Positions 1 through 64,000 of a DNA stretch of 64,000 nt are shown piece after piece. The notes under the pieces are model-generated. The model had not been told where the DNA came from and made no database searches. It saw only the letters and a program-made list of their open reading frames with translations. This DNA comes from Sporolactobacillus laevolacticus DSM 442 (GTDB lineage: Bacteria; Bacillota; Bacilli; Bacillales; Sporolactobacillaceae), in the NCBI RefSeq assembly GCF_000497245.1, contig NZ_AWTC01000004.1, positions 219,633 to 283,632 of the forward strand, given 5' to 3'. Positions within the stretch are counted from its first letter, which is position 1; every line of letters begins with the position of its first letter. The position numbers were made by a program, and so were the translations under genes.

Positions 1-901
1 TCGTAACAATTGCAAGAAGGATGAAACCGAAGATGCCGGAAATGGCGACAGAAAGATAAACGCCCCATGGCGCTCTGACCTTCGGATCGATTGTTTCTTC
101 ACTGGTATGTGCGGAAGCGTCATATCCGGTCAATGTCCATTGCGCCTGCAGTAGGCCAACGAGAAAGGCAAACCAGTAAGGCATGCTGCCGCTTGTCATT
201 GTTGAGAAATTTGCATTGAAGAGATAGCCGACGTCGTGGTGCGGACCAAAAGCAGTGAGGACACCAATAATGATAAAGACACCGATGATATGATAGATCG
301 CTGAAAATGAGTTCAGTTTGGAAACGACATTGATACCGATATGGTTCAGCGTCGCGTGCATCAATAGAATGACGGCGTAGGTAATCAGTATTTGCACATG
401 TGTCGGATTGCCGAAGATCAAGGCAGAGGCGAAACCGGCACAGCCGAAGTCGATTCCGGCAACGATTGTGACTTGGCCGATGATATTGAGCCAACCGGTG
501 AACCAGCCCCATCTCGGTCCCCCCAGAATCGATGCCCAGTGATAGATTGCTCCGGATGTTGGAATAGATGACGTGAGTTCAGCCATTGCCGCAGCAATGA
601 ATAAAACAAACAGTGTAACGAGCGGCCAGCCGACACCCATGATTGCCGGTCCGCCCTGATTAAATCCGTAGCCGTATAGCGTTACTGCGCCGGTTAGAAT
701 AGAAATGATTGAAAATGAGACGGCGAAGTTTGAAAAGCCGCCCATGTCTCGCAACAATTCCTGTTTATAGCCGAACGACTTAAGATCCTCAGATGAAACA
801 TTTTGAGCTCTGGCTCCCTGAACGGAACGGTTTGCCTTGAAAATAATGGCAAACATGACGACAAGTAGGATCAAGTTCACCAGAATACCGAATAGCAGCA
901 T
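1..901 (-). CDS. APC-superfamily permease (partial, 3' end outside window)
   Basis: Translating the minus strand from ATG at 901 gives 300 residues without a stop, running off the left edge. An AAAGGAG ribosome binding site lies 10 nt upstream of the ATG. The protein has several hydrophobic segments and family-typical stretches such as GGFSNFAVSFSIISILTG (about residues 54-71) and AELTSSIPTSGAIYHWAS. These resemble the amino acid/choline transporter branch of the APC superfamily, whose known members carry amino acids, GABA, choline or ethanolamine. It is divergent from eutA with a 350-bp shared upstream region, so ethanolamine or a related amine is the likely substrate. That substrate is inferred from context; amino acid or GABA transport is equally compatible with the sequence. 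Confidence 0.85.
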   Translation of the reverse strand, partial: MLLFGILVNLILLVVMFAIIFKANRSVQGARAQNVSSEDLKSFGYKQELLRDMGGFSNFAVSFSIISILTGAVTLYGYGFNQGGPAIMGVGWPLVTLFVLFIAAAMAELTSSIPTSGAIYHWASILGGPRWGWFTGWLNIIGQVTIVAGIDFGCAGFASALIFGNPTHVQILITYAVILLMHATLNHIGINVVSKLNSFSAIYHIIGVFIIIGVLTAFGPHHDVGYLFNANFSTMTSGSMPYWFAFLVGLLQAQWTLTGYDASAHTSEETIDPKVRAPWGVYLSVAISGIFGFILLAIVT

Positions 902-1251
902 ACACAAGGAACTCCTTTGTTTTGGAATAATTGTTAATTACGGCTGCACTACCTATATCGTTATGATTTATAAAATAATACATAAAATTCCGAATTTAAT
1001 AGACGGATTTTCGGAGCAACGGTTATTCTTTTTAGATGAAGCATTTCAATGACTGAGGAGCTAAAACATACACGTTCACTCGTTAACTATCATCTTTTTG
1101 TGTTACATCACCTTACATTCATAGGAAAAAATAAGTTTTTTTTGTTCTTTCGACGATTAAATGAGTTAAAATGAACACTAAAAGTAACGTTTTCTAACAT
1201 GCATTAAATGATAGCATATCTTGGTATTTCTGCAACACATTAATTTGGCAA
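902..1251. other. Divergent intergenic region between permease and eutA
   Basis: 350 bp, AT-rich, with no open frame that looks coding. It must carry the promoters of the permease (minus strand) and eutA (plus strand). I found no convincing -35/-10 pair with normal spacing, no sigma-54 GG-N10-GC element and no adenosylcobalamin riboswitch core. Confidence 0.5.
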
Positions 1252-2712
1252 ATGGAGAGGAATGAATCGAAGTTGGAAAGTGCCGTTTTAAGTGTGGGTA
1301 TAGACATTGGAACGTCGACAACACAATTGGTTCTGACCAGGTTGACGATTCAAAACAAGGCTTCCTCGTTTTCAGTTCCGAGCATTGTCATCTCAAAGAA
1401 AGAAATCATCTATCAAAGTGGTATTATTTTTACCCCTTTATTGGATGGGTACACCATTGATTATTCGCGCATTGCGCAATTTGTCTCTCAGGAATACCTG
1501 AAAGCGGGAATTGATAGGCAAACGATACAGATGGGTGCGATTATCATAACAGGTGAAACGGCCCGTAAGGAAAATGCGGAGAGAGTCATCCAGACCCTAA
1601 GCCATGATGCCGGGGATTTTGTCGTTGCGACAGCAGGGCCTGACTTGGAAGGTATTCTGGCAGCAAAGGGTGCGGGAGCTGGTAAGTATTCTAAGGAAAA
1701 AAAAGTCCCGGTTATTAACCTTGATATTGGCGGGGGGACCACGAATCTGGCTGCGCTGGATGGTGATCAGGTTCTGGATACCGCCTGCTTCGATGTAGGC
1801 GGTCGGTTAATCAGAATTAATCCGACCAGCTTGGAAGTGAGCTATATTGCCCCGAAAATCAAGCATTTAATTCACCAGTTGAACCTCGGGCTTCTTGAGG
1901 GCAGCGTGCTGCAATCGGCAGAACAGCTGAATCCGATTATTGATGTGTTGGTACACGTGCTGGAGAACAGTGTCGGAATTGGTGAAAGGAATCCTTTTTT
2001 CGATCTCTTCATCACGAATCACGATTTTTCCAAACTGAATCCTTCACTGATCCGGTCGATCACTTTCTCGGGCGGTGTGGCGGACTGTATGGCGCAGGAT
2101 GATCCCCAAAATCCGTTCGGCTACGGCGATATTGGGTTGCTATTAGGTCGCAAGCTTCGAGAATCGCTGATTTTTGAGCATAAAACGGTTGTTCATTCGC
2201 GTGAAACCATTCGAGCCACTGTTGTGGGGGCGGGATCCTATTCAGTTACTGTCAGTGGAAGTACCATTTCCTATACGCAGAATGTGCTCCCGATTCGAAA
2301 CATTCCGGTTCTTCATCTTGCTGTCGAAAATGCGAAGTTGGATACTGACAGGCTTGCGGCCCGCATAAAAAATCAGCTGGAGATTTTTCGTATTCATGGA
2401 GTGCTTTCAAATGTGGCTATTTACATTACTGGATTAAACAGCCCATCGTTTGCGCAACTTCAATCTTGCGCGAGAGGAATCAGATTGGGTGCTGAAGAGT
2501 TAATCAAAAAAGGAGTTCCGCTGATTGTGGTGACAAATGAGGATGTCGCCAAGGCTCTCGGTCATAGCCTATTTACTTATCTGCCGCGAAAGTACCCGTA
2601 TGTCTGTATCGACCGCATTAGAGCGGCAAGCGGTGATTATATCGATATCGGTGAGCCGGTTGCTCATACGGCGGTTCTGCCAGTCAGTGTTAAAACATTG
2701 CTATTTAATTAA
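1252..2712 (+). CDS. eutA: Ethanolamine ammonia-lyase reactivating factor EutA
   Basis: 486 residues. EutA is an actin/Hsp70-fold ATPase that releases damaged cobalamin from ethanolamine ammonia-lyase so the holoenzyme can be rebuilt in the cytoplasm. The N-terminal phosphate-binding stretch VGIDIGTSTTQLVLTRL (about 15-31), the second one DIGGGTTNLAALDGD (about 158-172) and the later FSGGVADC are typical of this fold and of EutA. It precedes eutB by 18 nt, so co-transcription is likely. The start is uncertain. ATG 1252 has no ribosome binding site of its own. The GGAGAGG at 1254-1260 would instead serve TTG 1273, which begins the conserved part of the protein (LESAVLSVGIDIG). Identity is firm; only the first seven residues are in doubt. 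Confidence 0.93.
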   Translation: MERNESKLESAVLSVGIDIGTSTTQLVLTRLTIQNKASSFSVPSIVISKKEIIYQSGIIFTPLLDGYTIDYSRIAQFVSQEYLKAGIDRQTIQMGAIIITGETARKENAERVIQTLSHDAGDFVVATAGPDLEGILAAKGAGAGKYSKEKKVPVINLDIGGGTTNLAALDGDQVLDTACFDVGGRLIRINPTSLEVSYIAPKIKHLIHQLNLGLLEGSVLQSAEQLNPIIDVLVHVLENSVGIGERNPFFDLFITNHDFSKLNPSLIRSITFSGGVADCMAQDDPQNPFGYGDIGLLLGRKLRESLIFEHKTVVHSRETIRATVVGAGSYSVTVSGSTISYTQNVLPIRNIPVLHLAVENAKLDTDRLAARIKNQLEIFRIHGVLSNVAIYITGLNSPSFAQLQSCARGIRLGAEELIKKGVPLIVVTNEDVAKALGHSLFTYLPRKYPYVCIDRIRAASGDYIDIGEPVAHTAVLPVSVKTLLFN

Positions 2713-2730
2713 ATTAACGAGGTGGTTTAA

Positions 2731-4101
2731 ATGATATTAAAGACCATGCTGACCGGACAGGTGTATGCATTTGATTCGGTGAAAGAGGTTCTAGCAAAGG
2801 CTAATGAAGAAAAATCAGGTGACCAGTTGGCCGGGGTCGCCGCAAAAAGTGCTCAAGAGCGTGTGGCTGCCAAAATTGTACTCGCTCAATTAACGCTCAA
2901 CGACCTTTATAATAATCCTGCCGTGCCTTACGATGACGATGAAGTGACGCGCACGATAATTGATGGTGTGAACCAGAGGATTTATCAATCGATAAAAAAT
3001 TGGACGGTTGAAGATTTGCGCGAATGGCTGCTATCCGATGCGGCGACAAACCTTGAGATTCAGCGGATTTCAAGAGGATTGACTTCTGAGATGGTGGCGG
3101 CTGTCTGTAAGCTGATGACCAATATGGACTTAATTTACGCGGCAAAAAAGATACATATTGAAAAAACTGCAAACACGACGATCGGTCGTTCGGGGACATT
3201 CTCATCACGTCTTCAGCCGAATCATCCGACCGATGATCTGAACGGGATTATGGCTTCGGTCATGGAAGGCCTCAGCATGGGTGCAGGCGATGCAGTGATC
3301 GGTCTGAATCCAGTTAATGATTCGGTAGACAGTGTGCGGGACATATTGAACAAATTTGAGGAGTTCCGAAGTAAATGGGCTATTCCGACTCAGACGTCTG
3401 TGCTCGCCCACATAACGACACAAATGGAGGCGGTAAGAAAAGGCGCGCCTGCCGGATTAATTTTTCAATCGATCGCGGGCTCTGAAAAAGCGAATACCGC
3501 TTTCGGAATTAATCGAAGTATGTTGGCCGAAGCCCGGCAGCTTGCAGCAGAACAGGGGCAGGCTTGGGGACCGAATGTGATGTATTTCGAAACCGGTCAG
3601 GGTTCTGAATTATCGTCTGAAGCAAATTTTGGCGCCGATCAGGTGACGATGGAAGCCCGGTGTTATGGGTTCGCACGAGTGTTCGATCCATTTCTTGTGA
3701 ATACGGTGGTCGGCTTTATTGGCCCAGAATACTTGTATGACGCCAAACAAGTGATTCGTGCGGGGCTGGAGGATCATTTTATGGGTAAATTAACCGGGCT
3801 TTCCATGGGATGCGACGTTTGCTATACGAACCATATGAAAGCGGACCAAAATGATGCTGAAAATCTAACCGTACTCTTGGCTTCTGCGGGCTGCAACTAT
3901 ATCATGGGCGTTCCCCATGCAGATGACGTGATGCTGAACTATCAGTCAACGGGATTTCAGGAGACGGCAACGATTCGCGAATTATTTGGTCTTCATCCGA
4001 TCAAAGAATTTGAGGATTGGATGGAAAAAATAGGGATATCAGAGAATGGACATTTATCAGAGCGTGCCGGTGATGCATCGATCTTTCTGGAACGGGTCTA
4101 A
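2731..4101 (+). CDS. eutB: Ethanolamine ammonia-lyase large (catalytic) subunit EutB
   Basis: 456 residues, the usual EutB length. With EutC it forms the adenosylcobalamin-dependent enzyme that converts ethanolamine to acetaldehyde and ammonia. The sequence follows the family throughout: an N-terminal TGQVYAFDSVKEVLAKANE segment, GRSGTFSSRLQPNHPTDDL and MEGLSMGAGDAVIGLNPV in the middle, the FGINRSMLAEA and YFETGQGSELS segments, and a C-terminal GLSMGCDVCYTNHMKADQND. A GAGGTGG ribosome binding site precedes ATG 2731. It lies 18 nt after eutA and 33 nt before eutC. No frameshift or missing block is visible. Confidence 0.97.
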   Translation: MILKTMLTGQVYAFDSVKEVLAKANEEKSGDQLAGVAAKSAQERVAAKIVLAQLTLNDLYNNPAVPYDDDEVTRTIIDGVNQRIYQSIKNWTVEDLREWLLSDAATNLEIQRISRGLTSEMVAAVCKLMTNMDLIYAAKKIHIEKTANTTIGRSGTFSSRLQPNHPTDDLNGIMASVMEGLSMGAGDAVIGLNPVNDSVDSVRDILNKFEEFRSKWAIPTQTSVLAHITTQMEAVRKGAPAGLIFQSIAGSEKANTAFGINRSMLAEARQLAAEQGQAWGPNVMYFETGQGSELSSEANFGADQVTMEARCYGFARVFDPFLVNTVVGFIGPEYLYDAKQVIRAGLEDHFMGKLTGLSMGCDVCYTNHMKADQNDAENLTVLLASAGCNYIMGVPHADDVMLNYQSTGFQETATIRELFGLHPIKEFEDWMEKIGISENGHLSERAGDASIFLERV

Positions 4102-4134
4102 AATTTTTTCTCAAATGCTGAGGAGATGAATCAT

Positions 4135-4929
4135 ATGGAAAAAGAAAATGAGCAGATACTAAGTGATATTTCTCAAATCAATATGCGCGAACAACTTCTT
4201 GTTCCAAATCCGAATAACCGTGAAGGCTATATGAAAATAAAATCCTTCACGCCGGCGCGGCTCGGTCTCTGGCGCTGCGGACCAAGATATAAAACGCAGT
4301 CGATCCTGAGATTCAGAGCAGACCATGCAGCGGCTCAAGACTCTGTCTTTTCTTATGTCAATCCAGAGCTGATAAAAGTAATGCAATTTATTGCGATCCA
4401 AACGTTTTGCCAGTCAAAGGATGAGTACCTGACGCGTCCGGATTTAGGCCGCCGTTTTTCAAAAGAGAATGAGGAGAAAATTAAGCAGCAAATTACCGGT
4501 CATCCGAAAATTCAGCTTGTCGTCGGTGATGGTTTAAGTTCCGCAGCTATTGAAGCGAATATCAAGGAGATCATCCCTTCGATTAAGCAAGGATTAAATT
4601 ACTATGGTCTAGACTGTGAAAAACATATCTTTGTCAAATATTGCCGGGTAGGCGTGATGGACCAGGTCGGTGAAATCACCGATGCTGATGTCGTGTGCAT
4701 GTTGATCGGCGAGCGGCCGGGATTGGCGACTGCTCAGTCAATGAGCGCCTATATCGCTTATCGACCAACCATGGGGATGCCCGAGATGAGGCGGACAGTC
4801 GTGTCGAATATTCATGCGCAGGGAATACCCCCTGTCGAAGCAGGCGCATATATCAGCGAACTTCTTTACAAAATGCTGAACTATAAAAAGTCAGGCCTTG
4901 ATTTAAAAGCGGTTGAAAATGGTAATTAA
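4135..4929 (+). CDS. eutC: Ethanolamine ammonia-lyase small subunit EutC
   Basis: 264 residues from ATG 4135. EutC is the light subunit of ethanolamine ammonia-lyase and helps bind the adenosylcobalamin cofactor at the EutB interface. Family-typical stretches are [18 protein letters not shown], the [12 protein letters not shown]-like segment (here [13 protein letters not shown]), [15 protein letters not shown] and [22 protein letters not shown] 4126 opens the same frame but directly abuts the GAGGAG at 4120-4125. The ATG at 4135 has the normal 9-nt spacing and is preferred. It is last of the tight eutABC series and is followed by a degenerate repeat array. Confidence 0.96.
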
Positions 4930-4935
4930 AAAGCA

Positions 4936-5060
4936 ATTCGGTCGTTGTTTACGATATTCCGGTCGTCGTTCTGAATAATTCGGTCGTTATCGCGAATAAT
5001 CCGGTCAATATTCGATATAATCCGGCCGTTGCAAAAGATAATTCGGTCATTACCTAATCT
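4936..5060. repeat. Degenerate direct-repeat array, six units of 20-22 bp
   Basis: Six imperfect head-to-tail units with the pattern AATYCGGTCGTT followed by about nine variable bases. They start near 4936, 4956, 4978, 4998, 5019 and 5040. The period is about two helical turns. The array fills the gap between eutC and the adenosyltransferase and creates a false N-terminal extension in the downstream frame. Similar-period arrays with different core sequences occur at 45215-45299 and 62884-62956. Confidence 0.85.
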
Positions 5061-5100
5061 GCTCAGACGTAATTTGATGAAAGGGAAGGAGAAACGGAGT

Positions 5101-5649
5101 ATGAAGCTATATACGAAGCGTGGAGATCAGGGGAGCACTCAATTGATTGGTGGCAGCAAGGTTTCAAAAGATGACAAGCAAGTTATAGCTTACGGGACTA
5201 TGGACGAATTGAACGCCTGGCTGGGCTATACCATTACGTGTTGCAGCGATCGGGAAGCTCTCTTTATCAATGAATTGCAGGAAATCCAGCAATCTCTATT
5301 CGATGCAGGACATGACCTGGCAACGCCTTCTAATCATCCCGCCTACATTTTTAATGAAAAACACGTGGAATGGCTCGAGCAGAGGATTGACTTTTACAGC
5401 GCCCATTCTCCGGAAATCAGGCAATTTATTCTTCCAGGCGGCAGTCGCGTGGCTGCAGTCCTGCACGTTGCACGTACGATAACTCGAAGGCTGGAGCGGC
5501 AAATCGTCGCTCTACAAAAAGAAACATCAATAAATGGATCAGTTTTAAAATATGTCAATCGATTATCCGACTATTTCTTTGCTGCGGCAAGATATGCCAA
5601 CGTATTAAACAATATCGATGATGTTTTCTATGATAATGGTAGAAAATAA
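5101..5649 (+). CDS. PduO-type ATP:cob(I)alamin adenosyltransferase
   Basis: 182 residues from ATG 5101. The enzyme transfers the adenosyl group of ATP to cob(I)alamin, making the adenosylcobalamin that ethanolamine ammonia-lyase needs. The protein starts with the family N-terminus KLYTKRGDQGSTQLIGGSK. It carries the arginine-rich helix ARTITRRLERQIV (about residues 123-135) and the C-terminal YVNRLSDYFFAAARYAN (about 152-168), both characteristic of the PduO-type trimeric enzymes rather than EutT or CobA types. The frame is open from 5029, but that extension translates the repeat array. AAGGAG at 5087-5092 lies nine bases before ATG 5101. Its position directly after eutABC fits a role in cofactor supply. 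Confidence 0.94.
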   Translation: MKLYTKRGDQGSTQLIGGSKVSKDDKQVIAYGTMDELNAWLGYTITCCSDREALFINELQEIQQSLFDAGHDLATPSNHPAYIFNEKHVEWLEQRIDFYSAHSPEIRQFILPGGSRVAAVLHVARTITRRLERQIVALQKETSINGSVLKYVNRLSDYFFAAARYANVLNNIDDVFYDNGRK

Positions 5650-5861
5650 TATCATTAGATATTAACAGGGTGAAAAATGCTATTTGAACATGACCAACTA
5701 TTTTATCTAGCGTAAAAAAATTAAAAAGATGACTAGAGGTTATGAACATCTTTCAATCTTAGTTAACGCATTTTGAATTGAATTTCAGTTTAACAAGATG
5801 TAGAACTTGTCTTCAAAGTGAAATATTTTTGATCCGGCAAACAATATCAAAATAACCATAA

Positions 5862-5894
5862 AAAATCTCTTTCTGTTGCTTAGAAAGGGATTTT
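5862..5894. terminator. Intrinsic terminator-like hairpin after the eut block
   Basis: 13-bp stem (AAAATCTCTTTCT with AGAAAGGGATTTT, one G-U pair) around a 7-nt loop. On the plus strand it ends in TTTT; on the minus strand the run of T is longer, so it may act in both directions. It lies about 210 bp after the adenosyltransferase stop. Confidence 0.6.
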
Positions 5895-6162
5895 AAGTGT
5901 TCATCCGCTTACTTTGATGTGAAAGCATATTCACGGTGCGGCCGTTTTATTGCTTTATTGTCATTGATGTTCGCTAAAGTATCAGGAAGTGAAGAGAAGC
6001 ACTAGGCATGATATACGTGTTATAAACTTTTATTTTTTCGAGGAAGAGTGAGGATGATTATTTAATCACTGGCTGAACCTCTTCCATCATTACACCAGAA
6101 AAACATATTCAGTACTAAAGTTTCTATTGATTTAATGAGCGTTGAGTCATCTACCAAAAAAG

Positions 6163-6193
6163 ATCCGACCGCAATTTATGGCCGGATTTTCTT
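6163..6193 (+). terminator. Possible intrinsic terminator
   Basis: ATCCGACC at 6163-6170 pairs with GGCCGGAT at 6180-6187 with one mismatch, flanked by A-rich sequence upstream and TTTTCTTT downstream. No gene immediately precedes it, so its target transcript is unclear. Confidence 0.45.
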
Positions 6194-6428
6194 TGCTTCG
6201 GGAACTTCCTTTTATTTTGCTGCCCTCTAAACAGCAGCGTAGATGCTGCAATAATTGATGTTTATTCCGTTCAATCAAAGCAATAGTTGATTTTCTGATA
6301 TGAAGTCCGTTGTCAATTGTTCAGTTATTGTTCACATGCCATAAACCTAATTGTATTAGGCTAAGATTATCTGCAACACTTACATACTTGCCAGGTCCAA
6401 TGTGCTGGTGATCATTAGAAGATTAAAG

Positions 6429-6456
6429 TGGACTATTTGACTAACAAATTTATGAT
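6429..6456 (+). promoter_or_regulatory. Candidate sigma-A promoter for pgaCD
   Basis: TGGACT at 6429-6434 and TATGAT at 6451-6456 separated by 16 bp, about 85-110 bp before the pgaC start. The match is moderate. No c-di-GMP riboswitch is recognisable in this leader, unlike the cellulose operon. Confidence 0.4.
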
Positions 6457-6566
6457 AATAGGTAATTTTGGGGGATGCCAAAAGATTGATAAAATTAGAG
6501 AAAAATATAGAATAAAGAAAGGGAAAAAGTCGATTATTGAATGATTTTATGGAGAAGAGCGATAAG

Positions 6567-7811
6567 ATGGTTTTTTTAAGTTTTTTTGTTGGTATATTTT
6601 CTCAATTTGTTTTTTTCTATCCGTTTATTATGTCTTTGTTCTGGATGGCAGGAGCACTTTTGTTTTTTATTTACCGGGAGCGACATGAATCAATTGATTT
6701 TGATCATATAGACTGGCCGATGGTGAGTTTTTTGGTTCCCTGCTATAACGAGGAATCCACAATAAGCGAAACGATACGTCATCTATCGGAAATGCCCTAT
6801 CCAAAAAAGGAAATTATTGCTGTCAACGATGGCAGTACGGACCAGACAGAACATGTTTTGGAAAATCTGGCTGGTCAATACAAAGAACTGCGTGTAATTA
6901 ATTGTAAAGAAAATTGTGGTAAAGCAAATAGTTTGCATCTCGCTTGTCATGCATCTAGTGCAGAATATTTAATTTGCATTGATGCTGATGCCATATTAGA
7001 TCCGAATGCAGCTTATTATCTTGTTTATCATTTTATTCACAAAGGTGAGCGTGTTGGTGCCGTTACAGGGAACCCGCGTGTACGTAACCGGAGTTCATTG
7101 CTCAGCAAGCTACAGATTATTGAGTATGCATCAATTATTGGTTCAATAAAACGGACTCAGCGCATCATTGGCAAGGTGATGACTGTTTCTGGTGTCGTTG
7201 CTGCTTTCCGTAAAAAAGCACTTATTGATGTTGGTTTGTGGGATCGCGATATGATTACAGAGGATATTGCTGTTTCATGGAAACTTCAGCGTCATTTCTG
7301 GGATATTCGCTATGAACCTAGAGCACTCTGTTGGATGCTGGTTCCGGAAACAATTCGTGGGATATGGAAACAACGCGTACGTTGGGCTCAAGGAGGAGAG
7401 GAAGTTCTGTTGAGACACTGGAAAATTTTTCTCGATTGGAGACAAAGAAGAATTTGGCCAATTTATCTTGAACAAGCAGCAAGTGTCTTCTGGTCTTTTT
7501 CCTGGATTATACTAATGATCTGGAAGCAGATTACTGCTCATTCATGGGAGGAACATGTAATTTGGCTATCATTAACTTCATTTGTGTTGGTAGCAATGAG
7601 TTTTCTTCAATTGATTTCAGCCACTTTGATGGATTCGAAGCATGACAATGTCCGGCAATATCTTATTTGGTCATGCTGGTATCCGGTTTTTTATTGGATA
7701 TTAAGCACATTTGTTGTAATTGCTGCGCTTCCAAAAGCTGTTCGATCACGAATTAAAGGAGGGTATGCGGTGTGGTCAAGTCCGGATCGAGGGATAGGCA
7801 GGAATCTCTAA
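6567..7811 (+). CDS. pgaC: Poly-beta-1,6-N-acetylglucosamine synthase, PgaC/IcaA type (GT2)
   Basis: Membrane processive glycosyltransferase that polymerises UDP-GlcNAc into PNAG. An N-terminal hydrophobic segment ends in FIYRERHES, closely like enterobacterial PgaC. The GT-A core follows with VPCYNEE, AVNDGSTDQTEHVL, the DxD in LICIDADA, the TED motif in MITEDIAVSWKLQ and QRVRWAQGGEEVLLRHW (QxxRW). Two or three C-terminal membrane spans follow, and the protein ends VWSSPDRGIG, again like PgaC. The start is chosen at ATG 6567 because GGAGAAG lies nine bases upstream; TTG 6537 and ATG 6549 are in frame but have poor sites. It overlaps pgaD by 40 bp. No PgaA, PgaB or IcaB partner is in the window. 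Confidence 0.92.
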   Translation: MVFLSFFVGIFSQFVFFYPFIMSLFWMAGALLFFIYRERHESIDFDHIDWPMVSFLVPCYNEESTISETIRHLSEMPYPKKEIIAVNDGSTDQTEHVLENLAGQYKELRVINCKENCGKANSLHLACHASSAEYLICIDADAILDPNAAYYLVYHFIHKGERVGAVTGNPRVRNRSSLLSKLQIIEYASIIGSIKRTQRIIGKVMTVSGVVAAFRKKALIDVGLWDRDMITEDIAVSWKLQRHFWDIRYEPRALCWMLVPETIRGIWKQRVRWAQGGEEVLLRHWKIFLDWRQRRIWPIYLEQAASVFWSFSWIILMIWKQITAHSWEEHVIWLSLTSFVLVAMSFLQLISATLMDSKHDNVRQYLIWSCWYPVFYWILSTFVVIAALPKAVRSRIKGGYAVWSSPDRGIGRNL

Positions 7812-8230
7812 TTATTGAACACAATTCATCATTTTGGAAACGGTTGCTGAGTATCTTACTAACCGCAATAGTCTGGCTATACGGATTGATTGTTTTTTTG
7901 CTGTTTTTTACAGCTATTTTTCATCTCAAGTGGATAACTATTGATCGGATTAAATTGCTGCTTCATATTAATGATTCGTCTCTTCAGATGTTCTTTACTT
8001 TAGGTGTGATTTTGTGGTTTATATTCTTTATAACGCTTTGGATCTGGCGTTTCTATAATAAACGCCGGTTTGGGCCGTTAACCCGCAGAAAATATCCGTC
8101 CCCAGCTACAGATGAAGAAATATGTGCACTTGGACTGATTTCTGAAAAGGATTATAAACTTCTTAAGAATGGTCAAACTGTTAGTTTTGAATCCAATCCA
8201 ATTTGTTCGCTTTATGGAGAAGATCGATAA
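7772..8230 (+). CDS. pgaD: PgaD-like accessory subunit of PNAG synthase
   Basis: 152 residues from GTG 7772, with an excellent AAAGGAGGG site at 7757-7765 lying inside pgaC. Two membrane spans (about residues 24-50 and 70-90) precede a cytoplasmic tail with RRFGPLTRRKYPSPATDEEI and a short helical end. That architecture and tail resemble PgaD, which in E. coli forms a c-di-GMP-responsive complex with PgaC. The 40-bp overlap with pgaC suggests coupled translation. The assignment rests on membrane topology, the tail motif and position; whether this pair binds c-di-GMP cannot be told from sequence alone. Confidence 0.82.
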   Translation: MVKSGSRDRQESLIIEHNSSFWKRLLSILLTAIVWLYGLIVFLLFFTAIFHLKWITIDRIKLLLHINDSSLQMFFTLGVILWFIFFITLWIWRFYNKRRFGPLTRRKYPSPATDEEICALGLISEKDYKLLKNGQTVSFESNPICSLYGEDR

Positions 8231-8336
8231 AACTTCACAATTTCAAGCTGCATATGATTATTTTGCAGGTAAAAAAGTAGAAGCTCACATTGATTCTCCG
8301 CTTTCACTTGAAACAACTGCATCGCTCAATAAATAA
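8214..8336 (+). CDS. Possible 40-residue ORF overlapping the end of pgaD
   Basis: Starts at ATG 8214, 17 bp before the pgaD stop, in another frame, and reads through most of the pgaD-rbsK gap with a protein-like composition (MEKIDKTSQFQAAYDYF...). There is no ribosome binding site in front of it. It could be a translationally coupled small protein, a former C-terminal extension of PgaD separated by a frameshift, or chance. I do not recognise it. Confidence 0.25.
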   Translation: MEKIDKTSQFQAAYDYFAGKKVEAHIDSPLSLETTASLNK

Positions 8337-8345
8337 TTCCAATAC

Positions 8346-8382
8346 CATAGAATCGAGTGTTTTGCTTGATTCTATGATTTTT
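8346..8382 (+). terminator. Intrinsic terminator after pgaCD
   Basis: CATAGAATC at 8346 pairs with GATTCTATG ending at 8376, followed by ATTTTT. It separates the PNAG pair from the ribokinase gene. Confidence 0.75.
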
Positions 8383-8410
8383 ACATTGAAGAAACGGGTG
8401 ATGATTTATT

Positions 8411-9322
8411 ATGAATAAAGTGACTGTTCTAGGGAGCATAAATGTTGATACAATTTTTCACGTTGAACATTTGCCATTGCAAGGAGAGACGATCTCTACC
8501 AGAATAAAAAGTTCAGCAGGCGGCGGTAAGGGAGCAAACCAAGCCATAGCAGCAGCACGGTCAGGAGCAAACACTGTATTTATTGGGAAAATCGGCAACG
8601 ATGAATATGGCAAAGCCATGATTGATGTTTTACAAAAAGATGGTATCGATACTTCTCATGTTACGATTTCCAATCAATTGAGCACTGGTGAGGCTTGTAT
8701 TTTATTGGATAATAATGGTCAAAATAGCATCATTGTCTATGCTGGAAGCAACCATGATATTACAGATGATGACATTGACAGAGCACAATTTGAAATAACA
8801 TCGTCTGATTTCTTAGTTACACAATTTGAAACTTCAGAACGTGTAGCTGTGAAGGCGTTTCAGTATGCTAAAAAAAATAATGTCATAACCATCTTAAATC
8901 CTGCGCCTGCAAAGAGTCATATTAATCCATCGCTATTAAAGCTGACAGATCTCATAATCCCAAATGAAACGGAAAGTGAAATTATAACCGGCATAAAAAT
9001 TACTGACGAGGAGTCAATGAAACGTTCAGCTGAAAAGCTGATCAACCAAGGTGTTAAAGCTGTGATTATCACACTTGGCGCCAGCGGATCATATTTTTAT
9101 GGCCCGATTGAACAAGGTTTTATCAAGGCCGTTACAGTTCATACAATTGATACTACCGCTGCTGGTGATACATTTATAGGAGCACTTAGTTCACAGCTTA
9201 ATAAAGATTTTTCCAATTTAACTGATTCAATTGTTTTTGCAAGCAAGGCCTCTTCATTGACTGTTCAAAAATTAGGGGCAATACCATCGATTCCCACATT
9301 AGCGGCAATACAAAGAATATAA
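8411..9322 (+). CDS. rbsK: Ribokinase (PfkB family)
   Basis: 303 residues. Phosphorylates D-ribose to ribose 5-phosphate with ATP in the cytoplasm. The N-terminus VLGSINVDTIFHVEHLP and the glycine-rich AGGGKGANQAIAAARSGA (about residues 38-55) form PfkB signature 1. TAAGDTFIGALSSQL (about 257-271) is signature 2 and contains the anion-hole and catalytic aspartate motif. NPAPA and PNETESE are typical ribokinase segments. It is a single-gene unit: no rbs transporter or repressor adjoins it, and terminators lie on both sides. Another PfkB sugar kinase specificity is possible, but the match to ribokinase is close. Confidence 0.88.
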   Translation: MNKVTVLGSINVDTIFHVEHLPLQGETISTRIKSSAGGGKGANQAIAAARSGANTVFIGKIGNDEYGKAMIDVLQKDGIDTSHVTISNQLSTGEACILLDNNGQNSIIVYAGSNHDITDDDIDRAQFEITSSDFLVTQFETSERVAVKAFQYAKKNNVITILNPAPAKSHINPSLLKLTDLIIPNETESEIITGIKITDEESMKRSAEKLINQGVKAVIITLGASGSYFYGPIEQGFIKAVTVHTIDTTAAGDTFIGALSSQLNKDFSNLTDSIVFASKASSLTVQKLGAIPSIPTLAAIQRI

Positions 9323-9448
9323 ATTGGGGACATCATGTGGCATTTGAGTAATGTCATGATTATTAATTTCCTGAGAGGAATGAGCAAGACAAATCAAGAA
9401 AGAAGCTGCAGTTGGTGCAGCATCATTCAAAGTTCATATCATAAAAGT

Positions 9449-9499
9449 GCCTCAGATTTTGAAAATAAATCCAGCTTTCAAAATCTGAGGCATATTTTT
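9449..9499 (+). terminator. Strong intrinsic terminator after rbsK
   Basis: A perfect 16-bp inverted repeat (9449-9464 with 9476-9491) around an 11-nt loop, followed by ATATTTTTA. It lies 127 bp after the rbsK stop. The strand is taken from rbsK; a short open frame that runs through it is spurious. Confidence 0.85.
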
Positions 9500-9556
9500 A
9501 TACTTACCAAATACTTTTATAGATAATGGGTTTTCAGTTGCAAAGGGGGCTTGTTT

Positions 9557-10837
9557 ATGAAATTCGAGGATTATCAGCCCTATTTGAGTCCGGCGCTCGC
9601 CAAGGCGACGAATCTGATTGTGGAAAGCGGTCAGGGGTGTTATTTGACTGACATCCATGGAGACCGATACTTGGATTTTGTTCAGGGGATTGCGGTCAAT
9701 GCGCTAGGCCATTGTCATCCGAAGATTGTTGAGGCGATCAAAGATCAGTCGGGAAAGCTGATCACTGCCTCATTTAATGTGGTCAATTACCCGACCACGC
9801 TTAAACTTGCGAAACGGTTATCTGAAGTCACGCCGGGACAGCTGAATTCCGTCTTTTTTTCCAATGGCGGAGCTGAAGCGGTGGACGGTGCTTTGAAACT
9901 GGCCAAAGCTTATACAAAAAGACCTGCAATTATTGCCTTTCAAGGATCTTTCCACGGACGGACATTCGGTGCTTTGTCGGTGACCGGGTCGAACGCAAAA
10001 TATCGAAAGTACTATGAACCCTTGGTGGGTTCTGTCTATTTTACGGCTTATCCATCAAAGGATATTTGTCCAAAGGGATTTAATGAAGAGCAGAGAACAC
10101 GGTTTTGCCTGAACGAACTGGATCATTTGTTCCAATACCTCATTGCACCTGATCAGGTGGCGGCAATTATTATGGAGCCTGTTCAAGGGGAAGGGGGCTA
10201 TGTCGTCCCGACGAAAGCCTTCGTTCAGGGGATTCGCGATCGGTGTGATCAGTACGGCATTTTGCTGATTATGGATGAAATTCAATCCGGGTACGGACGT
10301 ACGGGCAAGATGTTTGCCTGTGAACATTTTGACGTAGTGCCGGATATTTTGACGGTTGGCAAAGCGATTGCCGGTGGTCTGCCGATGAGTGCGGTGGTTT
10401 CGAAGAAGGAGATTATGGCCGAATGGCATCCAGGGATGCATGGAACAACATTCGGAGGTCATCCCATTTGTGCCGCAGCAGCTTTGGCGGTGTTGGATGA
10501 ATTCCAACAGTCGCACTTACTGGATCACGTAAATAAGACTGGTACTTATTTAAAGGATCAATTAGTGAGACTGCAAAAGAAATACTGCTGTATCTCCGAT
10601 GTCCGCGGACTTGGATTAATGCTGGCGATCGAATTTTCACATCCTGATGGAACTCCGGCAGGCGATATTCTAGAAAAAGTCAGAGAAGGCTGTTTGAACA
10701 ATAATTTACTGACCCTATCCTGCGGTGTGCACAATAACGGCATGCGGTTTGCTACACCGCTGAATGTGAAGAAGGAAGAGATTGATCAGGGCGTTGCAAT
10801 TATTGACCGGGTATTGAGCCAAATCTGTGCAAAATAA
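9557..10837 (+). CDS. Class III PLP-dependent aminotransferase (GabT/ArgD-like)
   Basis: 426 residues from ATG 9557. Members transfer an omega-amino group (GABA, ornithine, acetylornithine, beta-alanine and others) to 2-oxoglutarate or pyruvate. Class features are present: FSNGGAEAVDGALKLAKAYT, FQGSFHGRTFGALSVTGS, the PLP-binding IIMEPVQGEGGYVVP and LLIMDEIQSGYGRTGKMFA, and the Schiff-base lysine in ILTVGKAIAGGLPMSAVV. AAGGGGG at 9543-9549 suits ATG 9557 better than the in-frame TTG 9551. It is followed after 15 nt by a D-2-hydroxyacid dehydrogenase, so the pair may turn an amine or amino acid into an oxo acid and then a hydroxy acid. Substrate is not predictable; GABA or acetylornithine transaminase would be default labels. 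Confidence 0.88.
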   Translation: MKFEDYQPYLSPALAKATNLIVESGQGCYLTDIHGDRYLDFVQGIAVNALGHCHPKIVEAIKDQSGKLITASFNVVNYPTTLKLAKRLSEVTPGQLNSVFFSNGGAEAVDGALKLAKAYTKRPAIIAFQGSFHGRTFGALSVTGSNAKYRKYYEPLVGSVYFTAYPSKDICPKGFNEEQRTRFCLNELDHLFQYLIAPDQVAAIIMEPVQGEGGYVVPTKAFVQGIRDRCDQYGILLIMDEIQSGYGRTGKMFACEHFDVVPDILTVGKAIAGGLPMSAVVSKKEIMAEWHPGMHGTTFGGHPICAAAALAVLDEFQQSHLLDHVNKTGTYLKDQLVRLQKKYCCISDVRGLGLMLAIEFSHPDGTPAGDILEKVREGCLNNNLLTLSCGVHNNGMRFATPLNVKKEEIDQGVAIIDRVLSQICAK

Positions 10838-10852
10838 GAAAGGACTGATGTT

Positions 10853-11833
10853 ATGGCGAAAAAGAAAGTCCTTTATTATAACATCGACGATAACCTGGAT
10901 TATGAACGCGGTTTGTTAACTCAGTGGGGAATAGAGGATCTGGAACTGGTTGAAATCAAAGATTATGACCGTGAGAAGCCTTTCGTTGTCCATGCCAGGG
11001 AGGTGGACGGTGTCGTCGTTGAATACCAGCAGCTCACACGGGAGATCATCGAACAATTGCCTAACTTAAAGATCATTTCGCTTCAGGCGATAGGGGTAGA
11101 TAATGTCGATGTTGAAGCAGCGACCGATCACGGTGTGAGCGTCACCAACTGTCCTGAATTCTGCTCAGAAGAAGTGGCACTGCATACGATTGGGCTGATG
11201 ATTGACTTGACGCGGAAGATCACCCTTCTCGATCGTTCTGTGCGACATGGAAAATGGGATCCATTATATGGTTATAAAACATATCGACTTACCGGAAAAA
11301 CTGTCGGGCTCTATTTTTTCGGAAGTATTCCCAAGGCAATGATGCCGATGCTTCAAGCGCTCAATGTCAGAGTACTTGTTTACGCACCGACAAAAACGAA
11401 AGCCTTTTTAAAAGAATTTGGCGTCGAGAAAGTCGACACATTTGAGGAACTGCTGACGCAGTCTGATATCCTGTCGCTGCATTGTCCTCTTCTCGATTCA
11501 ACTGCACACCTCATTTCTGAACGAGAATTGAAGATGATGAAAAAGGATGCCTTTCTGATTAACACCGCACGCGGCAAAGTCGTCGACGAAACGGCACTGG
11601 TCAAAGCATTAAAAGAAGGTGAAATCAAAGCTGCAGCAGTCGATGTCATTGAAGATGAAACAACTGAAACAAGCCCCTTGTTTGCCCTCGACAATACGAT
11701 CATTACACCTCATTCCGCATTTGTCTCCGAAGACTCCTTTTACAATGCCAGAAAAATAGCACTGGAACAACTCGTCCAACGGTTAAGCAAAAATCAAAAA
11801 CCGGAACATTTAGTGAATCCTAATGTCATGTAG
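10853..11833 (+). CDS. D-2-hydroxyacid dehydrogenase family protein with altered Rossmann motif
   Basis: 326 residues. The family reduces 2-oxo acids to D-2-hydroxy acids with NAD(P)H. The catalytic Arg (NTARGK, R240), Glu (DVIEDE, E267/E269) and His (TPHSAF, H287) are all present. The dinucleotide motif is unusual. Where the family has GxGxxG, this protein reads GLYFFGSIP (152-160), keeping only G157 and replacing the first and third glycines with F155 and P160. The second family member in this window (41070-42089) has the normal GLIGMGKIG. Cofactor binding may therefore be weakened or altered, or the protein may have another role. It lies in an apparent operon with the preceding aminotransferase (15-nt gap). 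Confidence 0.85.
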   Translation: MAKKKVLYYNIDDNLDYERGLLTQWGIEDLELVEIKDYDREKPFVVHAREVDGVVVEYQQLTREIIEQLPNLKIISLQAIGVDNVDVEAATDHGVSVTNCPEFCSEEVALHTIGLMIDLTRKITLLDRSVRHGKWDPLYGYKTYRLTGKTVGLYFFGSIPKAMMPMLQALNVRVLVYAPTKTKAFLKEFGVEKVDTFEELLTQSDILSLHCPLLDSTAHLISERELKMMKKDAFLINTARGKVVDETALVKALKEGEIKAAAVDVIEDETTETSPLFALDNTIITPHSAFVSEDSFYNARKIALEQLVQRLSKNQKPEHLVNPNVM

Positions 11834-12087
11834 TAACTTCCTTTTTGGAGATTCTCAGAGAAAAATCATTTTACCGCTTATGTTTATCAGTTTTCTGAAT
11901 AGCTTTTAAACCAGTAAAGGAATTGGCCGATATAGTTTATAAGCAGTTGTTCCCTAATGGTATTTTTCTGTTTGAAATCTATTAAACGATATAAAATTAT
12001 TTTGAACATTAAAGATCATAGCCTTTTAATAGATTATAATAAACCGTTATTTGTTTTAGAAAGATTGTTTGGGAGAAGGTTTCCGGA

Positions 12088-14301
12088 GTGGAGAAGATAA
12101 AGAGGTTTGGATTAATACTTGCTGCTGTTGCGATGACATTTTTAATTCCTGCAGGAGCGTTGGCTGATACTCAACCAGTTTCTACAGAAAATCAGGGGCT
12201 GATCAAACAGAGTACGGATCGGATTCTCGTCAGCAATGAATCGCTCAATGGCGATCAAGCTGAAAGCTCGGGCAGTTTCAGTTTGAATAATGATCAATAC
12301 GCGTTAGGTAAAAAACTCAATAAAAGTTCCTATCAGCTAGATTATGTCAAACCGTTTGATCCAGAGAAAAATAGAGACAATCTATTAAAAAACAGAATGA
12401 TGCAGCGTTCGGTTCGATTTGCGGAGAAAGCAGGCGATAGCCGAAACTTTTGGGTATCGAATCTTGAAACGGGCAATTACGATCAAATTAATGCAACGTT
12501 GGCGTACAGCGGAACACATGCAAATATTTGGGTGAACAATGATCGGATTTCTTCAGATGACGCAAAAAAACTTGGCGAACAGTTTGATTCATCTATTTAT
12601 TCATCGGATGTTAATAATTTCGGGACTCCATCTGATGTGGATGGCAACGGAAAGATCAATATTGTTTGCTACGATATTCAAGATGGCTTCAACGGAAGCG
12701 GCGGTTACGTCGCCGGTTATTTTGATCCCAATGATCTGACGGATGGAACCGATTCGAACCATTCAGATATTTTATATATCGATACATATCCGGGCATGGG
12801 TACAGGATCAACCAAAGATGTAACTGAAGCGTATCCAACTCTGGCACATGAGTTTCAGCACCTGATCAATTTTAACAGGAATGTCCTTGTGGAAGGGCAC
12901 AGCGCTATGGATACGTGGATAGACGAGGGGTTGGCCATGGCGGCTGAACAGGTTTATACCGGGGTACCTCTTGAGGATGAGATTGATTATTATAATACGG
13001 ATTCGGCGATTAGTGATGGACAGTCGCTGCTCTATTGGGATTACGATGGAGATACTCTGGCGAATTACGCGCTTTCTTATTTGTTTATGGAATATCTGCG
13101 GATTCAGTGTGGACAGGGTAACCAGATCTTTAAAAATCTGATCGATGATTCGAATAGTAATTATGTAGCTGTTCAGGATCTTATTCATCAATATATTGAT
13201 CCGAATCTTTCATTCAGCCAGTTTATGACTGACTTTCGGTTGGCACTCTATTACAATAATCTAACAGGTTTATACGGTTTCCACGGTGAATCAGGATTCA
13301 CAAATATCGAGCAAAAAATTTATGCTGGATCATCTGTTAATCTACGGGGAGGAGGCGCAGCTGTCATGCCAGCGAGCTCTCCGGCGCTTCCGGATGACAC
13401 GGGTTCGGATCTGAAGTACTATAACTTGAATGGGAATGACGGTCCATCCCAAATCGTTCGGCCAGCTTCACCTCATGTTAATCCGGTTGGCAATCAAGAT
13501 ACATCAGTGACTGGGACGGCTCAGGGGAGTGAAACGATAGCGGTGATGTCCGGTACACAAGTCATTGGCACGGGTGAAACTGATAGTAATGGCGCTTTTC
13601 ATGTTGACATCCCGCTACAAATTGCTGGGTCAACCCTTAATGTATATGCGACCGATGTGTGGGGGACAAAAAGTGCGGCTGCAAGCGTAACCGTGGAGAA
13701 TCGAACACCTCCCGCTGCTCCAAACCCTGCACCTGCACCTATTACCAATCCAGTTGTCAGCTCTTCGGCCCCCCTGGATGTACATCAAATTAAAGTGACC
13801 AATTATAGGAATAAATCGGATGAAATTTATATTAAGGATCTCTCTCCGGGCGACATCATCAATATATACAGCTCGAGAAGGCAGCTTCTGGTATCGGGGA
13901 CATCAGGCGGAGAAACACTGACTCTGAATGTGAAACAACTGGGTACAAAATCCGGAAAAATCTATCTTACGGTAACCCGTCCTTCAATGGGACCAAGCAA
14001 TGAAACGGCGGTTTCTTTCAGTGGCGAAATTTCAGAGACGTTAAGCAGAAGTCAGATACAAATTCGAAATTTCAGGCACAAAAGAGATACGATTACAGTA
14101 AGAAGAATAAAGAAAGGCGACTACATCCGTATTTATAACGCCAAGAAAAAAGTAATTGCGAAGAAACATGCCGGACATTCATCCATTACCCTTTGGTTCA
14201 GACAGCTTGGCAGACATGGCGGGCATATCTATGTAACTGTTACGCATGCTCATATGAGAGAAAGTACGAAAAGGTATGCTGGGTTCGGAAGAGAGAGGTG
14301 A
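12088..14301 (+). CDS. Secreted zinc metalloprotease, M30 (hyicolysin)-like, with C-terminal repeat domains
   Basis: 737 residues from GTG 12088, with GGGAGAAGG upstream. An N-terminal signal peptide (about residues 1-26, ending AGALA) indicates export. The catalytic region holds TLAHEFQHLINF (zinc ligands H254 and H258, catalytic E255) and WIDEGLAMAAEQ (E280), as in M30 peptidases. An Ig-like region follows (about 465-545, GTAQGSETIAVMSG...), then a Pro/Ala linker. Two copies of an unfamiliar domain of about 75 residues end the protein (about 567-640 and 652-728), each with an NYRNK/NFRHK start, an IYSS/IYNA centre and an IYLTVT/IYVTVT end. The second copy is very basic and may bind cell wall or DNA. 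There is no LPXTG motif. The gene stands alone and has a terminator after it. Confidence 0.8.
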   Translation: MEKIKRFGLILAAVAMTFLIPAGALADTQPVSTENQGLIKQSTDRILVSNESLNGDQAESSGSFSLNNDQYALGKKLNKSSYQLDYVKPFDPEKNRDNLLKNRMMQRSVRFAEKAGDSRNFWVSNLETGNYDQINATLAYSGTHANIWVNNDRISSDDAKKLGEQFDSSIYSSDVNNFGTPSDVDGNGKINIVCYDIQDGFNGSGGYVAGYFDPNDLTDGTDSNHSDILYIDTYPGMGTGSTKDVTEAYPTLAHEFQHLINFNRNVLVEGHSAMDTWIDEGLAMAAEQVYTGVPLEDEIDYYNTDSAISDGQSLLYWDYDGDTLANYALSYLFMEYLRIQCGQGNQIFKNLIDDSNSNYVAVQDLIHQYIDPNLSFSQFMTDFRLALYYNNLTGLYGFHGESGFTNIEQKIYAGSSVNLRGGGAAVMPASSPALPDDTGSDLKYYNLNGNDGPSQIVRPASPHVNPVGNQDTSVTGTAQGSETIAVMSGTQVIGTGETDSNGAFHVDIPLQIAGSTLNVYATDVWGTKSAAASVTVENRTPPAAPNPAPAPITNPVVSSSAPLDVHQIKVTNYRNKSDEIYIKDLSPGDIINIYSSRRQLLVSGTSGGETLTLNVKQLGTKSGKIYLTVTRPSMGPSNETAVSFSGEISETLSRSQIQIRNFRHKRDTITVRRIKKGDYIRIYNAKKKVIAKKHAGHSSITLWFRQLGRHGGHIYVTVTHAHMRESTKRYAGFGRER

Positions 14302-14374
14302 CTGGTTGATAAGGCAGTCAGTTTCTCGGAGTAGGCTGTGATTTGTATTTATAAAGAGACATTCAGTTAAACAA

Positions 14375-14414
14375 AAACGGTCAACTATGAAACTTATGCA
14401 GTTGATCGTTTTTT
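14375..14414 (+). terminator. Intrinsic terminator of the M30 protease gene
   Basis: 12-bp stem AAACGGTCAACT (14375-14386) with AGTTGATCGTTT (14400-14411), one G-U pair, ending in a T run. Confidence 0.8.
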
Positions 14415-14718
14415 CTATGGACACTGATTTATGAATGGTGCTGCATAGTCACTAATCAGTCTTTTGTCTGTATAATCGCTTTTATTTGCATGCTTTCTTT
14501 TCACATGCGCCGATTTGGGAAAGATAATCTTCAAAATCTTTGATGATTCGCATGTCATTTAACTCTGTAGAAATGGTTGACGTTCTAATAGGGATCTCCA
14601 TTTGACTTGAGTTCTCAAAGCTTTTCTGTTCATACGTTTTTCTGAGATATTTGGATATCGTCACAGCGCTAGTCATTCGGGCGTCAACTTAATCAATAAT
14701 AAAAATTGCGAAAAAATA

Positions 14719-14747
14719 TTGACAATATTGTGATTACGTATTAATTT
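14719..14747 (+). promoter_or_regulatory. Sigma-A promoter of the lacI-family gene
   Basis: TTGACA at 14719-14724, 17-bp spacer, TAATTT at 14742-14747. The -35 is perfect and the -10 is weak. Both operators lie downstream of it, in the transcribed leader. Confidence 0.6.
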
Positions 14748-14774
14748 AAATATATAGTTTTTTTGTGCAACATA

Positions 14775-14842
14775 TGAAACCGGTTTTAGAAAATGAATAT
14801 AAGGGTAAAAATATTTTTTTAGACAATGTGAAACCGGTTTTA
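14775..14842. promoter_or_regulatory. Twin LacI-type operators
   Basis: Two identical 14-mers, TGAAACCGGTTTTA, at 14775-14788 and 14829-14842, with centres 54 bp apart (about five helical turns). The core AAACCGGTTT is a perfect palindrome with the central CG typical of LacI-family operators. The likely function is autoregulation by the following gene. The 14-mer also fits 13 of 14 positions of the Bacillus cre consensus, so CcpA binding is a real alternative. Confidence 0.75.
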
Positions 14843-14865
14843 GATCTCTTTTGGGAGTAGATGGT

Positions 14866-15855
14866 TTGAAAACAATCAGAGATGTGGCGAAAAGCGCGGG
14901 TGTTTCTCCGGCAACCGTTTCACGTGTGCTGAATAACAAAGGCTATGTGAGTGAAGAGAAAAAGGCCAGGATTGAAAAGGTTATTCAGGAGATGGGTTTT
15001 GAACCGAATCAGGTGGCAAGAGGCCTGGCAAAGAAGACTTCCAATACATTAGCACTGATTGTATCGGATATTACGAACCCGTTTTTCCCTGAGTTGGCAA
15101 AGGGAGCAGAGCATGTTGCCCATTTAAATGGTTACTCGCTTATGCTTGGAAATACGATGGGGGTCGATAGCGAAGACAATGATTATATCAAGATTTTAAT
15201 GAACAAGTATATTGATGGAGTTATCATTGCGACGCACGATATTGATAGTGAGCTGTTGGAAAAGCATACAAAGATGCCAATGGTTATTCTTGAAATGGAA
15301 AATAAAATCGAGAATGCTTGCACGATTAAGGTCGATACTTTGCAAGGATCAATTACAGCCACTGAACATCTGATATCCATAGGTTGTAAAAAGATTGCGC
15401 ATATTTATGGACCGCTATATGATCAGACGGCAAAAGAACGATTGCAAGGGTATCAAAATGTCATTCACGAACATCCCGAACGGGAAGAGGTCATCGTTCC
15501 TGGTGATTTCACCATTGATGGCGGCATTGCTGCAGTTAGTCAGTTATTGAAGGATCATCCGGATGTTGACGGACTATTTGTTGGTAATGATTTGATGGCA
15601 GTTGGCGTGATTAAAGAATTAAGTAGATTACATATACGCGTACCGGAAGATATTGCAGTTTGCGGGTTTGACGGTATCTATCTGACCAAAGTTGTGAGTC
15701 CAGAGATTACGACAATAGAGCAGCCGATTTACAAAATGGGTGAATTAGCCGCTGAAAAGTTGATTGATCGAATAAATAATCCATATATGAATAATGAATC
15801 AATCGAATTGAAAACGAAACTCGTAATTAGACAATCGTCAAAAAAAGATAATTAA
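14866..15855 (+). CDS. LacI-family transcriptional regulator
   Basis: 329 residues from TTG 14866. The N-terminal helix-turn-helix (KTIRDVAKSAGVSPATVSRV...) and the hinge helix around PNQVARGLAKK are classical. The rest is a periplasmic-binding-protein-like sensor domain (about 60-325), with LIVSDITNPFFPELAKGAE at its start and CGFDGIYLTKVVSPEITTI near the end. TTG 14866 is chosen because GGGAG at 14853-14857 is correctly spaced and the protein then begins MKTIRDVA, the family's normal start; TTG 14851 is in frame but adds only GVDG. It heads the uptake/hydrolysis gene series that follows and has two operators in its own leader. A sugar-like or amide effector carried by the downstream transporter is inferred. 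Confidence 0.93.
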   Translation: MKTIRDVAKSAGVSPATVSRVLNNKGYVSEEKKARIEKVIQEMGFEPNQVARGLAKKTSNTLALIVSDITNPFFPELAKGAEHVAHLNGYSLMLGNTMGVDSEDNDYIKILMNKYIDGVIIATHDIDSELLEKHTKMPMVILEMENKIENACTIKVDTLQGSITATEHLISIGCKKIAHIYGPLYDQTAKERLQGYQNVIHEHPEREEVIVPGDFTIDGGIAAVSQLLKDHPDVDGLFVGNDLMAVGVIKELSRLHIRVPEDIAVCGFDGIYLTKVVSPEITTIEQPIYKMGELAAEKLIDRINNPYMNNESIELKTKLVIRQSSKKDN

Positions 15856-15982
15856 TCGACCCAATCAGCAAAGCGGATTGCGTAGGATCTTTATTATCTG
15901 AAAACACAGAATAGAGAGTTTTATCGGCGGTTATTAACAGAAATTTCGAAATAGAAAAGTTTTTTAAAGGATGGAGATCTAA

Positions 15983-16723
15983 ATGAAAGTTTTATTTGTC
16001 GGCGAGTCTTGGGTTATCCACATGATTCATACCAAAGGTTTTGACAGCTTTACTTCGACGAAATATGAAGAAGGCGCAACGTATCTTCTTCAGTGTTTGA
16101 AAGAGGAAGGAATTGATATCACGTACATTCCTTCACATGAAGTTCAGATTCGTTTTCCGGCAACGCTTGAAGCACTTAATGAGTTTGATGCAATTGTGCT
16201 CAGCGATATTGGCAGCAATACATTCCTGCTTAGAAATGCGACTTTTTACGATATGAAGATTGAATCGAACCCATTGGAATTGATCAAAGCATTTGTAGCC
16301 AATGGCGGAGGGCTGTTAATGATCGGCGGCTACCTGTCATTTACCGGTATCGAGGCGAAAGCGAATTACAAACATACAGTACTTGCTGACGTTCTGCCTG
16401 TAGAGTTGTTAGAAACGGATGACCGGGTGGAGATGCCACAAGGTGTTCATCCAAAAACCATTAAGACAAGCCGGGTTACAGAAAGTCTTGGCGAATGGCC
16501 GTTGTTCTTAGGCTATAACAAGTTGATTGCGAAAAAGGATGCGGACGTATTAGCAACCATATCGGAAGACCCTTTCATCGTTACCGGAAAATATGGCGAG
16601 GGAAGCACGGCATGCTTCGCCAGTGACTGTGCGCCACATTGGGGTTCCAAAGAATTTGTCTCGTGGGAAAAGTATAAGTTGTTTTGGTCACGGATGATCC
16701 AATCTATTGGGAAGAAGAGCTGA
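15983..16723 (+). CDS. Glutamine amidotransferase-like protein (PF07090 type)
   Basis: 246 residues, preceded by GGATGGAGA. It begins KVLFVGESWVIHMIHTKGFD and has NGGGLLMIGGYLSFTGIEAK (about 110-129), VLADVLPVEL and a C-terminal YGEGSTACFASDCAPHWG, a pattern I associate with the cytoplasmic class I glutamine-amidotransferase-like family PF07090. The usual nucleophile-elbow cysteine of true amidotransferases is not evident: the corresponding loop reads IGGYLSF. Amidotransfer is therefore unlikely and its reaction is unknown. The family is often found beside sugar-type transporters and hydrolases, as here. It ends 2 nt before the first M20 gene, so the two are translationally linked. Confidence 0.75.
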   Translation: MKVLFVGESWVIHMIHTKGFDSFTSTKYEEGATYLLQCLKEEGIDITYIPSHEVQIRFPATLEALNEFDAIVLSDIGSNTFLLRNATFYDMKIESNPLELIKAFVANGGGLLMIGGYLSFTGIEAKANYKHTVLADVLPVELLETDDRVEMPQGVHPKTIKTSRVTESLGEWPLFLGYNKLIAKKDADVLATISEDPFIVTGKYGEGSTACFASDCAPHWGSKEFVSWEKYKLFWSRMIQSIGKKS

Positions 16724-16725
16724 AC

Positions 16726-18006
16726 ATGGTAGAAGTGACTGAGAGCAAAGCGCTCATTCAAGAAAATAAACAGGCGTTTATTAACTTTCTTTCTCAGATG
16801 ATTCAAGCAGATACACAAGTAGCGGATCAGGGAATCGGAGGTGGCAATGAAAAGAACGGTCAAAAGATTGTTAAGCAGAAACTTCAGGAACTTAATTTTA
16901 TGATTGATGAATTTGATGTTGACGATGAGAAGATAAAGAAATTTCCAGGTGCAAATCTCGGACACAAAAACGCAGGAAGACCTAATGTTGTCGGTCTATT
17001 AAAAGGAACAGGCGGGGGCAAGTCCCTGATATTAAATGGCCATATTGATACCATGCCGTATGGCAACAGAAACCAATGGAAGCATGATCCATTTTCAGGA
17101 ACAGTCATTGACAATGAAATGTATGGCCTCGGCGCAACAGATATGAAAGGCTCTCTTGCTGCGATGATTCTGGCAGCTGAATTAGTTCAGAAACTTGGCA
17201 TTAAACTCAAGGGCGATTTGCTCATTCAATCGGTTGTAGATGAAGAAGGCGGCGGCAATGGGACGATGGCTTGTGTGGAGCGAGGATATACCGCTGATGG
17301 TGCGATTGTAGGCGAACCGACACAGCTTCATTTGCAAACCGCTCATATGGGCTTCCTTTTTCATGAAATAAAAGTAACAGGCAAGAGCCTTCATTCCAGC
17401 CAGCTATGGGAAGGGGTTAATGCCATTGATAAATCATTGAAAATATACCATGCCCTGAAAGAATTGGAACGTGACTGGCTGATGACGCGGAGACATCCGC
17501 TTTTGCCAGGACCAACCATTAATCTTGGGATTATTGAAGGTGGTGTTGCCGGTTCGGTTGTTCCGAATTTGTGCACGATGAAGACCTGTTTGCATTATCA
17601 TCCTGAACCAAATGAAACAAAAGAAGCGACGAGAAATCGCGTAGTCAATGAAGTGGATCATGCAATAATTTCGGCTGTGAAGAGTGATTCATGGCTGGCA
17701 GCAAACATTCCAGAGGTATCGATCTATCAAGAAGGTTTTGCTTTCGAAACACCTCTTGATCATCCGCTTGTTCAGGAAATGAAGAAGACCTTAGACACTG
17801 TCCTCGATGAGACGGTTGTCGAGGGGATGCCGGCAGGCTGCGATGCAAGAACGTTGGCGTCTTTTGGCAACACGCCAACGATTATATTAGGCTGTGGCAA
17901 CCCGCAACATTGTCACTGTGTTGATGAATCTTTACCAGTCGATCAATTTCTTCAACTTATAGATATCTACACCCAATTTATTATTTCCTGGTGTGGAACG
18001 GACTGA
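16726..18006 (+). CDS. M20-family metallohydrolase (ArgE/DapE type), first copy
   Basis: 426 residues from ATG 16726, two bases after the preceding stop; the longer frame from 16684 overlaps the upstream gene and is rejected. M20 enzymes are two-zinc hydrolases that split amide bonds of N-acyl amino acids or dipeptides. Metal-site motifs are present: LNGHIDTMPYG, GLGATDMKGSLAAMI, VVDEEGGGNGTMA and IVGEPT, with the lid domain around GKSLHSSQLWEGVNAIDK, and a terminal histidine in CGNPQHCHCVDES. Its product class (N-acyl amino acid, amidase-like substrate) cannot be fixed from sequence. It forms part of the LacI-controlled operon together with a second, different M20 enzyme at 20965-22155. Confidence 0.9.
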   Translation: MVEVTESKALIQENKQAFINFLSQMIQADTQVADQGIGGGNEKNGQKIVKQKLQELNFMIDEFDVDDEKIKKFPGANLGHKNAGRPNVVGLLKGTGGGKSLILNGHIDTMPYGNRNQWKHDPFSGTVIDNEMYGLGATDMKGSLAAMILAAELVQKLGIKLKGDLLIQSVVDEEGGGNGTMACVERGYTADGAIVGEPTQLHLQTAHMGFLFHEIKVTGKSLHSSQLWEGVNAIDKSLKIYHALKELERDWLMTRRHPLLPGPTINLGIIEGGVAGSVVPNLCTMKTCLHYHPEPNETKEATRNRVVNEVDHAIISAVKSDSWLAANIPEVSIYQEGFAFETPLDHPLVQEMKKTLDTVLDETVVEGMPAGCDARTLASFGNTPTIILGCGNPQHCHCVDESLPVDQFLQLIDIYTQFIISWCGTD

Positions 18007-18085
18007 ATGATCAAATGCTTATTTACTTCCATTGACAAAATCCAATTCGGATTTTTCATTAAAACAACATGAGGGGGAAGAGGGA

Positions 18086-19063
18086 ATGAAAGTTTTTGGT
18101 GGAAAAATGAAGGCCGTATTAATTTTGGTGCTTGGGGTTCTACTTGTCTTGGGAGGCTGTTCATCAAATGGCAAATCATCAGCTTCAGATGGAAAAAGCA
18201 AACAGCTGACAATCGGATTTGTAACCATTAACCAGGAAGCTTACTTCTTTACTGAATCAATTAGAGGTGCGCAGGAACAAGCAAAGAAAATGGGCGTTAA
18301 ATTAGTGGTTCAAAATCCAAATAATGACCCGGTGAAACAGAACAATCAAATTGAAAACTTAGTCAATCAGAAAGTCGATGCAATCATCGTTGACTCGATT
18401 GACACAAAGGGTGTTATCCCGGCGATGAAAGAGGCAGCTAATGCTCATATCCCTGTCATTTCTATTGATGCGATTGTTAAGAGCGATGCGGTCAGCACAC
18501 AAATCGGTGTCGATAATGCAGAAAGCAGTAAAGAACTAGGTCAATACGTGAATAAGTACATCAAAGATAATATGAAAAAACCGGCTAAATTAGGTGTTGT
18601 CGGCGCCCTTAACTCATTCATTCAAGTCATGCGCCAGAATGCGTTCCTAGATACGGTTAAGCAAACACCAAGTCTTAAAGTTGTGAACATTGTTGACGGG
18701 AAGAACGTTCAACAGACTGCAATGACTTCTGCCGAAAATCTGATGACTGGCCATCCGGAAATGAATATCGCTTTTGCATCTGGAGAACCAGCATTGATCG
18801 GATTGGCTTCCGCAGTTAAATCCCAGCACAAAGAAAAGAAACTAAGCGTCTTCGGATGGGATTTGTCAAAACAAGCGATTCAAGGAATTGACGAGGGCTG
18901 GGTAAAAGCAGTCATTCAACAGCATCCGGAAAAATTCGGTTCTGAAGGGGTAAAGGCTGCCGTTAAACTGGCGAAAAAACAGAAGGTTGCCAAGACCATC
19001 AATGCACCGGTTACGATTGTAACGAAGGATAATGTTGATCAATTTAAGCACCTCTTTAAATAA
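18086..19063 (+). CDS. Sugar-type ABC transporter substrate-binding lipoprotein (RbsB-like)
   Basis: 325 residues from ATG 18086, with a GGGGGAAGAGGG purine tract upstream. The signal peptide ends in lipobox LGGC with Cys25 as the lipid anchor, so the mature protein sits on the outer face of the membrane. The fold is a periplasmic-binding type 1 protein of the ribose/galactose class (TIGFVTINQEAYFFTESIRGA at the start of the mature region, QKVDAIIVDSIDT, FGWDLSKQAIQGIDEGWVKA). The frame is open from 18032 but that extension has no ribosome binding site. With the ATPase and permease that follow it makes a complete importer. Ligand unknown; linkage to two M20 hydrolases argues for an amide-containing or N-acylated compound rather than plain ribose. 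Confidence 0.9.
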   Translation: MKVFGGKMKAVLILVLGVLLVLGGCSSNGKSSASDGKSKQLTIGFVTINQEAYFFTESIRGAQEQAKKMGVKLVVQNPNNDPVKQNNQIENLVNQKVDAIIVDSIDTKGVIPAMKEAANAHIPVISIDAIVKSDAVSTQIGVDNAESSKELGQYVNKYIKDNMKKPAKLGVVGALNSFIQVMRQNAFLDTVKQTPSLKVVNIVDGKNVQQTAMTSAENLMTGHPEMNIAFASGEPALIGLASAVKSQHKEKKLSVFGWDLSKQAIQGIDEGWVKAVIQQHPEKFGSEGVKAAVKLAKKQKVAKTINAPVTIVTKDNVDQFKHLFK

Positions 19064-19152
19064 TGGATGATCTGATCTGCATTGAATGACAATAGAACGG
19101 ATGCTAGTCGATGATTAGCACCCGTTTATTTAATTAAACGAGGAGGATACAA

Positions 19153-19902
19153 ATGGCTGCAACTCCAAGAATCGAAATGAAAGAGATAACGAAATCTTTT
19201 GGAAGAATTCAGTCACTCAGAGGTGTCAATCTCGAATTATACTCTGGCGAAGTGCTTGGTTTGGTTGGCGACAATGGGGCAGGAAAATCAACATTGATGA
19301 AAGTATTGAGTGGTGTGCATCTGCCGGACGGTGGATCAATGAAATTTGAAGGTCAGCCCATCAGATTACATAGTCCGAAAGAAGCGAAAAACTATCAAAT
19401 TGAGACCATTTTTCAGGATCTGGCATTGTGCGACACCTTGGATGTTGCGAGCAACTTGTTTCTTGGTAGAGAGCCGCTCCGCCTTTTCAATCGACTCATT
19501 GATAAAAAGAAGATGCATCTGAGCGCACAGCAGGAACTTGATCGGCTCGGTGTGACGATTCCATCCACCTATGCAACGGTTGAAAATCTGTCAGGCGGTC
19601 AAAGACAATCGGTAGCCATTGCTCGGGCCGTCATTAACAATCCTAAAGTGCTGATCATGGATGAACCTACAGCTGCGCTAGGAGTCAAGGAAGTTCGGAT
19701 GGTTCTTGAATTAATTAAAAAAGTAAAGCAAAGCGGAGTCAGTGTCATTCTGATTACGCACCGGTTACGCGATCTATTCGAAGTCTGCGACCGAATCACT
19801 GTTCTTTACGAAGGACGGATCATTGATAATCGGCCGATTACTGACTTTACAATGGAAACACTTGTTGAATCGATTACCGCAGAAAAGGAGGCAGTGCACT
19901 AA
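19153..19902 (+). CDS. ABC transporter ATP-binding protein, single-domain sugar type (FrcA-like)
   Basis: 249 residues after an AGGAGGAT site. Walker A GDNGAGKST (about residues 38-46), the signature LSGGQRQSVAIARA (about 140-153), Walker B VLIMDEPTAALG and the switch His in ILITHRL are all present. Unlike RbsA (two fused ATPase domains, about 500 residues) it carries a single domain, as FrcA-like ATPases do. It would act as a homodimer with the permease that follows. Its stop codon TAA overlaps the permease ATG by one base. Confidence 0.93.
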   Translation: MAATPRIEMKEITKSFGRIQSLRGVNLELYSGEVLGLVGDNGAGKSTLMKVLSGVHLPDGGSMKFEGQPIRLHSPKEAKNYQIETIFQDLALCDTLDVASNLFLGREPLRLFNRLIDKKKMHLSAQQELDRLGVTIPSTYATVENLSGGQRQSVAIARAVINNPKVLIMDEPTAALGVKEVRMVLELIKKVKQSGVSVILITHRLRDLFEVCDRITVLYEGRIIDNRPITDFTMETLVESITAEKEAVH

Positions 19903-20930
19903 TGATCGAAGCAAAGGGTAAGATGACTTCCGTAAGTAAGAAGCCTGCAACGACTATTAAGCAAAACAAAGCAGTCCCTCAATGGATCGCTAACAATAAG
20001 CAAATTATCGGCATTTTTGCCGTACTTGTCATCCTTTCTTTGTTCTTTTCTGTTTTTAGCAATTCGTTTGCGACAACAGGCAATATGCTTAACATGCTAC
20101 AGCAATTAGCAGCTAATTTGATCGTCTGTGTTTTTATGACACTAGTAATCACAACGAGCGGAATTGATCTTTCAGTCGGTTCGATCCTTTCGCTTGCGAG
20201 TGCATTAATTGCTGTGCTCATCAAAGCGGGGCTAGGCAGTTTCGAAGCTTTTCTAATCGTCCTCATTGTTGGGGCTATTGTTGGATTAATTAACGGAGTC
20301 GTCATTTCCTATTTGTCGATTCCACCGTTCATTGTCACACTCGCATCAATGATCTATATTCAGGGCTTAGCATTGCTGATTACCGGCGGCTATTCCATTG
20401 GCATTGACGGAAGTGCATGGCTTAATGCCATTGGGCAGGGCCGTGTATTAAACATTCCGGTTTCAGCAATTATTGCCATTGTTGTTGTTGTTGTTGGATG
20501 GGGAGTTCTAACCCAAACACGATTCGGCACCTATGTGATTGGTATTGGATCCAATGAAGAATCCGTTCGCCGGTCTGGTGTAAACATTAAAAAAATCAAA
20601 ATGCTGACGTACATGTTCAGTGGAATGGCAGCGTCCTTTGCGGGTATCGTTCTGGCAACACGATTGGGTTCTGGATCATCGAATGTGGGGACAGGATTTG
20701 AAATGGCAGTCATTGCGGCAGTCGTTCTTGGAGGCACATCCCTATTTGGTGGGATTGGTACAATGCTTGGCTCTGTATTCGGTGTTTTCCTAATTGGCGT
20801 AATTGACAATGGTCTGACCCTAATGAATGTTTCACCGTACATTATCCAGATCATTCAAGGTTCTGTATTGTTATTGGCGGTTATTGTCAATACTCACGTT
20901 TTCAGTGGGAAATCATTGAAACGAAGATAA
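19902..20930 (+). CDS. ABC transporter permease, RbsC family
   Basis: 342 residues. A hydrophilic start of about 34 residues precedes roughly 8-10 membrane spans. Family motifs include TTSGIDLSVGSILSLASALI (about 85-104), IPPFIVTLASM, TRFGTYVIGIGSNEESVRRSG and AVVLGGTSLFGGIGTMLGSV. It forms the membrane channel of the sugar-type importer with the two upstream proteins. The ribosome binding site AAAAGGAGG lies inside the ATPase gene and the two genes overlap by one base, indicating coupling. Confidence 0.93.
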   Translation: MIEAKGKMTSVSKKPATTIKQNKAVPQWIANNKQIIGIFAVLVILSLFFSVFSNSFATTGNMLNMLQQLAANLIVCVFMTLVITTSGIDLSVGSILSLASALIAVLIKAGLGSFEAFLIVLIVGAIVGLINGVVISYLSIPPFIVTLASMIYIQGLALLITGGYSIGIDGSAWLNAIGQGRVLNIPVSAIIAIVVVVVGWGVLTQTRFGTYVIGIGSNEESVRRSGVNIKKIKMLTYMFSGMAASFAGIVLATRLGSGSSNVGTGFEMAVIAAVVLGGTSLFGGIGTMLGSVFGVFLIGVIDNGLTLMNVSPYIIQIIQGSVLLLAVIVNTHVFSGKSLKRR

Positions 20931-20964
20931 CGAACCTGCAAATATATAAATGAAGGTGACCCGT

Positions 20965-22155
20965 TTGGAAATCAATGAACTTTTACATGCCATCGATAAG
21001 GATAAGGCACTATCTTTCCTTCAATCGCTTGTCAGAATAAATAGTGTTAATCCGCCGGGAAATGAACGGTTAATGACGGAATATATTGCTGATACGTTTG
21101 GGGAAAGTGGTTTAACGGTAGAAAAATATCCACTGGATGCTGATCGGGAAAACGTATTTTTAACGTTAAAAGGTTCTGAATCATCTCCTGGTCAAATGCG
21201 GAAAAGTCTTGTACTCAGCGGACATCTGGACACGGTACCGATCGGTAATGGGCAATGGCAAGAAGATCCATGGGGCGCACATGTAAAGGATGGGAAGTTA
21301 TACGGCCGTGGTTCATCAGATATGAAAAGCGGGGTCGCAGCAATGATTCTGGCTCTTGAGGCGATTGCGCAGTCTGGAATAAAACTCAAAGGCGATCTAT
21401 CCTTTCTCGGGACAGCAGGAGAAGAAGTCGACGGACGCGGTGCACGATTGGCGATCCAAGAGGGTACAGTTGCTGAAACCACAGCATTAGTGATCGGCGA
21501 ACCAACAAACAATCAGCTTTTTATTGCACATAAAGGGGTTCTTTGGCTGGAAATAACAATTAACGGAAAAACCGCACATGCGGGATGGCCGGATAAGGGA
21601 ATTAACGCTATTTCTGCCATGCATCAGTTCGTCAATGAATTAGAAAAATTCCATCCGGTTCACGATAAAATATTAGGGAATTCCACGGTAAATCTAGGAT
21701 TAATCGACGGAGGTATCGCGCCGAATATGGTCGCCGATTCCTGCAGGTTAACAATTGATTGCCGGACAGTTCCAGGTCTAGAAGCGGAGAGTATCTATCA
21801 ACGGGCAGAAGAGATTTCAACTGCTCTATCAGAGAAAATGGATGTTTCATATGATCTTAAGGTGCTAAATGATATGCATTTTGTCAGTACACCGCAAGAA
21901 GATCCATTCATTCAATTATCTGCCGACGTCTTGAGGGAAACGCTTAAAGCGGAAGCGAGTTTCGGAGGCGCCAATTATTATTCAGATGGTTCTCTGTTTA
22001 CTAAAGAAAATGCAGATTTACCTATCCTTATTTTTGGTCCCGGTCATCCTGATCAGGCTCATCAGCCAGATGAATGGGTCTCTATTGATCAATTTTATGA
22101 TGCAATCCGCTATTATGCAGTGCTTGCGATTCGTTATCTTGGTGTTGACCAATGA
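20965..22155 (+). CDS. M20-family metallohydrolase (ArgE/DapE type), second copy
   Basis: 396 residues from TTG 20965, preceded by AAGGTGA at 20953-20959; ATG 20950 is in frame but lacks a site. Zinc-site motifs are LSGHLDTVPIG, GRGSSDMKSGVAAMI, GTAGEEVDGRGA and VIGEPT, then the dimerisation/lid part (NGKTAHAGWPDKGINAI) and a C-terminal FGPGHPDQAHQPDEW with the last metal histidine. It is clearly related to, but diverged from, the M20 protein at 16726 and is a more typical acetylornithine deacetylase/succinyl-diaminopimelate desuccinylase family member. Biosynthetic ArgE or DapE is less likely given the transporter context. It is the last gene of the LacI-linked series. Confidence 0.9.
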   Translation: MEINELLHAIDKDKALSFLQSLVRINSVNPPGNERLMTEYIADTFGESGLTVEKYPLDADRENVFLTLKGSESSPGQMRKSLVLSGHLDTVPIGNGQWQEDPWGAHVKDGKLYGRGSSDMKSGVAAMILALEAIAQSGIKLKGDLSFLGTAGEEVDGRGARLAIQEGTVAETTALVIGEPTNNQLFIAHKGVLWLEITINGKTAHAGWPDKGINAISAMHQFVNELEKFHPVHDKILGNSTVNLGLIDGGIAPNMVADSCRLTIDCRTVPGLEAESIYQRAEEISTALSEKMDVSYDLKVLNDMHFVSTPQEDPFIQLSADVLRETLKAEASFGGANYYSDGSLFTKENADLPILIFGPGHPDQAHQPDEWVSIDQFYDAIRYYAVLAIRYLGVDQ

Positions 22156-22194
22156 TCGGTTGACTGAAAATTGTTTTCAATTGTATACCATATA

Positions 22195-22313
22195 GGGGGG
22201 GGTCTCAAAAGTCGATTTTTCGACTATAAGACGCTCTCTTTTGTCATACAAAACCTTGATTTATCAGCCTTTTATATCATAGAATTGTTAGCGGATACCC
22301 TTTTGGGACAGCC
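22195..22313. mobile_element. Small MITE-like remnant with IS-type ends
   Basis: The left end (GGGGTCTCAAAAG, near 22198-22210) and the right end (CTTTTGGGACAGCC, 22300-22313) are imperfect inverted repeats resembling the GGGGCTGTC(T/C)CAAAAG ends of insertion sequences common in Firmicutes. About 120 bp lie between and including the ends, with an internal AAGTCGA/TCGACT hairpin and no coding capacity. It sits in the gap between the M20 gene and the riboswitch promoter. Confidence 0.45.
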
Positions 22314-22391
22314 ACGTTTATTTATATCCCAAATTTAATGAGATTCTGTCTTTAGGAGATAAATAATTTTTTATTAAAGTGTGAAAATAAA

Positions 22392-22420
22392 TTGACAATT
22401 TATCAAAATGTGTCTATTCT
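22392..22420 (+). promoter_or_regulatory. Sigma-A promoter of the cellulose (ccs-like) operon
   Basis: TTGACA at 22392-22397, 17-bp spacer, TATTCT at 22415-22420. Expected start is around 22426-22428, exactly where the riboswitch P1 strand begins. Confidence 0.85.
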
Positions 22421-22425
22421 AGGAC

Positions 22426-22501
22426 AAAAGGACACTATGATTCTTGCTCATTTAATTGGGTGCCTGTGAGCAGGAAGAGTGAATGGCACAACCGACCTTT
22501 T
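22426..22501 (+). promoter_or_regulatory. c-di-GMP-II riboswitch aptamer
   Basis: The segment reproduces the conserved c-di-GMP-II core: CTATGATTC, then a hairpin TGCTCA...TGAGCA whose loop carries TTTAATTGGGTGCC, then GAGTGAATGGCACAACCGACC (given in parts: GAGTGAATGGCA and CAACCGACC). The loop GTGCC pairs with downstream GGCAC to form the class-defining pseudoknot. P1 can form between AAAAGG (22426-22431) and CCTTTT (22496-22501). The match is to the known clostridial aptamer as I recall it. The CCGACC end of the aptamer is also the 5' arm of the following terminator, so ligand binding should favour read-through (an ON switch) into the synthase operon. The remaining leader, 22538-22830, shows no second riboswitch. 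Confidence 0.92.
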
Positions 22502-22537
22502 TACAGTTGACTAACTGTGAATAGGTCGGTTTTTTTA
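22490..22537 (+). terminator. Riboswitch expression platform: intrinsic terminator
   Basis: AACCGACCT at 22490-22498 pairs with AGGTCGGTT ending at 22531, with an inner ACAGTT/AACTGT hairpin, followed by seven T residues. Its 5' arm overlaps both the conserved aptamer 3' end and the P1 strand, so aptamer and terminator are mutually exclusive. Confidence 0.9.
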
Positions 22538-22830
22538 TGGAATTAAAGAGTTCATCATCTGGTTACTGCCAAAAAGTCCAATAATTTACTGTTTTAATTA
22601 TTAAAAATTCCTCAATATGATCATCACCTTTTTGCAGAAACTGCAAAGTTGGTTCCTTTACACTTGACGTATAAATCCGAAATTTATTTCCGTTGACTAA
22701 ATTATTTTCTTGGAAGATTCATGACAGAGAACTCAAAATGTATGTTTCCTCAGATTTAGCTATGGTCACTCAAAAAAACAAAAGAGTAGCCTAATCTACT
22801 AATATTCGTAAAGAATAGGGGGAGTAAATC
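22538..22830 (+). other. Long untranslated leader between riboswitch and cellulose synthase
   Basis: 293 bp without a coding frame. It has a TTTGCAG/CTGCAAA hairpin near 22632-22650 and a GTAG/CTAC mini-hairpin before the start. AGGGGGAG ends six bases before ATG 22831. No second promoter of good quality was found. Confidence 0.5.
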
Positions 22831-25248
22831 ATGGAGAAATTGAAAGGTAATCATTCGCCCACTGCTACTGTACAAGTTATTGAAAACAAGAACAATGTTC
22901 AAGAACATCCAAAGAGCATAAGGAATAGGTTCTTATTCTTGGGAACATTTATCACTACAATTGTCTATATTATATGGAGGGTGTTTTTTACCATTCCTTT
23001 TGACTATGGTATTTTTGCTTTAGTTTGCGGAATCACTTTATTAGTTGTTGAAATGACCGGAATGCTGGAAGCTGCGGAACACTTTTACAGTATGTCTAAT
23101 ATCTTACATCCGAAAAAGCCGGTACCTCCTAAGGAATGGTATCCAGATGTGGATGTCTTCATAGCAACGTACAACGAACCGGTTGAATTATTACGAAAGA
23201 CGGTTAACGGATGTAAGCGGATGGACTATGTCGATAAAAAGAAAGTGCATGTGTATATTTGTGATGATGGTAATCGACCGGAGATGCAAGCACTTGCGGA
23301 TAAAATGGGCATTGGCTATCTCACAAGAGAAGAACACAAGCACGCAAAAGCCGGTAATTTAAATAATGCAATGGAGAAAACGTCTTCTCCTCTTATTGCT
23401 ACATTTGATGCAGACATGATCCCTATGCATGATTTTCTGATGTCATCTGTTCCATATTTTTATGTAGAAGACAACACTGGAAAAAATTCAGGTCAGAAAG
23501 AAAAGATCGGATTTATTCAGACACCTCAAAGCTTTTATAATCCTGATCTGTTTCAGCATAACCTTTTTTCGGAAAATAGAATTCCTGATGAACAGGATTA
23601 TTTTTATCGCGATGTGCAGATCTCAAGAAATAAAACCAATTCTGTTATCTACGGCGGTACAAACACAGTCATATCCCGCGAGGCGTTAAATGAAGTCGGA
23701 GGATTTTGTACCGGTGTCATTACGGAAGATTTCGCAACAGGTATGCTTATTCAAAGCAAAGGGTATCAATGCTACGCGATCCCCGATCCCCACGCAATCG
23801 GTCAAGCTCCTTATGATCTGAAAAGCCTGATCAAGCAGCGTGTTCGATGGGCTAGAGGGTGCATCCAAACCGGCAGAAAATTGAATTTTTTCTTCATGAA
23901 GGGCTTGTCATTAAAACAAAAGTTAAGCTATCTATCGTCTATTCTTTATTGGTACGGTCCGATCAAAAGATTTGTCTATATTATGTCGCCGATTTTATTT
24001 ACTGTATTTAATGTTGTCGTTATTCGATGCACATTATTTGAAATACTTATTTTCTGGTTGCCTATGTACCTATTTCAAACAGCAACTTTGAGGTTTCTTT
24101 CGAAGGGTATTCGTAACACTCGCTGGACTAATGTCTATGAAACTATTTTATTCCCATCTCTGCTCGTACCTGTCATTCTGGAGAGTATTGGGATCAATAA
24201 AAAAGTGTTTTCAGTAACACGAAAGGATGGTGCCGGAGAAGATAGAATTTATGGCATCATTCATGCGATTCCTCACGTTATTCTTGTTACTTTAAGCTTG
24301 ATTGGAATTGCTTCAGGGATCAAGTGGACTTTTTCATCCGGATCAATGACTTATACTGTTCTGTTATTCTGGCTCATTACTAATCTGTATACATTGCTTA
24401 TGTCTACTTTCTTCATGCTGGGAAGACCTGTCGTGCGTAAGGCCGAAAGGTTTAAGGCAGCGATTGATTGTTCGCTTAGCTGGCAGGAAAAATGTATAAA
24501 ATGCCAAACCTATGACATCTCAGAAAAAGGACTTTCAATCATTTTGGATTACCCGTACTACGTTCCTTATGATCAGCAACTTCAGATTAATCTTCATTCT
24601 GATTTGTATTCATGTACATTTGCAGGAACTATTGTAAATGTTATACAACAGGGAGATAGCAAATGGAAATATGCAATCACGATCAATCACATTGAGGATG
24701 AGAAAAAGAATGATCTTTACAGCCTTGTTTATGATCGAAAGCCTTCTTTGCCTTCAAAACTTGAGAAAAGCATCAGTATTTTTGATGATTTAACCATTAA
24801 TGTTATTAACAGATTAAATCAATCTATCGATTATAACCGAAAGCTGGCAAGGGTGCATGTCAACAAAAAATTAAATACCAAAGAAGCTGGGGTGATCACG
24901 CTCCTGAATTTTAATTATGAATATGCCTTAATAAAAACGAAGCTAAGGCTTAGCACTGCAGAAAAACTAACAATCGATGTATCCGATGATATTATGATGT
25001 ACTGCACAATGGAAAAAGATATGACTGAGGTAATAAAACCTAATAAAAAGGCCAAAAATAGCCATTTTCTATACCTGTACCGTATTAATAATAAAAATGA
25101 TCTCATCTATAATGAACCGTTCAAAGGCTTTCTGAAAGATTGGATTGAACAGGCTGCTGCAGATCGATATGAAGAGCAGCGTTTCAAGAGGGCTAGGGCA
25201 AAAAGAATCGAATTTGACGATGAATTTTATGTCAGACATTATTTATAA
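22831..25248 (+). CDS. ccsA: Cellulose synthase catalytic subunit with PilZ domain (BcsA/CcsA-like)
   Basis: 805 residues. A membrane GT2 enzyme that polymerises UDP-glucose and extrudes the glucan. Two N-terminal spans are followed by the catalytic domain with DDGNR (D145/D146), TFDADM (D193, D195), TED (298-300) and QRVRW (336-340), then further spans. A PilZ domain follows, with the c-di-GMP motifs RKAER (R536, R540; RxxxR) and DISEKG (562-567; DxSxxG). Some 200 additional C-terminal residues of unknown role follow, longer than in typical BcsA without fused BcsB. The gene heads a five-gene set in the clostridial ccs style and is the first gene after the c-di-GMP-II riboswitch. The symbol follows the clostridial naming by gene content. 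A different beta-glucan product cannot be excluded. Confidence 0.9.
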   Translation: MEKLKGNHSPTATVQVIENKNNVQEHPKSIRNRFLFLGTFITTIVYIIWRVFFTIPFDYGIFALVCGITLLVVEMTGMLEAAEHFYSMSNILHPKKPVPPKEWYPDVDVFIATYNEPVELLRKTVNGCKRMDYVDKKKVHVYICDDGNRPEMQALADKMGIGYLTREEHKHAKAGNLNNAMEKTSSPLIATFDADMIPMHDFLMSSVPYFYVEDNTGKNSGQKEKIGFIQTPQSFYNPDLFQHNLFSENRIPDEQDYFYRDVQISRNKTNSVIYGGTNTVISREALNEVGGFCTGVITEDFATGMLIQSKGYQCYAIPDPHAIGQAPYDLKSLIKQRVRWARGCIQTGRKLNFFFMKGLSLKQKLSYLSSILYWYGPIKRFVYIMSPILFTVFNVVVIRCTLFEILIFWLPMYLFQTATLRFLSKGIRNTRWTNVYETILFPSLLVPVILESIGINKKVFSVTRKDGAGEDRIYGIIHAIPHVILVTLSLIGIASGIKWTFSSGSMTYTVLLFWLITNLYTLLMSTFFMLGRPVVRKAERFKAAIDCSLSWQEKCIKCQTYDISEKGLSIILDYPYYVPYDQQLQINLHSDLYSCTFAGTIVNVIQQGDSKWKYAITINHIEDEKKNDLYSLVYDRKPSLPSKLEKSISIFDDLTINVINRLNQSIDYNRKLARVHVNKKLNTKEAGVITLLNFNYEYALIKTKLRLSTAEKLTIDVSDDIMMYCTMEKDMTEVIKPNKKAKNSHFLYLYRINNKNDLIYNEPFKGFLKDWIEQAAADRYEEQRFKRARAKRIEFDDEFYVRHYL

Positions 25249-25276
25249 TTATCGCGGATTTTGAGGTGTTGTTTCG

Positions 25277-26368
25277 ATGAGGAAAAAGAAAATAATAATC
25301 TTTCTATTAATCATCTTTATCTTTTCATTCTGGGAGAATAAAGTATCTGCTTTTAATCTGGAAACCGTTAACTTTTCTCCAAATCCTTTAAAGATTTATT
25401 CAGATGGCGTAAAAGTAGACCTTCAATCACGGAACTCTGTAACATATGATGCATTGTTAGATACGTCTAAAAAGGAAAAGGGGGTATATACTACTTCTTT
25501 CTATGAAGACCGTTTGAGAAATCTAAATAATTACGGTGCGATGGTTTTTGATATTTCTAATCCGAACAAGACGGAAATGAGATTCAATTTCTCGTTCAAT
25601 ACCGGACGTATTTTGGTTCTTAAAAACGGCAGTTTTGTAGCCTTGATGAGTTCAAGCACAAGCAACTGGGAAACCTTTCGGGTCAAGAACGGAACCGTAT
25701 CAATTCCACCAGCCTTTCATGGGAAAATATATATTCCCTTTGCTAGTCTGTTCAAGAGTGATAAATCGGTGGATTTGTCAAGTATTAAATCATGGGGAAT
25801 CAGTTTTACACTGGATAAAAATCAAAAACAAAGAGTGAAATTTGGCGATTTCTCCTTTGTCACCAGATCTTTAGCGGACAAAGAAAACAGGGTACTGGAT
25901 CTGACCATCACGGGTGAAGAGAGTGTTCAAATTCCTGTTGCTGGCGAGTCTATCGCCTATTACCAGATCCGAAAGACTGAAAACACAGAAAATAAACCAA
26001 CTTTAGGACTGTTAGGTAAACCTAAAGGTGTTACATTGGACAAAAACGGGACATTGACTTTAACTACTCTTGCAAAGCCGCAAACGATCCGTTTAGTCTC
26101 TATTTCACCTGACGGCTCGAAGACTGTTAAATCCGTTCGTTTAATAAAATCGTGGATCATCGGCAAAAAAGCTGATGATGGAATTTCAATACAAATTCCT
26201 ATTCCTGACAAAGCTCCAAAAATAGTTAATATATCCAGTTTTCTTTATAGTGATGCAGCAACGCGGCTGATTCGATATATTCTAATCGTAATTGGTTTAC
26301 TATTAGTCCTAACTTATTTCTGGTGCAGAAAAAAATCTAAAAATAAGTTTATCAATTTAAATTTATAA
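25277..26368 (+). CDS. Secreted, membrane-anchored protein of the cellulose operon (CcsB/BcsB position)
   Basis: 363 residues. A signal peptide (about 1-25) is followed by an extracellular beta-rich region and one C-terminal membrane span (about 329-350) with a short basic tail (CRKKSKNKF). The topology matches BcsB: outside domain plus a single C-terminal anchor that docks on the synthase. It is only about half the usual BcsB length, and I see no clear BcsB carbohydrate-binding signature. It starts 28 nt after the synthase gene. I call it the probable functional counterpart of CcsB from position and topology. Homology is not established by eye; a carbohydrate-binding or Ig-type accessory protein is the alternative. 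Confidence 0.6.
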   Translation: MRKKKIIIFLLIIFIFSFWENKVSAFNLETVNFSPNPLKIYSDGVKVDLQSRNSVTYDALLDTSKKEKGVYTTSFYEDRLRNLNNYGAMVFDISNPNKTEMRFNFSFNTGRILVLKNGSFVALMSSSTSNWETFRVKNGTVSIPPAFHGKIYIPFASLFKSDKSVDLSSIKSWGISFTLDKNQKQRVKFGDFSFVTRSLADKENRVLDLTITGEESVQIPVAGESIAYYQIRKTENTENKPTLGLLGKPKGVTLDKNGTLTLTTLAKPQTIRLVSISPDGSKTVKSVRLIKSWIIGKKADDGISIQIPIPDKAPKIVNISSFLYSDAATRLIRYILIVIGLLLVLTYFWCRKKSKNKFINLNL

Positions 26369-26404
26369 TCGGAACATTACACGATTGATGGAGGATAACA
26401 GTCT

Positions 26405-27826
26405 ATGCTTTTTTCAAGTATACTATTTATTTTTTATTTTCTTCCTGCCGTTTTATTGCTGTATTTCGCCTGCAGATTCTCGACAAGGCTCCAAAATGTC
26501 GTTTTATTATTTGCCAGTCTTATTTTTTATGCCTGGGGCGAGCCTAGATTTGTCATTATAATGATTTCATCAATCCTATTCAACTATGTATGTGGCCTGC
26601 TTATAAACGCAACCTTAAAGAATAAGACATGGTCGAAAATCGCATTGATTTTCACAATTGTTGGGAATATCGGCAACCTTTTTGTATTCAAATATTTGGA
26701 TTTTGTCATCAAGAACATCAATTATGGGGCGCACGCACATATACCGCTACCGGATATTGTACTGCCATTGGGGATATCATTCTTCACGTTCCATTCATTA
26801 TCTTATATCATTGATGTCTACAGAGGAACTGTTAAAGTTCAAAAAAATCTGATCTACCTGGCGTTGTATATCGCTATCTTTCCGGCGCTTATTGCAGGGC
26901 CTATCGTACGCTACAACACGATTGCGAATCAGTTATTGGAACGAACAGAAACATGGAGAAAGTTTTCCATTGGCTGCTGTCGTTTCGTGACGGGACTTGG
27001 CAAGAAGGTGTTAATTGCGAACAACATGGCGATTGTTGCCGATCGCATTTTTGCGATGAGTGCGGATTCATCGATCCCGTTGCTATTAGCCTGGCTCGGC
27101 GCTATTGCCTATACATTCCAGATTTTCTTCGATTTTTCAGCTTATTCCGACATGGCGATTGGACTGGGATTAATGTTCGGGTATGAATTCGAGGAAAACT
27201 TCAATTATCCTTACCTATCAAAATCAATCTCAGAATTCTGGAGAAGATGGCACATTTCGCTCGGGACGTGGTTTAGGGACTATGTTTATTTTCCGCTCGG
27301 GGGTTCTCGTGTCGGCAGTACCGATAGATTAGTTTGGAACTTATTTATCGTATGGATGCTAACAGGTATTTGGCACGGGGCGGAATGGACATTTGTCGTT
27401 TGGGGGTTCATTAATTTTGTATGTATCACGTCTGAAAAGCTTTTCCAATTTGAACAGATACAAAATATTAACTTCATTAAACATGTTTATGCGCTTTTCG
27501 TTATTGTGATCGGATGGGTCATTTTCCGAGCGAACAATCTGCAGGCAGCCGGTAAATATATTGGATCCATGTTTGGAAGCGGAGGATTCTGGAGTGATAC
27601 GGCTTTTATGTTTGTTAAAGAATTTGCGGTATTTTTCATCATTGCCTTAATTCTTTGTGCACCCGTTGCAAGACGTGTGAACCGTATTGTCGTGGATAAT
27701 GATTATCCGGCACTCAGCATTGCGGTGACGATCCTTTATCCTGTTGTGATCTTGAGTTTATTTGTCCTTTCTGTGACTTACTTAGTCAAGGGAAGCTATA
27801 ATCCGTTCATTTATTTTCAATTTTAA
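26405..27826 (+). CDS. ccsH: MBOAT-family O-acyltransferase (AlgI/DltB/CcsH-like)
   Basis: 473 residues, multi-span membrane protein. Hallmarks are LPLGISFFTFHSLSYIIDVY, IAGPIVRY, FDFSAYSDMAIGLGLMFGY, FWRRWHISLGTWFRDYVYF and the catalytic-histidine segment LTGIWHGAEWTFVVWG (H324). These proteins move acetyl groups across the membrane for O-acetylation of exported polymers, with an AlgJ/AlgX/DltD-type partner, which here is the next gene. GGAGG precedes ATG 26405. In clostridial ccs operons an equivalent gene supports cellulose acetylation, so acetylated cellulose is the inferred product here. Confidence 0.9.
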   Translation: MLFSSILFIFYFLPAVLLLYFACRFSTRLQNVVLLFASLIFYAWGEPRFVIIMISSILFNYVCGLLINATLKNKTWSKIALIFTIVGNIGNLFVFKYLDFVIKNINYGAHAHIPLPDIVLPLGISFFTFHSLSYIIDVYRGTVKVQKNLIYLALYIAIFPALIAGPIVRYNTIANQLLERTETWRKFSIGCCRFVTGLGKKVLIANNMAIVADRIFAMSADSSIPLLLAWLGAIAYTFQIFFDFSAYSDMAIGLGLMFGYEFEENFNYPYLSKSISEFWRRWHISLGTWFRDYVYFPLGGSRVGSTDRLVWNLFIVWMLTGIWHGAEWTFVVWGFINFVCITSEKLFQFEQIQNINFIKHVYALFVIVIGWVIFRANNLQAAGKYIGSMFGSGGFWSDTAFMFVKEFAVFFIIALILCAPVARRVNRIVVDNDYPALSIAVTILYPVVILSLFVLSVTYLVKGSYNPFIYFQF

Positions 27827-27838
27827 GGGGAAACTTAA

Positions 27839-29044
27839 ATGAAAAAATTTTTTATCATAAGATTAATCACAGCTATCCTCTTCATTTGCGTTCTTTTCAC
27901 GTATTCAATCATGAATTTCATGAATGCTTTGGATCCGATAAAAGCAGCGTTATCTAAAGTGAAACCCGCTCCATCTAAACAGTTCGTTGACTCAGTCAAT
28001 TCGGCAATTGACGAGAATGTATATGGAAAATATAGCATGGTCGAGGGATATGGATACCTGCAAAAACTCTTGGGAAAGAATGAAGAGGCGAATTTTGAAG
28101 TCGTTAAGGATAATTCTGGGAGTCTGCACTATACTTACTTTACATCCAAACCAAATCCTGTAGGTGATTTGGCGGATCGGGTTGAAAGGTTGAAGGAGGG
28201 AATAAAAGACAAGAAAGCTAGACTGGTTGTCCTTATGCCACCTGATAAAAACGTCCGAGGCTATACCAAATTTCCTAAGGGTATCCCGTACTCCTACGCA
28301 AATGAGACTGCAGATAATTTCTTAAAAGCTGTTCGGGAAAAGCAAATTGACACACTCGATTTTCGAACGCATTTATTAAACAGCGGAATTCCTGCAAAAG
28401 ACCTGTTCTTTAAAACGGATCATCACTGGAAAATACAAACCGCTTTTTGGGCGTTCAGTGAGCTGGTCTCATATTTAAATAGGAATGATCAAATGAACTT
28501 GGATCCCGATCATTATTATACAAATATTAAGAATTATAATCAGATTACTTACAAGCATTCATACCTTGGTTCCCTGGGAGCCAAAACAGGTACTCTTTAT
28601 GCGGGAATTGATGATTTTACATTAATCTATCCTAAATTTAAAACCGATTATACGTTTCACTCACAAAATAGTCTGTTCAAAATCAACACAAGTGGGAGAT
28701 TTGAAGATGCGTTAATGAATGGACATCCATTTCATGTCTCTGGAAATAATGCTTTATTTTCTTTGGAATCGGATAAATATTTCACTTATCTGTATGGTAA
28801 TCAGGCTCTTGTTCACATTGTTAATAAACAAAATCCGAAAGGACCGAAAGTTCTTTTCATTAAAGATTCGATGTCTGTGCCCCTGGCCGCTTTCTTTTCA
28901 ACGGTCTGCTCCGATGTTTATTTAGTTGATCCGAGATACTATCATGGTGATATGAGTAAACTAATAAACAGTTATAAACATTTGGATGATATTTTTGTAT
29001 CCATCTATCCAGAAGATCTTAATAAGGAGTTCTTCCCTTATTAA
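27839..29044 (+). CDS. ccsI: AlgJ/AlgX-like (SGNH-fold) O-acetylation protein
   Basis: 401 residues with an N-terminal signal anchor (about 1-25), so the domain is extracellular. The family catalytic motif TDHHW (T193-W197) is present, and FIKDSMSVPLAAFF (S344 in the position of the usual GDS serine) supplies the nucleophile segment. AlgJ/AlgX-type proteins accept acetyl from an MBOAT partner and place it on the polymer. It starts 12 nt after the MBOAT gene, as expected for a functional pair. The nucleophile motif reads KDSMS rather than the more common GDS, a modest variation. The polymer acceptor is inferred from the operon. Confidence 0.85.
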   Translation: MKKFFIIRLITAILFICVLFTYSIMNFMNALDPIKAALSKVKPAPSKQFVDSVNSAIDENVYGKYSMVEGYGYLQKLLGKNEEANFEVVKDNSGSLHYTYFTSKPNPVGDLADRVERLKEGIKDKKARLVVLMPPDKNVRGYTKFPKGIPYSYANETADNFLKAVREKQIDTLDFRTHLLNSGIPAKDLFFKTDHHWKIQTAFWAFSELVSYLNRNDQMNLDPDHYYTNIKNYNQITYKHSYLGSLGAKTGTLYAGIDDFTLIYPKFKTDYTFHSQNSLFKINTSGRFEDALMNGHPFHVSGNNALFSLESDKYFTYLYGNQALVHIVNKQNPKGPKVLFIKDSMSVPLAAFFSTVCSDVYLVDPRYYHGDMSKLINSYKHLDDIFVSIYPEDLNKEFFPY

Positions 29045-29097
29045 AATAAAACCGAAACAACAAACAAGCACACTAACGTACCTAGGGAGACTTTAAT

Positions 29098-30126
29098 ATG
29101 AAAGGTAAGAAAAAACTTATTTTGTTTAGTCTCATGTTAATGTTGATCATTCTGTTTTCATCGCTAGTTCCTTATTTTCATTATAAATATTCGGAGAAAA
29201 AACAAATGGTTCAATTTCGTTCTATGAATATAGGGAATGCATTAGATGCTCCGCGATATACACCGTGGGATGTTCAAATGAAGTCTGGGTACTTTAAAGC
29301 AATTAAAAAAGCAGGTTTTAACTCAGTCCGATTGCCGGTCCGATTCTCGGATTATGCAAAAGATAATCCGAATTATGAACTTGATCCGTCTTTTATGAAA
29401 AGATTAGACGGCTATCTCCATGTTGCTCTGAAGCAGCATTTATATGTGATCTTGGACTTTCATCACTTCGAGGAAATCATGCAGAATCCTGAACAGTATC
29501 ATACGTGTTTTCTGAGCGTTTGGAAACAATTGTCCGAACGATATAAGAATTACTCATCACATTTGATGTTTGAAGTACTAAACGAACCGAGAGATAATCT
29601 GAATGGAAATCTATGGAATCAGTACTTGGCAGAAGCGATCCATATCATCAGAAAAACGAATCCAACACGAAAAGTCATTGTGGGACCCGACAACTATTAC
29701 TCCTTATACCGTTTGGATGCACTCCGGATACCGAAAGACAGGAATCTGATCGTCTCTTTTCATTACTATGAACCTAATAAATTTACCTTCCAGGCTAATC
29801 CTTATCTAGGGTTTTCTCAGTACCATGATATTGAATGGAAGGGTACAAAGCAGGAAGTTAATTATATACATGACCGGTTTGCTAGAGTTAAAAAATGGGC
29901 GGATCAACATGATGTTCAGGTTTATCTAGGAGAGTTTGGTGCCAACAAACAAGCACCTTATGAATCAAGGCTTCACTGGACTGAAGAAGTTCGTCAGCAA
30001 GCTGAAGAATTTGGATTCAGCTGGGGGTACTGGGAACTCGCGTCATCCTTCGGGGTATATGATGCTCATACGGGAAAGTGGGACAAGAATATGCTTAAAA
30101 CCTTGCTCCCTGATAAATATAAATAA
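29098..30126 (+). CDS. ccsZ: GH5-family endoglucanase (CcsZ-like), membrane-anchored
   Basis: 342 residues. An N-terminal hydrophobic segment (about 5-25) without a clear cleavage site suggests a signal anchor. The TIM barrel carries GFNSVRLPVRF, the acid/base glutamate in FEVLNEPRDN (E163) and the nucleophile in VYLGEFGANK (E279), the GH5 pattern. Bacterial cellulose operons commonly include such a cellulase to trim or release chains during export. It is the last gene of the riboswitch-controlled series, 53 nt after the AlgJ-like gene with its own GGGAG site. In the clostridial cluster the equivalent gene is first rather than last. Confidence 0.92.
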   Translation: MKGKKKLILFSLMLMLIILFSSLVPYFHYKYSEKKQMVQFRSMNIGNALDAPRYTPWDVQMKSGYFKAIKKAGFNSVRLPVRFSDYAKDNPNYELDPSFMKRLDGYLHVALKQHLYVILDFHHFEEIMQNPEQYHTCFLSVWKQLSERYKNYSSHLMFEVLNEPRDNLNGNLWNQYLAEAIHIIRKTNPTRKVIVGPDNYYSLYRLDALRIPKDRNLIVSFHYYEPNKFTFQANPYLGFSQYHDIEWKGTKQEVNYIHDRFARVKKWADQHDVQVYLGEFGANKQAPYESRLHWTEEVRQQAEEFGFSWGYWELASSFGVYDAHTGKWDKNMLKTLLPDKYK

Positions 30127-30380
30127 GATCAGATACCAATTATACCCCGTTTGAAAATTAAGAATTTGCTATCTCTCATATCAAAGGGAAAACATAGATA
30201 GAGCAGCTCTTTCTTCCTATTTTAGTTGAATCATTATTTTTACTTGCGTCATCTTAATCTTTTGAGGACGAACATATTAATAGAATACTATTTGTGGAAT
30301 AGGGCTATTTAGTGGATGTTCTGGGGAACGATTAATATAATGAATAATTATTAGTGTTTCTTTGATGAGGGAGGTTCCCT

Positions 30381-30839
30381 ATGAAGGAAGTTAAACTGGC
30401 GCTTTCCAATATCTTATTGACCTTTTCCATTTTGTTCGTTCTTTATTTGACGATGATTCCGCATGGACGTATAAGGACTGGAATGGATAGTGGTTCCGCT
30501 CATTACTTTAACTATAATTTGAATCCTATTCATTTGTTTGAAGACCTCCAACATGCTTCTTTATTTTATTTAATCGTTGATATCATCGGAAACATTATAC
30601 TCTTTGTCCCGTTCGGCATTTTTCTGACGATGCGGTTTCCAGAGCTTAAAGTAGCACATGTTGGCTTTGTGGGCGCTTTTTTCTCTTCAACTATTGAGTG
30701 CATCCAACTTTTCCTGCCCAATAGAATGACCGATATTGATGATGTTATTCTTAACACCACCGGAGCGATTGTTGGCTATTTGCTTTTTCGTTTTGTTGAA
30801 AGTGCCAGACAAGAAAATCTAGAAATGACTAGACGATAA
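30381..30839 (+). CDS. VanZ-like family membrane protein
   Basis: 152 residues with three to four membrane spans. Family motifs: VLYLTMIPHGRI near the N-terminus, DIIGNIILFVPFGIFL (about 67-82), SSTIECIQLFLPNRMTDIDDV and NTTGAIVGYLLF. The function of VanZ-like proteins outside teicoplanin resistance is not known; many sit by envelope genes. A GGGAGG site precedes ATG 30381. It is 254 bp after the cellulose operon, in which I see nothing but AT-rich sequence and a weak TATAAT box, and it has its own terminator, so it is probably monocistronic. Confidence 0.85.
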   Translation: MKEVKLALSNILLTFSILFVLYLTMIPHGRIRTGMDSGSAHYFNYNLNPIHLFEDLQHASLFYLIVDIIGNIILFVPFGIFLTMRFPELKVAHVGFVGAFFSSTIECIQLFLPNRMTDIDDVILNTTGAIVGYLLFRFVESARQENLEMTRR

Positions 30840-30857
30840 TTGTATGTGAATAGTGAA

Positions 30858-30897
30858 AACATCAGATTGCACACAGTGCGATGCTGGTGTTTTTTTT
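30858..30897 (+). terminator. Intrinsic terminator after the VanZ-like gene
   Basis: A long stem (AACATCAGATTGCAC with GTGCGATGCTGGTGTT; G-U pairs and one bulge) followed by a run of T. Confidence 0.85.
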
Positions 30898-30990
30898 GTT
30901 TTTTCCCTGATTGGAGCATTAACTAAACGTCGAAATTAATCATACAATACCTGAATTAATAAAAAAGATAAGATTAGTAGGAATTAATTA

Positions 30991-31019
30991 TTGACATCGA
31001 GGGTTCTGCATATTATCAT
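30991..31019 (+). promoter_or_regulatory. Sigma-A promoter of the S-box operon
   Basis: TTGACA at 30991-30996, 17-bp spacer, TATCAT at 31014-31019. Start expected near 31026, about 20 nt before the riboswitch P1 helix. Confidence 0.8.
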
Positions 31020-31046
31020 TAAACTCATCAACTTAATAGGTTATAT

Positions 31047-31155
31047 TTCTTATCCAGAGTGGCGGAGGGACTGGCCCAAAGAAACCCGACAACCAGCATG
31101 TAGTTCATGTATGGTGTTAATTCCAGGAGCACAATTTGTGTTCAAAAGATAAGAA
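31047..31155 (+). promoter_or_regulatory. SAM-I (S-box) riboswitch aptamer
   Basis: P1 strands TTCTTATC (31047-31054) and GATAAGAA (31148-31155) enclose the conserved core: CAGAGTGGCGGAGGGACTGG, then CCCAAAGAAACCCGACAACC, a P3 hairpin, and ATGGTGTTAATTCC. This is the canonical S-box layout. Known S-boxes shut off sulfur-amino-acid genes when S-adenosylmethionine is plentiful. The downstream transporter operon is therefore inferred to serve methionine or sulfur supply. Confidence 0.95.
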
Positions 31156-31163
31156 GGACGGAC

Positions 31164-31198
31164 AACAAGCCCTTTTTATCTCATTGGCTTGTTTTTTT
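31164..31198 (+). terminator. S-box expression-platform terminator
   Basis: AACAAGCC pairs with GGCTTGTT, followed by a run of T (31191-31198). It lies 8 nt after aptamer P1 and about 150 bp before the first gene, as in an OFF-type transcriptional riboswitch. Confidence 0.9.
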
Positions 31199-31345
31199 GT
31201 TTCCGGTATGTGTGAGAGGGGGCGTTGGTCTTGATGAAAGCTAATGAGTGCGTGATGCAACATTGCTTGATCTAGTTCATTTAGAGAAAAGTAAAAAAAG
31301 ACCATAATGTGTTTTATTCATCGTTCATAATAGGGGGAAGTTAAA

Positions 31346-32908
31346 TTGAGAAAGTTAATTATTACATTTTTCGTCGTAATCATGATTGCGGCTTTAACAG
31401 CATGTGGTTCGAATAATGCAGCACCAAGTAAAAAAAGTAAAGATGGGGGTTCAATTACTTTAGCAGTACCCGCAGACCCATTGGTTTTAAATCCAAATTA
31501 TGCCAGCGACCGTGTCACATTAACCATTCAGCAAGCTTTGTTTGCTCCACTGTTTTACATCAATGGCAGAAACGTTACACCTGCGCTAGCAGAGAAACTT
31601 AGTGTGTCAAAGGATCAAAAAACTTACGAACTCACGTTAAAGAAAAATTTAAAGTGGCATGACGGAAAAGCATTGACGGCTAAGGATGTTGTCTTCACTC
31701 TGAACTCCATCCTCGACAAAAAACAAAACAGCGACCTTCGGGGAAACTTTGTTTTTAACAACAAACCTGTAAAAGCTGTTGCTCTGGACAACCAAACGGT
31801 TAAATTCACGCTTCCGGAAGTTGCTCCTTCTTTCCAACTGAATTTGGAACAACTTTATCCTATTCCACAGCATGTGTTTGCTAATGAGAGTAACCTTCAG
31901 AAAAGTACAAAGAACAATCATCCGATAGGATCCGGACCTTATCAGTTCGTCACTTATAAATCCGGTCAGTATGTTGAATTGAAGAAATTCAATGACTTTT
32001 TTGGGGGCAAGCCGCATCTTGATAAAGTCATCTTCCGGGTTGCAAAAGATCAAAACGCGGCTAATCTAGGTCTTCAAAATGGAAGCATCCAGCTCAAAGC
32101 CATTCAACCGGCAGATGTTGCTAACGTGACTGGCAAAGGCAACGTTGATGTTGTCTCCTACCCTGAATACCGCCTGAATTATGCGACATTTAATGAAAAT
32201 GTGCCGGCTTTTAAAAATAAGACGTTCCGTCAGGCGATTTCTTATGCGCTAAATAGGGATGACATTATTAAGTCCGCCTATGGCTCAAATAAATATGCTG
32301 TTCCGGCGTCTTCAATCTTTACTGCTGATGTAAAGTTCCAGAATAAGAATGTTCAAACCTATCCTTATGATCTGGCTAAAGCGAAACAACTTCTCGATCA
32401 GAGTAAAGTAGACAAAAAGCAACCGCTGACCATTTTATATTTGAATAACAATAAGGCTCAAGAAAGTATCGCACTCTATTTCCAGCAGCAATTTAAGAAG
32501 ATTGGTTTGAATTTGCAGCTGAAACCAACGGATCCAGCCGCTTGGGGTAACTATGCATTAAATAGAAAAAGCACAGCTTATGGCATCTTACTTAACGGTT
32601 ATATTATGGGACCTGAAGCAGATACCTATAAAGTTCTTTTCCAATCAACGTCACCTTATAACTATGCTAATTATCACAACGCTAAGCTTGATAAAGTTTG
32701 GGATGCTGCATCTGTTGAGACCGATCAGGCTAAACGATCCGCTGACTATGATCAGATTCAGAACAAAATTGCTGATGATGCGGTGCTCTATCCGATTTCT
32801 TATGATGATGCTCTCTTTGCACTAAGCAAGAAATATGGCGGCATCAAAGAAGCTAAGCCACAGCCTGTCACTATTTTAAGAGACTTGTCCAAGCTTTATT
32901 TGAAATAA
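31346..32908 (+). CDS. Oligopeptide-type ABC transporter substrate-binding lipoprotein (SBP_bac_5)
   Basis: 520 residues from TTG 31346, with AGGGGGAAG six bases upstream. The signal peptide ends in lipobox LTAC, with Cys20 as lipid anchor. The mature protein is a family 5 extracellular binding protein: ADPLVLNPNYASD near the start, the signature region YELTLKKNLKWHDGKALTAKD (about 94-114, shown in parts), IGSGPYQFV, and FRQAISYALNRDDII. Being under an S-box, its ligand is likely methionine-containing peptide or another sulfur compound; the sequence itself does not show the ligand. It is separated from the permease genes by an intra-operon stem-loop. Confidence 0.92.
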   Translation: MRKLIITFFVVIMIAALTACGSNNAAPSKKSKDGGSITLAVPADPLVLNPNYASDRVTLTIQQALFAPLFYINGRNVTPALAEKLSVSKDQKTYELTLKKNLKWHDGKALTAKDVVFTLNSILDKKQNSDLRGNFVFNNKPVKAVALDNQTVKFTLPEVAPSFQLNLEQLYPIPQHVFANESNLQKSTKNNHPIGSGPYQFVTYKSGQYVELKKFNDFFGGKPHLDKVIFRVAKDQNAANLGLQNGSIQLKAIQPADVANVTGKGNVDVVSYPEYRLNYATFNENVPAFKNKTFRQAISYALNRDDIIKSAYGSNKYAVPASSIFTADVKFQNKNVQTYPYDLAKAKQLLDQSKVDKKQPLTILYLNNNKAQESIALYFQQQFKKIGLNLQLKPTDPAAWGNYALNRKSTAYGILLNGYIMGPEADTYKVLFQSTSPYNYANYHNAKLDKVWDAASVETDQAKRSADYDQIQNKIADDAVLYPISYDDALFALSKKYGGIKEAKPQPVTILRDLSKLYLK

Positions 32909-32940
32909 TATATTTTATAGTTTGTACTATAGGAGTTAGG

Positions 32941-32970
32941 GACTTGGTGGCGACACCAAGTCTGCTTTTT
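32941..32970 (+). terminator. Intra-operon stem-loop (attenuator or 3'-end stabiliser)
   Basis: A perfect 9-bp stem, GACTTGGTG (32941-32949) with CACCAAGTC (32954-32962), GCGA loop, then TGCTTTTTT. It lies between binding-protein and permease genes. In other Gram-positive transport operons such hairpins raise the amount of binding protein over membrane components, by partial termination or by protecting the upstream mRNA. Confidence 0.7.
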
Positions 32971-32985
32971 TGGAGGGAATTAAGA

Positions 32986-33930
32986 TTGAGTAGAATGATA
33001 TTGAGACGTATGCTTCAAATAGTTCCGTTGCTGTTTGTGATTTCCGTGATCTCCTTTGCACTCGTCAAATTATCACCGGGTGACCCTGTGAAGATGTTCG
33101 TTACACCTAATATGCATCCCGAAGATGTTGAACGGATTCGGAGAAGTCTTGGACTCAATCTGCCCATTTATGAACAATATTTCAGATGGCTGGGTCAGAT
33201 TGTACATGGGAATCTGGGCTATTCACTGCAAAATAGTCAACCGGTTCTTGGACAAATCCTTCAGAGACTGCCTGCAACGATCGGTTTAATGGGCACAGCT
33301 TTAGCAGCAACTCTGATCATTGCGATTCCGCTCGGTTTGGTCGCAGCGAAGTATGAAAACACCTGGATTGATCGTCTGTTAAATATGATTTCGTATATCA
33401 GCATCTCAATTCCTGTTTTCTGGTTCGGAATTCTCTTGATTGAATTTTTTTCTGTAAAACTTAACTGGCTCCCATCCTTGGGCATGCAGACAATTGGAGA
33501 GAACAGTTTCGTTGACTTGGCGCAGCATGCCATTCTGCCTGTGACCACGTTAACTTTTCAAGGATGCGGGGCGTATTATCGATATGTTCGGTCAAATACC
33601 CTTTCTGAGATCAGGAAAAGCTATGTGGAATTCGGTCATGCTAAGGGACTATCCATCTGGAAACTCTTATGGAGTCACATTTTGAAAAATGTGATGTTGC
33701 CGGTCATTACTTTGCTTGGGATGTCACTACCTACGCTGATATCCGGCGCTTATATTACAGAAAGCGTCTTTTCATGGCCGGGATTGGGTTTACTCAGTGT
33801 GGATGCCATATTCAGTCTGGATTATCCCATTATTATGGCGATGACACTGTTTTCGGGATTAATGCTTATTCTCGGAAATTTGTTTGCGGACATGACTTAT
33901 CAATTTGTTGATCCAAGAATTCGAAAGTAA
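32986..33930 (+). CDS. Oligopeptide-type ABC transporter permease (OppB/DppB-like)
   Basis: 314 residues from TTG 32986, with GGAGGG 8 nt upstream. The frame is open from 32944, but that extension translates the stem-loop. Six membrane spans are expected. Typical features are RRMLQIVPLLFVISVISFAL at the N-terminus, LSPGDPV, the LGLNLPIYEQYFRWLGQIVHG segment (in parts), and the EAA-type loop YVEFGHAKGLSIWKLLWSHILK. The end TYQFVDPRIRK is typical of DppB. It pairs with the next permease to form the channel. Confidence 0.93.
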   Translation: MSRMILRRMLQIVPLLFVISVISFALVKLSPGDPVKMFVTPNMHPEDVERIRRSLGLNLPIYEQYFRWLGQIVHGNLGYSLQNSQPVLGQILQRLPATIGLMGTALAATLIIAIPLGLVAAKYENTWIDRLLNMISYISISIPVFWFGILLIEFFSVKLNWLPSLGMQTIGENSFVDLAQHAILPVTTLTFQGCGAYYRYVRSNTLSEIRKSYVEFGHAKGLSIWKLLWSHILKNVMLPVITLLGMSLPTLISGAYITESVFSWPGLGLLSVDAIFSLDYPIIMAMTLFSGLMLILGNLFADMTYQFVDPRIRK

Positions 33931-33942
33931 GGTGAATCACAG

Positions 33943-34836
33943 ATGCATGATGTACGTTATGAACTTTTGAATCCAGCTACTCTTGGGTCTAAACAAGTAA
34001 CCTATACAGAACGCCGTGAAACGGTTCTTTATCGGCTGTTTCATGATCGTCGAGCGGTAACAGCAGGTTCAGTACTCGTTTTGCTGACAATTATTTGCCT
34101 TCTTGCCTTCCTATCACCTTACGATCCTAATCAATTATCGATCATGGATAAGCTCCACGCTCCTTCGTGGGCACACTGGTTTGGAACAGATGACCATGGC
34201 CGTGACTATTTTACTCGTATTCTGTATGGAGGTCAGGTGTCTCTTGCAGTTGGTTTACTCTCGATGCTGATCGCTGTTTCTTTGGGAACGATTGTTGGTA
34301 CGGTCTCCGGTTATTTAGGTGGAGTGATTGACGGTTTATTTATGAGATTTCTGGATGTTTTCATGTCACTTCCGTCATTTTTCATTCTAATGATCCTCAA
34401 TGCCTACCTGAAACCAAGTGTGCAGAACATGATTATCATTATTGGTTTGTTGTCGTGGATGGATGTCGCTAGAATTGTACGATCCCAGACAATGAGCATT
34501 AAGGAACAGGAATTTATGCTTTATGCACGGTCAATTGGTGTGAGGATGTGGCGGACGATTTTTAAGCATCTGATTCCCGGTGTGATGCCATCGATTGTTG
34601 TGGCGGCTTCACTTAATGTTGCCAATGCTATTTTAACAGAATCTGCTTTGAGCTTTTTGGGACTCGGGGTTCAGCCTCCTGCATCATCATGGGGAAGTAT
34701 GCTGAATAACGCGCAAGGCTATCTTGGAACTGCGTCATACCTTGCCATATTCCCAGGTGTGCTCATTCTAATCGTTATCCTGTCTTTTAATGTCATTGGT
34801 GATGCACTTAGAGATGCCTTAGAACCTACTGAATAA
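33943..34836 (+). CDS. Oligopeptide-type ABC transporter permease (OppC/DppC-like)
   Basis: 297 residues, 12 nt after the first permease, with an AAGGTGA site. An N-terminal cytoplasmic part is followed by about six spans. Family features: LAFLSPYDPNQLS, HWFGTDDHGRDYFTRILYGG, LDVFMSLPSFFILMI and the EAA loop EFMLYARSIGVRMWRTIFKH, then ESALSFLGLGVQPPASSWG near the C-terminus. It belongs to the S-box-controlled transporter. Confidence 0.94.
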   Translation: MHDVRYELLNPATLGSKQVTYTERRETVLYRLFHDRRAVTAGSVLVLLTIICLLAFLSPYDPNQLSIMDKLHAPSWAHWFGTDDHGRDYFTRILYGGQVSLAVGLLSMLIAVSLGTIVGTVSGYLGGVIDGLFMRFLDVFMSLPSFFILMILNAYLKPSVQNMIIIIGLLSWMDVARIVRSQTMSIKEQEFMLYARSIGVRMWRTIFKHLIPGVMPSIVVAASLNVANAILTESALSFLGLGVQPPASSWGSMLNNAQGYLGTASYLAIFPGVLILIVILSFNVIGDALRDALEPTE

Positions 34837-34872
34837 AGTGATAGATGAACATGTATCGTTGAGGTGGCTGAT

Positions 34873-35931
34873 TTGACTCATTCTAAAATACTTGAAATAG
34901 AAGATTTAACCGTTTCTTTTCATACCCGTGTCGGTGATATCCAAGCTGTCCGCGGAGTTGATCTTGAATTATATAAGGGGGAAACCTTGGCGATTGTCGG
35001 TGAATCGGGTTCCGGGAAGTCCGTGACTGCCAAAGCAATCATGCGTCTGCTTTCCAAGAAACAGTCGAGTATTAAACAAGGTTCCATTCTTTTTGACGGA
35101 ATCGATTTATCTCATGCCTCTGAAGGACAGATGATGAATATCCGCGGGAAAGACATTGCCATGATTTTTCAGGATCCTATGACATCCCTCAATCCGACAT
35201 TGACTATTGAAAGGCAGATTATTGAAACGCTGCGAATGCATCAAAAGTTAACGAAGCATGAGGCACAAAAAAAAGCTGTGGAATTGCTTGAAATGGTCGG
35301 TATTCCTCAGCCGGAGATCAGAAACAAGCAATATCCGCATCAATTTTCAGGGGGGATGCGCCAGCGTGTCGTGATTGCGATCGCAATAGCTTGTAACCCT
35401 AAGATTCTGATTGCCGATGAGCCTACAACAGCTTTAGATGTGACCATTCAAGCGAAAATTCTTGAGTTATTGAAAGATCTCCAGAAAAAGATGGATACAT
35501 CCATTATTTTTATCACGCATGACTTAGGCGTTGTCGCAAACATGGCAAATCGTGTGGCAGTGATGTATGCCGGAAAAATCGTTGAAATAGGGACTGTTGA
35601 TGAAATTTTTTATAACCCAAAGCATCCCTATACATGGGGATTGATCTGTTCTATGCCAACCTTAGATCTTAAAGATAAAGAGCTGTATACGATTCCGGGA
35701 TCGCCGCCGGATTTGATTCATCCGCCAAAGGGAGACGCGTTTGCGCCTCGCAATCCTTATGCCCTAAGCATAGATACCTTGGAACAGCCCCCGATGTTCC
35801 GAATTTCCGATACTCATTATGCCGCAACTTGGCTTCTGGATCCCAAGGCTCCTAAAGTGTCACCTCCTGACGAGATTCTGCGCCGCCAACAGATTTTTGA
35901 GCGATTGGAAGCGGGGGAGGTAGTACAATGA
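34873..35931 (+). CDS. Oligopeptide-type ABC transporter ATPase (OppD/DppD-like)
   Basis: 352 residues from TTG 34873, with GAGGTGG at 34861-34867; GTG 34864 is in frame but lies inside that site. Walker [10 protein letters not shown]-loop [15 protein letters not shown], signature [14 protein letters not shown], Walker [15 protein letters not shown] and the switch His in FITHDLG are intact. The C-terminal oligopeptide-type extension is present, but it has no CxxxxxxC cluster of the kind that coordinates an iron-sulfur centre in some OppD proteins. The stop overlaps the next ATG by four bases. Confidence 0.94.
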
Positions 35932-36902
35932 GCGAAGACAAAAGAAAGTTATTGGAAGTGCTACATTTAAAGAAATATTTTAATCAGGGAAGCCGCCAGG
36001 AAGTCCGGGCCGTTGATGATGTTTCTTTCGATATCTATGAAGGGGAAACTTTTGGGCTCGTAGGCGAGTCAGGGTGCGGAAAGTCGACAACGGGTCGTAC
36101 GATTATTCAGCTGTATGAGGCAACAGGCGGAGAAGTATTATTTAATGGACAAAATATATTTAAGATAAAGAAATCTGCTGGTCGCAATAAGCTTCGTCAG
36201 GAGATTCAAATGATTTTTCAGGATCCTTTTGCATCCCTTGATCCGCATCTTACGGTGAAAGATATTATTGCTGAAGGAATGGATGTTCATCATCTCTCTG
36301 GAACGTCTAAAGAGCGAGAGAATAGGGTTTATGAATTACTTGAGGAAGTAGGATTGAACCGGGAACATGCTGGACGTTATCCCCATGAATTCTCAGGTGG
36401 TCAGCGGCAACGGATTGGGATTGCTCGGGCGCTTGCCGTCGATCCGAAGCTGATTATTGCCGATGAACCGATTTCCGCACTGGATGTCTCGATTCAAGCA
36501 CAGGTCGTTAATTTGTTGAAGAAAATACAGCGACAACAGGGGCTGACCTATCTGTTTATTGCGCATGATTTATCCATGGTTAAATATATCAGTGACAGAA
36601 TTGGTGTCATGCATCAAGGGATGATCGTGGAATTGGCAGATTCAGAGGAATTATACAGAACGCCTTTGCATCCCTATACCGAGTCACTCCTGTCGGCCAT
36701 TCCCCAGCCAGATCCGATTTCAGAGCGGAAACGCCAACGGCTTGAGTATCAATCGAAAAAGGGCAATGGCCAAATGAAAAAACTACGCGAAATTGCGCCT
36801 CGGCACTTTGTCTACTGCGCCGAGCATGAGGTGACGGAGTACCAACAAAAATACAAGACAATCCAGAATGAAAAAGAGGAATCACGTGATGAAATTAATT
36901 GA
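35928..36902 (+). CDS. Oligopeptide-type ABC transporter ATPase (OppF/DppF-like)
   Basis: 324 residues, starting at the ATG of an ATGA overlap with the preceding gene. Walker A GESGCGKST, Q-loop FQDPFASLDPHL, signature FSGGQRQRIGIARAL, Walker B LIIADEPISALDVS and FIAHDLS are present. The C-terminal part ends in an unusual basic and polar tail (RLEYQSKKGNGQMKKLREI...). It completes a five-component transporter. Its 3' end overlaps the OsmC-family gene by 14 bp. Confidence 0.94.
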   Translation: MSEDKRKLLEVLHLKKYFNQGSRQEVRAVDDVSFDIYEGETFGLVGESGCGKSTTGRTIIQLYEATGGEVLFNGQNIFKIKKSAGRNKLRQEIQMIFQDPFASLDPHLTVKDIIAEGMDVHHLSGTSKERENRVYELLEEVGLNREHAGRYPHEFSGGQRQRIGIARALAVDPKLIIADEPISALDVSIQAQVVNLLKKIQRQQGLTYLFIAHDLSMVKYISDRIGVMHQGMIVELADSEELYRTPLHPYTESLLSAIPQPDPISERKRQRLEYQSKKGNGQMKKLREIAPRHFVYCAEHEVTEYQQKYKTIQNEKEESRDEIN

Positions 36903-37287
36903 GCGTTCAGGGCATGTTGAACTGGTTCACAAAAATGGAAATTGGATTTTATTAAGAGATCTTGGTTTTTCACCGGTTCAGACCGTTGTCGCTGCGACGG
37001 CAGCGTGCAGCGCCTATGTTTATGAAGGGATTCTTAAAAAACAAAACATCCGGTTCAGATTAATCAGTATTGATACGGAGTATGAAATTAACGAAAATTT
37101 AGAAACCCATCCTATATCGTTGATCCATGTGCACTTTGTCTTAAATGTCGATGAAGCGGATCAGGAAAAAGCAATTAAGGACTTGAGGCTGATCGCGAAG
37201 AACTGCCCTGTCGCCCAATCACTGAATCCATCGATCGAAATCAGCGAAACAGTTTCATTTTCAGATGGAGAGGTTGGTTCTGACTGA
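36889..37287 (+). CDS. OsmC/Ohr-family protein in the S-box operon
   Basis: 132 residues from ATG 36889, with AGAGGA 8 nt upstream; the longer frame from 36868 is less likely. The two redox cysteines of the family are present: AATAACSAYVYEGIL (C40) and IAKNCPVAQSLNPSI (C106). OsmC/Ohr proteins reduce organic hydroperoxides, or bind acyl and thiol compounds in less-studied branches. It overlaps the ATPase gene and is followed by a terminator, so it belongs to the S-box-controlled transcript. A thiol-related or sulfur-acquisition-linked role is inferred from that control; true peroxidase activity is the family default. Confidence 0.85.
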   Translation: MKLIERSGHVELVHKNGNWILLRDLGFSPVQTVVAATAACSAYVYEGILKKQNIRFRLISIDTEYEINENLETHPISLIHVHFVLNVDEADQEKAIKDLRLIAKNCPVAQSLNPSIEISETVSFSDGEVGSD

Positions 37288-37313
37288 GGAAGAATTAATT
37301 AAAACTTGAGCAT

Positions 37314-37346
37314 AAAAGAGCGTGGAAACATGCTCTTTTATTTTTT
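37314..37346 (+). terminator. Terminator of the S-box operon
   Basis: AAAAGAGCGTG pairs with CATGCTCTTTT (GAAA-type loop), followed by ATTTTTTA. Confidence 0.9.
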
Positions 37347-37432
37347 AGGCTAACAATACTAGAAAAAGATTAATTGATTAACCGATTTTGCACAAATTAA
37401 GAAGTACAATATTGGATAAGGGAGGCAGTTGA

Positions 37433-38506
37433 ATGGATAAGCATGAATCTCTAAAATTAATCGAAAAACTATCAAACGCAAATGGTGTTTCGGGATTCGA
37501 AGATGAAGTCGTTAAACTCTTTTCGGATGCTGTACAAGATCTTGGAAAAGTTACAGAAGATCATATGCGCAATGTGTATGTGGAGCGGTACGGGAATCGT
37601 GGAAACAGACCCGTTGTTCAATTAGACGCGCACAGTGATGAAGTCGGGTTCATGGTTCAGGCCATTAAACCAAATGGAACGCTAAGGTTTGTGACCGTCG
37701 GAGGATGGGCCGCTGTAAACATACCTGCGCATAAGGTCCGCGTACGTAATCGGGACGGCGTGTATATTCCGGCCGTTATTTCCAGTACGCCGCCTCACTT
37801 CATGACAGCAGAGCAGCGTAACCGTGTGCCGCAGATTGCTGAAATGTCTATTGATGTTGGCGCGACGTCGGCGGAAGAAGTTGTTCAGGATTTCAAGATT
37901 GACGTTGGTGCACCGGTTGTTCCGGATGTAACGTTTGACTATCTGGAAGAAAAGGAAGTGCTGCTCGGCAAGGCTTTTGATAACCGAATCGGCACTGCAG
38001 CCATGATAGACATCTTGCGTGAATTAGATGGTCAAGATCTCGATGTGGATATCGTTGCTTCGCTATCCGCTCAAGAAGAAGTCGGCGATCGAGGGGCACA
38101 AGTGACGGTTCGAAAAATTCAACCGGATCTATCGATTGTGCTTGAAGGACCGCCGGCTGATGACACATTTATGCCGGACTACATGATCCAAACCGGTATG
38201 CGCAGAGGGCCGATGCTACGCGATCTCGACACGTCGATCATCGTCAATCCCAGATTTCAAAAGTATTGTTTGGATACTGCCAAACAACACAACATCAAGG
38301 CCCAGCGAGCCGTGCGAACAGGCGGCGGTAATGACGGCGCCGTGATCAATCTCTACCAGGGCGCGCCAACTGTGGTCGTTGGTGTTCCCGTACGCTATGC
38401 CCATACTCATTATTGTTATGTTGCGTTTGAAGATTACATGTCAACAGTGAGACTGGTGACCGAAATTTTGAAGTCGCTGGATGCTGAGGCTATCGGTAAG
38501 TTTTAA
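37433..38506 (+). CDS. M42-family metallo-aminopeptidase
   Basis: 357 residues after a GGGAGG site. M42 enzymes are large cytoplasmic assemblies that trim amino acids from peptides using two metal ions. Metal and catalytic residues are visible in VQLDAHSDEVGFMVQ (His, Asp), GKAFDNRIGTAAMID (Asp), LSAQEEVGDRGAQ (Glu-Glu), VLEGPPADD and RYAHTHYC (terminal His). The length is normal for PepA/YsdC/glutamyl-aminopeptidase-like members. It follows the peptide transporter operon but has its own leader after a strong terminator, and no S-box of its own. It could process imported peptides. Confidence 0.92.
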   Translation: MDKHESLKLIEKLSNANGVSGFEDEVVKLFSDAVQDLGKVTEDHMRNVYVERYGNRGNRPVVQLDAHSDEVGFMVQAIKPNGTLRFVTVGGWAAVNIPAHKVRVRNRDGVYIPAVISSTPPHFMTAEQRNRVPQIAEMSIDVGATSAEEVVQDFKIDVGAPVVPDVTFDYLEEKEVLLGKAFDNRIGTAAMIDILRELDGQDLDVDIVASLSAQEEVGDRGAQVTVRKIQPDLSIVLEGPPADDTFMPDYMIQTGMRRGPMLRDLDTSIIVNPRFQKYCLDTAKQHNIKAQRAVRTGGGNDGAVINLYQGAPTVVVGVPVRYAHTHYCYVAFEDYMSTVRLVTEILKSLDAEAIGKF

Positions 38507-38551
38507 CATGAAATGATTTGAGAGAAAATTGTATGATAGAGAAGAACTTCG

Positions 38552-38582
38552 TGTCGATCATCCCCAGTGATCGGCATTTTTC
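38552..38582 (+). terminator. Terminator after the M42 peptidase gene
   Basis: CGATCA (38555-38560) pairs with TGATCG (38568-38573), extended by wobble pairs, followed by CATTTTTC. Confidence 0.65.
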
Positions 38583-38624
38583 TAGAAATACTTATGTGGA
38601 AGCATCGCAATGACAATCGGGCAG

Positions 38625-38653
38625 TTCAATTGATTCATACGTAATGATATAAT
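38625..38653 (+). promoter_or_regulatory. Sigma-A promoter of the GntR-family gene
   Basis: TTCAAT at 38625-38630, 17-bp spacer, perfect TATAAT at 38648-38653. No TGTATACA operator is present here, so the regulator may not repress itself. Confidence 0.65.
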
Positions 38654-38680
38654 GAACGCAGAGTTCGATTCGTTGATGGG

Positions 38681-39331
38681 GTGAGTACGATTAACTACCA
38701 ATACCAGTCGCTGAAGGAAATTGTCTATCAATATATCGCGGACCGCATTCAAAATGGGTTATTGGCTCCGAGTGAAAAGATCAATGAGGCTGAAATTTGT
38801 AAAACGCTTGGGATCAGCAGGACACCGGCGCGTGAAGCTTTATTTCAATTAACATCAGATAATTTGCTTGAATATATGCCTCGCAAGGGGTTTATCGTTA
38901 AAGAAATTGATACGAAGAAGAAGACCGATGTCTTTGAGATCATCGGAACATTGGAATCATTAGCCGCGTCATTAGCTTTGGCGTATATGACAGAACAGGA
39001 TATTTTGGAAATGGAAACTATTGTTGCGACGATTGAAGACGCGATTCGGGCAAAAGATTTTTCTGCATATCAAAAAGGGCAAAGTACCTTTCATGATTAT
39101 TACATTAATAAATGCAATAACAGTACGCTTGTCAAGTTGTTACACGACTTGAAATATAGTTTTATTCGACAGACGTATTTATGCGAAGACAAAGAACGGC
39201 TGTTTCGAATTTTATCCGATTCAAACGATGACCATAAGCGGATTATAGAAGCCTTTAGAACTAAAGATGCGGACAAATTGAGAAAGTATACAAAGAGTCA
39301 CTGGGATACGATTTATTTAGACATGATTTGA
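38681..39331 (+). CDS. GntR-family (FCD domain) transcriptional regulator
   Basis: 216 residues from GTG 38681. The N-terminal winged helix has YQYIADRIQNGLLAPSEKIN, AEICKTLGISRTPAREALFQL and MPRKGFIVKEID, and the all-helical FCD effector domain follows, with a metal-site-like FHDYYINKCNN. FCD regulators often sense small carboxylates and bind TTGTATACAA-like palindromes. Two such sites occur next to the following genes (39787-39801 and 43450-43459), making it the natural regulator of the MFS gene and the aminotransferase/dehydrogenase pair. The effector is not predictable. Confidence 0.92.
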   Translation: MSTINYQYQSLKEIVYQYIADRIQNGLLAPSEKINEAEICKTLGISRTPAREALFQLTSDNLLEYMPRKGFIVKEIDTKKKTDVFEIIGTLESLAASLALAYMTEQDILEMETIVATIEDAIRAKDFSAYQKGQSTFHDYYINKCNNSTLVKLLHDLKYSFIRQTYLCEDKERLFRILSDSNDDHKRIIEAFRTKDADKLRKYTKSHWDTIYLDMI

Positions 39332-39442
39332 AAATCTGACAGTACGCATATGAAGCGGATTCTTGTGTCACTGGCTCTGTCGGTTGAGCAATTTTTAACC
39401 AATTTATGTGAGAAGAATATCACCTTCCTACTCAGGGGATGG

Positions 39443-39473
39443 CAGTCCTTTTGGTGAAAAAGGGCTGTTTTTC
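39443..39473 (+). terminator. Terminator after the GntR-family gene
   Basis: CAGTCCTTTT pairs with AAAAGGGCTG (one G-U pair), followed by TTTTTC. Confidence 0.75.
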
Positions 39474-39544
39474 GTTGCAAGGTAAGATAGTATATGTGAA
39501 TGAATTCAGGATTCATATAAGCGGCGTAATGCTTTGAAAAAGTT

Positions 39545-39690
39545 AGGGTTCAAACACGGAAGTGCGAGACTCCTGCGGGAATGGTATTGTTGATGCGAGC
39601 AACTGAAGTGTCATTGAAGCACAAGTTTGGTGATTAAAGCCGCATAAAGAGTGACGGCCAAAGACAAGGCTTAGCCTGGTTTTTCTCAAA
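39545..39690 (+). repeat. Dispersed intergenic repeat, shortened copy
   Basis: Starts GGGTTCAAACACGGAAGTGC and ends AGCCTGGTTTTTCTCAAA. The 211-bp copy at 50872-51082 has nearly the same ends; this copy lacks about 65 bp of the middle. The core GCGAGACTCCTGCGGG recalls a widespread Bacillales intergenic repeat. Confidence 0.85.
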
Positions 39691-39773
39691 AGAAAGTGGT
39701 TAAGATACGCAATTCAACAGGTCAGATCGTTACAAAAGAGCAGAGTAAAGCCGCTCATAAGTAAGGTCACAGT

Positions 39774-39801
39774 TTGACCATAAAAATGTATACAATATAC
39801 A
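39774..39801 (+). promoter_or_regulatory. MFS promoter with overlapping GntR operator
   Basis: TTGACC at 39774-39779, 16-bp spacer, TATACA at 39796-39801. The palindromic TGTATACA (39787-39794), within TGTATACAATATACA, covers the spacer and -10 box. The identical 15-mer occurs at 43451-43465 upstream of the minus-strand aminotransferase. Bound regulator would block the polymerase. Confidence 0.7.
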
Positions 39802-39819
39802 AAGACAAAAGAGGAACCT

Positions 39820-41082
39820 ATGAAACCATTTGGAAAATATCTTGCTTTGTTTGCGCTCGCGTTCGGTTCTGCATCTTCTTATGCTCTGCCTTACATCAAA
39901 TATATTTTTTATGATGCGCTGCTAAAGGGATTACAGATTAACAATGAACAATTGGGCTTGCTTTTTACTTTTTACGCGGGTGTTCATCTGTGCTTGTATC
40001 TTCCCGGTGGCTGGATGGCCGACCGATTTAGCATTCGAAAAATCTTAGTTTTTTCCTTTTTTGGTACTGCAGCACTTTGTGTCTGGCTTGCTGCTTCGAT
40101 GAATTACAGATCCGCCATTTTTGTTTGGGCGATGTTAGGCTTTTCCACAGGTTTCGCTTATTGGGCAGCGACCGTAAAGGGAGTCAAGCGGTTAGGGAGT
40201 AACAAGGGACAGGGGAAAATGTTTGGGTTCTTTGAATCGTTCACAGGACTTTCAATGGCGATGATTTTGTTTCTTGCACTCTACATTTTTTCTTTGTTTC
40301 ATTCAGCAGTTTCAAGTTTAAGAGCAGTGATCCTCTTTTATGCTTTGATGAATCTGGTTGCTGCACTCATCGTTTCATTTTTCTATAAAGAGTCTGATGT
40401 TTATGAGCAGGAAAGGAAGGAGGAACAAACCCAGGTTCGCTTTGTTTCTGTTTTAAGAAAGCCTCAAATCTGGTTGGCTTCTCTGATCATTTTCTCAGGT
40501 TATGGCCTTTTCTCAGGAGAAACGTTTTTCACGCCTTACTTAACGCGTGTCTTTGGCGTCACGGTGGGGCTATCAGCGATCCTGTCCATTATTCGTACGT
40601 ATGTGCTACGGTTTATGGGCACACCGGTTGGGGGCCTGCTTTCCGAAAAAACAGGTTCTTCACTTAAAGTATTGCTCTTCAGCTTTTCGGTTACCGGTAT
40701 TCTGCTCATGGCTTTTTTTGCTGTTTCACCAGGCACGCAATTTATCGTTGTGCTGCTGTTGATGTTTACGGCATCAATCACCACCTACATGGCGTTTGGC
40801 ATTATGTGGGCTACGGTTGAAGAGATTCGTGTGCCGGGAAGTATGCTGGGCATGGTCATTGGTGTGACCTCACTGATCGGTTATATGCCGGATTTATTCG
40901 TGCATACCTTATTTGGCAGGTGGCTTGATCTCTACGGAAATGATGGATATCGGTACATTTTTTCATTTCTCATCCTATTATGCTTCATCGGTACTTTAAG
41001 CAGCACGCTTTTCATTATATCGCTCAAAAAAAACCGCACTGCACGAAAAATGCAGGCGGAGCAGGTGAGTCATACCTTCTGA
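39820..41082 (+). CDS. MFS transporter
   Basis: 420 residues with about 12 predicted membrane spans. The MFS loop-2/3 motif is seen in LYLPGGWMADRFSIRKILV (about 61-79), and a long central cytoplasmic loop (YEQERKEEQTQ) divides two six-span halves. Overall it resembles the nitrate/oxalate-type or metabolite:proton major facilitator proteins, too generally to name a substrate. AGAGGAA precedes ATG 39820. It is convergent with the D-2-hydroxyacid dehydrogenase gene, overlapping it by 13 bp. The shared operator suggests it carries the substrate or product of that pathway. Confidence 0.88.
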   Translation: MKPFGKYLALFALAFGSASSYALPYIKYIFYDALLKGLQINNEQLGLLFTFYAGVHLCLYLPGGWMADRFSIRKILVFSFFGTAALCVWLAASMNYRSAIFVWAMLGFSTGFAYWAATVKGVKRLGSNKGQGKMFGFFESFTGLSMAMILFLALYIFSLFHSAVSSLRAVILFYALMNLVAALIVSFFYKESDVYEQERKEEQTQVRFVSVLRKPQIWLASLIIFSGYGLFSGETFFTPYLTRVFGVTVGLSAILSIIRTYVLRFMGTPVGGLLSEKTGSSLKVLLFSFSVTGILLMAFFAVSPGTQFIVVLLLMFTASITTYMAFGIMWATVEEIRVPGSMLGMVIGVTSLIGYMPDLFVHTLFGRWLDLYGNDGYRYIFSFLILLCFIGTLSSTLFIISLKKNRTARKMQAEQVSHTF

Positions 41083-42089
41083 TTGGATGCTTTCTCATGG
41101 GGAAGGCCATTAACAATTTTAAAAACTTTATCGTATTCGCCTTTTAAATAATAGACGAGATTTTCAGCAGCGATCCGTTGGCATTCGTAGAGCGCAGTAT
41201 CCGAATAAAAGGCGGAATGAGGGGTAATCACCACATTTTCCCGCCCGATAAGCGGATTCCGTGTCGTTTCTTCGTCCGTTTCGTTTTCGAGAACATCCAG
41301 TCCGGCTCCGGAGACCAGTCTTTCGTCCAAAGCTTGCGCTAAATCGTTTTCCACGATTAAGCCGCCTCTGGATACGTTAATGATGATCGGCTTCTGTATC
41401 ATCTTAGTAAAAGTACTGTGGTTCAGCATGCCCTGATTCTTAGGTGTCAGGCTCGTCGTTAAGGCGATGATTTTTGATCGTTCCAATAACTCATCGAATG
41501 AGACGAGTGTCACGCCGTACTTGCGTGCAGTTTCTTGAGAGCAGGACGGGCTGTATGCGATCATTTTCAGTCCAAATCCGGCCGCTCGTTTTGCCACGGC
41601 ACGGCCGATTTTCCCCATTCCGATCAGGCCCAACACCGAGCCTTCTAGTCGGAACATGCCCGAAATCGAGTTGTAATCAAATCGGTGCTTCGATTCGATC
41701 TGTTTCTGGTAATGTTTTAGATTTCTAGCGACTGCAAGCATGAGGGCCATTGCGTGATCAGCCACCTCTTGCGTGCAGTATTCCTCAACAGCTGTAATGG
41801 CAATTCCTCTCTGGGCAGCAGCTTCAGTATCCACAAAATTGTATCCGGTCGACTCAATGGAAATGACTTTTAACTTGTGCATGCTATTCATTGCTTCATC
41901 AGGAAGCTTTAGATAAGAGGTTAGGATCGCATCTGCATCTTGGAGCATTTTCTGACGTGCATCCGTATCGCCTTGATCTTCATAGATACATAGCTCAGTC
42001 TGCGCACCTAATTCTTTTTTTATGATTGCGATTTCTAGCTCAAGATCACGGTTAAGGAATTTTTTGGGGTCACAAATGACAATTTTCAA
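41070..42089 (-). CDS. D-2-hydroxyacid dehydrogenase
   Basis: 339 residues from TTG 42089 (minus strand; GGGA nine bases upstream, a weak site). The NAD motif is normal (VLGLIGMGKIGRAVAKRA). Catalytic residues are present: Arg in INVSRGGLIVEN, Glu in LDVLENETDEE and His in TPHSAFYSD. The enzyme reduces a 2-oxo acid to a D-2-hydroxy acid. It follows the aminotransferase gene on the same strand after 122 bp, which points to a transaminate-then-reduce route (for example aromatic amino acid to aryl-lactate). That substrate is a guess. Its 3' end overlaps the convergent MFS gene. Confidence 0.9.
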   Translation of the reverse strand: MKIVICDPKKFLNRDLELEIAIIKKELGAQTELCIYEDQGDTDARQKMLQDADAILTSYLKLPDEAMNSMHKLKVISIESTGYNFVDTEAAAQRGIAITAVEEYCTQEVADHAMALMLAVARNLKHYQKQIESKHRFDYNSISGMFRLEGSVLGLIGMGKIGRAVAKRAAGFGLKMIAYSPSCSQETARKYGVTLVSFDELLERSKIIALTTSLTPKNQGMLNHSTFTKMIQKPIIINVSRGGLIVENDLAQALDERLVSGAGLDVLENETDEETTRNPLIGRENVVITPHSAFYSDTALYECQRIAAENLVYYLKGEYDKVFKIVNGLPHEKASNQKV

Positions 42090-42211
42090 TACGAACAGTC
42101 CCGTCGCATTCAGTTTTGGGTAAGTTAAAAGGAATCATTTTAAGAAATCGGTCACGTCCCAGGCACAAAGGTAAAAGGGAGGTGACCGTTCGAATTCATT
42201 ATTTGTTGTGA

Positions 42212-43342
42212 TTATACACTGATTTCAGGAGCATTTGCCGATGCGTTGGCTTCAAGTACTGCTTTTAGTTCGCTCAGGAAGATGTCGTTTTCCTCTGTGT
42301 TGCCTACGGTTACCCTAATATGACGGTCATACCCCCAGCCGCCGCAAGGCCTGACAATAACACCTCGACGCATGAGCTGTTCTGCAGTCTCAGCTGCCGG
42401 ATAAGGCGTACTGAAAAACACAAAGTTTGCGTAAGAAGGGGAGACCGCACACCCCATTTCTGTTAATTGTTCACTGATGCGTTCTCGGTCAGCCACAATT
42501 CGATCACCATAGGTCTTAGCCGTTGCTAGGTCATGCTCAATGATGGAAACTGCTCCGGCCAAACCAATTCGGTTTGCGTTAAATGGTTCGCTCACGGTAT
42601 CGTAACACGTAATCAGCTCAGGATCTGCAACCAGATAGCCGATTCTGCCACCAGCTAGGCCGTAGTATTTAGAGAACGTCCGCACACAGATCACGTTTTT
42701 ATGCTGCTTAATGAAGTCGATACCGTTCGGAAGCAGCTCATTGGGTGCAAACTCTGCATAGGCTTCATCAAGTACGATCCATGTGGATTCAGGAAGGGCG
42801 TTTACGAGTTCTTTAAATTTTTCCTTGTCAAACAAGCTTCCTGTCGGATTGTTCGGATTACATAGCCAAATCAGTTTGCATTTCGGAGTAAGCGCCGCTT
42901 TAAAATCATCCAGATTCATTGAGAAGCCTGAATCAAGGGGGATTTCCTTCACAACAGCACCCATCATTTTAGAAATCTCTCGATATAACCGGTAAGACTC
43001 CTTAGGAATAATGACTTTGTCGCCTGCTTCGAGAAATGTTCTCGCGAGCGTTTCCAATACGCCGCCTGCGCCATGTCCAAGACCAATATAGCTACCATCA
43101 AGCCCATACTTCTCACCAAGCAGATTTTTGAGTTTGATGAAATTTTTTTCAGGATAAATATTGAGCCGATTGATCTCGGAAGCCATAGCCAGTTTAGTGT
43201 GTTCAAATGGTCCGTAAGCATTTTCGTTTGAGCCCAGCTTAACGACAGAGTTCAAGCCGTAGGCTTCTTTAACTTCATCCATACTCTTTCCAGGCACATA
43301 ACGTTCGCAAAGATACGCTTCTTTCCTAACGCCATTTATCAT
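42212..43342 (-). CDS. HisC-like class I/II PLP aminotransferase
   Basis: 376 residues from ATG 43342 on the minus strand, with AAGGAG nine bases upstream. The frame is open to 43459 but that 39-residue extension runs through the leader and operator. Motifs: KLGSNENAYGP, GHGAGGVLETLARTF, IWLCNPNNPTG, VLDEAYAEF and the PLP lysine in RTFSKYYGLAGGRIGYL, with the C-terminal Arg in HIRVTVGN. It is close to histidinol-phosphate aminotransferase, yet no other his gene is near. It pairs with a D-2-hydroxyacid dehydrogenase and sits behind a GntR-type operator, so a catabolic or product-forming aromatic/imidazole transaminase role is likelier. Confidence 0.88.
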   Translation of the reverse strand: MINGVRKEAYLCERYVPGKSMDEVKEAYGLNSVVKLGSNENAYGPFEHTKLAMASEINRLNIYPEKNFIKLKNLLGEKYGLDGSYIGLGHGAGGVLETLARTFLEAGDKVIIPKESYRLYREISKMMGAVVKEIPLDSGFSMNLDDFKAALTPKCKLIWLCNPNNPTGSLFDKEKFKELVNALPESTWIVLDEAYAEFAPNELLPNGIDFIKQHKNVICVRTFSKYYGLAGGRIGYLVADPELITCYDTVSEPFNANRIGLAGAVSIIEHDLATAKTYGDRIVADRERISEQLTEMGCAVSPSYANFVFFSTPYPAAETAEQLMRRGVIVRPCGGWGYDRHIRVTVGNTEENDIFLSELKAVLEANASANAPEISV

Positions 43343-43449
43343 CAGAAACAGCTCCTTTTCCTTGGAAAAAATCACTTCAGTTTTCGCTATATAAACAGTG
43401 GATTCAATCATTATGCAAAAAGTGCCGCTTGCTTTAACGAAAGAACAAT

Positions 43450-43494
43450 TTGTATACAATATACAATATATATGAAAATGATCCTTTTTTACAA
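43450..43494 (-). promoter_or_regulatory. Promoter and GntR operator of the aminotransferase/dehydrogenase pair
   Basis: On the minus strand: TTGTAA (43494-43489), 18-bp spacer, TATATT (43470-43465), then the perfect palindrome TTGTATACAA at 43450-43459 at about the expected transcription start. The same TGTATACAATATACA 15-mer is found in the MFS promoter. Confidence 0.65.
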
Positions 43495-43734
43495 GTGAAT
43501 TTTTATCTATTCATTAGCAGAGTGTTCCTTTTTCGGCGAATAAGCGACAGAATAAGCTCTTCAGTCTTCTAAACTTGTGCAATCATAAAGATCTTTTTTC
43601 GTAGAAATTGATGCAATCTATCTATGTACACGCTTCCCCAAAAGTGCTAGTTTTATAGAGTACATAGTTTGTCGAACAATGTAACAAAAGGTTGGATCCA
43701 TGGAGGTCTCAACATCTACAAGGGAGAGTGAAAA
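43495..43734. other. Upstream region of the lysozyme gene
   Basis: Non-coding. It has a T-rich stretch and a TGCAATC...TTGATGCA inverted motif near 43578-43616. No promoter with good spacing was identified. Confidence 0.4.
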
Positions 43735-45102
43735 GTGAAACAACGTGCACGTCGATTCATTTCCGGTTTTCTGTTTTTGACTCTTGTTATTCTATCACTC
43801 AGCTTCTCAGTCGGTGATACCACTCATGCAAGTTCTTCGTATAGTTCCTATGTTACTTCTTATACATTGAAAGTTCGCAGTAAGGCAAGCACGCATTATC
43901 GTACATTACGCACCTTGGCAATGGGTAATAAGGTTACAGTTACAAGCAAGGTTGGCAAATATTCGCGTATCAAGTATGGCAGTACAACGGGGTATGTTCA
44001 GACTCAGTACCTGAGCAGGAGCAAGTATAAATCCTTCAGCGCTTATGTGACTTCCTATACGTTGAAAGTACGCAGTCAGGCGAGTGTGCATTATTCAACC
44101 AAACGTACGCTTGCCATGGGAAATAAGGTTACCGTACTCGGTAAAGGTAATAAATATGCGCTTGTCAGCTATGGCGGGACAACGGGCTATGTCCAGAATA
44201 TTTATCTGAATACACGACCGTTTCAAGCCTATAATGCCTATGTGACATCGAACACATTAAAGATCCGCAGCAATGCCAGTGTTCATTACACCACCAAATT
44301 GGTGATGATGATCAATAATCGAGTGACGGTTACCGGCAAAGGCAATAAATACGCCCAAGTGAAGTTTGGCAACATTTCGGGTTATGTGCTGGCAGCCTAC
44401 TTGACCACGACGCAACCTGTTTCCTATGGCAATCAACCGACCGATCCACCGAGAACCAATGGCTCTCAGTTTGGTCTTGATATTTCACACTATCAAAATG
44501 ACGCAGGCAACGGTCAGATTGATTTCAATGCCATCAAACAGGATGGAAACAGCTTCATCATCGCAAAAGCATCGGAAGGCGGCGGCACAGACGGTACATT
44601 TGTAGACAATGCTGTTGCAGCAAATCAGGCCGGACTCACCGTTGATGCTTATCATTTTTTCCATGCGACTGATATTCCGGGCGCTCAGAACGAAGCCAAT
44701 GTTTTCTCAAATCAGATTCATGCTGCCAATGCAAAAGGCGTTCAGGTCCACTATCTATTCATTGATGTGGAAACAACGAATGGTGTTGACAAGGATACGC
44801 TGACTAACAATGTGCTCGCATTTATCAATCAGATGCGGGCGAACGGTTTCAATCAGCTTGGTATCTATTCGAATCTAGCATTCTTTAATGGTTCAGTTGA
44901 TCTACCGAAGATCACAGCAGCACAACCGGCACAACCGAAATTCTTGGTCTGGCTGGCTAGATATCGCGGTCAAGAAACCAACCAGGGACCAGGCGCTAAC
45001 TTCAACGTCGACATCTGGCAATATACAAGCAGCGGTACATCAAGCGGCGTTGTTGGTGCGGTAGATAAGAATATCTGGTACTACACGATTAATGGATTGT
45101 AA
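43735..45102 (+). CDS. Secreted GH25 lysozyme with three SH3 domains
   Basis: 455 residues from GTG 43735, with GGGAGAG upstream. A signal peptide (about 1-32, ending THAS) is followed by three bacterial SH3 repeats (about 38-95, 104-161 and 168-225). Each repeat has the pattern YVTSxTLKxRSxAS...NKVTVxxKxxKYxxxxxG...GYV. A GH25 muramidase domain completes the protein (about 245-455): FGLDISHYQND holds the first catalytic aspartate and HYLFIDVETTNG the Asp/Glu pair, with VDIWQYTSSG near the end. It would cleave peptidoglycan outside the cell, held on the wall by the SH3 repeats. No holin or phage genes adjoin, so a cellular autolysin is likely. Confidence 0.93.
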   Translation: MKQRARRFISGFLFLTLVILSLSFSVGDTTHASSSYSSYVTSYTLKVRSKASTHYRTLRTLAMGNKVTVTSKVGKYSRIKYGSTTGYVQTQYLSRSKYKSFSAYVTSYTLKVRSQASVHYSTKRTLAMGNKVTVLGKGNKYALVSYGGTTGYVQNIYLNTRPFQAYNAYVTSNTLKIRSNASVHYTTKLVMMINNRVTVTGKGNKYAQVKFGNISGYVLAAYLTTTQPVSYGNQPTDPPRTNGSQFGLDISHYQNDAGNGQIDFNAIKQDGNSFIIAKASEGGGTDGTFVDNAVAANQAGLTVDAYHFFHATDIPGAQNEANVFSNQIHAANAKGVQVHYLFIDVETTNGVDKDTLTNNVLAFINQMRANGFNQLGIYSNLAFFNGSVDLPKITAAQPAQPKFLVWLARYRGQETNQGPGANFNVDIWQYTSSGTSSGVVGAVDKNIWYYTINGL

Positions 45103-45131
45103 AATAAAGAATCGCTAAAGATAGTTGATCG

Positions 45132-45181
45132 AATCCCCTATGAGTGTACAGGTAAAAATCTGTTGCTCATGGGGGATTTTG
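45132..45181 (+). terminator. Terminator of the lysozyme gene
   Basis: AATCCCCTATGAG pairs with CTCATGGGGGATT (13 bp, one G-U pair), ending in TTTT. Confidence 0.85.
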
Positions 45182-45214
45182 TATATAACACTGATTGTGG
45201 TTTGTACACGGCGC

Positions 45215-45299
45215 AGCAGGATTTATGCGCGAAAAGCAGGAAATATGCGCGCGCCGGAGTAAGATATGCACAGGATGGTAAGAGGTTTATGCACGCGAA
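45215..45299. repeat. Degenerate direct-repeat array, four units of about 20-24 bp
   Basis: TATGCGC or TATGCAC cores, with AGGA or AAG lead-ins, recur at 45224, 45244, 45265 and 45289. The array runs straight into the truncated nagA remnant. Confidence 0.7.
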
Positions 45300-45597
45300 G
45301 TCCAAATGCAGATTTTCAAACGGCAAACGAGACAATACACGCGGGAGCAAGTATTTTCGTGCATCTATTTAATGGAATGAAAGCCTTGCACCACCGAGAT
45401 TCTTGAACAGCAGGCGCGTGCCTGTTGAACAAGCAAACGTTTGCTGAATTAATTTGGACGGTCATCATGTCTGCTCCGACATGGTGAACTTTACGCAAAA
45501 AATCAATAAAAGCCATGTTGTGCTGGATGCTGAACTGAACATTATTGACGTCGCTGTTGATGGAGAGCTAAAACATCCTGTATCCGTACAGAAATAA
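45296..45597 (+). pseudogene. nagA: Decayed nagA (N-acetylglucosamine-6-phosphate deacetylase)
   Basis: Translated pieces in order match NagA. 45302-45403 gives PNADFQTANETIHAGASIF and then VHLFNGMKALHHRDS, the metal-site region (THLFNAM...LHHRE). A stop at 45404 follows, then the same frame gives TAGACLLNKQTFAELI. A frameshift to the frame of 45454 gives LDGHHVCSDMVNFTQKIN. The sequence then jumps directly to SHVVLDAELNIIDVAVDGEL, which is the NagA C-terminus. So the 5' part is gone, there is an in-frame stop, one frameshift and an internal deletion of roughly a hundred codons. It is not functional. The terminator at 45676 may be its old one. The breakdown of GlcNAc-6-phosphate would need another nagA copy elsewhere. 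Confidence 0.85.
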
Positions 45598-45675
45598 ACG
45601 CTCACACTACGAATATATGAAAGAAAAACACTGGGTTATGTTTAGGCAAAGTAGAAAAATAGATATGGTAAAAAG

Positions 45676-45704
45676 GCGAGGAAAGCAAACTCCTCGCTTT
45701 TTTT
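45676..45704 (+). terminator. Terminator downstream of the nagA remnant
   Basis: GCGAGGA pairs with TCCTCGC around an 8-nt loop, followed by TTTTTTT. Confidence 0.85.
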
Positions 45705-46045
45705 GCTTAATTTAAGGATGGGTAAAATTTATACAATCCCTTTTATTTAATGGGTATCCCCGGATTAAAAACAGAAGCAGTTCTTTGGCACCGCGCTGGT
45801 TCCACTTTCCCTCAATTGGTTCGCCTTCTCAAACAATCTCGTCGCCTGCGGAGTCTCGCATCACGCGTTCTTCAGCCCCTACATTACATGAGTGAAACCA
45901 ATATTAATTTTAAACATAGCCTTTTATTAAGTAATTTGGAATTCCTGTTCAGTCAAATGAATACTGTTAATAAAAACGTTGATTGGTTTGCAGTCTGTCT
46001 GTTTTTCGAAGTAGGTGACCTTGAACGACATACGGAGGAACTTCA
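45705..46045. other. Leader region of the exopolysaccharide cluster
   Basis: 341 bp. A CGCCTGCGGAGTCTCGCA stretch (45842-45859) is close to the reverse complement of the dispersed-repeat core, so it may be an inverted, eroded copy. A 99-codon frame through it looks like translation of that repeat and is not called. No clear promoter or JUMPstart-type element was found; ribosome binding site GGAGG precedes ATG 46046. Confidence 0.45.
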
Positions 46046-46804
46046 ATGAAAAAGACATTGGGATTAAAAGAAATCTATCTTATTTTGCGGAAGCGGTTAT
46101 GGCTCATCGCTGCGATCACTCTGACTGCCGGAGTCATCGGAGCGATCGCAACACATTTTTTCATGACGCCGATGTACGATGCGACTACTCGTATTCTTGT
46201 GAATCAGGGCAATGGTAAAACGCTGTACGATTCGAACGCGGTTCAGACCAATGTGCAGCTGGTGAACACCTACAGTGAGCTCATCGATGATCCGTCAATT
46301 TTGAATAAGGTGATTCGGAACTTGCACCTGAATTTGTCCGCGGGGGATTTGCAAGGCATGTTAACCGTCGAAACGAACCAAGAATCGCAGATTTTCTCAA
46401 TCACAGCAGAAACCGATCGAGCGGATTTGTCGGTACGCATTGTGAATCATGTTGCAAATGTGTTCAAAGCGCAGGTGCGAAGCATGTTGAAAGTCGATAA
46501 TGTCAGCCTACTTTCGCCCGCGACCGTTTCTGCGAGTGCTGGACAGGTTTCGCCGAGTTTGAGTAAAAATGTGACGATCGCAGTGATGCTTGGTTTGTTG
46601 TTCTCAGTTGGTCTTGCGTTTCTGCTTGAGTATTTGGATAACACGATTAAGACAGAAGAAGACATCGAACAGAAAATAGGCCTGCCTGTTGTCGGCATCA
46701 TCGAGCATTTTGAATATCATGACAAGAAGAAAAGAAAGGTCGATGGAAAGTCTGAAACAACAACACATTCGGAAAAGTTAAAAAAAGGGAGGCGGGATTC
46801 TTGA
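46046..46804 (+). CDS. Wzz/CapA-type polysaccharide co-polymerase (BY-kinase activator)
   Basis: 252 residues. Two membrane spans (about 19-38 and 176-196) enclose an extracellular helical domain, the Wzz architecture. Typical parts are the N-terminal LKEIYLILRKRLWLIA, the proline region before span 2 (LLSPATVSASAGQVSPS) and EYLDNTIKTEEDIEQKIGLPVVGIIE after it. In Gram-positives this subunit controls chain length and activates the separate tyrosine kinase encoded next. Its TGA overlaps the kinase TTG start (TTGA), showing translational coupling. First gene of the cluster. Confidence 0.92.
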   Translation: MKKTLGLKEIYLILRKRLWLIAAITLTAGVIGAIATHFFMTPMYDATTRILVNQGNGKTLYDSNAVQTNVQLVNTYSELIDDPSILNKVIRNLHLNLSAGDLQGMLTVETNQESQIFSITAETDRADLSVRIVNHVANVFKAQVRSMLKVDNVSLLSPATVSASAGQVSPSLSKNVTIAVMLGLLFSVGLAFLLEYLDNTIKTEEDIEQKIGLPVVGIIEHFEYHDKKKRKVDGKSETTTHSEKLKKGRRDS

Positions 46805-47496
46805 GGCGACTTAGAAAAGGTAGGGTGGAGAGACGTCATCTTGTGACGTATTTAAAAAATAACTTTTTGCTTTCCGAACAATACCGAACATTGCGTACTA
46901 ATATTTCCTTTGCCAAGGCGGGTGGAGGTCTGAAATCGTTGGTGGTGACTTCTGCAGAAGCGGGTGAGGGAAAATCAACGACTGCATCGAACTTGGCCGT
47001 AGTCATGGCGCAGCAGGGAAAGCGGGTGCTGCTGATTGATGCCGATACACGCAAACCGTCACAACATGAATTCTTTGGTATGGATAATCGGGAAGGGCTG
47101 ACCAATGTACTGACGGGGCAAGCGAACTTCATGGATGTTCTTCGACCGACGAGTATAGATCAGCTGTTTCTTTTGACCAGTGGACCTGTCCCTCCTAATC
47201 CTGCCGATTTGCTGAGTGCTGCGGAAATGGAGACAGTGATTGAGCAGGCAGAGGAACATTTTGACCAGGTGATTATTGATTCTCCCCCGATTTTGGCTGT
47301 GTCCGATGCCCGGCTGCTGGCAAATCTATGCGACGGAATTTTACTTGTCGTACGAAGTGGTTCAACCGAAATGGATAAAGTCAGAAAAGTAGCCGATGTG
47401 TTTTCGGAAGTTAAAGGCAAACTTCTTGGTGTCGTTTTAAACGATAAGAAAGTGAGCAGAAAAGAGCGGTATTACTACGCCTATAACGGTTATTGA
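46801..47496 (+). CDS. Bacterial tyrosine kinase (BY-kinase, CapB/EpsB type)
   Basis: 231 residues from TTG 46801, with GGGAGG upstream. Walker A SAEAGEGKST (about residues 52-61), Walker A' LLIDADTRKPSQHEFF and Walker B VIIDSPPI define the BY-kinase fold. The C-terminus has a short tyrosine cluster (RYYYAYNGY), the autophosphorylation tail. The kinase works with the preceding membrane activator and regulates polymer synthesis. A PHP-type or low-molecular-weight phosphatase normally encoded nearby is absent from the window. Confidence 0.93.
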   Translation: MRRLRKGRVERRHLVTYLKNNFLLSEQYRTLRTNISFAKAGGGLKSLVVTSAEAGEGKSTTASNLAVVMAQQGKRVLLIDADTRKPSQHEFFGMDNREGLTNVLTGQANFMDVLRPTSIDQLFLLTSGPVPPNPADLLSAAEMETVIEQAEEHFDQVIIDSPPILAVSDARLLANLCDGILLVVRSGSTEMDKVRKVADVFSEVKGKLLGVVLNDKKVSRKERYYYAYNGY

Positions 47497-47582
47497 TGGA
47501 ACAACAAGCTTGCTTGCCGTCCTAACCGTGCTCCCCGTAAATCAGAATGATCACTATCTTTTGTCTACAGGAGGCCGGCATT

Positions 47583-48284
47583 ATGGCTTTATCAAAGCCG
47601 CCAACAGATAAAACGTTCACCTCTGCAGTGAAGGTCAGAGGGAAGGTCCAACAACTTTATGTGAATGTAAAGCGTGATGGACTTTATTTATTCATTAAAA
47701 GAATGATGGACATATGCGGCGCACTGGCAGGGCTAATTATCTTGTCCCCGCTTTTTATTTTGATTCCGATCCTAATTAAGCTGAGTGATCCTGAAGGACC
47801 TGTATTTTTCAAACAAATTAGGATCGGAGAGAATGGAAAAACCTTCATGATCTATAAATTTCGATCTATGGTGCATAAGGCTGAAGATCTTCTGGATCGT
47901 CTTCTTGATAAAAATGAGACCAGCGGCCCTATATTCAAGATGAAAAATGATCCTAGAGTTACTCGGGTTGGACGTTTTCTAAGGAAAACGAGCTTGGATG
48001 AGTTTCCTCAACTCGTGAATGTTTTAAAAGGAGAAATGAGTTTAGTCGGGCCCCGTCCACCGCTTCCAAGAGAAGTGGAAAAATACACCGACTATGACCG
48101 GCAAAGATTACTCATCAAACCCGGATGTACGGGTCTTTGGCAAGTCGAGGGAAGAAGCAGCGTCGGATTTGAGACGATGGTGAAATTAGACATCGAGTAC
48201 ATCAATAAGAGAGGAATTCTTCTCGATATCAAAATTATTTTAAAAACTATTCTTGTTTTAATCCATTCTAAAGACGCCTATTAA
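47583..48284 (+). CDS. Priming glycosyl-1-phosphate transferase (EpsL/WcaJ C-terminal type)
   Basis: 233 residues from ATG 47583 after a perfect AGGAGG; the frame from 47547 is longer without a site. One membrane helix (ICGALAGLIILSPLFILIPI) precedes the catalytic domain with KLSDPEGPVFFKQIRIGENG, FRSMVHKAE, SLDEFPQLVNVLKGEMSLVG, PRPPLPREVE and KPGCTGLWQVEGRS, all typical. It transfers a sugar-1-phosphate (often galactose, glucose or an acetamido sugar) from its UDP form to undecaprenyl phosphate to begin each repeat unit. The sugar is not predictable. Confidence 0.94.
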   Translation: MALSKPPTDKTFTSAVKVRGKVQQLYVNVKRDGLYLFIKRMMDICGALAGLIILSPLFILIPILIKLSDPEGPVFFKQIRIGENGKTFMIYKFRSMVHKAEDLLDRLLDKNETSGPIFKMKNDPRVTRVGRFLRKTSLDEFPQLVNVLKGEMSLVGPRPPLPREVEKYTDYDRQRLLIKPGCTGLWQVEGRSSVGFETMVKLDIEYINKRGILLDIKIILKTILVLIHSKDAY

Positions 48285-48376
48285 CAGATGAGCCTTGTCA
48301 GGTAGATGTTGTTGCTCCGATCTTATAAAGCCCCGGTTGGGAAAATACAAATAAAGCTCTTTGAGGGTGAGGGCGG

Positions 48377-49510
48377 ATGGCAATGAAAATTTTACATGTT
48401 TGCGAGTATGTAAGAGGCGGGATCACAACCTACCTTAACGAGATCCTAAAATACCAGGCAACAACGGAGCAAGTAAGCAGTGTCCATGTGTTAATGAGTG
48501 AGTACAACTCCGACAAACTACTCATAAATGGTGTTCAATTTGACTATTATCACTATAAAAGAAAATTATCGAAATTTATTCCAGCTATTATTCAAATTAA
48601 CCGAGTGATTAAAAAAATTCATCCGGACGTCATACACATCCATAGCTCTTTTGCCGGTTTATTTGTGCGGGTGTGTTTCTTTTTTAAAAGAAAACGTCCC
48701 AAAATCGTGTATTGTGCGCATGGCTGGTCCTTCTTAATGGAAATCTCTCACGTTAAAAAGAAAATGTACGGAATTTTAGAACGGGTACTGGCAAGGAAAA
48801 CGGACCGAATTATTAATATTTCGGATCACGAGTTTATCGGCTCACTAAAATACAAGCTTCCTAAAGAAAAATCATTGGTCATTCCGAACGGCATCGAAGA
48901 CCGTCTCTATAAAAATAAAGACGTTGCGTTAGCACTTGATCCGTCTAAGCTTAATTTACTTTTCGTCGGGCGATTTGACCGGCAGAAGGGCATCGACATT
49001 CTCTTAGATTTCTTTAAGAATGATCCGTTGAAGCATGTTCGGTTGTATACGATCGGGGGAAATGTACTAGATCCCGTTCTCAAGAAGATTCCAGACACGA
49101 TTATTTCTCTGGGTTGGATTGATCATAACGTGATCGATAGCTATTATGAAAAATTCGATGCGGTCATTATTCCTTCCAGATGGGAAGGGTTCGGACTGGT
49201 TGCCATTGAGGCGATGAAAAATAGAAAAGCGGTAATTGCCAGTAACCGGGGGGATCTTCCTGACTTGGTGAAAGACGGAGTCAACGGTTATTTGTTTGAC
49301 TTGAACCATTTAGAGGAATTAACGCGGATCCTGACAACGGTGAGTAAACAAGAACTGGAAGTCATGGGTGAACGAGGATTCGCAATCTTTCAAGAAAAAT
49401 ATACAGGCGAAAAATTAAACCAGAGGTTAATGGACGTTTATCAGCAGTTAGTTGAAGGCCATGGTCAGCCGACTGTCCATCGAACAGGTGCACAGTATGA
49501 GGCAAAGTAA
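48377..49510 (+). CDS. Glycosyltransferase family 4
   Basis: 377 residues. GT-B fold: an N-terminal acceptor domain (ILHVCEYVRGGITTYLNEIL, DVIHIHSSFAG, IVYCAHGWSF) and a C-terminal nucleotide-sugar domain (LLFVGRFDRQKGIDILLDFF, PSRWEGFGLVAIEAMKNRKA with the EX7E motif). It would add a sugar to the lipid-linked repeat unit in the cytoplasm. GAGGGTGAGGGCGG precedes ATG 48377; ATG 48383 is an equally good start. Donor and linkage are unknown. Confidence 0.92.
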   Translation: MAMKILHVCEYVRGGITTYLNEILKYQATTEQVSSVHVLMSEYNSDKLLINGVQFDYYHYKRKLSKFIPAIIQINRVIKKIHPDVIHIHSSFAGLFVRVCFFFKRKRPKIVYCAHGWSFLMEISHVKKKMYGILERVLARKTDRIINISDHEFIGSLKYKLPKEKSLVIPNGIEDRLYKNKDVALALDPSKLNLLFVGRFDRQKGIDILLDFFKNDPLKHVRLYTIGGNVLDPVLKKIPDTIISLGWIDHNVIDSYYEKFDAVIIPSRWEGFGLVAIEAMKNRKAVIASNRGDLPDLVKDGVNGYLFDLNHLEELTRILTTVSKQELEVMGERGFAIFQEKYTGEKLNQRLMDVYQQLVEGHGQPTVHRTGAQYEAK

Positions 49511-49566
49511 TGTGAAAAATAGAAGGAACAGATATCTATGAGGGACAGAAAACGCGGAGGAAAGCT

Positions 49567-50823
49567 ATGTTGAATTATATTTTTGAATTCATGACTTTTG
49601 CATTTCCAAAAGCAGGGGCACAAATCGGTGTTCCGTTTACAATCGCTATTTTTTTATTCTTATTTGCCCTGTTAAAGTGCCAATATCAGGTGATTCCCGG
49701 ATTCATGCAAGTGAAAGGGTTAGCCTTCTCCTATACGCTGTTTGTTTCGGTCGTTTTGGTTTCATTACTATTCAATTTGGGCAATTTTCCAGTTTTCCAA
49801 TTGGCAACAGTCATGATGGTGATCGCTTCGCCGCTCGCAATAGGAATTGGAAGATCACTTAATCCGCAAACAGCGCTTAAAATTCTTGCGATCTCCTTGG
49901 TCATTGTTGGTGTCTATGCACTGATCCAGAGAATTGTCGGCATTGTCACTACTTCTATTCCGGGTGTGACGTATACCTTCGGACAGGACCTGGCCGCAAA
50001 GCCGATTGGCTATGGCATGGCTGCTTCAGGAGAGGCACAGAAAATGCCTTCAACCTATCAAAATGGGAATGGGGCCGGTTTGTTTTATGCAATGGGTATT
50101 CCCATTCTTCTCGCATGGAGTCCTTCTTCTGCAAAACAAAAGGTCTTAAAAATAGTCGCTATTCTTTTTGGGTGTGTCGGGCTTCTTCTGTCCGGGTCCA
50201 GATCAATTATGATTCCATTTGTTCTCTTCCTCATTGTTCTTCTGGTGCTCGTTAAAAATAAATTAAACTATCGAAATCAAATTCTGTTTTTTTCAAGTTT
50301 AATGTTTATCGCTACTCTTGGAATCGTGTATTTACTGCAGTCAGATAATCAGTTTCTCCAACAGCTTTATACCCGGTATATTAATCAGACGCTGTCGGAT
50401 CCGACAGGTGCGGGCCGAACATCCCAATTTGTGGCTGCATTTACACAAATAAATGGTTTGGATGAGCTAGGATTCCTCAGATTTCTATGCGTTGGATTGC
50501 CATGGGATCAAGTTGGTGTGCTGGAAGGATTCGTGTCAATACTCTTCAATTATGGACTTTTCGGTTTCATAGGATTTCTTTTCGTATTAGCTGCCGCTAT
50601 TTACGGTATCTATGAACGTAATAAACTGGCATCCATTGGTTTTATCTGCGTCTTCATTGCTTTTATCGTCGACGGTTCATTTAACTTTCCGCCAACACTG
50701 ATGAACTTTTTCTTTTTAACGGGATTGCTCACGCAGCCCGGGCTTCAAGAAACAAGTCATAACAGCAAAACTGTGCCTTCAAATGGGGGTACCCCCTTTT
50801 CTTTACAAGAAAAGAAAGTATAA
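49567..50823 (+). CDS. O-antigen ligase/Wzy-like polysaccharide polymerase
   Basis: 418 residues, about 11-12 membrane spans. A large outside loop between spans (about residues 135-175, TYTFGQDLAAKPIGYGMA...) and LLLSGSRSIMIPFVLFLIV followed by a second loop (TGAGRTSQFVAAFTQIN) are the Wzy_C-type features. Such proteins polymerise undecaprenyl-linked repeat units outside the membrane. GGAGGAAA precedes ATG 49567. Sequence identity within the family is low, so the name rests on topology and cluster position, next to a Wzz pair and a Wzx flippase. Confidence 0.85.
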   Translation: MLNYIFEFMTFAFPKAGAQIGVPFTIAIFLFLFALLKCQYQVIPGFMQVKGLAFSYTLFVSVVLVSLLFNLGNFPVFQLATVMMVIASPLAIGIGRSLNPQTALKILAISLVIVGVYALIQRIVGIVTTSIPGVTYTFGQDLAAKPIGYGMAASGEAQKMPSTYQNGNGAGLFYAMGIPILLAWSPSSAKQKVLKIVAILFGCVGLLLSGSRSIMIPFVLFLIVLLVLVKNKLNYRNQILFFSSLMFIATLGIVYLLQSDNQFLQQLYTRYINQTLSDPTGAGRTSQFVAAFTQINGLDELGFLRFLCVGLPWDQVGVLEGFVSILFNYGLFGFIGFLFVLAAAIYGIYERNKLASIGFICVFIAFIVDGSFNFPPTLMNFFFLTGLLTQPGLQETSHNSKTVPSNGGTPFSLQEKKV

Positions 50824-50871
50824 ATTTTTTGACTTAGTCACTAGGATGATCTGCGTTACTTCGCCTTGATT

Positions 50872-51082
50872 TAGGTTCAAACACGAAAGTGCGAGACGCC
50901 TGCGGAGCGATCCTGTTGATCGCAGGCCAGGAGAGACCCCGCAGATGCTAGGTTGATCGAGGAGGCTCCCAGACTGCCCGCGGCAAGCGAGCAGCTGAAG
51001 TGTCATTCAATCAGAAGATTGATGATTCAAAGTCGCATATAGAGTGACAGGAAAGGATTAGGCGTAGCCTGGTTTTTCTCAA
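50872..51082 (+). repeat. Dispersed intergenic repeat, long copy
   Basis: 211 bp starting TAGGTTCAAACACGAAAGTG and ending GCCTGGTTTTTCTCAA, homologous to 39545-39690 and, in its core (CTGCGG...CCCCGCAG...GAGGAGGCT), to 54659-54776. The core can fold into a long GC-rich hairpin. It ends one base before the AGGAGG of the next glycosyltransferase. Confidence 0.88.
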
Positions 51083-51095
51083 GGAGGATGAACTG

Positions 51096-52316
51096 ATGGA
51101 AGTCGCAATCGTCACGTCCGGATATCAGCCTGTTCCTGCGGCAATGGGGGGTGGGGTAGAGGCATTGATTGATCACCTGATTTTGAAAAATGAATACTAT
51201 GGAACGATGAACTTAACGATATTCAGCACTTATCATGAAAAATCGGTCAAGATGGCCAGTAAGATTCAGAAAACGAAATTTATCTTTATAAAACCACCGG
51301 CAATCGTCAGAATTTGTGATCGCGTGCTCTATTTTATTGCCAAAAGGATTCTGAAAAAAGAAAAAAGCATGTCTTATCGGTATATCATTCAACGGCTCCA
51401 TTACATTGCCAAGGTCAGCAAATACTTGCAGAAAAACACTTACGATAAAGTAATCCTTGAAAATCATTCCACACTGTTTATGACATTAAAAAAGCATCAT
51501 AATGCTCAAAAATACGCCGGAAGCTATTATTATCACCTCCATAATGAGGTGACTAATGATTATGGTTGCAGACAGATTATGCTTGGCTGCAGGAAAGTGC
51601 TTGGCGTAAGTCGGTATATCAATCAGACATTATCAGGATTTCTCGGTAGTTTCCCTGCAGATAAATTTGATGTCCTTCGGAACTGCGTGGATACGTTTCA
51701 CTTTGGCAGTGTGAAAAGCAAACAGGATGCGATGGCTCTGCGCAAGAACTACGGGATCGCCGCTGATGAACGCGTCGTTCTTTTTACTGGCAGGCTGAAC
51801 AAAGAAAAAGGCATTAAAGAGCTCTTGCTTGCCTTTAAAAAAGTTCATTTGCTGAGAACGAAGCTGGTCATTGTAGGCGGTTATTTTTACGCCAGCGATA
51901 TGGTCAGTGATTATGAAAAAGAACTGCAAAAAATTGCTGAGCCTATGAAAGACACCATTGTTTTTACAGGATTTATTGATTATCCAGAAATGCCGGCTGT
52001 GTATGGGATGGCAGATGTTGCAGTTATTCCGTCCATGTGGGAAGACCCGGCTCCGCTTACTGTGATTGAATCCATGGCTTCCGGTCTGCCTCTGATCACC
52101 ACTGTTTCGGGCGGGATCCCGGAATATGCCAGTGTTGAAGGCGCTATTCTTTTACCCCGGGATGATCAGATCGTAGAACGGCTTGCGGATTCATTAAACC
52201 AAGTTCTGTTCAATGACTCGCTGCGTCATAAAATGGCGGCAGCTAGCCGTAAGACTGCTGAGCAGATGAATATGGACCGGTATTACACAGATTTCATTGC
52301 GAAAATTTCAGATTAA
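51096..52316 (+). CDS. Glycosyltransferase family 4 (first of a tandem pair)
   Basis: 406 residues after AGGAGG. N-terminal VAIVTSGYQPVPAAMGGGVEALI, middle YYYHLHNEVTNDYGC, and donor domain with VLFTGRLNKEKGIKELLLAF and PSMWEDPAPLTVIESMASGL (EX7E). It is similar over its whole length to the next gene product, including the unusual YYYHxHN segment and the ends (FIAKISD versus FIKEISD). The pair therefore arose by duplication. The ribosome binding site sits at the edge of the dispersed repeat. Acceptor and donor are unknown. Confidence 0.92.
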   Translation: MEVAIVTSGYQPVPAAMGGGVEALIDHLILKNEYYGTMNLTIFSTYHEKSVKMASKIQKTKFIFIKPPAIVRICDRVLYFIAKRILKKEKSMSYRYIIQRLHYIAKVSKYLQKNTYDKVILENHSTLFMTLKKHHNAQKYAGSYYYHLHNEVTNDYGCRQIMLGCRKVLGVSRYINQTLSGFLGSFPADKFDVLRNCVDTFHFGSVKSKQDAMALRKNYGIAADERVVLFTGRLNKEKGIKELLLAFKKVHLLRTKLVIVGGYFYASDMVSDYEKELQKIAEPMKDTIVFTGFIDYPEMPAVYGMADVAVIPSMWEDPAPLTVIESMASGLPLITTVSGGIPEYASVEGAILLPRDDQIVERLADSLNQVLFNDSLRHKMAAASRKTAEQMNMDRYYTDFIAKISD

Positions 52317-52332
52317 CATTGGGGGATGTTGA

Positions 52333-53550
52333 ATGAAAGTTGCAATCGTGACAGCGGGCACATTACCCGTACCGGCAGTAAAGGGCGGGGCAGTCGAAAC
52401 CCTGGTGGAGAATCTGGCAAAGGAAAACGAAAAATACCGCCGGATTGAACTCGTAATTATCAGCGTCTTTGATCATGAAGCGGAGACACAGGCCCATAAC
52501 TACCCCCACACACGTTTTATCTTTCTTCGTCCCGGTTTGTTTATTGAAGCTCTTGATAAGTGCACTTATTTTATTGCGAATAAATTACTGAAAAAAGGCC
52601 GGGCTGCCTCTTACCGGAATATTTTCCGACGCTTCTATATGTTACGTAGATCAGCACGGATCCTGGCTAAAGAGACGTTTGATCGGGTGGTCTTAGAGAA
52701 TAGTGCGACATTGTTCCAGACATTAAAAAGGAAAAAGAACTATAAAAAATATGAGGGACACTATTACTATCACATTCATAATGTTGTAACGGGAAGTTAC
52801 GGTTGCGCACGCATCATCAACGGATGCAAGACTCTGGCAGTCAGTAACTATATCAATCAGACACTGCCGGATTTTATGCAAACGATACCGAGGCAAAATC
52901 GTCGCGTGGTCTATAACGGAATTGATACAAAGCGATTTAACTGTACCATTAGCAAAAAAGACCGTGATCAACTGCGCAATAAATTTGGACTTGAATCAAA
53001 AGACATCGTCCTCATTTTTGTAGGTAGGTTGACTCCGGAAAAGGGGATTAAAGAGCTGTTAAAGGCGTTTCGAAAAATCGATACGCCAAACGTAAAACTG
53101 TTGATTGTGGGTAGCCTTTTTTTTGATAGCGATCTTTGGAGCCCATTTGAAGAACAGATCAAACAAATGAGCGAAGCCATGAAAAACAGGGTACTATTCA
53201 CAGGATTTATACCTTATAAAGAGATGCCCTTCATTTATTCAATTGCCGATATTGCCGTATTGCCTTCAATTTGGGATGAACCGGCCGGATTGACCATGAT
53301 CGAAGCCATGGCGTCTGGACTGCCGCTGATCACAACTTTATCGGGGGGAATTCCTGAATATGTAAAAGGAGATGGCGCAGTTCTCTTACCCCGGAATGAG
53401 CATATCATTAATAACATGGCCGGAGCTCTGAGAGAACTGGTCATGAATCACGACTTGCGGCTCATGATGGCGAAGGGAAGTCAGTTAATCTCACAAAGGA
53501 TGAATCTTGACCATTATTATTTGAATTTTATTAAAGAGATATCTGACTAA
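52333..53550 (+). CDS. Glycosyltransferase family 4 (second of a tandem pair)
   Basis: 405 residues, 16 nt after its paralogue, with GGGGGATG upstream. Motifs: VAIVTAGTLPVPAVKGGAVETL, YYYHIHNVVTGSYGC, LIFVGRLTPEKGIKELLKAF and PSIWDEPAGLTMIEAMASGL. The active-site EX7E region is intact in both copies, so both are probably functional, with diverged acceptor domains suggesting two different linkages in the repeat unit. Confidence 0.92.
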   Translation: MKVAIVTAGTLPVPAVKGGAVETLVENLAKENEKYRRIELVIISVFDHEAETQAHNYPHTRFIFLRPGLFIEALDKCTYFIANKLLKKGRAASYRNIFRRFYMLRRSARILAKETFDRVVLENSATLFQTLKRKKNYKKYEGHYYYHIHNVVTGSYGCARIINGCKTLAVSNYINQTLPDFMQTIPRQNRRVVYNGIDTKRFNCTISKKDRDQLRNKFGLESKDIVLIFVGRLTPEKGIKELLKAFRKIDTPNVKLLIVGSLFFDSDLWSPFEEQIKQMSEAMKNRVLFTGFIPYKEMPFIYSIADIAVLPSIWDEPAGLTMIEAMASGLPLITTLSGGIPEYVKGDGAVLLPRNEHIINNMAGALRELVMNHDLRLMMAKGSQLISQRMNLDHYYLNFIKEISD

Positions 53551-53609
53551 AAAGGCTGGACCATTAAGACAGGTTCATGTCGTTATCATTGAAGGAGGCA
53601 GTCATTGTT

Positions 53610-54593
53610 ATGGAGCCGCTCATTAGCGTGATTGTTGCGGTATATAAGGCTGAACAATATCTTGATCAATGTATAGAAAGTATTATCAATCAAACGTATC
53701 GTGACCTGGAGATTATTTTGGTGGATGATGGTTCTCCAGATCGCAGCTCGGAGATCTGTGACTCTTGGGCAGAACAAGATCCTCGCATTCATGTGATCCA
53801 TAAAGAGAATGGCGGACCTTCTTCAGCGCTAAACGCTGCCTTGGATATAGCAAAAGGTGACTATATTGCTTTTGTTGATTGTGATGATTGGATACAGCGT
53901 GACACCTATGAACTTCTCATGAATAATCTTAGAAAAGAAAAGGCGGATCTGTCCATCTGCAGTGAATTTCTGGTTTTTGGAAAAAGCATACGGCGTGAAA
54001 AAAAGGAAAATGTCTATTTGGTGATGAACAGTGAGCAGGCTTTTCAAATAATAAACAGTATCGGCTATTTTGGAGTTGGTGTATGGGACAAACTCTATGC
54101 GAAGCATTTGTTTGATCATTTACGATTCCCCGTAGGACGTATCGGTGAAGATTATATCGTCACATATACCGTACTGGATCGTGCGAACACGATTGTCTAC
54201 GACTCTACACCAAAATACTATTACCGGCAGCGTTCTGGAAGTATTACACATAGTAAGGACATTGATCTTTGCTCCATACAATCCGCAGAAAAAATGTTAG
54301 AGCTTGTAAGGGAAAAATATCCGGCCATTAAAATCTATGCCATCGCGGGTTATGTCTTCGCTTTGATGGGCATTTACGATTTGATTCTTCGCACTGGTAC
54401 CCGTGATCCAAAATGGAAGTCATATCAACAAAAGACCAAGAAGATTGTTCGCAAGTATTATTCAGAACTTATCGCTACTATTGAAATATCCTTTTCACGG
54501 CGCTTGCAATTGCTCTTTGTCGGATGGTTTTCATTCATTTATGCTCCGATATTCAAGATTTTTTATAGGTGGAAACATCGAGGAGTCCGTTGA
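53610..54593 (+). CDS. Glycosyltransferase family 2
   Basis: 327 residues from ATG 53610, where GAAGGAGG lies upstream; ATG 53577 is in frame but lacks a site. GT-A fold: LISVIVAVYKAEQYLDQCI, EIILVDDGSPDRSSEICD and the DxD in IAFVDCDDWI, then a C-terminal helical region with RRLQLLFVGWFSFIYAPIFK, likely membrane-associated. Typical exopolysaccharide glycosyltransferase. Sugar donor unknown. Confidence 0.92.
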   Translation: MEPLISVIVAVYKAEQYLDQCIESIINQTYRDLEIILVDDGSPDRSSEICDSWAEQDPRIHVIHKENGGPSSALNAALDIAKGDYIAFVDCDDWIQRDTYELLMNNLRKEKADLSICSEFLVFGKSIRREKKENVYLVMNSEQAFQIINSIGYFGVGVWDKLYAKHLFDHLRFPVGRIGEDYIVTYTVLDRANTIVYDSTPKYYYRQRSGSITHSKDIDLCSIQSAEKMLELVREKYPAIKIYAIAGYVFALMGIYDLILRTGTRDPKWKSYQQKTKKIVRKYYSELIATIEISFSRRLQLLFVGWFSFIYAPIFKIFYRWKHRGVR

Positions 54594-54658
54594 TATTTTT
54601 CATAAGGCTTTGTTCATTTCTACTGTTGATTATGATCCATATTTAATAGATACGAAAT

Positions 54659-54776
54659 TTGCGAGCCTCCTGCGGGACGGTACCTGCTGATTGCGAATCA
54701 GGTGAATCCCCGCAGCGATATACCCGAGCGAGGAGGCTTGCGGATCACCCCGTGGAATGAGCAGATGGAGGTGGCT
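54659..54776 (+). repeat. Dispersed intergenic repeat, core copy
   Basis: Carries GCGAGCCTCCTGCGGG, CAGGTGAATCCCCGCAG and GAGCGAGGAGGCT in the same order as the long copy at 50872-51082, but diverged. It ends in GAGCAGATGGAGG, which supplies the ribosome binding site of the following glycosyltransferase. Translating it produces a false 27-residue N-terminal extension of that gene. Confidence 0.75.
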
Positions 54777-54782
54777 ATTGAA

Positions 54783-55889
54783 ATGAAAAGAGTGCTGGTT
54801 TATGGGCTTGGAACATCAGTCGGTGGCATGGAAGAGTACATCATGAATTTATTTCGTACTATTGATCGATCTAAATATGTATTTGACATTATTCCCCATG
54901 GAGGGAAATTCTTTTACGCCGAACAAGAAGTCAATCAACTTGGAGGAAAAGTTTATAAGATTACTGGGCAGAAGCAAAGCTTATACGGATCTATGAAAGA
55001 ATTAAATAAGCTCTTAAAGAATTTGCGAAGCAGTCACGAGATCATCTACTTTAACTCATGTGGATTTTATAACATTTTACCCTTTGTATTGGCCAAAAAA
55101 TACCACTATACAATCATAACACATGGACATAATTCGCGAGACGCTGAAAGAAGTGTCTTAGTGGAAGTTTTGCACTGTATCAATCGCATTTATGTCCGGT
55201 GGATTTCCAAATACCGTTTTGCGTGTTCCAAGGCGGCTGGAGAATGGATTTTTGGAAAACATTATTTTCATCAAAAAAAAGTAAAAATCATTAATAATGC
55301 TATTGATTGTGAGAAATTCCGATTTAGAGAACGAATTCGTCAAGCTGTTCGAAAGCAATTAAACGTAGAAAATGATCTGGTGATCGGACATGTTGGGCGA
55401 TTCGTTTATCAAAAGAACCACGACTTCCTTATTGATCTATTTCATGCGATTCATCAGCGAAATGAGAAGAGCAAGTTGCTGCTCATTGGCGAGGGAGAAT
55501 TGAGATCAAAAATTGAGGAGAAAGTTAAAGATCTAGGTTTAGACGATGGCGTACTCTTTTTAGGAAATCGAAAAGATATTCCTGAGTTGATGTGGGCGAT
55601 GGATCTTTTTGTTCTTCCTTCCCGATTCGAAGGGCTTCCCGTTGTGGCTGTCGAAGCACAGGCAGCGGGTTTGCCACTTATCCTTTCTGATACGATCAGC
55701 GAAGAAACAAGGATTACAAAACTAGTGACCTTTTGTTCATTAAAAAACCCACTATCTTATTGGGAAGAAGCTGTTCTATCAGGAATTTCAAAACATAGGG
55801 ATATGGAAAAGGAAATAAAGTCGAGTGGATTTGATATTAAGGATCAAGCAAATAAATTTGTCGTTGTATTAGACCGTTTGATTCAGTAA
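54783..55889 (+). CDS. Glycosyltransferase family 4 (EpsF-like)
   Basis: 368 residues from ATG 54783, just after GGAGGTGG. The frame is open from 54702, but that part translates the dispersed repeat. It starts KRVLVYGLGTSVGGMEEYIM, then FIITHGHNSRDAE-like (here IITHGHNSRDAE), and the donor domain with IGHVGRFVYQKNHDFLIDLF and PSRFEGLPVVAVEAQAAGL (EX7E). It resembles the EpsF-type enzymes of exopolysaccharide clusters. Linkage unknown. Confidence 0.92.
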   Translation: MKRVLVYGLGTSVGGMEEYIMNLFRTIDRSKYVFDIIPHGGKFFYAEQEVNQLGGKVYKITGQKQSLYGSMKELNKLLKNLRSSHEIIYFNSCGFYNILPFVLAKKYHYTIITHGHNSRDAERSVLVEVLHCINRIYVRWISKYRFACSKAAGEWIFGKHYFHQKKVKIINNAIDCEKFRFRERIRQAVRKQLNVENDLVIGHVGRFVYQKNHDFLIDLFHAIHQRNEKSKLLLIGEGELRSKIEEKVKDLGLDDGVLFLGNRKDIPELMWAMDLFVLPSRFEGLPVVAVEAQAAGLPLILSDTISEETRITKLVTFCSLKNPLSYWEEAVLSGISKHRDMEKEIKSSGFDIKDQANKFVVVLDRLIQ

Positions 55890-55971
55890 TCATTTAATTG
55901 TTTCAAAGATTGTCGAGAGGCCCCAAGATAATTATCTGTTTTGACAAATGATCATTTAAGGGTGGACTAAT

Positions 55972-57417
55972 ATGAGTATCAAAAAAAATTATTTATATAA
56001 TCTTCTCTATCAAATTTTAGTGATGATCTTGCCTCTCATAACGGTCCCATATGTTTCACGTGTTTTGCTGCCTCAAGGTGTCGGAACCTATGCTTATACA
56101 GCGTCCATTATTTCCTATTTTTCTTTTATCGGCTTACTCGGTATTGACACCTATGGCAATAAGTTAATTGCTATGACAAGGGATAATAAAAGAAAGATGA
56201 GTGAGAACTTCTTCAGTCTTTATCTTCTGCAATTGGTGCTTACGCTTACTTCACTTATTGGTTATCTGATTTTGGCTATTTTCTTCATTCAGCAAGATCA
56301 GTCTATTGCCCTGATTCAGACGATTAGTTTATTAGGAACAGTCATTGACTGCTCCTGGTTTTTCTTTGGCATTGAGATGTTTAAAAAAATTGTCACCCGG
56401 AATATCGTCATTAAACTCCTTTCTTTATTGGCTATTTTTATTTTCGTGAAAAATCCAACTGACTTATCTATCTATACGTATATTATGTGTCTGTCGGTCT
56501 TTTTAAGTTCCCTGGTCATGTGGTTTTATCTTAAAGGCCAGATTATGTTCGTCAGAATTTCATTTAAACAAATCATAAGTCATTTGAAACCAGCAATTGT
56601 TTATTTTATTCCGGGAATCGCCCTTCAGATTTACTTTGTGTTGAACAAGACGATGATCGGAATCGTGTCAACGAACAGTGAAGTCGGAATCTTTGATTAT
56701 GCAGATAAGATTCGGATGATGGCATTATCCGTTGTCACTTCACTCGGTACGGTTATGCTCCCTAGAATGGCGCATACGTTTGCCATCGGTCAGATTGAAA
56801 AAGCAAAGGATTATTTGCTTAAATCGCTGGATTTCTCAACATTATTAGCCATTCCGCTTATGTTCGGGGTGGCAGGAATTGCTGAGGAGTTCATTCCATG
56901 GTATATGGGTAATAGTTTTTTGAAGTGCATTATTGTGCTTACAATCCTTGCACCAACTATTGTCTTAATGGCCTGGAGCGGTGTATTCGGTACTCAGTAT
57001 ATGTTACCGCTAGGCAAGATGAAAGAATATACGACCTCTGTCTATGCAGGAGCAATTGTCAATTTTGTTGTTAACCTTATACTTATTAAGCCATTTGGAT
57101 CGATTGGTGCAAGTGTAGGGACGATTGCTGCGGAGTTAGCTGTCACGTTTGTGCAGCTTTATCTAATTAGAGACATCGTTCCGTTCAAAAGTATTATTCC
57201 AAAAACATTCGATTACCTCATTGCAGGATTTATTATGTTTATTATTCTCCGAGTTGTGGGGAGAGGTATGGGGCCATCTATATTAACGACAGGTGTCCAA
57301 ATACTCATTGGCAGCATCGTTTATTTTTCAATCGTATTCGTTGTAGAATATTTGAAACGTGATGGAATGATTTATCATGAAGTTGGGAAGACGTTACAAA
57401 AATTGAGAAACAGGTAA
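55972..57417 (+). CDS. Wzx-type polysaccharide flippase (MATE/MOP superfamily)
   Basis: 481 residues with about 12-14 membrane spans. N-terminal NYLYNLLYQILVMILPLITV and PYVSRVLLPQGVGTYAYTAS are highly typical of Wzx/RfbX proteins; FIPWYMGNSF and VMAWSGVFGTQYMLPLGK follow in the second half. It moves the undecaprenyl-linked repeat unit across the membrane for the Wzy-like polymerase. AAGGGTGG precedes ATG 55972. Last gene of the plus-strand cluster, followed by a bidirectional terminator. Confidence 0.94.
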   Translation: MSIKKNYLYNLLYQILVMILPLITVPYVSRVLLPQGVGTYAYTASIISYFSFIGLLGIDTYGNKLIAMTRDNKRKMSENFFSLYLLQLVLTLTSLIGYLILAIFFIQQDQSIALIQTISLLGTVIDCSWFFFGIEMFKKIVTRNIVIKLLSLLAIFIFVKNPTDLSIYTYIMCLSVFLSSLVMWFYLKGQIMFVRISFKQIISHLKPAIVYFIPGIALQIYFVLNKTMIGIVSTNSEVGIFDYADKIRMMALSVVTSLGTVMLPRMAHTFAIGQIEKAKDYLLKSLDFSTLLAIPLMFGVAGIAEEFIPWYMGNSFLKCIIVLTILAPTIVLMAWSGVFGTQYMLPLGKMKEYTTSVYAGAIVNFVVNLILIKPFGSIGASVGTIAAELAVTFVQLYLIRDIVPFKSIIPKTFDYLIAGFIMFIILRVVGRGMGPSILTTGVQILIGSIVYFSIVFVVEYLKRDGMIYHEVGKTLQKLRNR

Positions 57418-57523
57418 TTATTACAGGATAAAATGGCTTTGTTCTGAACGATCTTTCTTTTTTAACGCGCATGTCCTGCAAGCAACGTTGGACCGCTAAC
57501 GCAAGGTCATTTCTGATTGTCGT

Positions 57524-57556
57524 AACAAAGGCTTCGCCTATGGCGAAGCCTTTGTT
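57524..57556. terminator. Bidirectional terminator between convergent blocks
   Basis: Perfect 15-bp inverted repeat, AACAAAGGCTTCGCC (57524-57538) with GGCGAAGCCTTTGTT (57542-57556), 3-nt loop. It lies between the convergent flippase and GT14 genes. T tracts are short on both sides. Confidence 0.75.
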
Positions 57557-57599
57557 GTATATCATGCGCTTACTGCAAGAGACCCTACCTAATCAGCGA

Positions 57600-58481
57600 T
57601 CAATAATCAGCCCTTATTTTATCGAGCTCATTGATTATTTTTGAGGAATCATCATTGAATTTTCTTGTGAAAAGGTAGATGGATACGCGATGATTTGCAT
57701 AAATAAGATCGTTCTTGAATAGCGGCATATGTATTTTCTGAATGAGAGAAGGATAGGGAGGTCCTCCTAATTCCCAATCTACATATGTCAGTGTGTTTCT
57801 AACGGTCCGTACAAAAGGGGAGTTCATAATAATCGTTTGAAAAAACATTTCATCCGGTACGAACGTATGCTGAAAAAACGTGATATATTCATCATTTGAA
57901 GAAAGAAATTTTAATAGATAATCGACGAATGCATCATTAAATGACCACCATTGACTACCGGCAAATGGTTTATAATCTTGATATTTTTGAGGATAAGGTC
58001 TTCTAATCCTAGAGCCTCTAATTAATTTGTTTACGAGTTTAATTGGGAATGATTTCAAATTTGTGGTTCGATCACATTCGATGCGATAACAAAATAATCG
58101 ATCAAATGGGTGATCCATCGTAGGCATCAGATGAGCATCTATATAATTAATATTTCTATTCTTTTCGAAAAGATCTTCTATATATGCATTACTCTTTATC
58201 GGATAGTCAACGCCGCTTAATAATACAAAACGATCAAAATCATCAAAATGGAAGGCGTATTTTAACAACTCAATCGTTGCTTCCACCATACTGAACCCGC
58301 CCCATTTTATAGAATACTGCTTCGGAAGCACTTGTACGTGATAAAATTCATCAAATGATACTGGGGGAGCCTTCTGATCAACATGTATAAAAAAGAATGC
58401 ATTATCCATTTGAATGGATCTTATTAATCGCTTTAAGTGTTCAAAATTGTTGTGGGCAATAATTAAATAGGCAATCTTCAT
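57600..58481 (-). CDS. Core-2/I-branching-type glycosyltransferase (GT14)
   Basis: 293 residues from ATG 58481; the frame continues to 58502 and neither start has a good site. Family features: KIAYLIIAHNNFEHLKRLI, FFIHVDQKAP, FVLLSGVDYPIKSN, FAGSQWWSFN and FVPDEMFFQTIIMNS. Animal relatives are beta-1,6-GlcNAc branching enzymes; bacterial members occur in polysaccharide clusters, where the sugar may be GlcNAc or xylose. It is the last gene of the minus-strand block. A branching or terminal addition role is inferred. Confidence 0.9.
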   Translation of the reverse strand: MKIAYLIIAHNNFEHLKRLIRSIQMDNAFFFIHVDQKAPPVSFDEFYHVQVLPKQYSIKWGGFSMVEATIELLKYAFHFDDFDRFVLLSGVDYPIKSNAYIEDLFEKNRNINYIDAHLMPTMDHPFDRLFCYRIECDRTTNLKSFPIKLVNKLIRGSRIRRPYPQKYQDYKPFAGSQWWSFNDAFVDYLLKFLSSNDEYITFFQHTFVPDEMFFQTIIMNSPFVRTVRNTLTYVDWELGGPPYPSLIQKIHMPLFKNDLIYANHRVSIYLFTRKFNDDSSKIINELDKIRADY

Positions 58482-58561
58482 ATTTAAACACTCTGCTTTC
58501 ATTTAATAATGAATTGCGGCTGTGTTAAACGTGTCGATCCTGTTCTATTTCAAACCACAAA

Positions 58562-59659
58562 CTATTTCCAGGCATTTACTTTCTCAATAACATCATTTAT
58601 TTCTTTATCTTTCATCCCATACCACATTGGAAGGCTTATAATCTCATCTGCTATTTGTTCTGCAATGGGCAGTTGCCCTTTTTTTATATTTAAGTCCTTA
58701 TAGGCGTCTTGCAAGTGCATAGCAATTGGATAGTGAATCGTTGTTTCTATTCCATTCTTCTCTAAGTAGCTCTGAAAGTCATTTCTTTTTTTCGCTCTAA
58801 CAGCAAATATATGCCATACCGGTTCTGAAAAATCACTTATAAATGGTTTTATTATTTTTTCATTATCCATTTGGTTGATATATCTTTCTGCAATCGTTCT
58901 CCTATGATGGTTCCACCGGTCCAAATGCTTAAGCTTTATTCTTAGGAAAGATGCTTGGATTTCATCGAGTCTTGAATTCACGCCTTTATAAATATGATGA
59001 TATTTCCTGTCTGAACCATAGTTGGACAGTGCTTTTATTTTGACAGCAAGTGCCTGATCATTGGTAACAACAGCACCTGCATCTCCAAGAGCGCCGAGAT
59101 TTTTTCCGGGATAAAAGCTGAATCCGGCTGCATCACCAAGATTACCGGTTCTCGTGCCTTTATAGTTTGCGCCATGTCCTTGAGCGGAGTCTTCGATGAC
59201 CTTTAAACCATATTTCTTTGCAATCCGATTGATTTTAGTCATTTCAGCAGGCTGCCCATATAAATGTACGGCAATGATGGCTTTTGTTTTATCATTGATT
59301 TTTTTTTCTACTAGATCCGGATTTATATTATATGTTTTGATGTCAGGTTCAACGAATACAGGTTTTGCTCCGACATAGGAAACAGCAAGAGCTGTGGCGA
59401 TATACGTGTTCGAAGGGACGATGACTTCATCGCCAGACTGAATATCATATCCTCTTAATATAAGATATAACGCGTCAAGACCATTCCCACAGCCAATACA
59501 GTATTTCGCCCCGCAGTAGTTTGCAAATTCTGTCTCAAATTGTTCAACTTCTGTGCCATTGATATACCAGTTTTTATGATAAATTTCATTAAATTTATCT
59601 AGAATTTCACTTTCAATTTCATGATGCATCGGTTCGAAATTATTGAAAGGTATTTTCAT
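58562..59659 (-). CDS. dTDP-3-oxo-6-deoxyhexose 3-aminotransferase (FdtB/QdtB-like, DegT family)
   Basis: 365 residues, AGGAGA upstream. PLP-dependent DegT/DnrJ/EryC1 enzyme. Visible: [65 protein letters not shown] and the PLP lysine in [16 protein letters not shown], with the C-terminal WHIFAVR and [13 protein letters not shown]. With the 3,4-ketoisomerase-like protein at 63053 it fits the FdtA/FdtB or QdtA/QdtB pair, making dTDP-Fuc3N or dTDP-Qui3N. Which epimer cannot be read off. Confidence 0.88.
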
Positions 59660-59673
59660 AGACTGTACATCTC

Positions 59674-60594
59674 CTAGAACTGGTATTTATGAATGAAAAG
59701 ATTTTTAATGTAAGCTTTTACCCTGGCTATAATCTTAATCACGACCGCATCAATATACTGAATGCTAAGAAGGAAAAGCTGACTCTTTTTCTCTGTCCTT
59801 CGACGATAGTCATACACTTTTTCTCTGTATAAACGTTTACCGATTTTTTCTGGATAGGGGAGGATCTCTTTTTTTAAAACTAAATTAGCGTCTTCTTCAA
59901 AAGCAGGGTTAATGGCTTTACCCGTGCTTATTCCACCGAGCCTGTATTTTATAATCGTTGCATCAATGAAATAAATCCGTTCCCCTAATCGAACCAATTT
60001 TAAAAATTGAGGATAATCATTTAAAAATGTGTAACTTTCATCTAAATAGCCATATTTTTCAAATAATGTTCTGCTATAGGAGGTGCATGCGCCGGCAATG
60101 AAATTTCTTCTGCACAATTCCTCGAAAAGTTTATCCATATTATTGAATAATTTTAATTTGTTTTTTTCAGGTGACCTGCGCAAAAATTTCATTAAGCTTT
60201 GGTCGTATTCATTCATATAGCCGGTAATTATATTTGCACCTGTCTTTAGGAATTCCTTGACTAATAAGCTGATTACATTTTCATCATAAAAACAATCATC
60301 ACAATCTAACGGTACGATATAATCACCTCTACTTATTTTTATTGAATTATTGAAGTTTTTTACGATGCCTAGATTTTTATTGTTTTGAATCACCTTGTAA
60401 TCTACTATATTTTTACGCATGTTATCTTTTAAGTACTTTTCAAAAGAGGATTTATTAAAATCTTTAGAGCAATCATCACTAATTATGATCTCTATATTAG
60501 GATAATTTTGACTTAACACAGAATTGATGGATTGTTCTAAATAATTGAAATTATTATAGGTTAAGATAATTACTGATACCAATGGATGATCCAT
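59674..60594 (-). CDS. Glycosyltransferase family 2
   Basis: 306 residues from ATG 60594, with AGAGGG nine bases upstream; TTG 60603 is in frame. GT-A motifs: [34 protein letters not shown] and [16 protein letters not shown], with [18 protein letters not shown] and [15 protein letters not shown] later. The C-terminal part is basic. It lies between rmlB and the aminotransferase gene, 14 nt before the latter, so it probably transfers the 3-amino-dideoxy sugar made by this block. That is inferred from position. Confidence 0.9.
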
Positions 60595-60677
60595 ATGCAG
60601 CAACCCTCTTTTAATGGAATATAGTCAACACTTTCTGTTTGGCATTTCATGAAAACCGTGTCCCACCTTAAAAAATC

Positions 60678-60828
60678 TGTTCGAAAAGGAGGACAAAAAG
60701 GACCAAGAAGGTCAAGAAAACGCAGCTTTGAGCCCCGGAGCGTATGCGAATAATACGTGAGGAGCGGAAAAGCAAGTTGACACAGAGATTCGCCGGTAAT
60801 TTTTCCCGGACTTTTTCGAACCCTCCTT
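60678..60828. repeat. Dispersed palindromic element between rmlB and GT2
   Basis: About 150 bp with inverted ends (TGTTCGAAAAGGAGG at 60678-60692 and CTTTTTCGAACCCTCCTT at 60811-60828) and an inner CGTAT/ATACG hairpin. A half-copy of its end, GTTCGAAAAGTCCTGG, occurs at 62856-62871. It resembles TTCGAAAA-ended intergenic repeats of Bacillales and has no coding frame. It separates two genes of one block, so expression of the distal genes may depend on read-through. Confidence 0.7.
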
Positions 60829-60853
60829 GAAGCAAAGTCGCGCGAAAAGCGTT

Positions 60854-61870
60854 TCAATCAATGGCTGTGCCATATTGCTTCTTGAAGTAATCCCTGTATT
60901 CCCCGGACCTTATTTTTTGCCACCATTTTTTATGAGTAAGATACCACTGGATGGTTTCATTAATCCCTGTTTCAAAGGTATACTTTGGCTGCCATCCAAG
61001 TTCGGTTTTTATCTTTGATGCGTCGATAGCGTAGCGCCGATCATGTCCAAGGCGATCTGAAACATGTTTGATTAAGCTATGCGGTTTGTTCAGCTTATCG
61101 AGAATCAGCTCGACAAGATCGATATTACGCTTTTCATTATGACCGCCAACATTATAGACCTCACCAGGTTTCCCTTGATGGAGTACAAGATCAATCGCTG
61201 CACAATGATCTTCAACATAGAGCCAGTCACGAATATTCTTGCCGTCACCGTAGACAGGCAGTTCTCGATCTTCCAGTGCATTGGTTATGATTAATGGAAT
61301 CAATTTTTCAGGGAAATGGTAGGGCCCATAGTTATTGGAGCAGCGTGTGATATTAATATTCATACCATAAGTTTCAAAATAGGCTCGAACAACCATGTCT
61401 GCTGAAGCTTTACTCGCAGCATAAGGACTGTTGGGTGCTAATGGTGTTTTCTCTGTAAAGTAACCATTCGACCCTAAGGAGCCATACACTTCATCCGTAG
61501 AAATTTGCAGGTATTTCTTCACATGCTTATTTTTTGCTGCATCAAGCAAGGTTTGTGTTCCGAGTACATTTGTTTTGATAAATACATCGGGTTGGGTGAT
61601 ACTACGATCAACATGGGATTCTGCAGCAAAATTAACAATCGTATCAATAGCATACTGATCGATGACATAGTCAATCAGTTCATAGTTGCAGATATTTCCA
61701 TGAACAAAATGGTAATTTTGATGTGCTCTAATATCTTCAAGATTTTCTAAATTGCCTGCATAGGTAAGTAAATCAAAATTAACGATTGTATAAGTTGGGT
61801 GAGCCTTTATCATATGATGAATAAAGTTGCTTCCTATAAAACCGGCTCCTCCAGATACTAGCAGTTTCAT
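60854..61870 (-). CDS. rfbB: dTDP-glucose 4,6-dehydratase RmlB
   Basis: 338 residues from ATG 61870. SDR-type nucleotide-sugar dehydratase that makes dTDP-4-keto-6-deoxyglucose. NAD motif GGAGFIGSNFIHHM, AAESHVDRSITQPDVFI, the TDEVYGSLG active-site segment (Asp/Glu), YxxxK in SPYAASKASADM and RCSNNYGPYHFPEKLIPLI are diagnostic. The stop of rmlA lies 25 nt upstream of the start, and GGAGG precedes it. The product feeds the 3,4-ketoisomerase; no RmlC or RmlD for rhamnose is in the window. Confidence 0.96.
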   Translation of the reverse strand: MKLLVSGGAGFIGSNFIHHMIKAHPTYTIVNFDLLTYAGNLENLEDIRAHQNYHFVHGNICNYELIDYVIDQYAIDTIVNFAAESHVDRSITQPDVFIKTNVLGTQTLLDAAKNKHVKKYLQISTDEVYGSLGSNGYFTEKTPLAPNSPYAASKASADMVVRAYFETYGMNINITRCSNNYGPYHFPEKLIPLIITNALEDRELPVYGDGKNIRDWLYVEDHCAAIDLVLHQGKPGEVYNVGGHNEKRNIDLVELILDKLNKPHSLIKHVSDRLGHDRRYAIDASKIKTELGWQPKYTFETGINETIQWYLTHKKWWQKIRSGEYRDYFKKQYGTAID

Positions 61871-61894
61871 CAATCCTCAACCTCCATATGAGAA

Positions 61895-62770
61895 CTATGT
61901 AGCCTGTTCCTTCAACAAATTCAGTAGATATTGCCCATATCCATTTTTACTTAAAGGCTGAGCTAATTGGTATAATTTGTTTTCATCAATATAGCCCATA
62001 CGATAAGCAATTTCTTCAAGACATGCAATTTGCAATCCCTGTCGATTCTCTACTGTTTGAATAAAAAGGGAAGCACTTAACAAAGATTCATGAGTCCCTG
62101 TATCGAGCCAAGCAAATCCACGTCCAAGTAATTCAACATTTAACTCGCCTTGATTTAGATACACTTCGTTAACAGACGTAATTTCTAACTCTCCTCGAGC
62201 AGAAGGTTTTAAATCATTTACAATGTCTACCACCTGGTTATCATAAAAATAAAGACCAGTTACAGCATATGTTGATTTAGGATGCTTTGGCTTTTCTTGG
62301 ATTGATGTTACATGCCCCGTTTTATCAAATTCTACAATGCCAAATCGTTCAGGATCCTTAACATTATAGGCAAATACAGTTGCTCCCTTTTTTTGAGATG
62401 CAGCTTTACGAAGAATATTTGTGAAATCATCTCCGTAAAAAATATTGTCACCGAGTATAAGGGCTACGTGTTCGTTGCCAATAAATTCTTTACCTAATAT
62501 AAAAGCCTGAGCCAATCCGTCAGGGCTTGGTTGTATCTTATAGTTCAGCTGCACGCCGAGATCTGACCCATCACCAAGTAATTCTCTAAAGCGAGGTATA
62601 TCTTCAGGAGTAGAAATGATGAGTATATCCTTGATGCCGGCCAATAATAAAACGGATAATGGATAGTAAATCATCGGTTTGTCATAGATAGGTAGTAATT
62701 GTTTGGATATTGAGCGCGTGATCGGATATAAACGTGTACCGCTTCCACCTGCCAATACAATACCCTTCAA
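61895..62770 (-). CDS. rfbA: Glucose-1-phosphate thymidylyltransferase RmlA
   Basis: 291 residues from TTG 62770, which gives the family's normal start [23 protein letters not shown] precedes it and the longer frame to 62794 adds eight unlikely residues. Joins glucose 1-phosphate and dTTP. Typical blocks: [40 protein letters not shown]-like (here [11 protein letters not shown]), [10 protein letters not shown] and [14 protein letters not shown]. First step of the dTDP-sugar route, directly upstream of rmlB. Confidence 0.96.
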
Positions 62771-63052
62771 AAAATCACATCCCATTTCTAACAAAAGATT
62801 TTTTGTTTATCTGGGTAATTCGGGTTTATTTCTGCGCACATAACTATTAGATGGTGTTCGAAAAGTCCTGGAAAAGGTAAGAAGGATCTTCCGCTAAGGA
62901 GAGGATCTTTCGTTAGTATAAAAAAGGATCTTCCGTTAATAAAAAGGATCTTCAACTAAATACGCTCACGTCCTGTGAGCAACGTTGAAGCCACCACATC
63001 CTGCGGAAGTACGTTCTGTGAGCAACGTTGAAGCCACCGCATCCTGTGAAAG
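62771..63052. other. Repeat-filled gap between fdtA-like gene and rmlA
   Basis: Contains a half-copy of the TTCGAAAA element (62856-62871), a four-unit GGATCTTC array and a 43-bp tandem duplication. No gene. As the block is transcribed right to left, this gap lies within the putative operon. Confidence 0.7.
62884..62956. repeat. GGATCTTC array, four units of about 20 bp
   Basis: GGATCTTCCGCTA, GGATCTTTCGTTA, GGATCTTCCGTTA and GGATCTTCAACTA at 62884, 62903, 62926 and 62946 (periods 19, 23 and 20). Confidence 0.88.
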
Positions 63053-63054
63053 TT
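62969..63054. repeat. 43-bp tandem duplication
   Basis: Two adjacent 43-bp units (62969-63011 and 63012-63054), each built on CTGTGAGCAACGTTGAAGCC followed by ACCRCATCCTG and a short tail; few mismatches. A related GTCCTGCAAGCAACGTTGGA lies at 57471-57490 near the other end of the block. The second unit reaches the stop codon of the fdtA-like gene. Confidence 0.88.
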
Positions 63055-63490
63055 AAATTTTTGAATCATCAGCTGGATTGGCTTGAAATATTTTTTTTGC
63101 CTCATTTAAGTAGAGATTGTAGTCTCTTATATAGTCTTCTTCAGAATAATGTTCTGAGGCAACAACTAATAATACACTTCCTTTTGAGAAATCAAACATT
63201 TCACGCCATACAAGGGGACCTATATACAAACCTACTGACGGGTCGTTTAAGTTTATTATTTCTTCTTCGTTTGGATTCTTAATCCTTATTTTTAATGAAC
63301 CATGTAAGCATATAAGTGCCTGTTGTAATTTTCTATGCGAATGAAACCCTCTTGCAGATTTCTGTGCAACCCCTGTAATGTAATAAATTCGTTTTATTTT
63401 AAAGGGGACATCAATTTTTTCTTCAATTGGCGTTAGATGGCCATCTTTACGCACAATATCCTTAAATTTCAATAGCGCACAATTATACAT
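63053..63490 (-). CDS. dTDP-4-oxo-6-deoxy-D-glucose 3,4-ketoisomerase (FdtA/QdtA-like)
   Basis: 145 residues from ATG 63490 (ATG 63493 is adjacent), with GGGAGGG upstream. A small cupin of the FdtA/QdtA/WxcM-C type: IKRIYYITGVAQKSARGFHS, HSHRKLQQALICLHGSLKI (conserved His pair), YIGPLVWREMFDFSKGSVLL and SEHYSEEDYIRDYNLYL are family hallmarks. It moves the keto group from C4 to C3 so that the DegT enzyme can aminate C3. 3,4-Ketoisomerases of the Fuc3N and Qui3N routes are too alike to separate by eye. It is the first gene of the minus-strand block. Confidence 0.92.
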   Translation of the reverse strand: MYNCALLKFKDIVRKDGHLTPIEEKIDVPFKIKRIYYITGVAQKSARGFHSHRKLQQALICLHGSLKIRIKNPNEEEIINLNDPSVGLYIGPLVWREMFDFSKGSVLLVVASEHYSEEDYIRDYNLYLNEAKKIFQANPADDSKI

Positions 63491-63493
63491 CAT

Positions 63494-64000
63494 TGCCCTC
63501 CCTTCCCTAGTTTCAGATGCCTCTAGAATTTGCCAACTTTTATTCTAAAGATCAGGACAGTACATCATAATTTATGTCACACGAAAACGGAAAATGCCTC
63601 AATAGTTCTTAATGATGAGCAAACAAGAGCTTTGAAATTGTGCGTATCATTTGTGAATGACACCAGTGAAGGGAAACATGAATGCTTATTTTTTAGATGC
63701 GTATTCTATTTCATTTCCAAGGACGATGTGTGTTCTCTCAGAAAATGTCAATGAATTTCAAAATTTAGTGAGTCATTCAATTGGGATATTAAAAAAATGA
63801 AAATGATTTTATAGACGCGTGGTACAAAAGTCCAGGTGGTTCTTGTCGAAAGTTGTCAATGAATCTTTGCCATGCGGGATTTTTCGGGGTTTTTCAGGAG
63901 GAAAGTCCGTATTCGGGAGTCTACTGAATCTTATATAATACGAGCAAGAAAGAAACCACTCATAAAAATTTCATCTTAAACACCTCAGAAGAAAATCATA
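63494..64000. other. Upstream region of the dTDP-amino-sugar block
   Basis: 507 bp, AT-rich, no supported gene. TGTCAATGAAT occurs twice as a direct repeat (63747 and 63868). A plus-strand TATAAT at 63935-63940 lacks a good -35. A 74-codon plus frame (63530-63754) has no ribosome binding site and no recognisable composition. Confidence 0.45.

Follow-up and report, generated by a model that had tools for sequence, protein, structure and literature searches.

A c-di-GMP-II riboswitch as the probable transcriptional ON switch of a ccs-type exopolysaccharide operon in Sporolactobacillus laevolacticus

In Sporolactobacillus laevolacticus DSM 442, a lactic-acid bacterium that forms spores, a five-gene exopolysaccharide operon is preceded by a leader that raises a simple question: is this a c-di-GMP-II riboswitch, and if so, in which direction does it act and how did it come to stand before a polysaccharide synthase? 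We analyzed the leader and the operon within a window of 64,000 nt, the whole stretch of DNA under study, in which the features listed in Table 1 were located. From sequence comparison and modeled folds, the leader is very likely a transcriptional ON switch of a ccsABHIZ-type operon.

Table 1. Positions of the leader elements and operon genes in the window
Feature	Position	Strand	Evidence
Sigma-A-type promoter, TTGACA - 17 nt - TATTCT (candidate)	22392..22420	+	10/12 consensus matches, consensus scan only
c-di-GMP-II riboswitch aptamer (RF01786)	22421..22506	+	RF01786 56.8 bits; R1 62.4 bits
P1 5' strand, AAAAGG	22426..22431	+	covariance match, alignment, fold series
Pseudoknot 5' strand, GUGCC	22460..22464	+	aptamer alignment
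Pseudoknot 3' strand, GGCAC	22485..22489	+	aptamer alignment
Intrinsic terminator: hairpin 22490-22531, T run 22530-22536	22490..22536	+	fold -24.3 kcal/mol, z -6.5
P1 3' strand, CCUUUU, in part common to terminator 5' arm	22496..22501	+	covariance match, alignment, fold series
ccsA/bcsA-like GT2 synthase, C-terminal PilZ, 805 aa	22831..25248	+	PF13641, PF03552, PF07238
ccsB-like extracytoplasmic protein, 363 aa, putative membrane anchor	25277..26368	+	homology
ccsH-like MBOAT O-acyltransferase	26405..27826	+	PF03062, homology
ccsI-like AlgX/DHHW SGNH acetyltransferase	27839..29044	+	PF16822, homology
ccsZ-like GH5 endoglucanase	29098..30126	+	PF00150, homology

As for the identity of the leader, the covariance check strengthens the assignment to the c-di-GMP-II class made in a preliminary description of the locus. 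The Rfam model RF01786 matches over its full length (model positions 1-84) with 56.8 bits and an E value of 6.3e-10 for the whole window, which is 3.3 bits above the gathering threshold of 53.5 bits; among the matches listed at E <= 0.001, this is the sole one in the 3.59 Mb genome. Our own covariance model, R1, whose alignment includes the window, also matches the aptamer (Table 1). P1 is short and A-U rich, with four A-U pairs out of six. The pseudoknot between the P2 loop and a 3' strand, which had been claimed as well, forms all five of its pairs, and three of these are changed on both sides relative to the commonest pair. The window thereby reads GUGCC/GGCAC where 26 of 39 aptamers read GCACU/AGUGC, the best-pairing register having been chosen for each aptamer. 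In the structure line of the RF01786 match, the two strands appear as unpaired.

The same elements were examined in an alignment of 33 aptamers, composed of the window, two clostridial ccs leaders, and the 30 best-scoring other matches of the order. The pseudoknot cells are paired in 100% of cases, while P1, the inner helix, and the pseudoknot taken together show 90.0% paired cells, with 13 of 14 pairs changed on both sides. Neither value was matched in 500 shuffles, although part of this excess is to be expected because the structure was taken from the family. Shifting the structure by one to three columns along the alignment lowers the pairing to 43.5% or less, and the count of further pair types is unremarkable (102/500 shuffles). 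Fifteen columns are invariant, the window included, and the conserved core residues are present in it; at the 12 nearly invariant columns, it deviates at 41, 67, and 68, which belong to the pseudoknot and are compensated, and at 46, which adjoins an insertion. Since the minimum-energy fold of the aptamer by itself is not special (z -0.73, with 46 of 200 shuffles as good), the case is carried by the covariance match together with the pseudoknot and the terminator.

The candidate promoter comes from a scan that returned five sites over the two strands, where shuffled sequence gave 2.9 +/- 1.8. Because it ends at 22420, the transcript should start at P1, with a predicted start at about 22426-22428, the first bases of that helix. 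Consensus promoter scans found no sigma-70-like site on the + strand from the terminator to ccsA. Promoter-like sites on the + strand do occur within the operon (e.g., at 23231 and 25085), about as often as chance predicts (29 counting both strands vs. 27.2), and transcription might thus also start internally. At the other end of the leader, the terminator hairpin with its tail (22490-22540) folds at -24.3 kcal/mol, with a z of -6.5 that none of 200 shuffles equals. Simple terminator scans missed this hairpin, one finding none and the other returning 12 without it; the stem carries one internal mismatch per side, which the simple scan apparently disallows. The conserved AACC and half of the P1 3' strand both lie within its 5' arm, AACCGACCU (22490-22498), so that this arm, drawn from the 3' end of the aptamer as first proposed, and P1 are mutually exclusive. 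In a scan restricted to hairpins whose first base falls between 18 nt upstream and 8 nt downstream of the aptamer end, all eight synthase-linked leaders tested (window, L041, L045, L119, L122, L124, L154, and L160) had a terminator-like hairpin beginning inside the aptamer, and so did 19 of 30 further leaders from the order.

Because the 5' arm of the terminator is made up of aptamer core and P1 3' strand, ligand should give read-through. The ON direction proposed at the outset is thus supported by architecture rather than by measurement. Transcription would begin at or just ahead of P1. If c-di-GMP were bound as the aptamer is completed, P1 and the pseudoknot would retain the AACC-GACCUUUU strand and the polymerase would read through into ccsA; without c-di-GMP, that strand would pair with AGGUCGGUU some 30 nt further on, with termination in the T run. 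Folds of the growing transcript, in a model that omits ligand and pseudoknot energy, have P1 lasting to about 22522 and displaced from about 22526. Without ligand, the terminator state (-41.6 kcal/mol) lies 16 kcal/mol below the forced aptamer state (-25.4 kcal/mol), and consequently switching would have to be kinetic.

The operon (22831-30126) lies inside the stretch delimited earlier, and the presence together of ccsA, B, H, I, and Z homologues makes it a ccsABHIZ-type beta-glucan synthase/O-acetylation operon. Its CcsA is 41-64% identical to those of 27 loci, with Sporolactobacillus nakayamae nearest and Clostridium next. A single S. nakayamae cluster holds homologues of all five proteins (64, 40, 79, 64, and 67% identity for A, B, H, I, and Z), and many clostridial loci hold four or five of them, C. 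puniceum being among the loci with no ccsZ found in the stretch examined around ccsA. The ccsB-like protein, which matched no Pfam or NCBIfam family, is 24-32% identical to its counterparts in clostridial and other loci where these were found. The PilZ domain of CcsA (PF07238, E 5.3e-10) provides a second possible c-di-GMP input, on activity besides expression. PilZ domains of c-di-GMP-activated synthases carry RxxxR and D/NxSxxG motifs. In the translation, we recognized by eye DISEKG (DxSxxG) and also RKAER, which corresponds to the RxxxR motif (PMC10374906), and c-di-GMP may thus act twice. Of the "cellulose operon" of the preliminary description, the cellulose-synthase-like genes stand. Cellulose as the polymer is insecure, because a relative, RiGT2 of Romboutsia, makes (1,3;1,4)-beta-glucan (PMC10374906) and because CcsA scores 392.5 bits with TIGR03030, under its cut-off of 699.1.

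How often such a leader precedes such a synthase was assessed in 68 ccsA-like loci: the window, S. nakayamae, 28 Clostridiaceae, 11 Peptostreptococcaceae, 19 of class Bacilli (14 of them at 43% identity or less), and eight more (L050, L057, L058, L059, L063, L064, L065, and L066). Scanned with R1, six of the 68 have an aptamer directly upstream, or 6 of 54 once the 14 most distant are set aside. Besides the window, the carriers comprise C. puniceum, Tepidibacter mesophilus, C. acidisoli, and two genomes in the family of C. puniceum, and in each of the six a terminator-like hairpin begins within the aptamer. At the gathering threshold, RF01786 found no match in the 19 loci of class Bacilli. Some leaders may be missed, chiefly where ccsZ comes first, since the upstream sequence scanned was about 300 nt for L129 (= L049) and L134 (= L061) and 1500 nt for loci from the genome search. 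Two weak R1 matches, L119 4971-5033 (22 bits) and L137 248-281 (15.2 bits), were not counted as leaders. In a 45-row ccsA tree, from which a ccsA fragment counted among the 68 (L142) was left out, the aptamer label needs five gains or losses, four of them forced by well-supported branches; the tree cannot say which of these were gains, and the label shows no clustering beyond chance (115 of 500 shuffles as low). The link of the c-di-GMP-II switch to a synthase operon is thus uncommon yet recurrent.

Within Sporolactobacillus, a ccsA of more than 60% identity occurs in two of 15 genomes. The closest ccs relative, that of S. nakayamae, has no aptamer match upstream of ccsA or in the genome-wide search, so the operon can exist without the switch; its ccsA adjoins a 6S RNA gene. 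Six further relatives in the genus (L034-L039), at 28-43% identity and not counted as ccsA, gave no R1 match. RF01786 is listed in two of the 15 genomes, once under gathering, and R1 adds a third member, L160. The aptamers of two other Sporolactobacillus genomes, L154 and L160, score 47.6 and 38.9 bits with RF01786, both under the gathering threshold; genome G404, whose aptamer is the one of 38.9 bits, had nothing listed in the whole-genome search, and such negatives are no proof of absence. L154 and L160 share with the window a pseudoknot that recurs nowhere else in the 39 aptamers, on different P2 sequences. Each stands before a GT2 synthase, 777 aa long in L155, whose MshEN-like domain scores 24.0 bits with PF05157 in L155 and 22.6 in the L160 protein (cut-off 23.1); MshEN binds c-di-GMP. 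This synthase is found in six of the 15 genomes, with an aptamer upstream in two and no match in four. Among 37 others, L160 not being compared, the window aptamer is nearest to L154 (alignment score 32 vs. 20 for the next). In a looser identity ranking, L154 is not near the top, and comparison of the flanks with the same 37 is not decisive, L154 being tied second to fourth upstream of the aptamer and tenth downstream. With the re-coded pseudoknot common to all three and L154 as the closest match of the window aptamer, the leader is apparently proper to the genus and would have been used there on two different synthase operons. We had also considered an arrival of the switch together with the operon from clostridia, and rejected it because the best counterpart of the aptamer is found in another Sporolactobacillus; the S. 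nakayamae ccs operon without a match and the five label changes on the tree likewise speak against co-inheritance.

The leader might instead be a relic. The hairpin at 22490-22536 would then serve only to end transcription of the M20 peptidase gene upstream, the aptamer would have decayed, and the operon would be transcribed from another promoter. The weak P1, the narrow RF01786 margin, and the sister species without an aptamer match are all compatible with this, as is the leader before ccsA in C. acidisoli (L122), which perhaps is decayed (40.4 bits with R1, three of five pseudoknot pairs). However, the window has retained all its pseudoknot pairs through compensatory change, two congeners keep the same variant despite their different P2 sequences, and a promoter-like site stands between the peptidase gene and the aptamer, and the + strand has none from the terminator to ccsA. 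We consider decay unlikely, and the switch is very probably functional. Somewhat less probable still is an altered-specificity variant with a ligand other than c-di-GMP, which the re-coded pseudoknot and the sub-threshold scores of the other two members of the subtype might suggest; yet of the four nearly invariant columns at which the window deviates, three belong to the compensated pseudoknot and one adjoins an insertion, and the three members' targets are synthases with PilZ or MshEN-like domains. Least credible is an OFF or translational switch, in which ligand would raise termination or mask the ribosome site: class I switches of Clostridioides difficile are mostly OFF (PMC6200980), but here the aptamer itself supplies the terminator arm, the folds contain no separate anti-terminator, and some 290 nt separate the terminator from the ribosome site downstream.

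The rarity of the class in Bacillales, which had been assumed, is not borne out, RF01786 being present in 148 of 397 genomes of the order (140 above the cut-off) and in 68 of the 135 genera drawn from it. By our reading, 15 of the 30 best-scoring loci of the order precede type IV pilin or prepilin peptidase genes; three GGDEF proteins (L012, L018, and L031), a chemotaxis receptor (L030), and a PelF-like glycosyltransferase (L019) are also found downstream in this set. In favor of the proposed switch, the genome of the window has seven GGDEF and four EAL matches above the cut-off, and three of these proteins carry a GGDEF/GGEEF signature by a simple pattern.

Together, these findings would fit a c-di-GMP-II lineage of Sporolactobacillus's own, with a re-coded pseudoknot and partly below threshold, placed before two unrelated synthase operons (ccs with PilZ, GT2 with MshEN), each of which would be gated by c-di-GMP at two levels, transcription and enzyme activity. 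The switch would have been recruited locally rather than inherited with ccs from clostridia, and would be an instance of a broader pattern in which ON switches have repeatedly been recruited to synthase operons. We regard this composite picture as evenly poised between right and wrong. The main interest of the locus lies in the repeated link to synthase operons and in the genus-specific variant. The re-coding of the pseudoknot provides a naturally occurring compensatory change in an aptamer whose leaders are short and self-contained, and its relatives show that searches at the Rfam gathering threshold under-count the class.

Compared with the clostridial cellulose operon ccsZABHI (PMC7710045), the window has five homologous genes and a PilZ domain on CcsA in common, but its order is A-B-H-I-Z with a riboswitch in front, a word that does not occur in the main text of that paper. 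A search of open-access papers brought up no description of a c-di-GMP-II switch before a ccs or cellulose operon, which is weak evidence of absence. The mixed-linkage glucan synthases RiGT2/Cgs of Romboutsia combine GT2 and PilZ as does CcsA of the window, and PMC10374906 itself compares its synthase with CcsA. In that work, RiGT2 showed no c-di-GMP dependence or PilZ control in vitro, and the authors left c-di-GMP control of transcription open (PMC10374906); the leader studied here would be a concrete route of this kind for Gram-positive beta-glucan synthesis. The class as such is best known from clostridia, as had been stated, and a 2025 review places it chiefly in Clostridioides (PMC12564702). 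With RF01786 switches such as the four class II switches of C. difficile, which are reported to be uniformly ON in vivo (PMC6200980), the window shares the aptamer fold, P1, pseudoknot, core, and an ON architecture, and differs in its re-coded pseudoknot. The sensor class and the ON direction are already known, and it is the target, not found described before, that sets this switch apart: a beta-glucan synthase operon, in contrast to the adhesins and type IV pili of C. difficile (PMC6200980).

The re-coded c-di-GMP-II aptamer, with pseudoknot GUGCC/GGCAC in place of the commonest form GCACU/AGUGC, is also found with a terminator in two other Sporolactobacillus genomes (Table). In both, an operon encoding a GT2 synthase with an MshEN-like domain (MshEN-GT2) lies downstream, and both aptamers score under the Rfam gathering threshold (53.5 bits). 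In the window, ccsA is set well apart from the terminator; the intervening segment, 22537-22830, showed no ORF of at least 80 aa and no promoter-like site on the + strand.

Within the 18-kb S. nakayamae ccs locus, the M20 peptidase and VanZ-like genes that neighbor the operon in the window were not found; a 6S RNA gene lies just upstream of ccs there. As for the window's SAM riboswitch, it precedes an ABC transporter operon of the oligopeptide type (SBP_bac_5).

The low-scoring aptamer before ccsA in Clostridium acidisoli has a broken pseudoknot, yet a terminator-like hairpin is present. This leader is perhaps a switch in decay.

Aptamers of this class also precede other genes. In another family of the order, one lies immediately 5' of a PelF-like gene (NF038011 match, 152.2 bits), both being part of a bigger polysaccharide gene cluster. 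In a different genus of the window's own family, the genes downstream look like small secreted proteins.

Table. RNA elements in the window and in loci from other genomes (R1, our own c-di-GMP-II covariance model)
Feature	Locus	Position	Strand	Genome	Bits
Re-coded aptamer, terminator	L154	1501-1587		Sporolactobacillus	47.6 (RF01786)
Re-coded aptamer, terminator	L160	1103-1190		second Sporolactobacillus	38.9 (RF01786)
Low-scoring aptamer	L122 (= L055 7832-7915)	3791-3874	- (L122)	Clostridium acidisoli	
6S RNA gene	L040	7492-7677		S. nakayamae	
Aptamer before PelF-like gene	L019/L156	1501-1584 (L019)		same order, different family	
c-di-GMP-II aptamer	L157	91-175		window's family, different genus	73.6 (R1)
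SAM riboswitch	window	31047-31155	+	S. laevolacticus	82.4
Bacillaceae-1 RNA (RF01690)	window	62940-63007	+	S. laevolacticus	61.9
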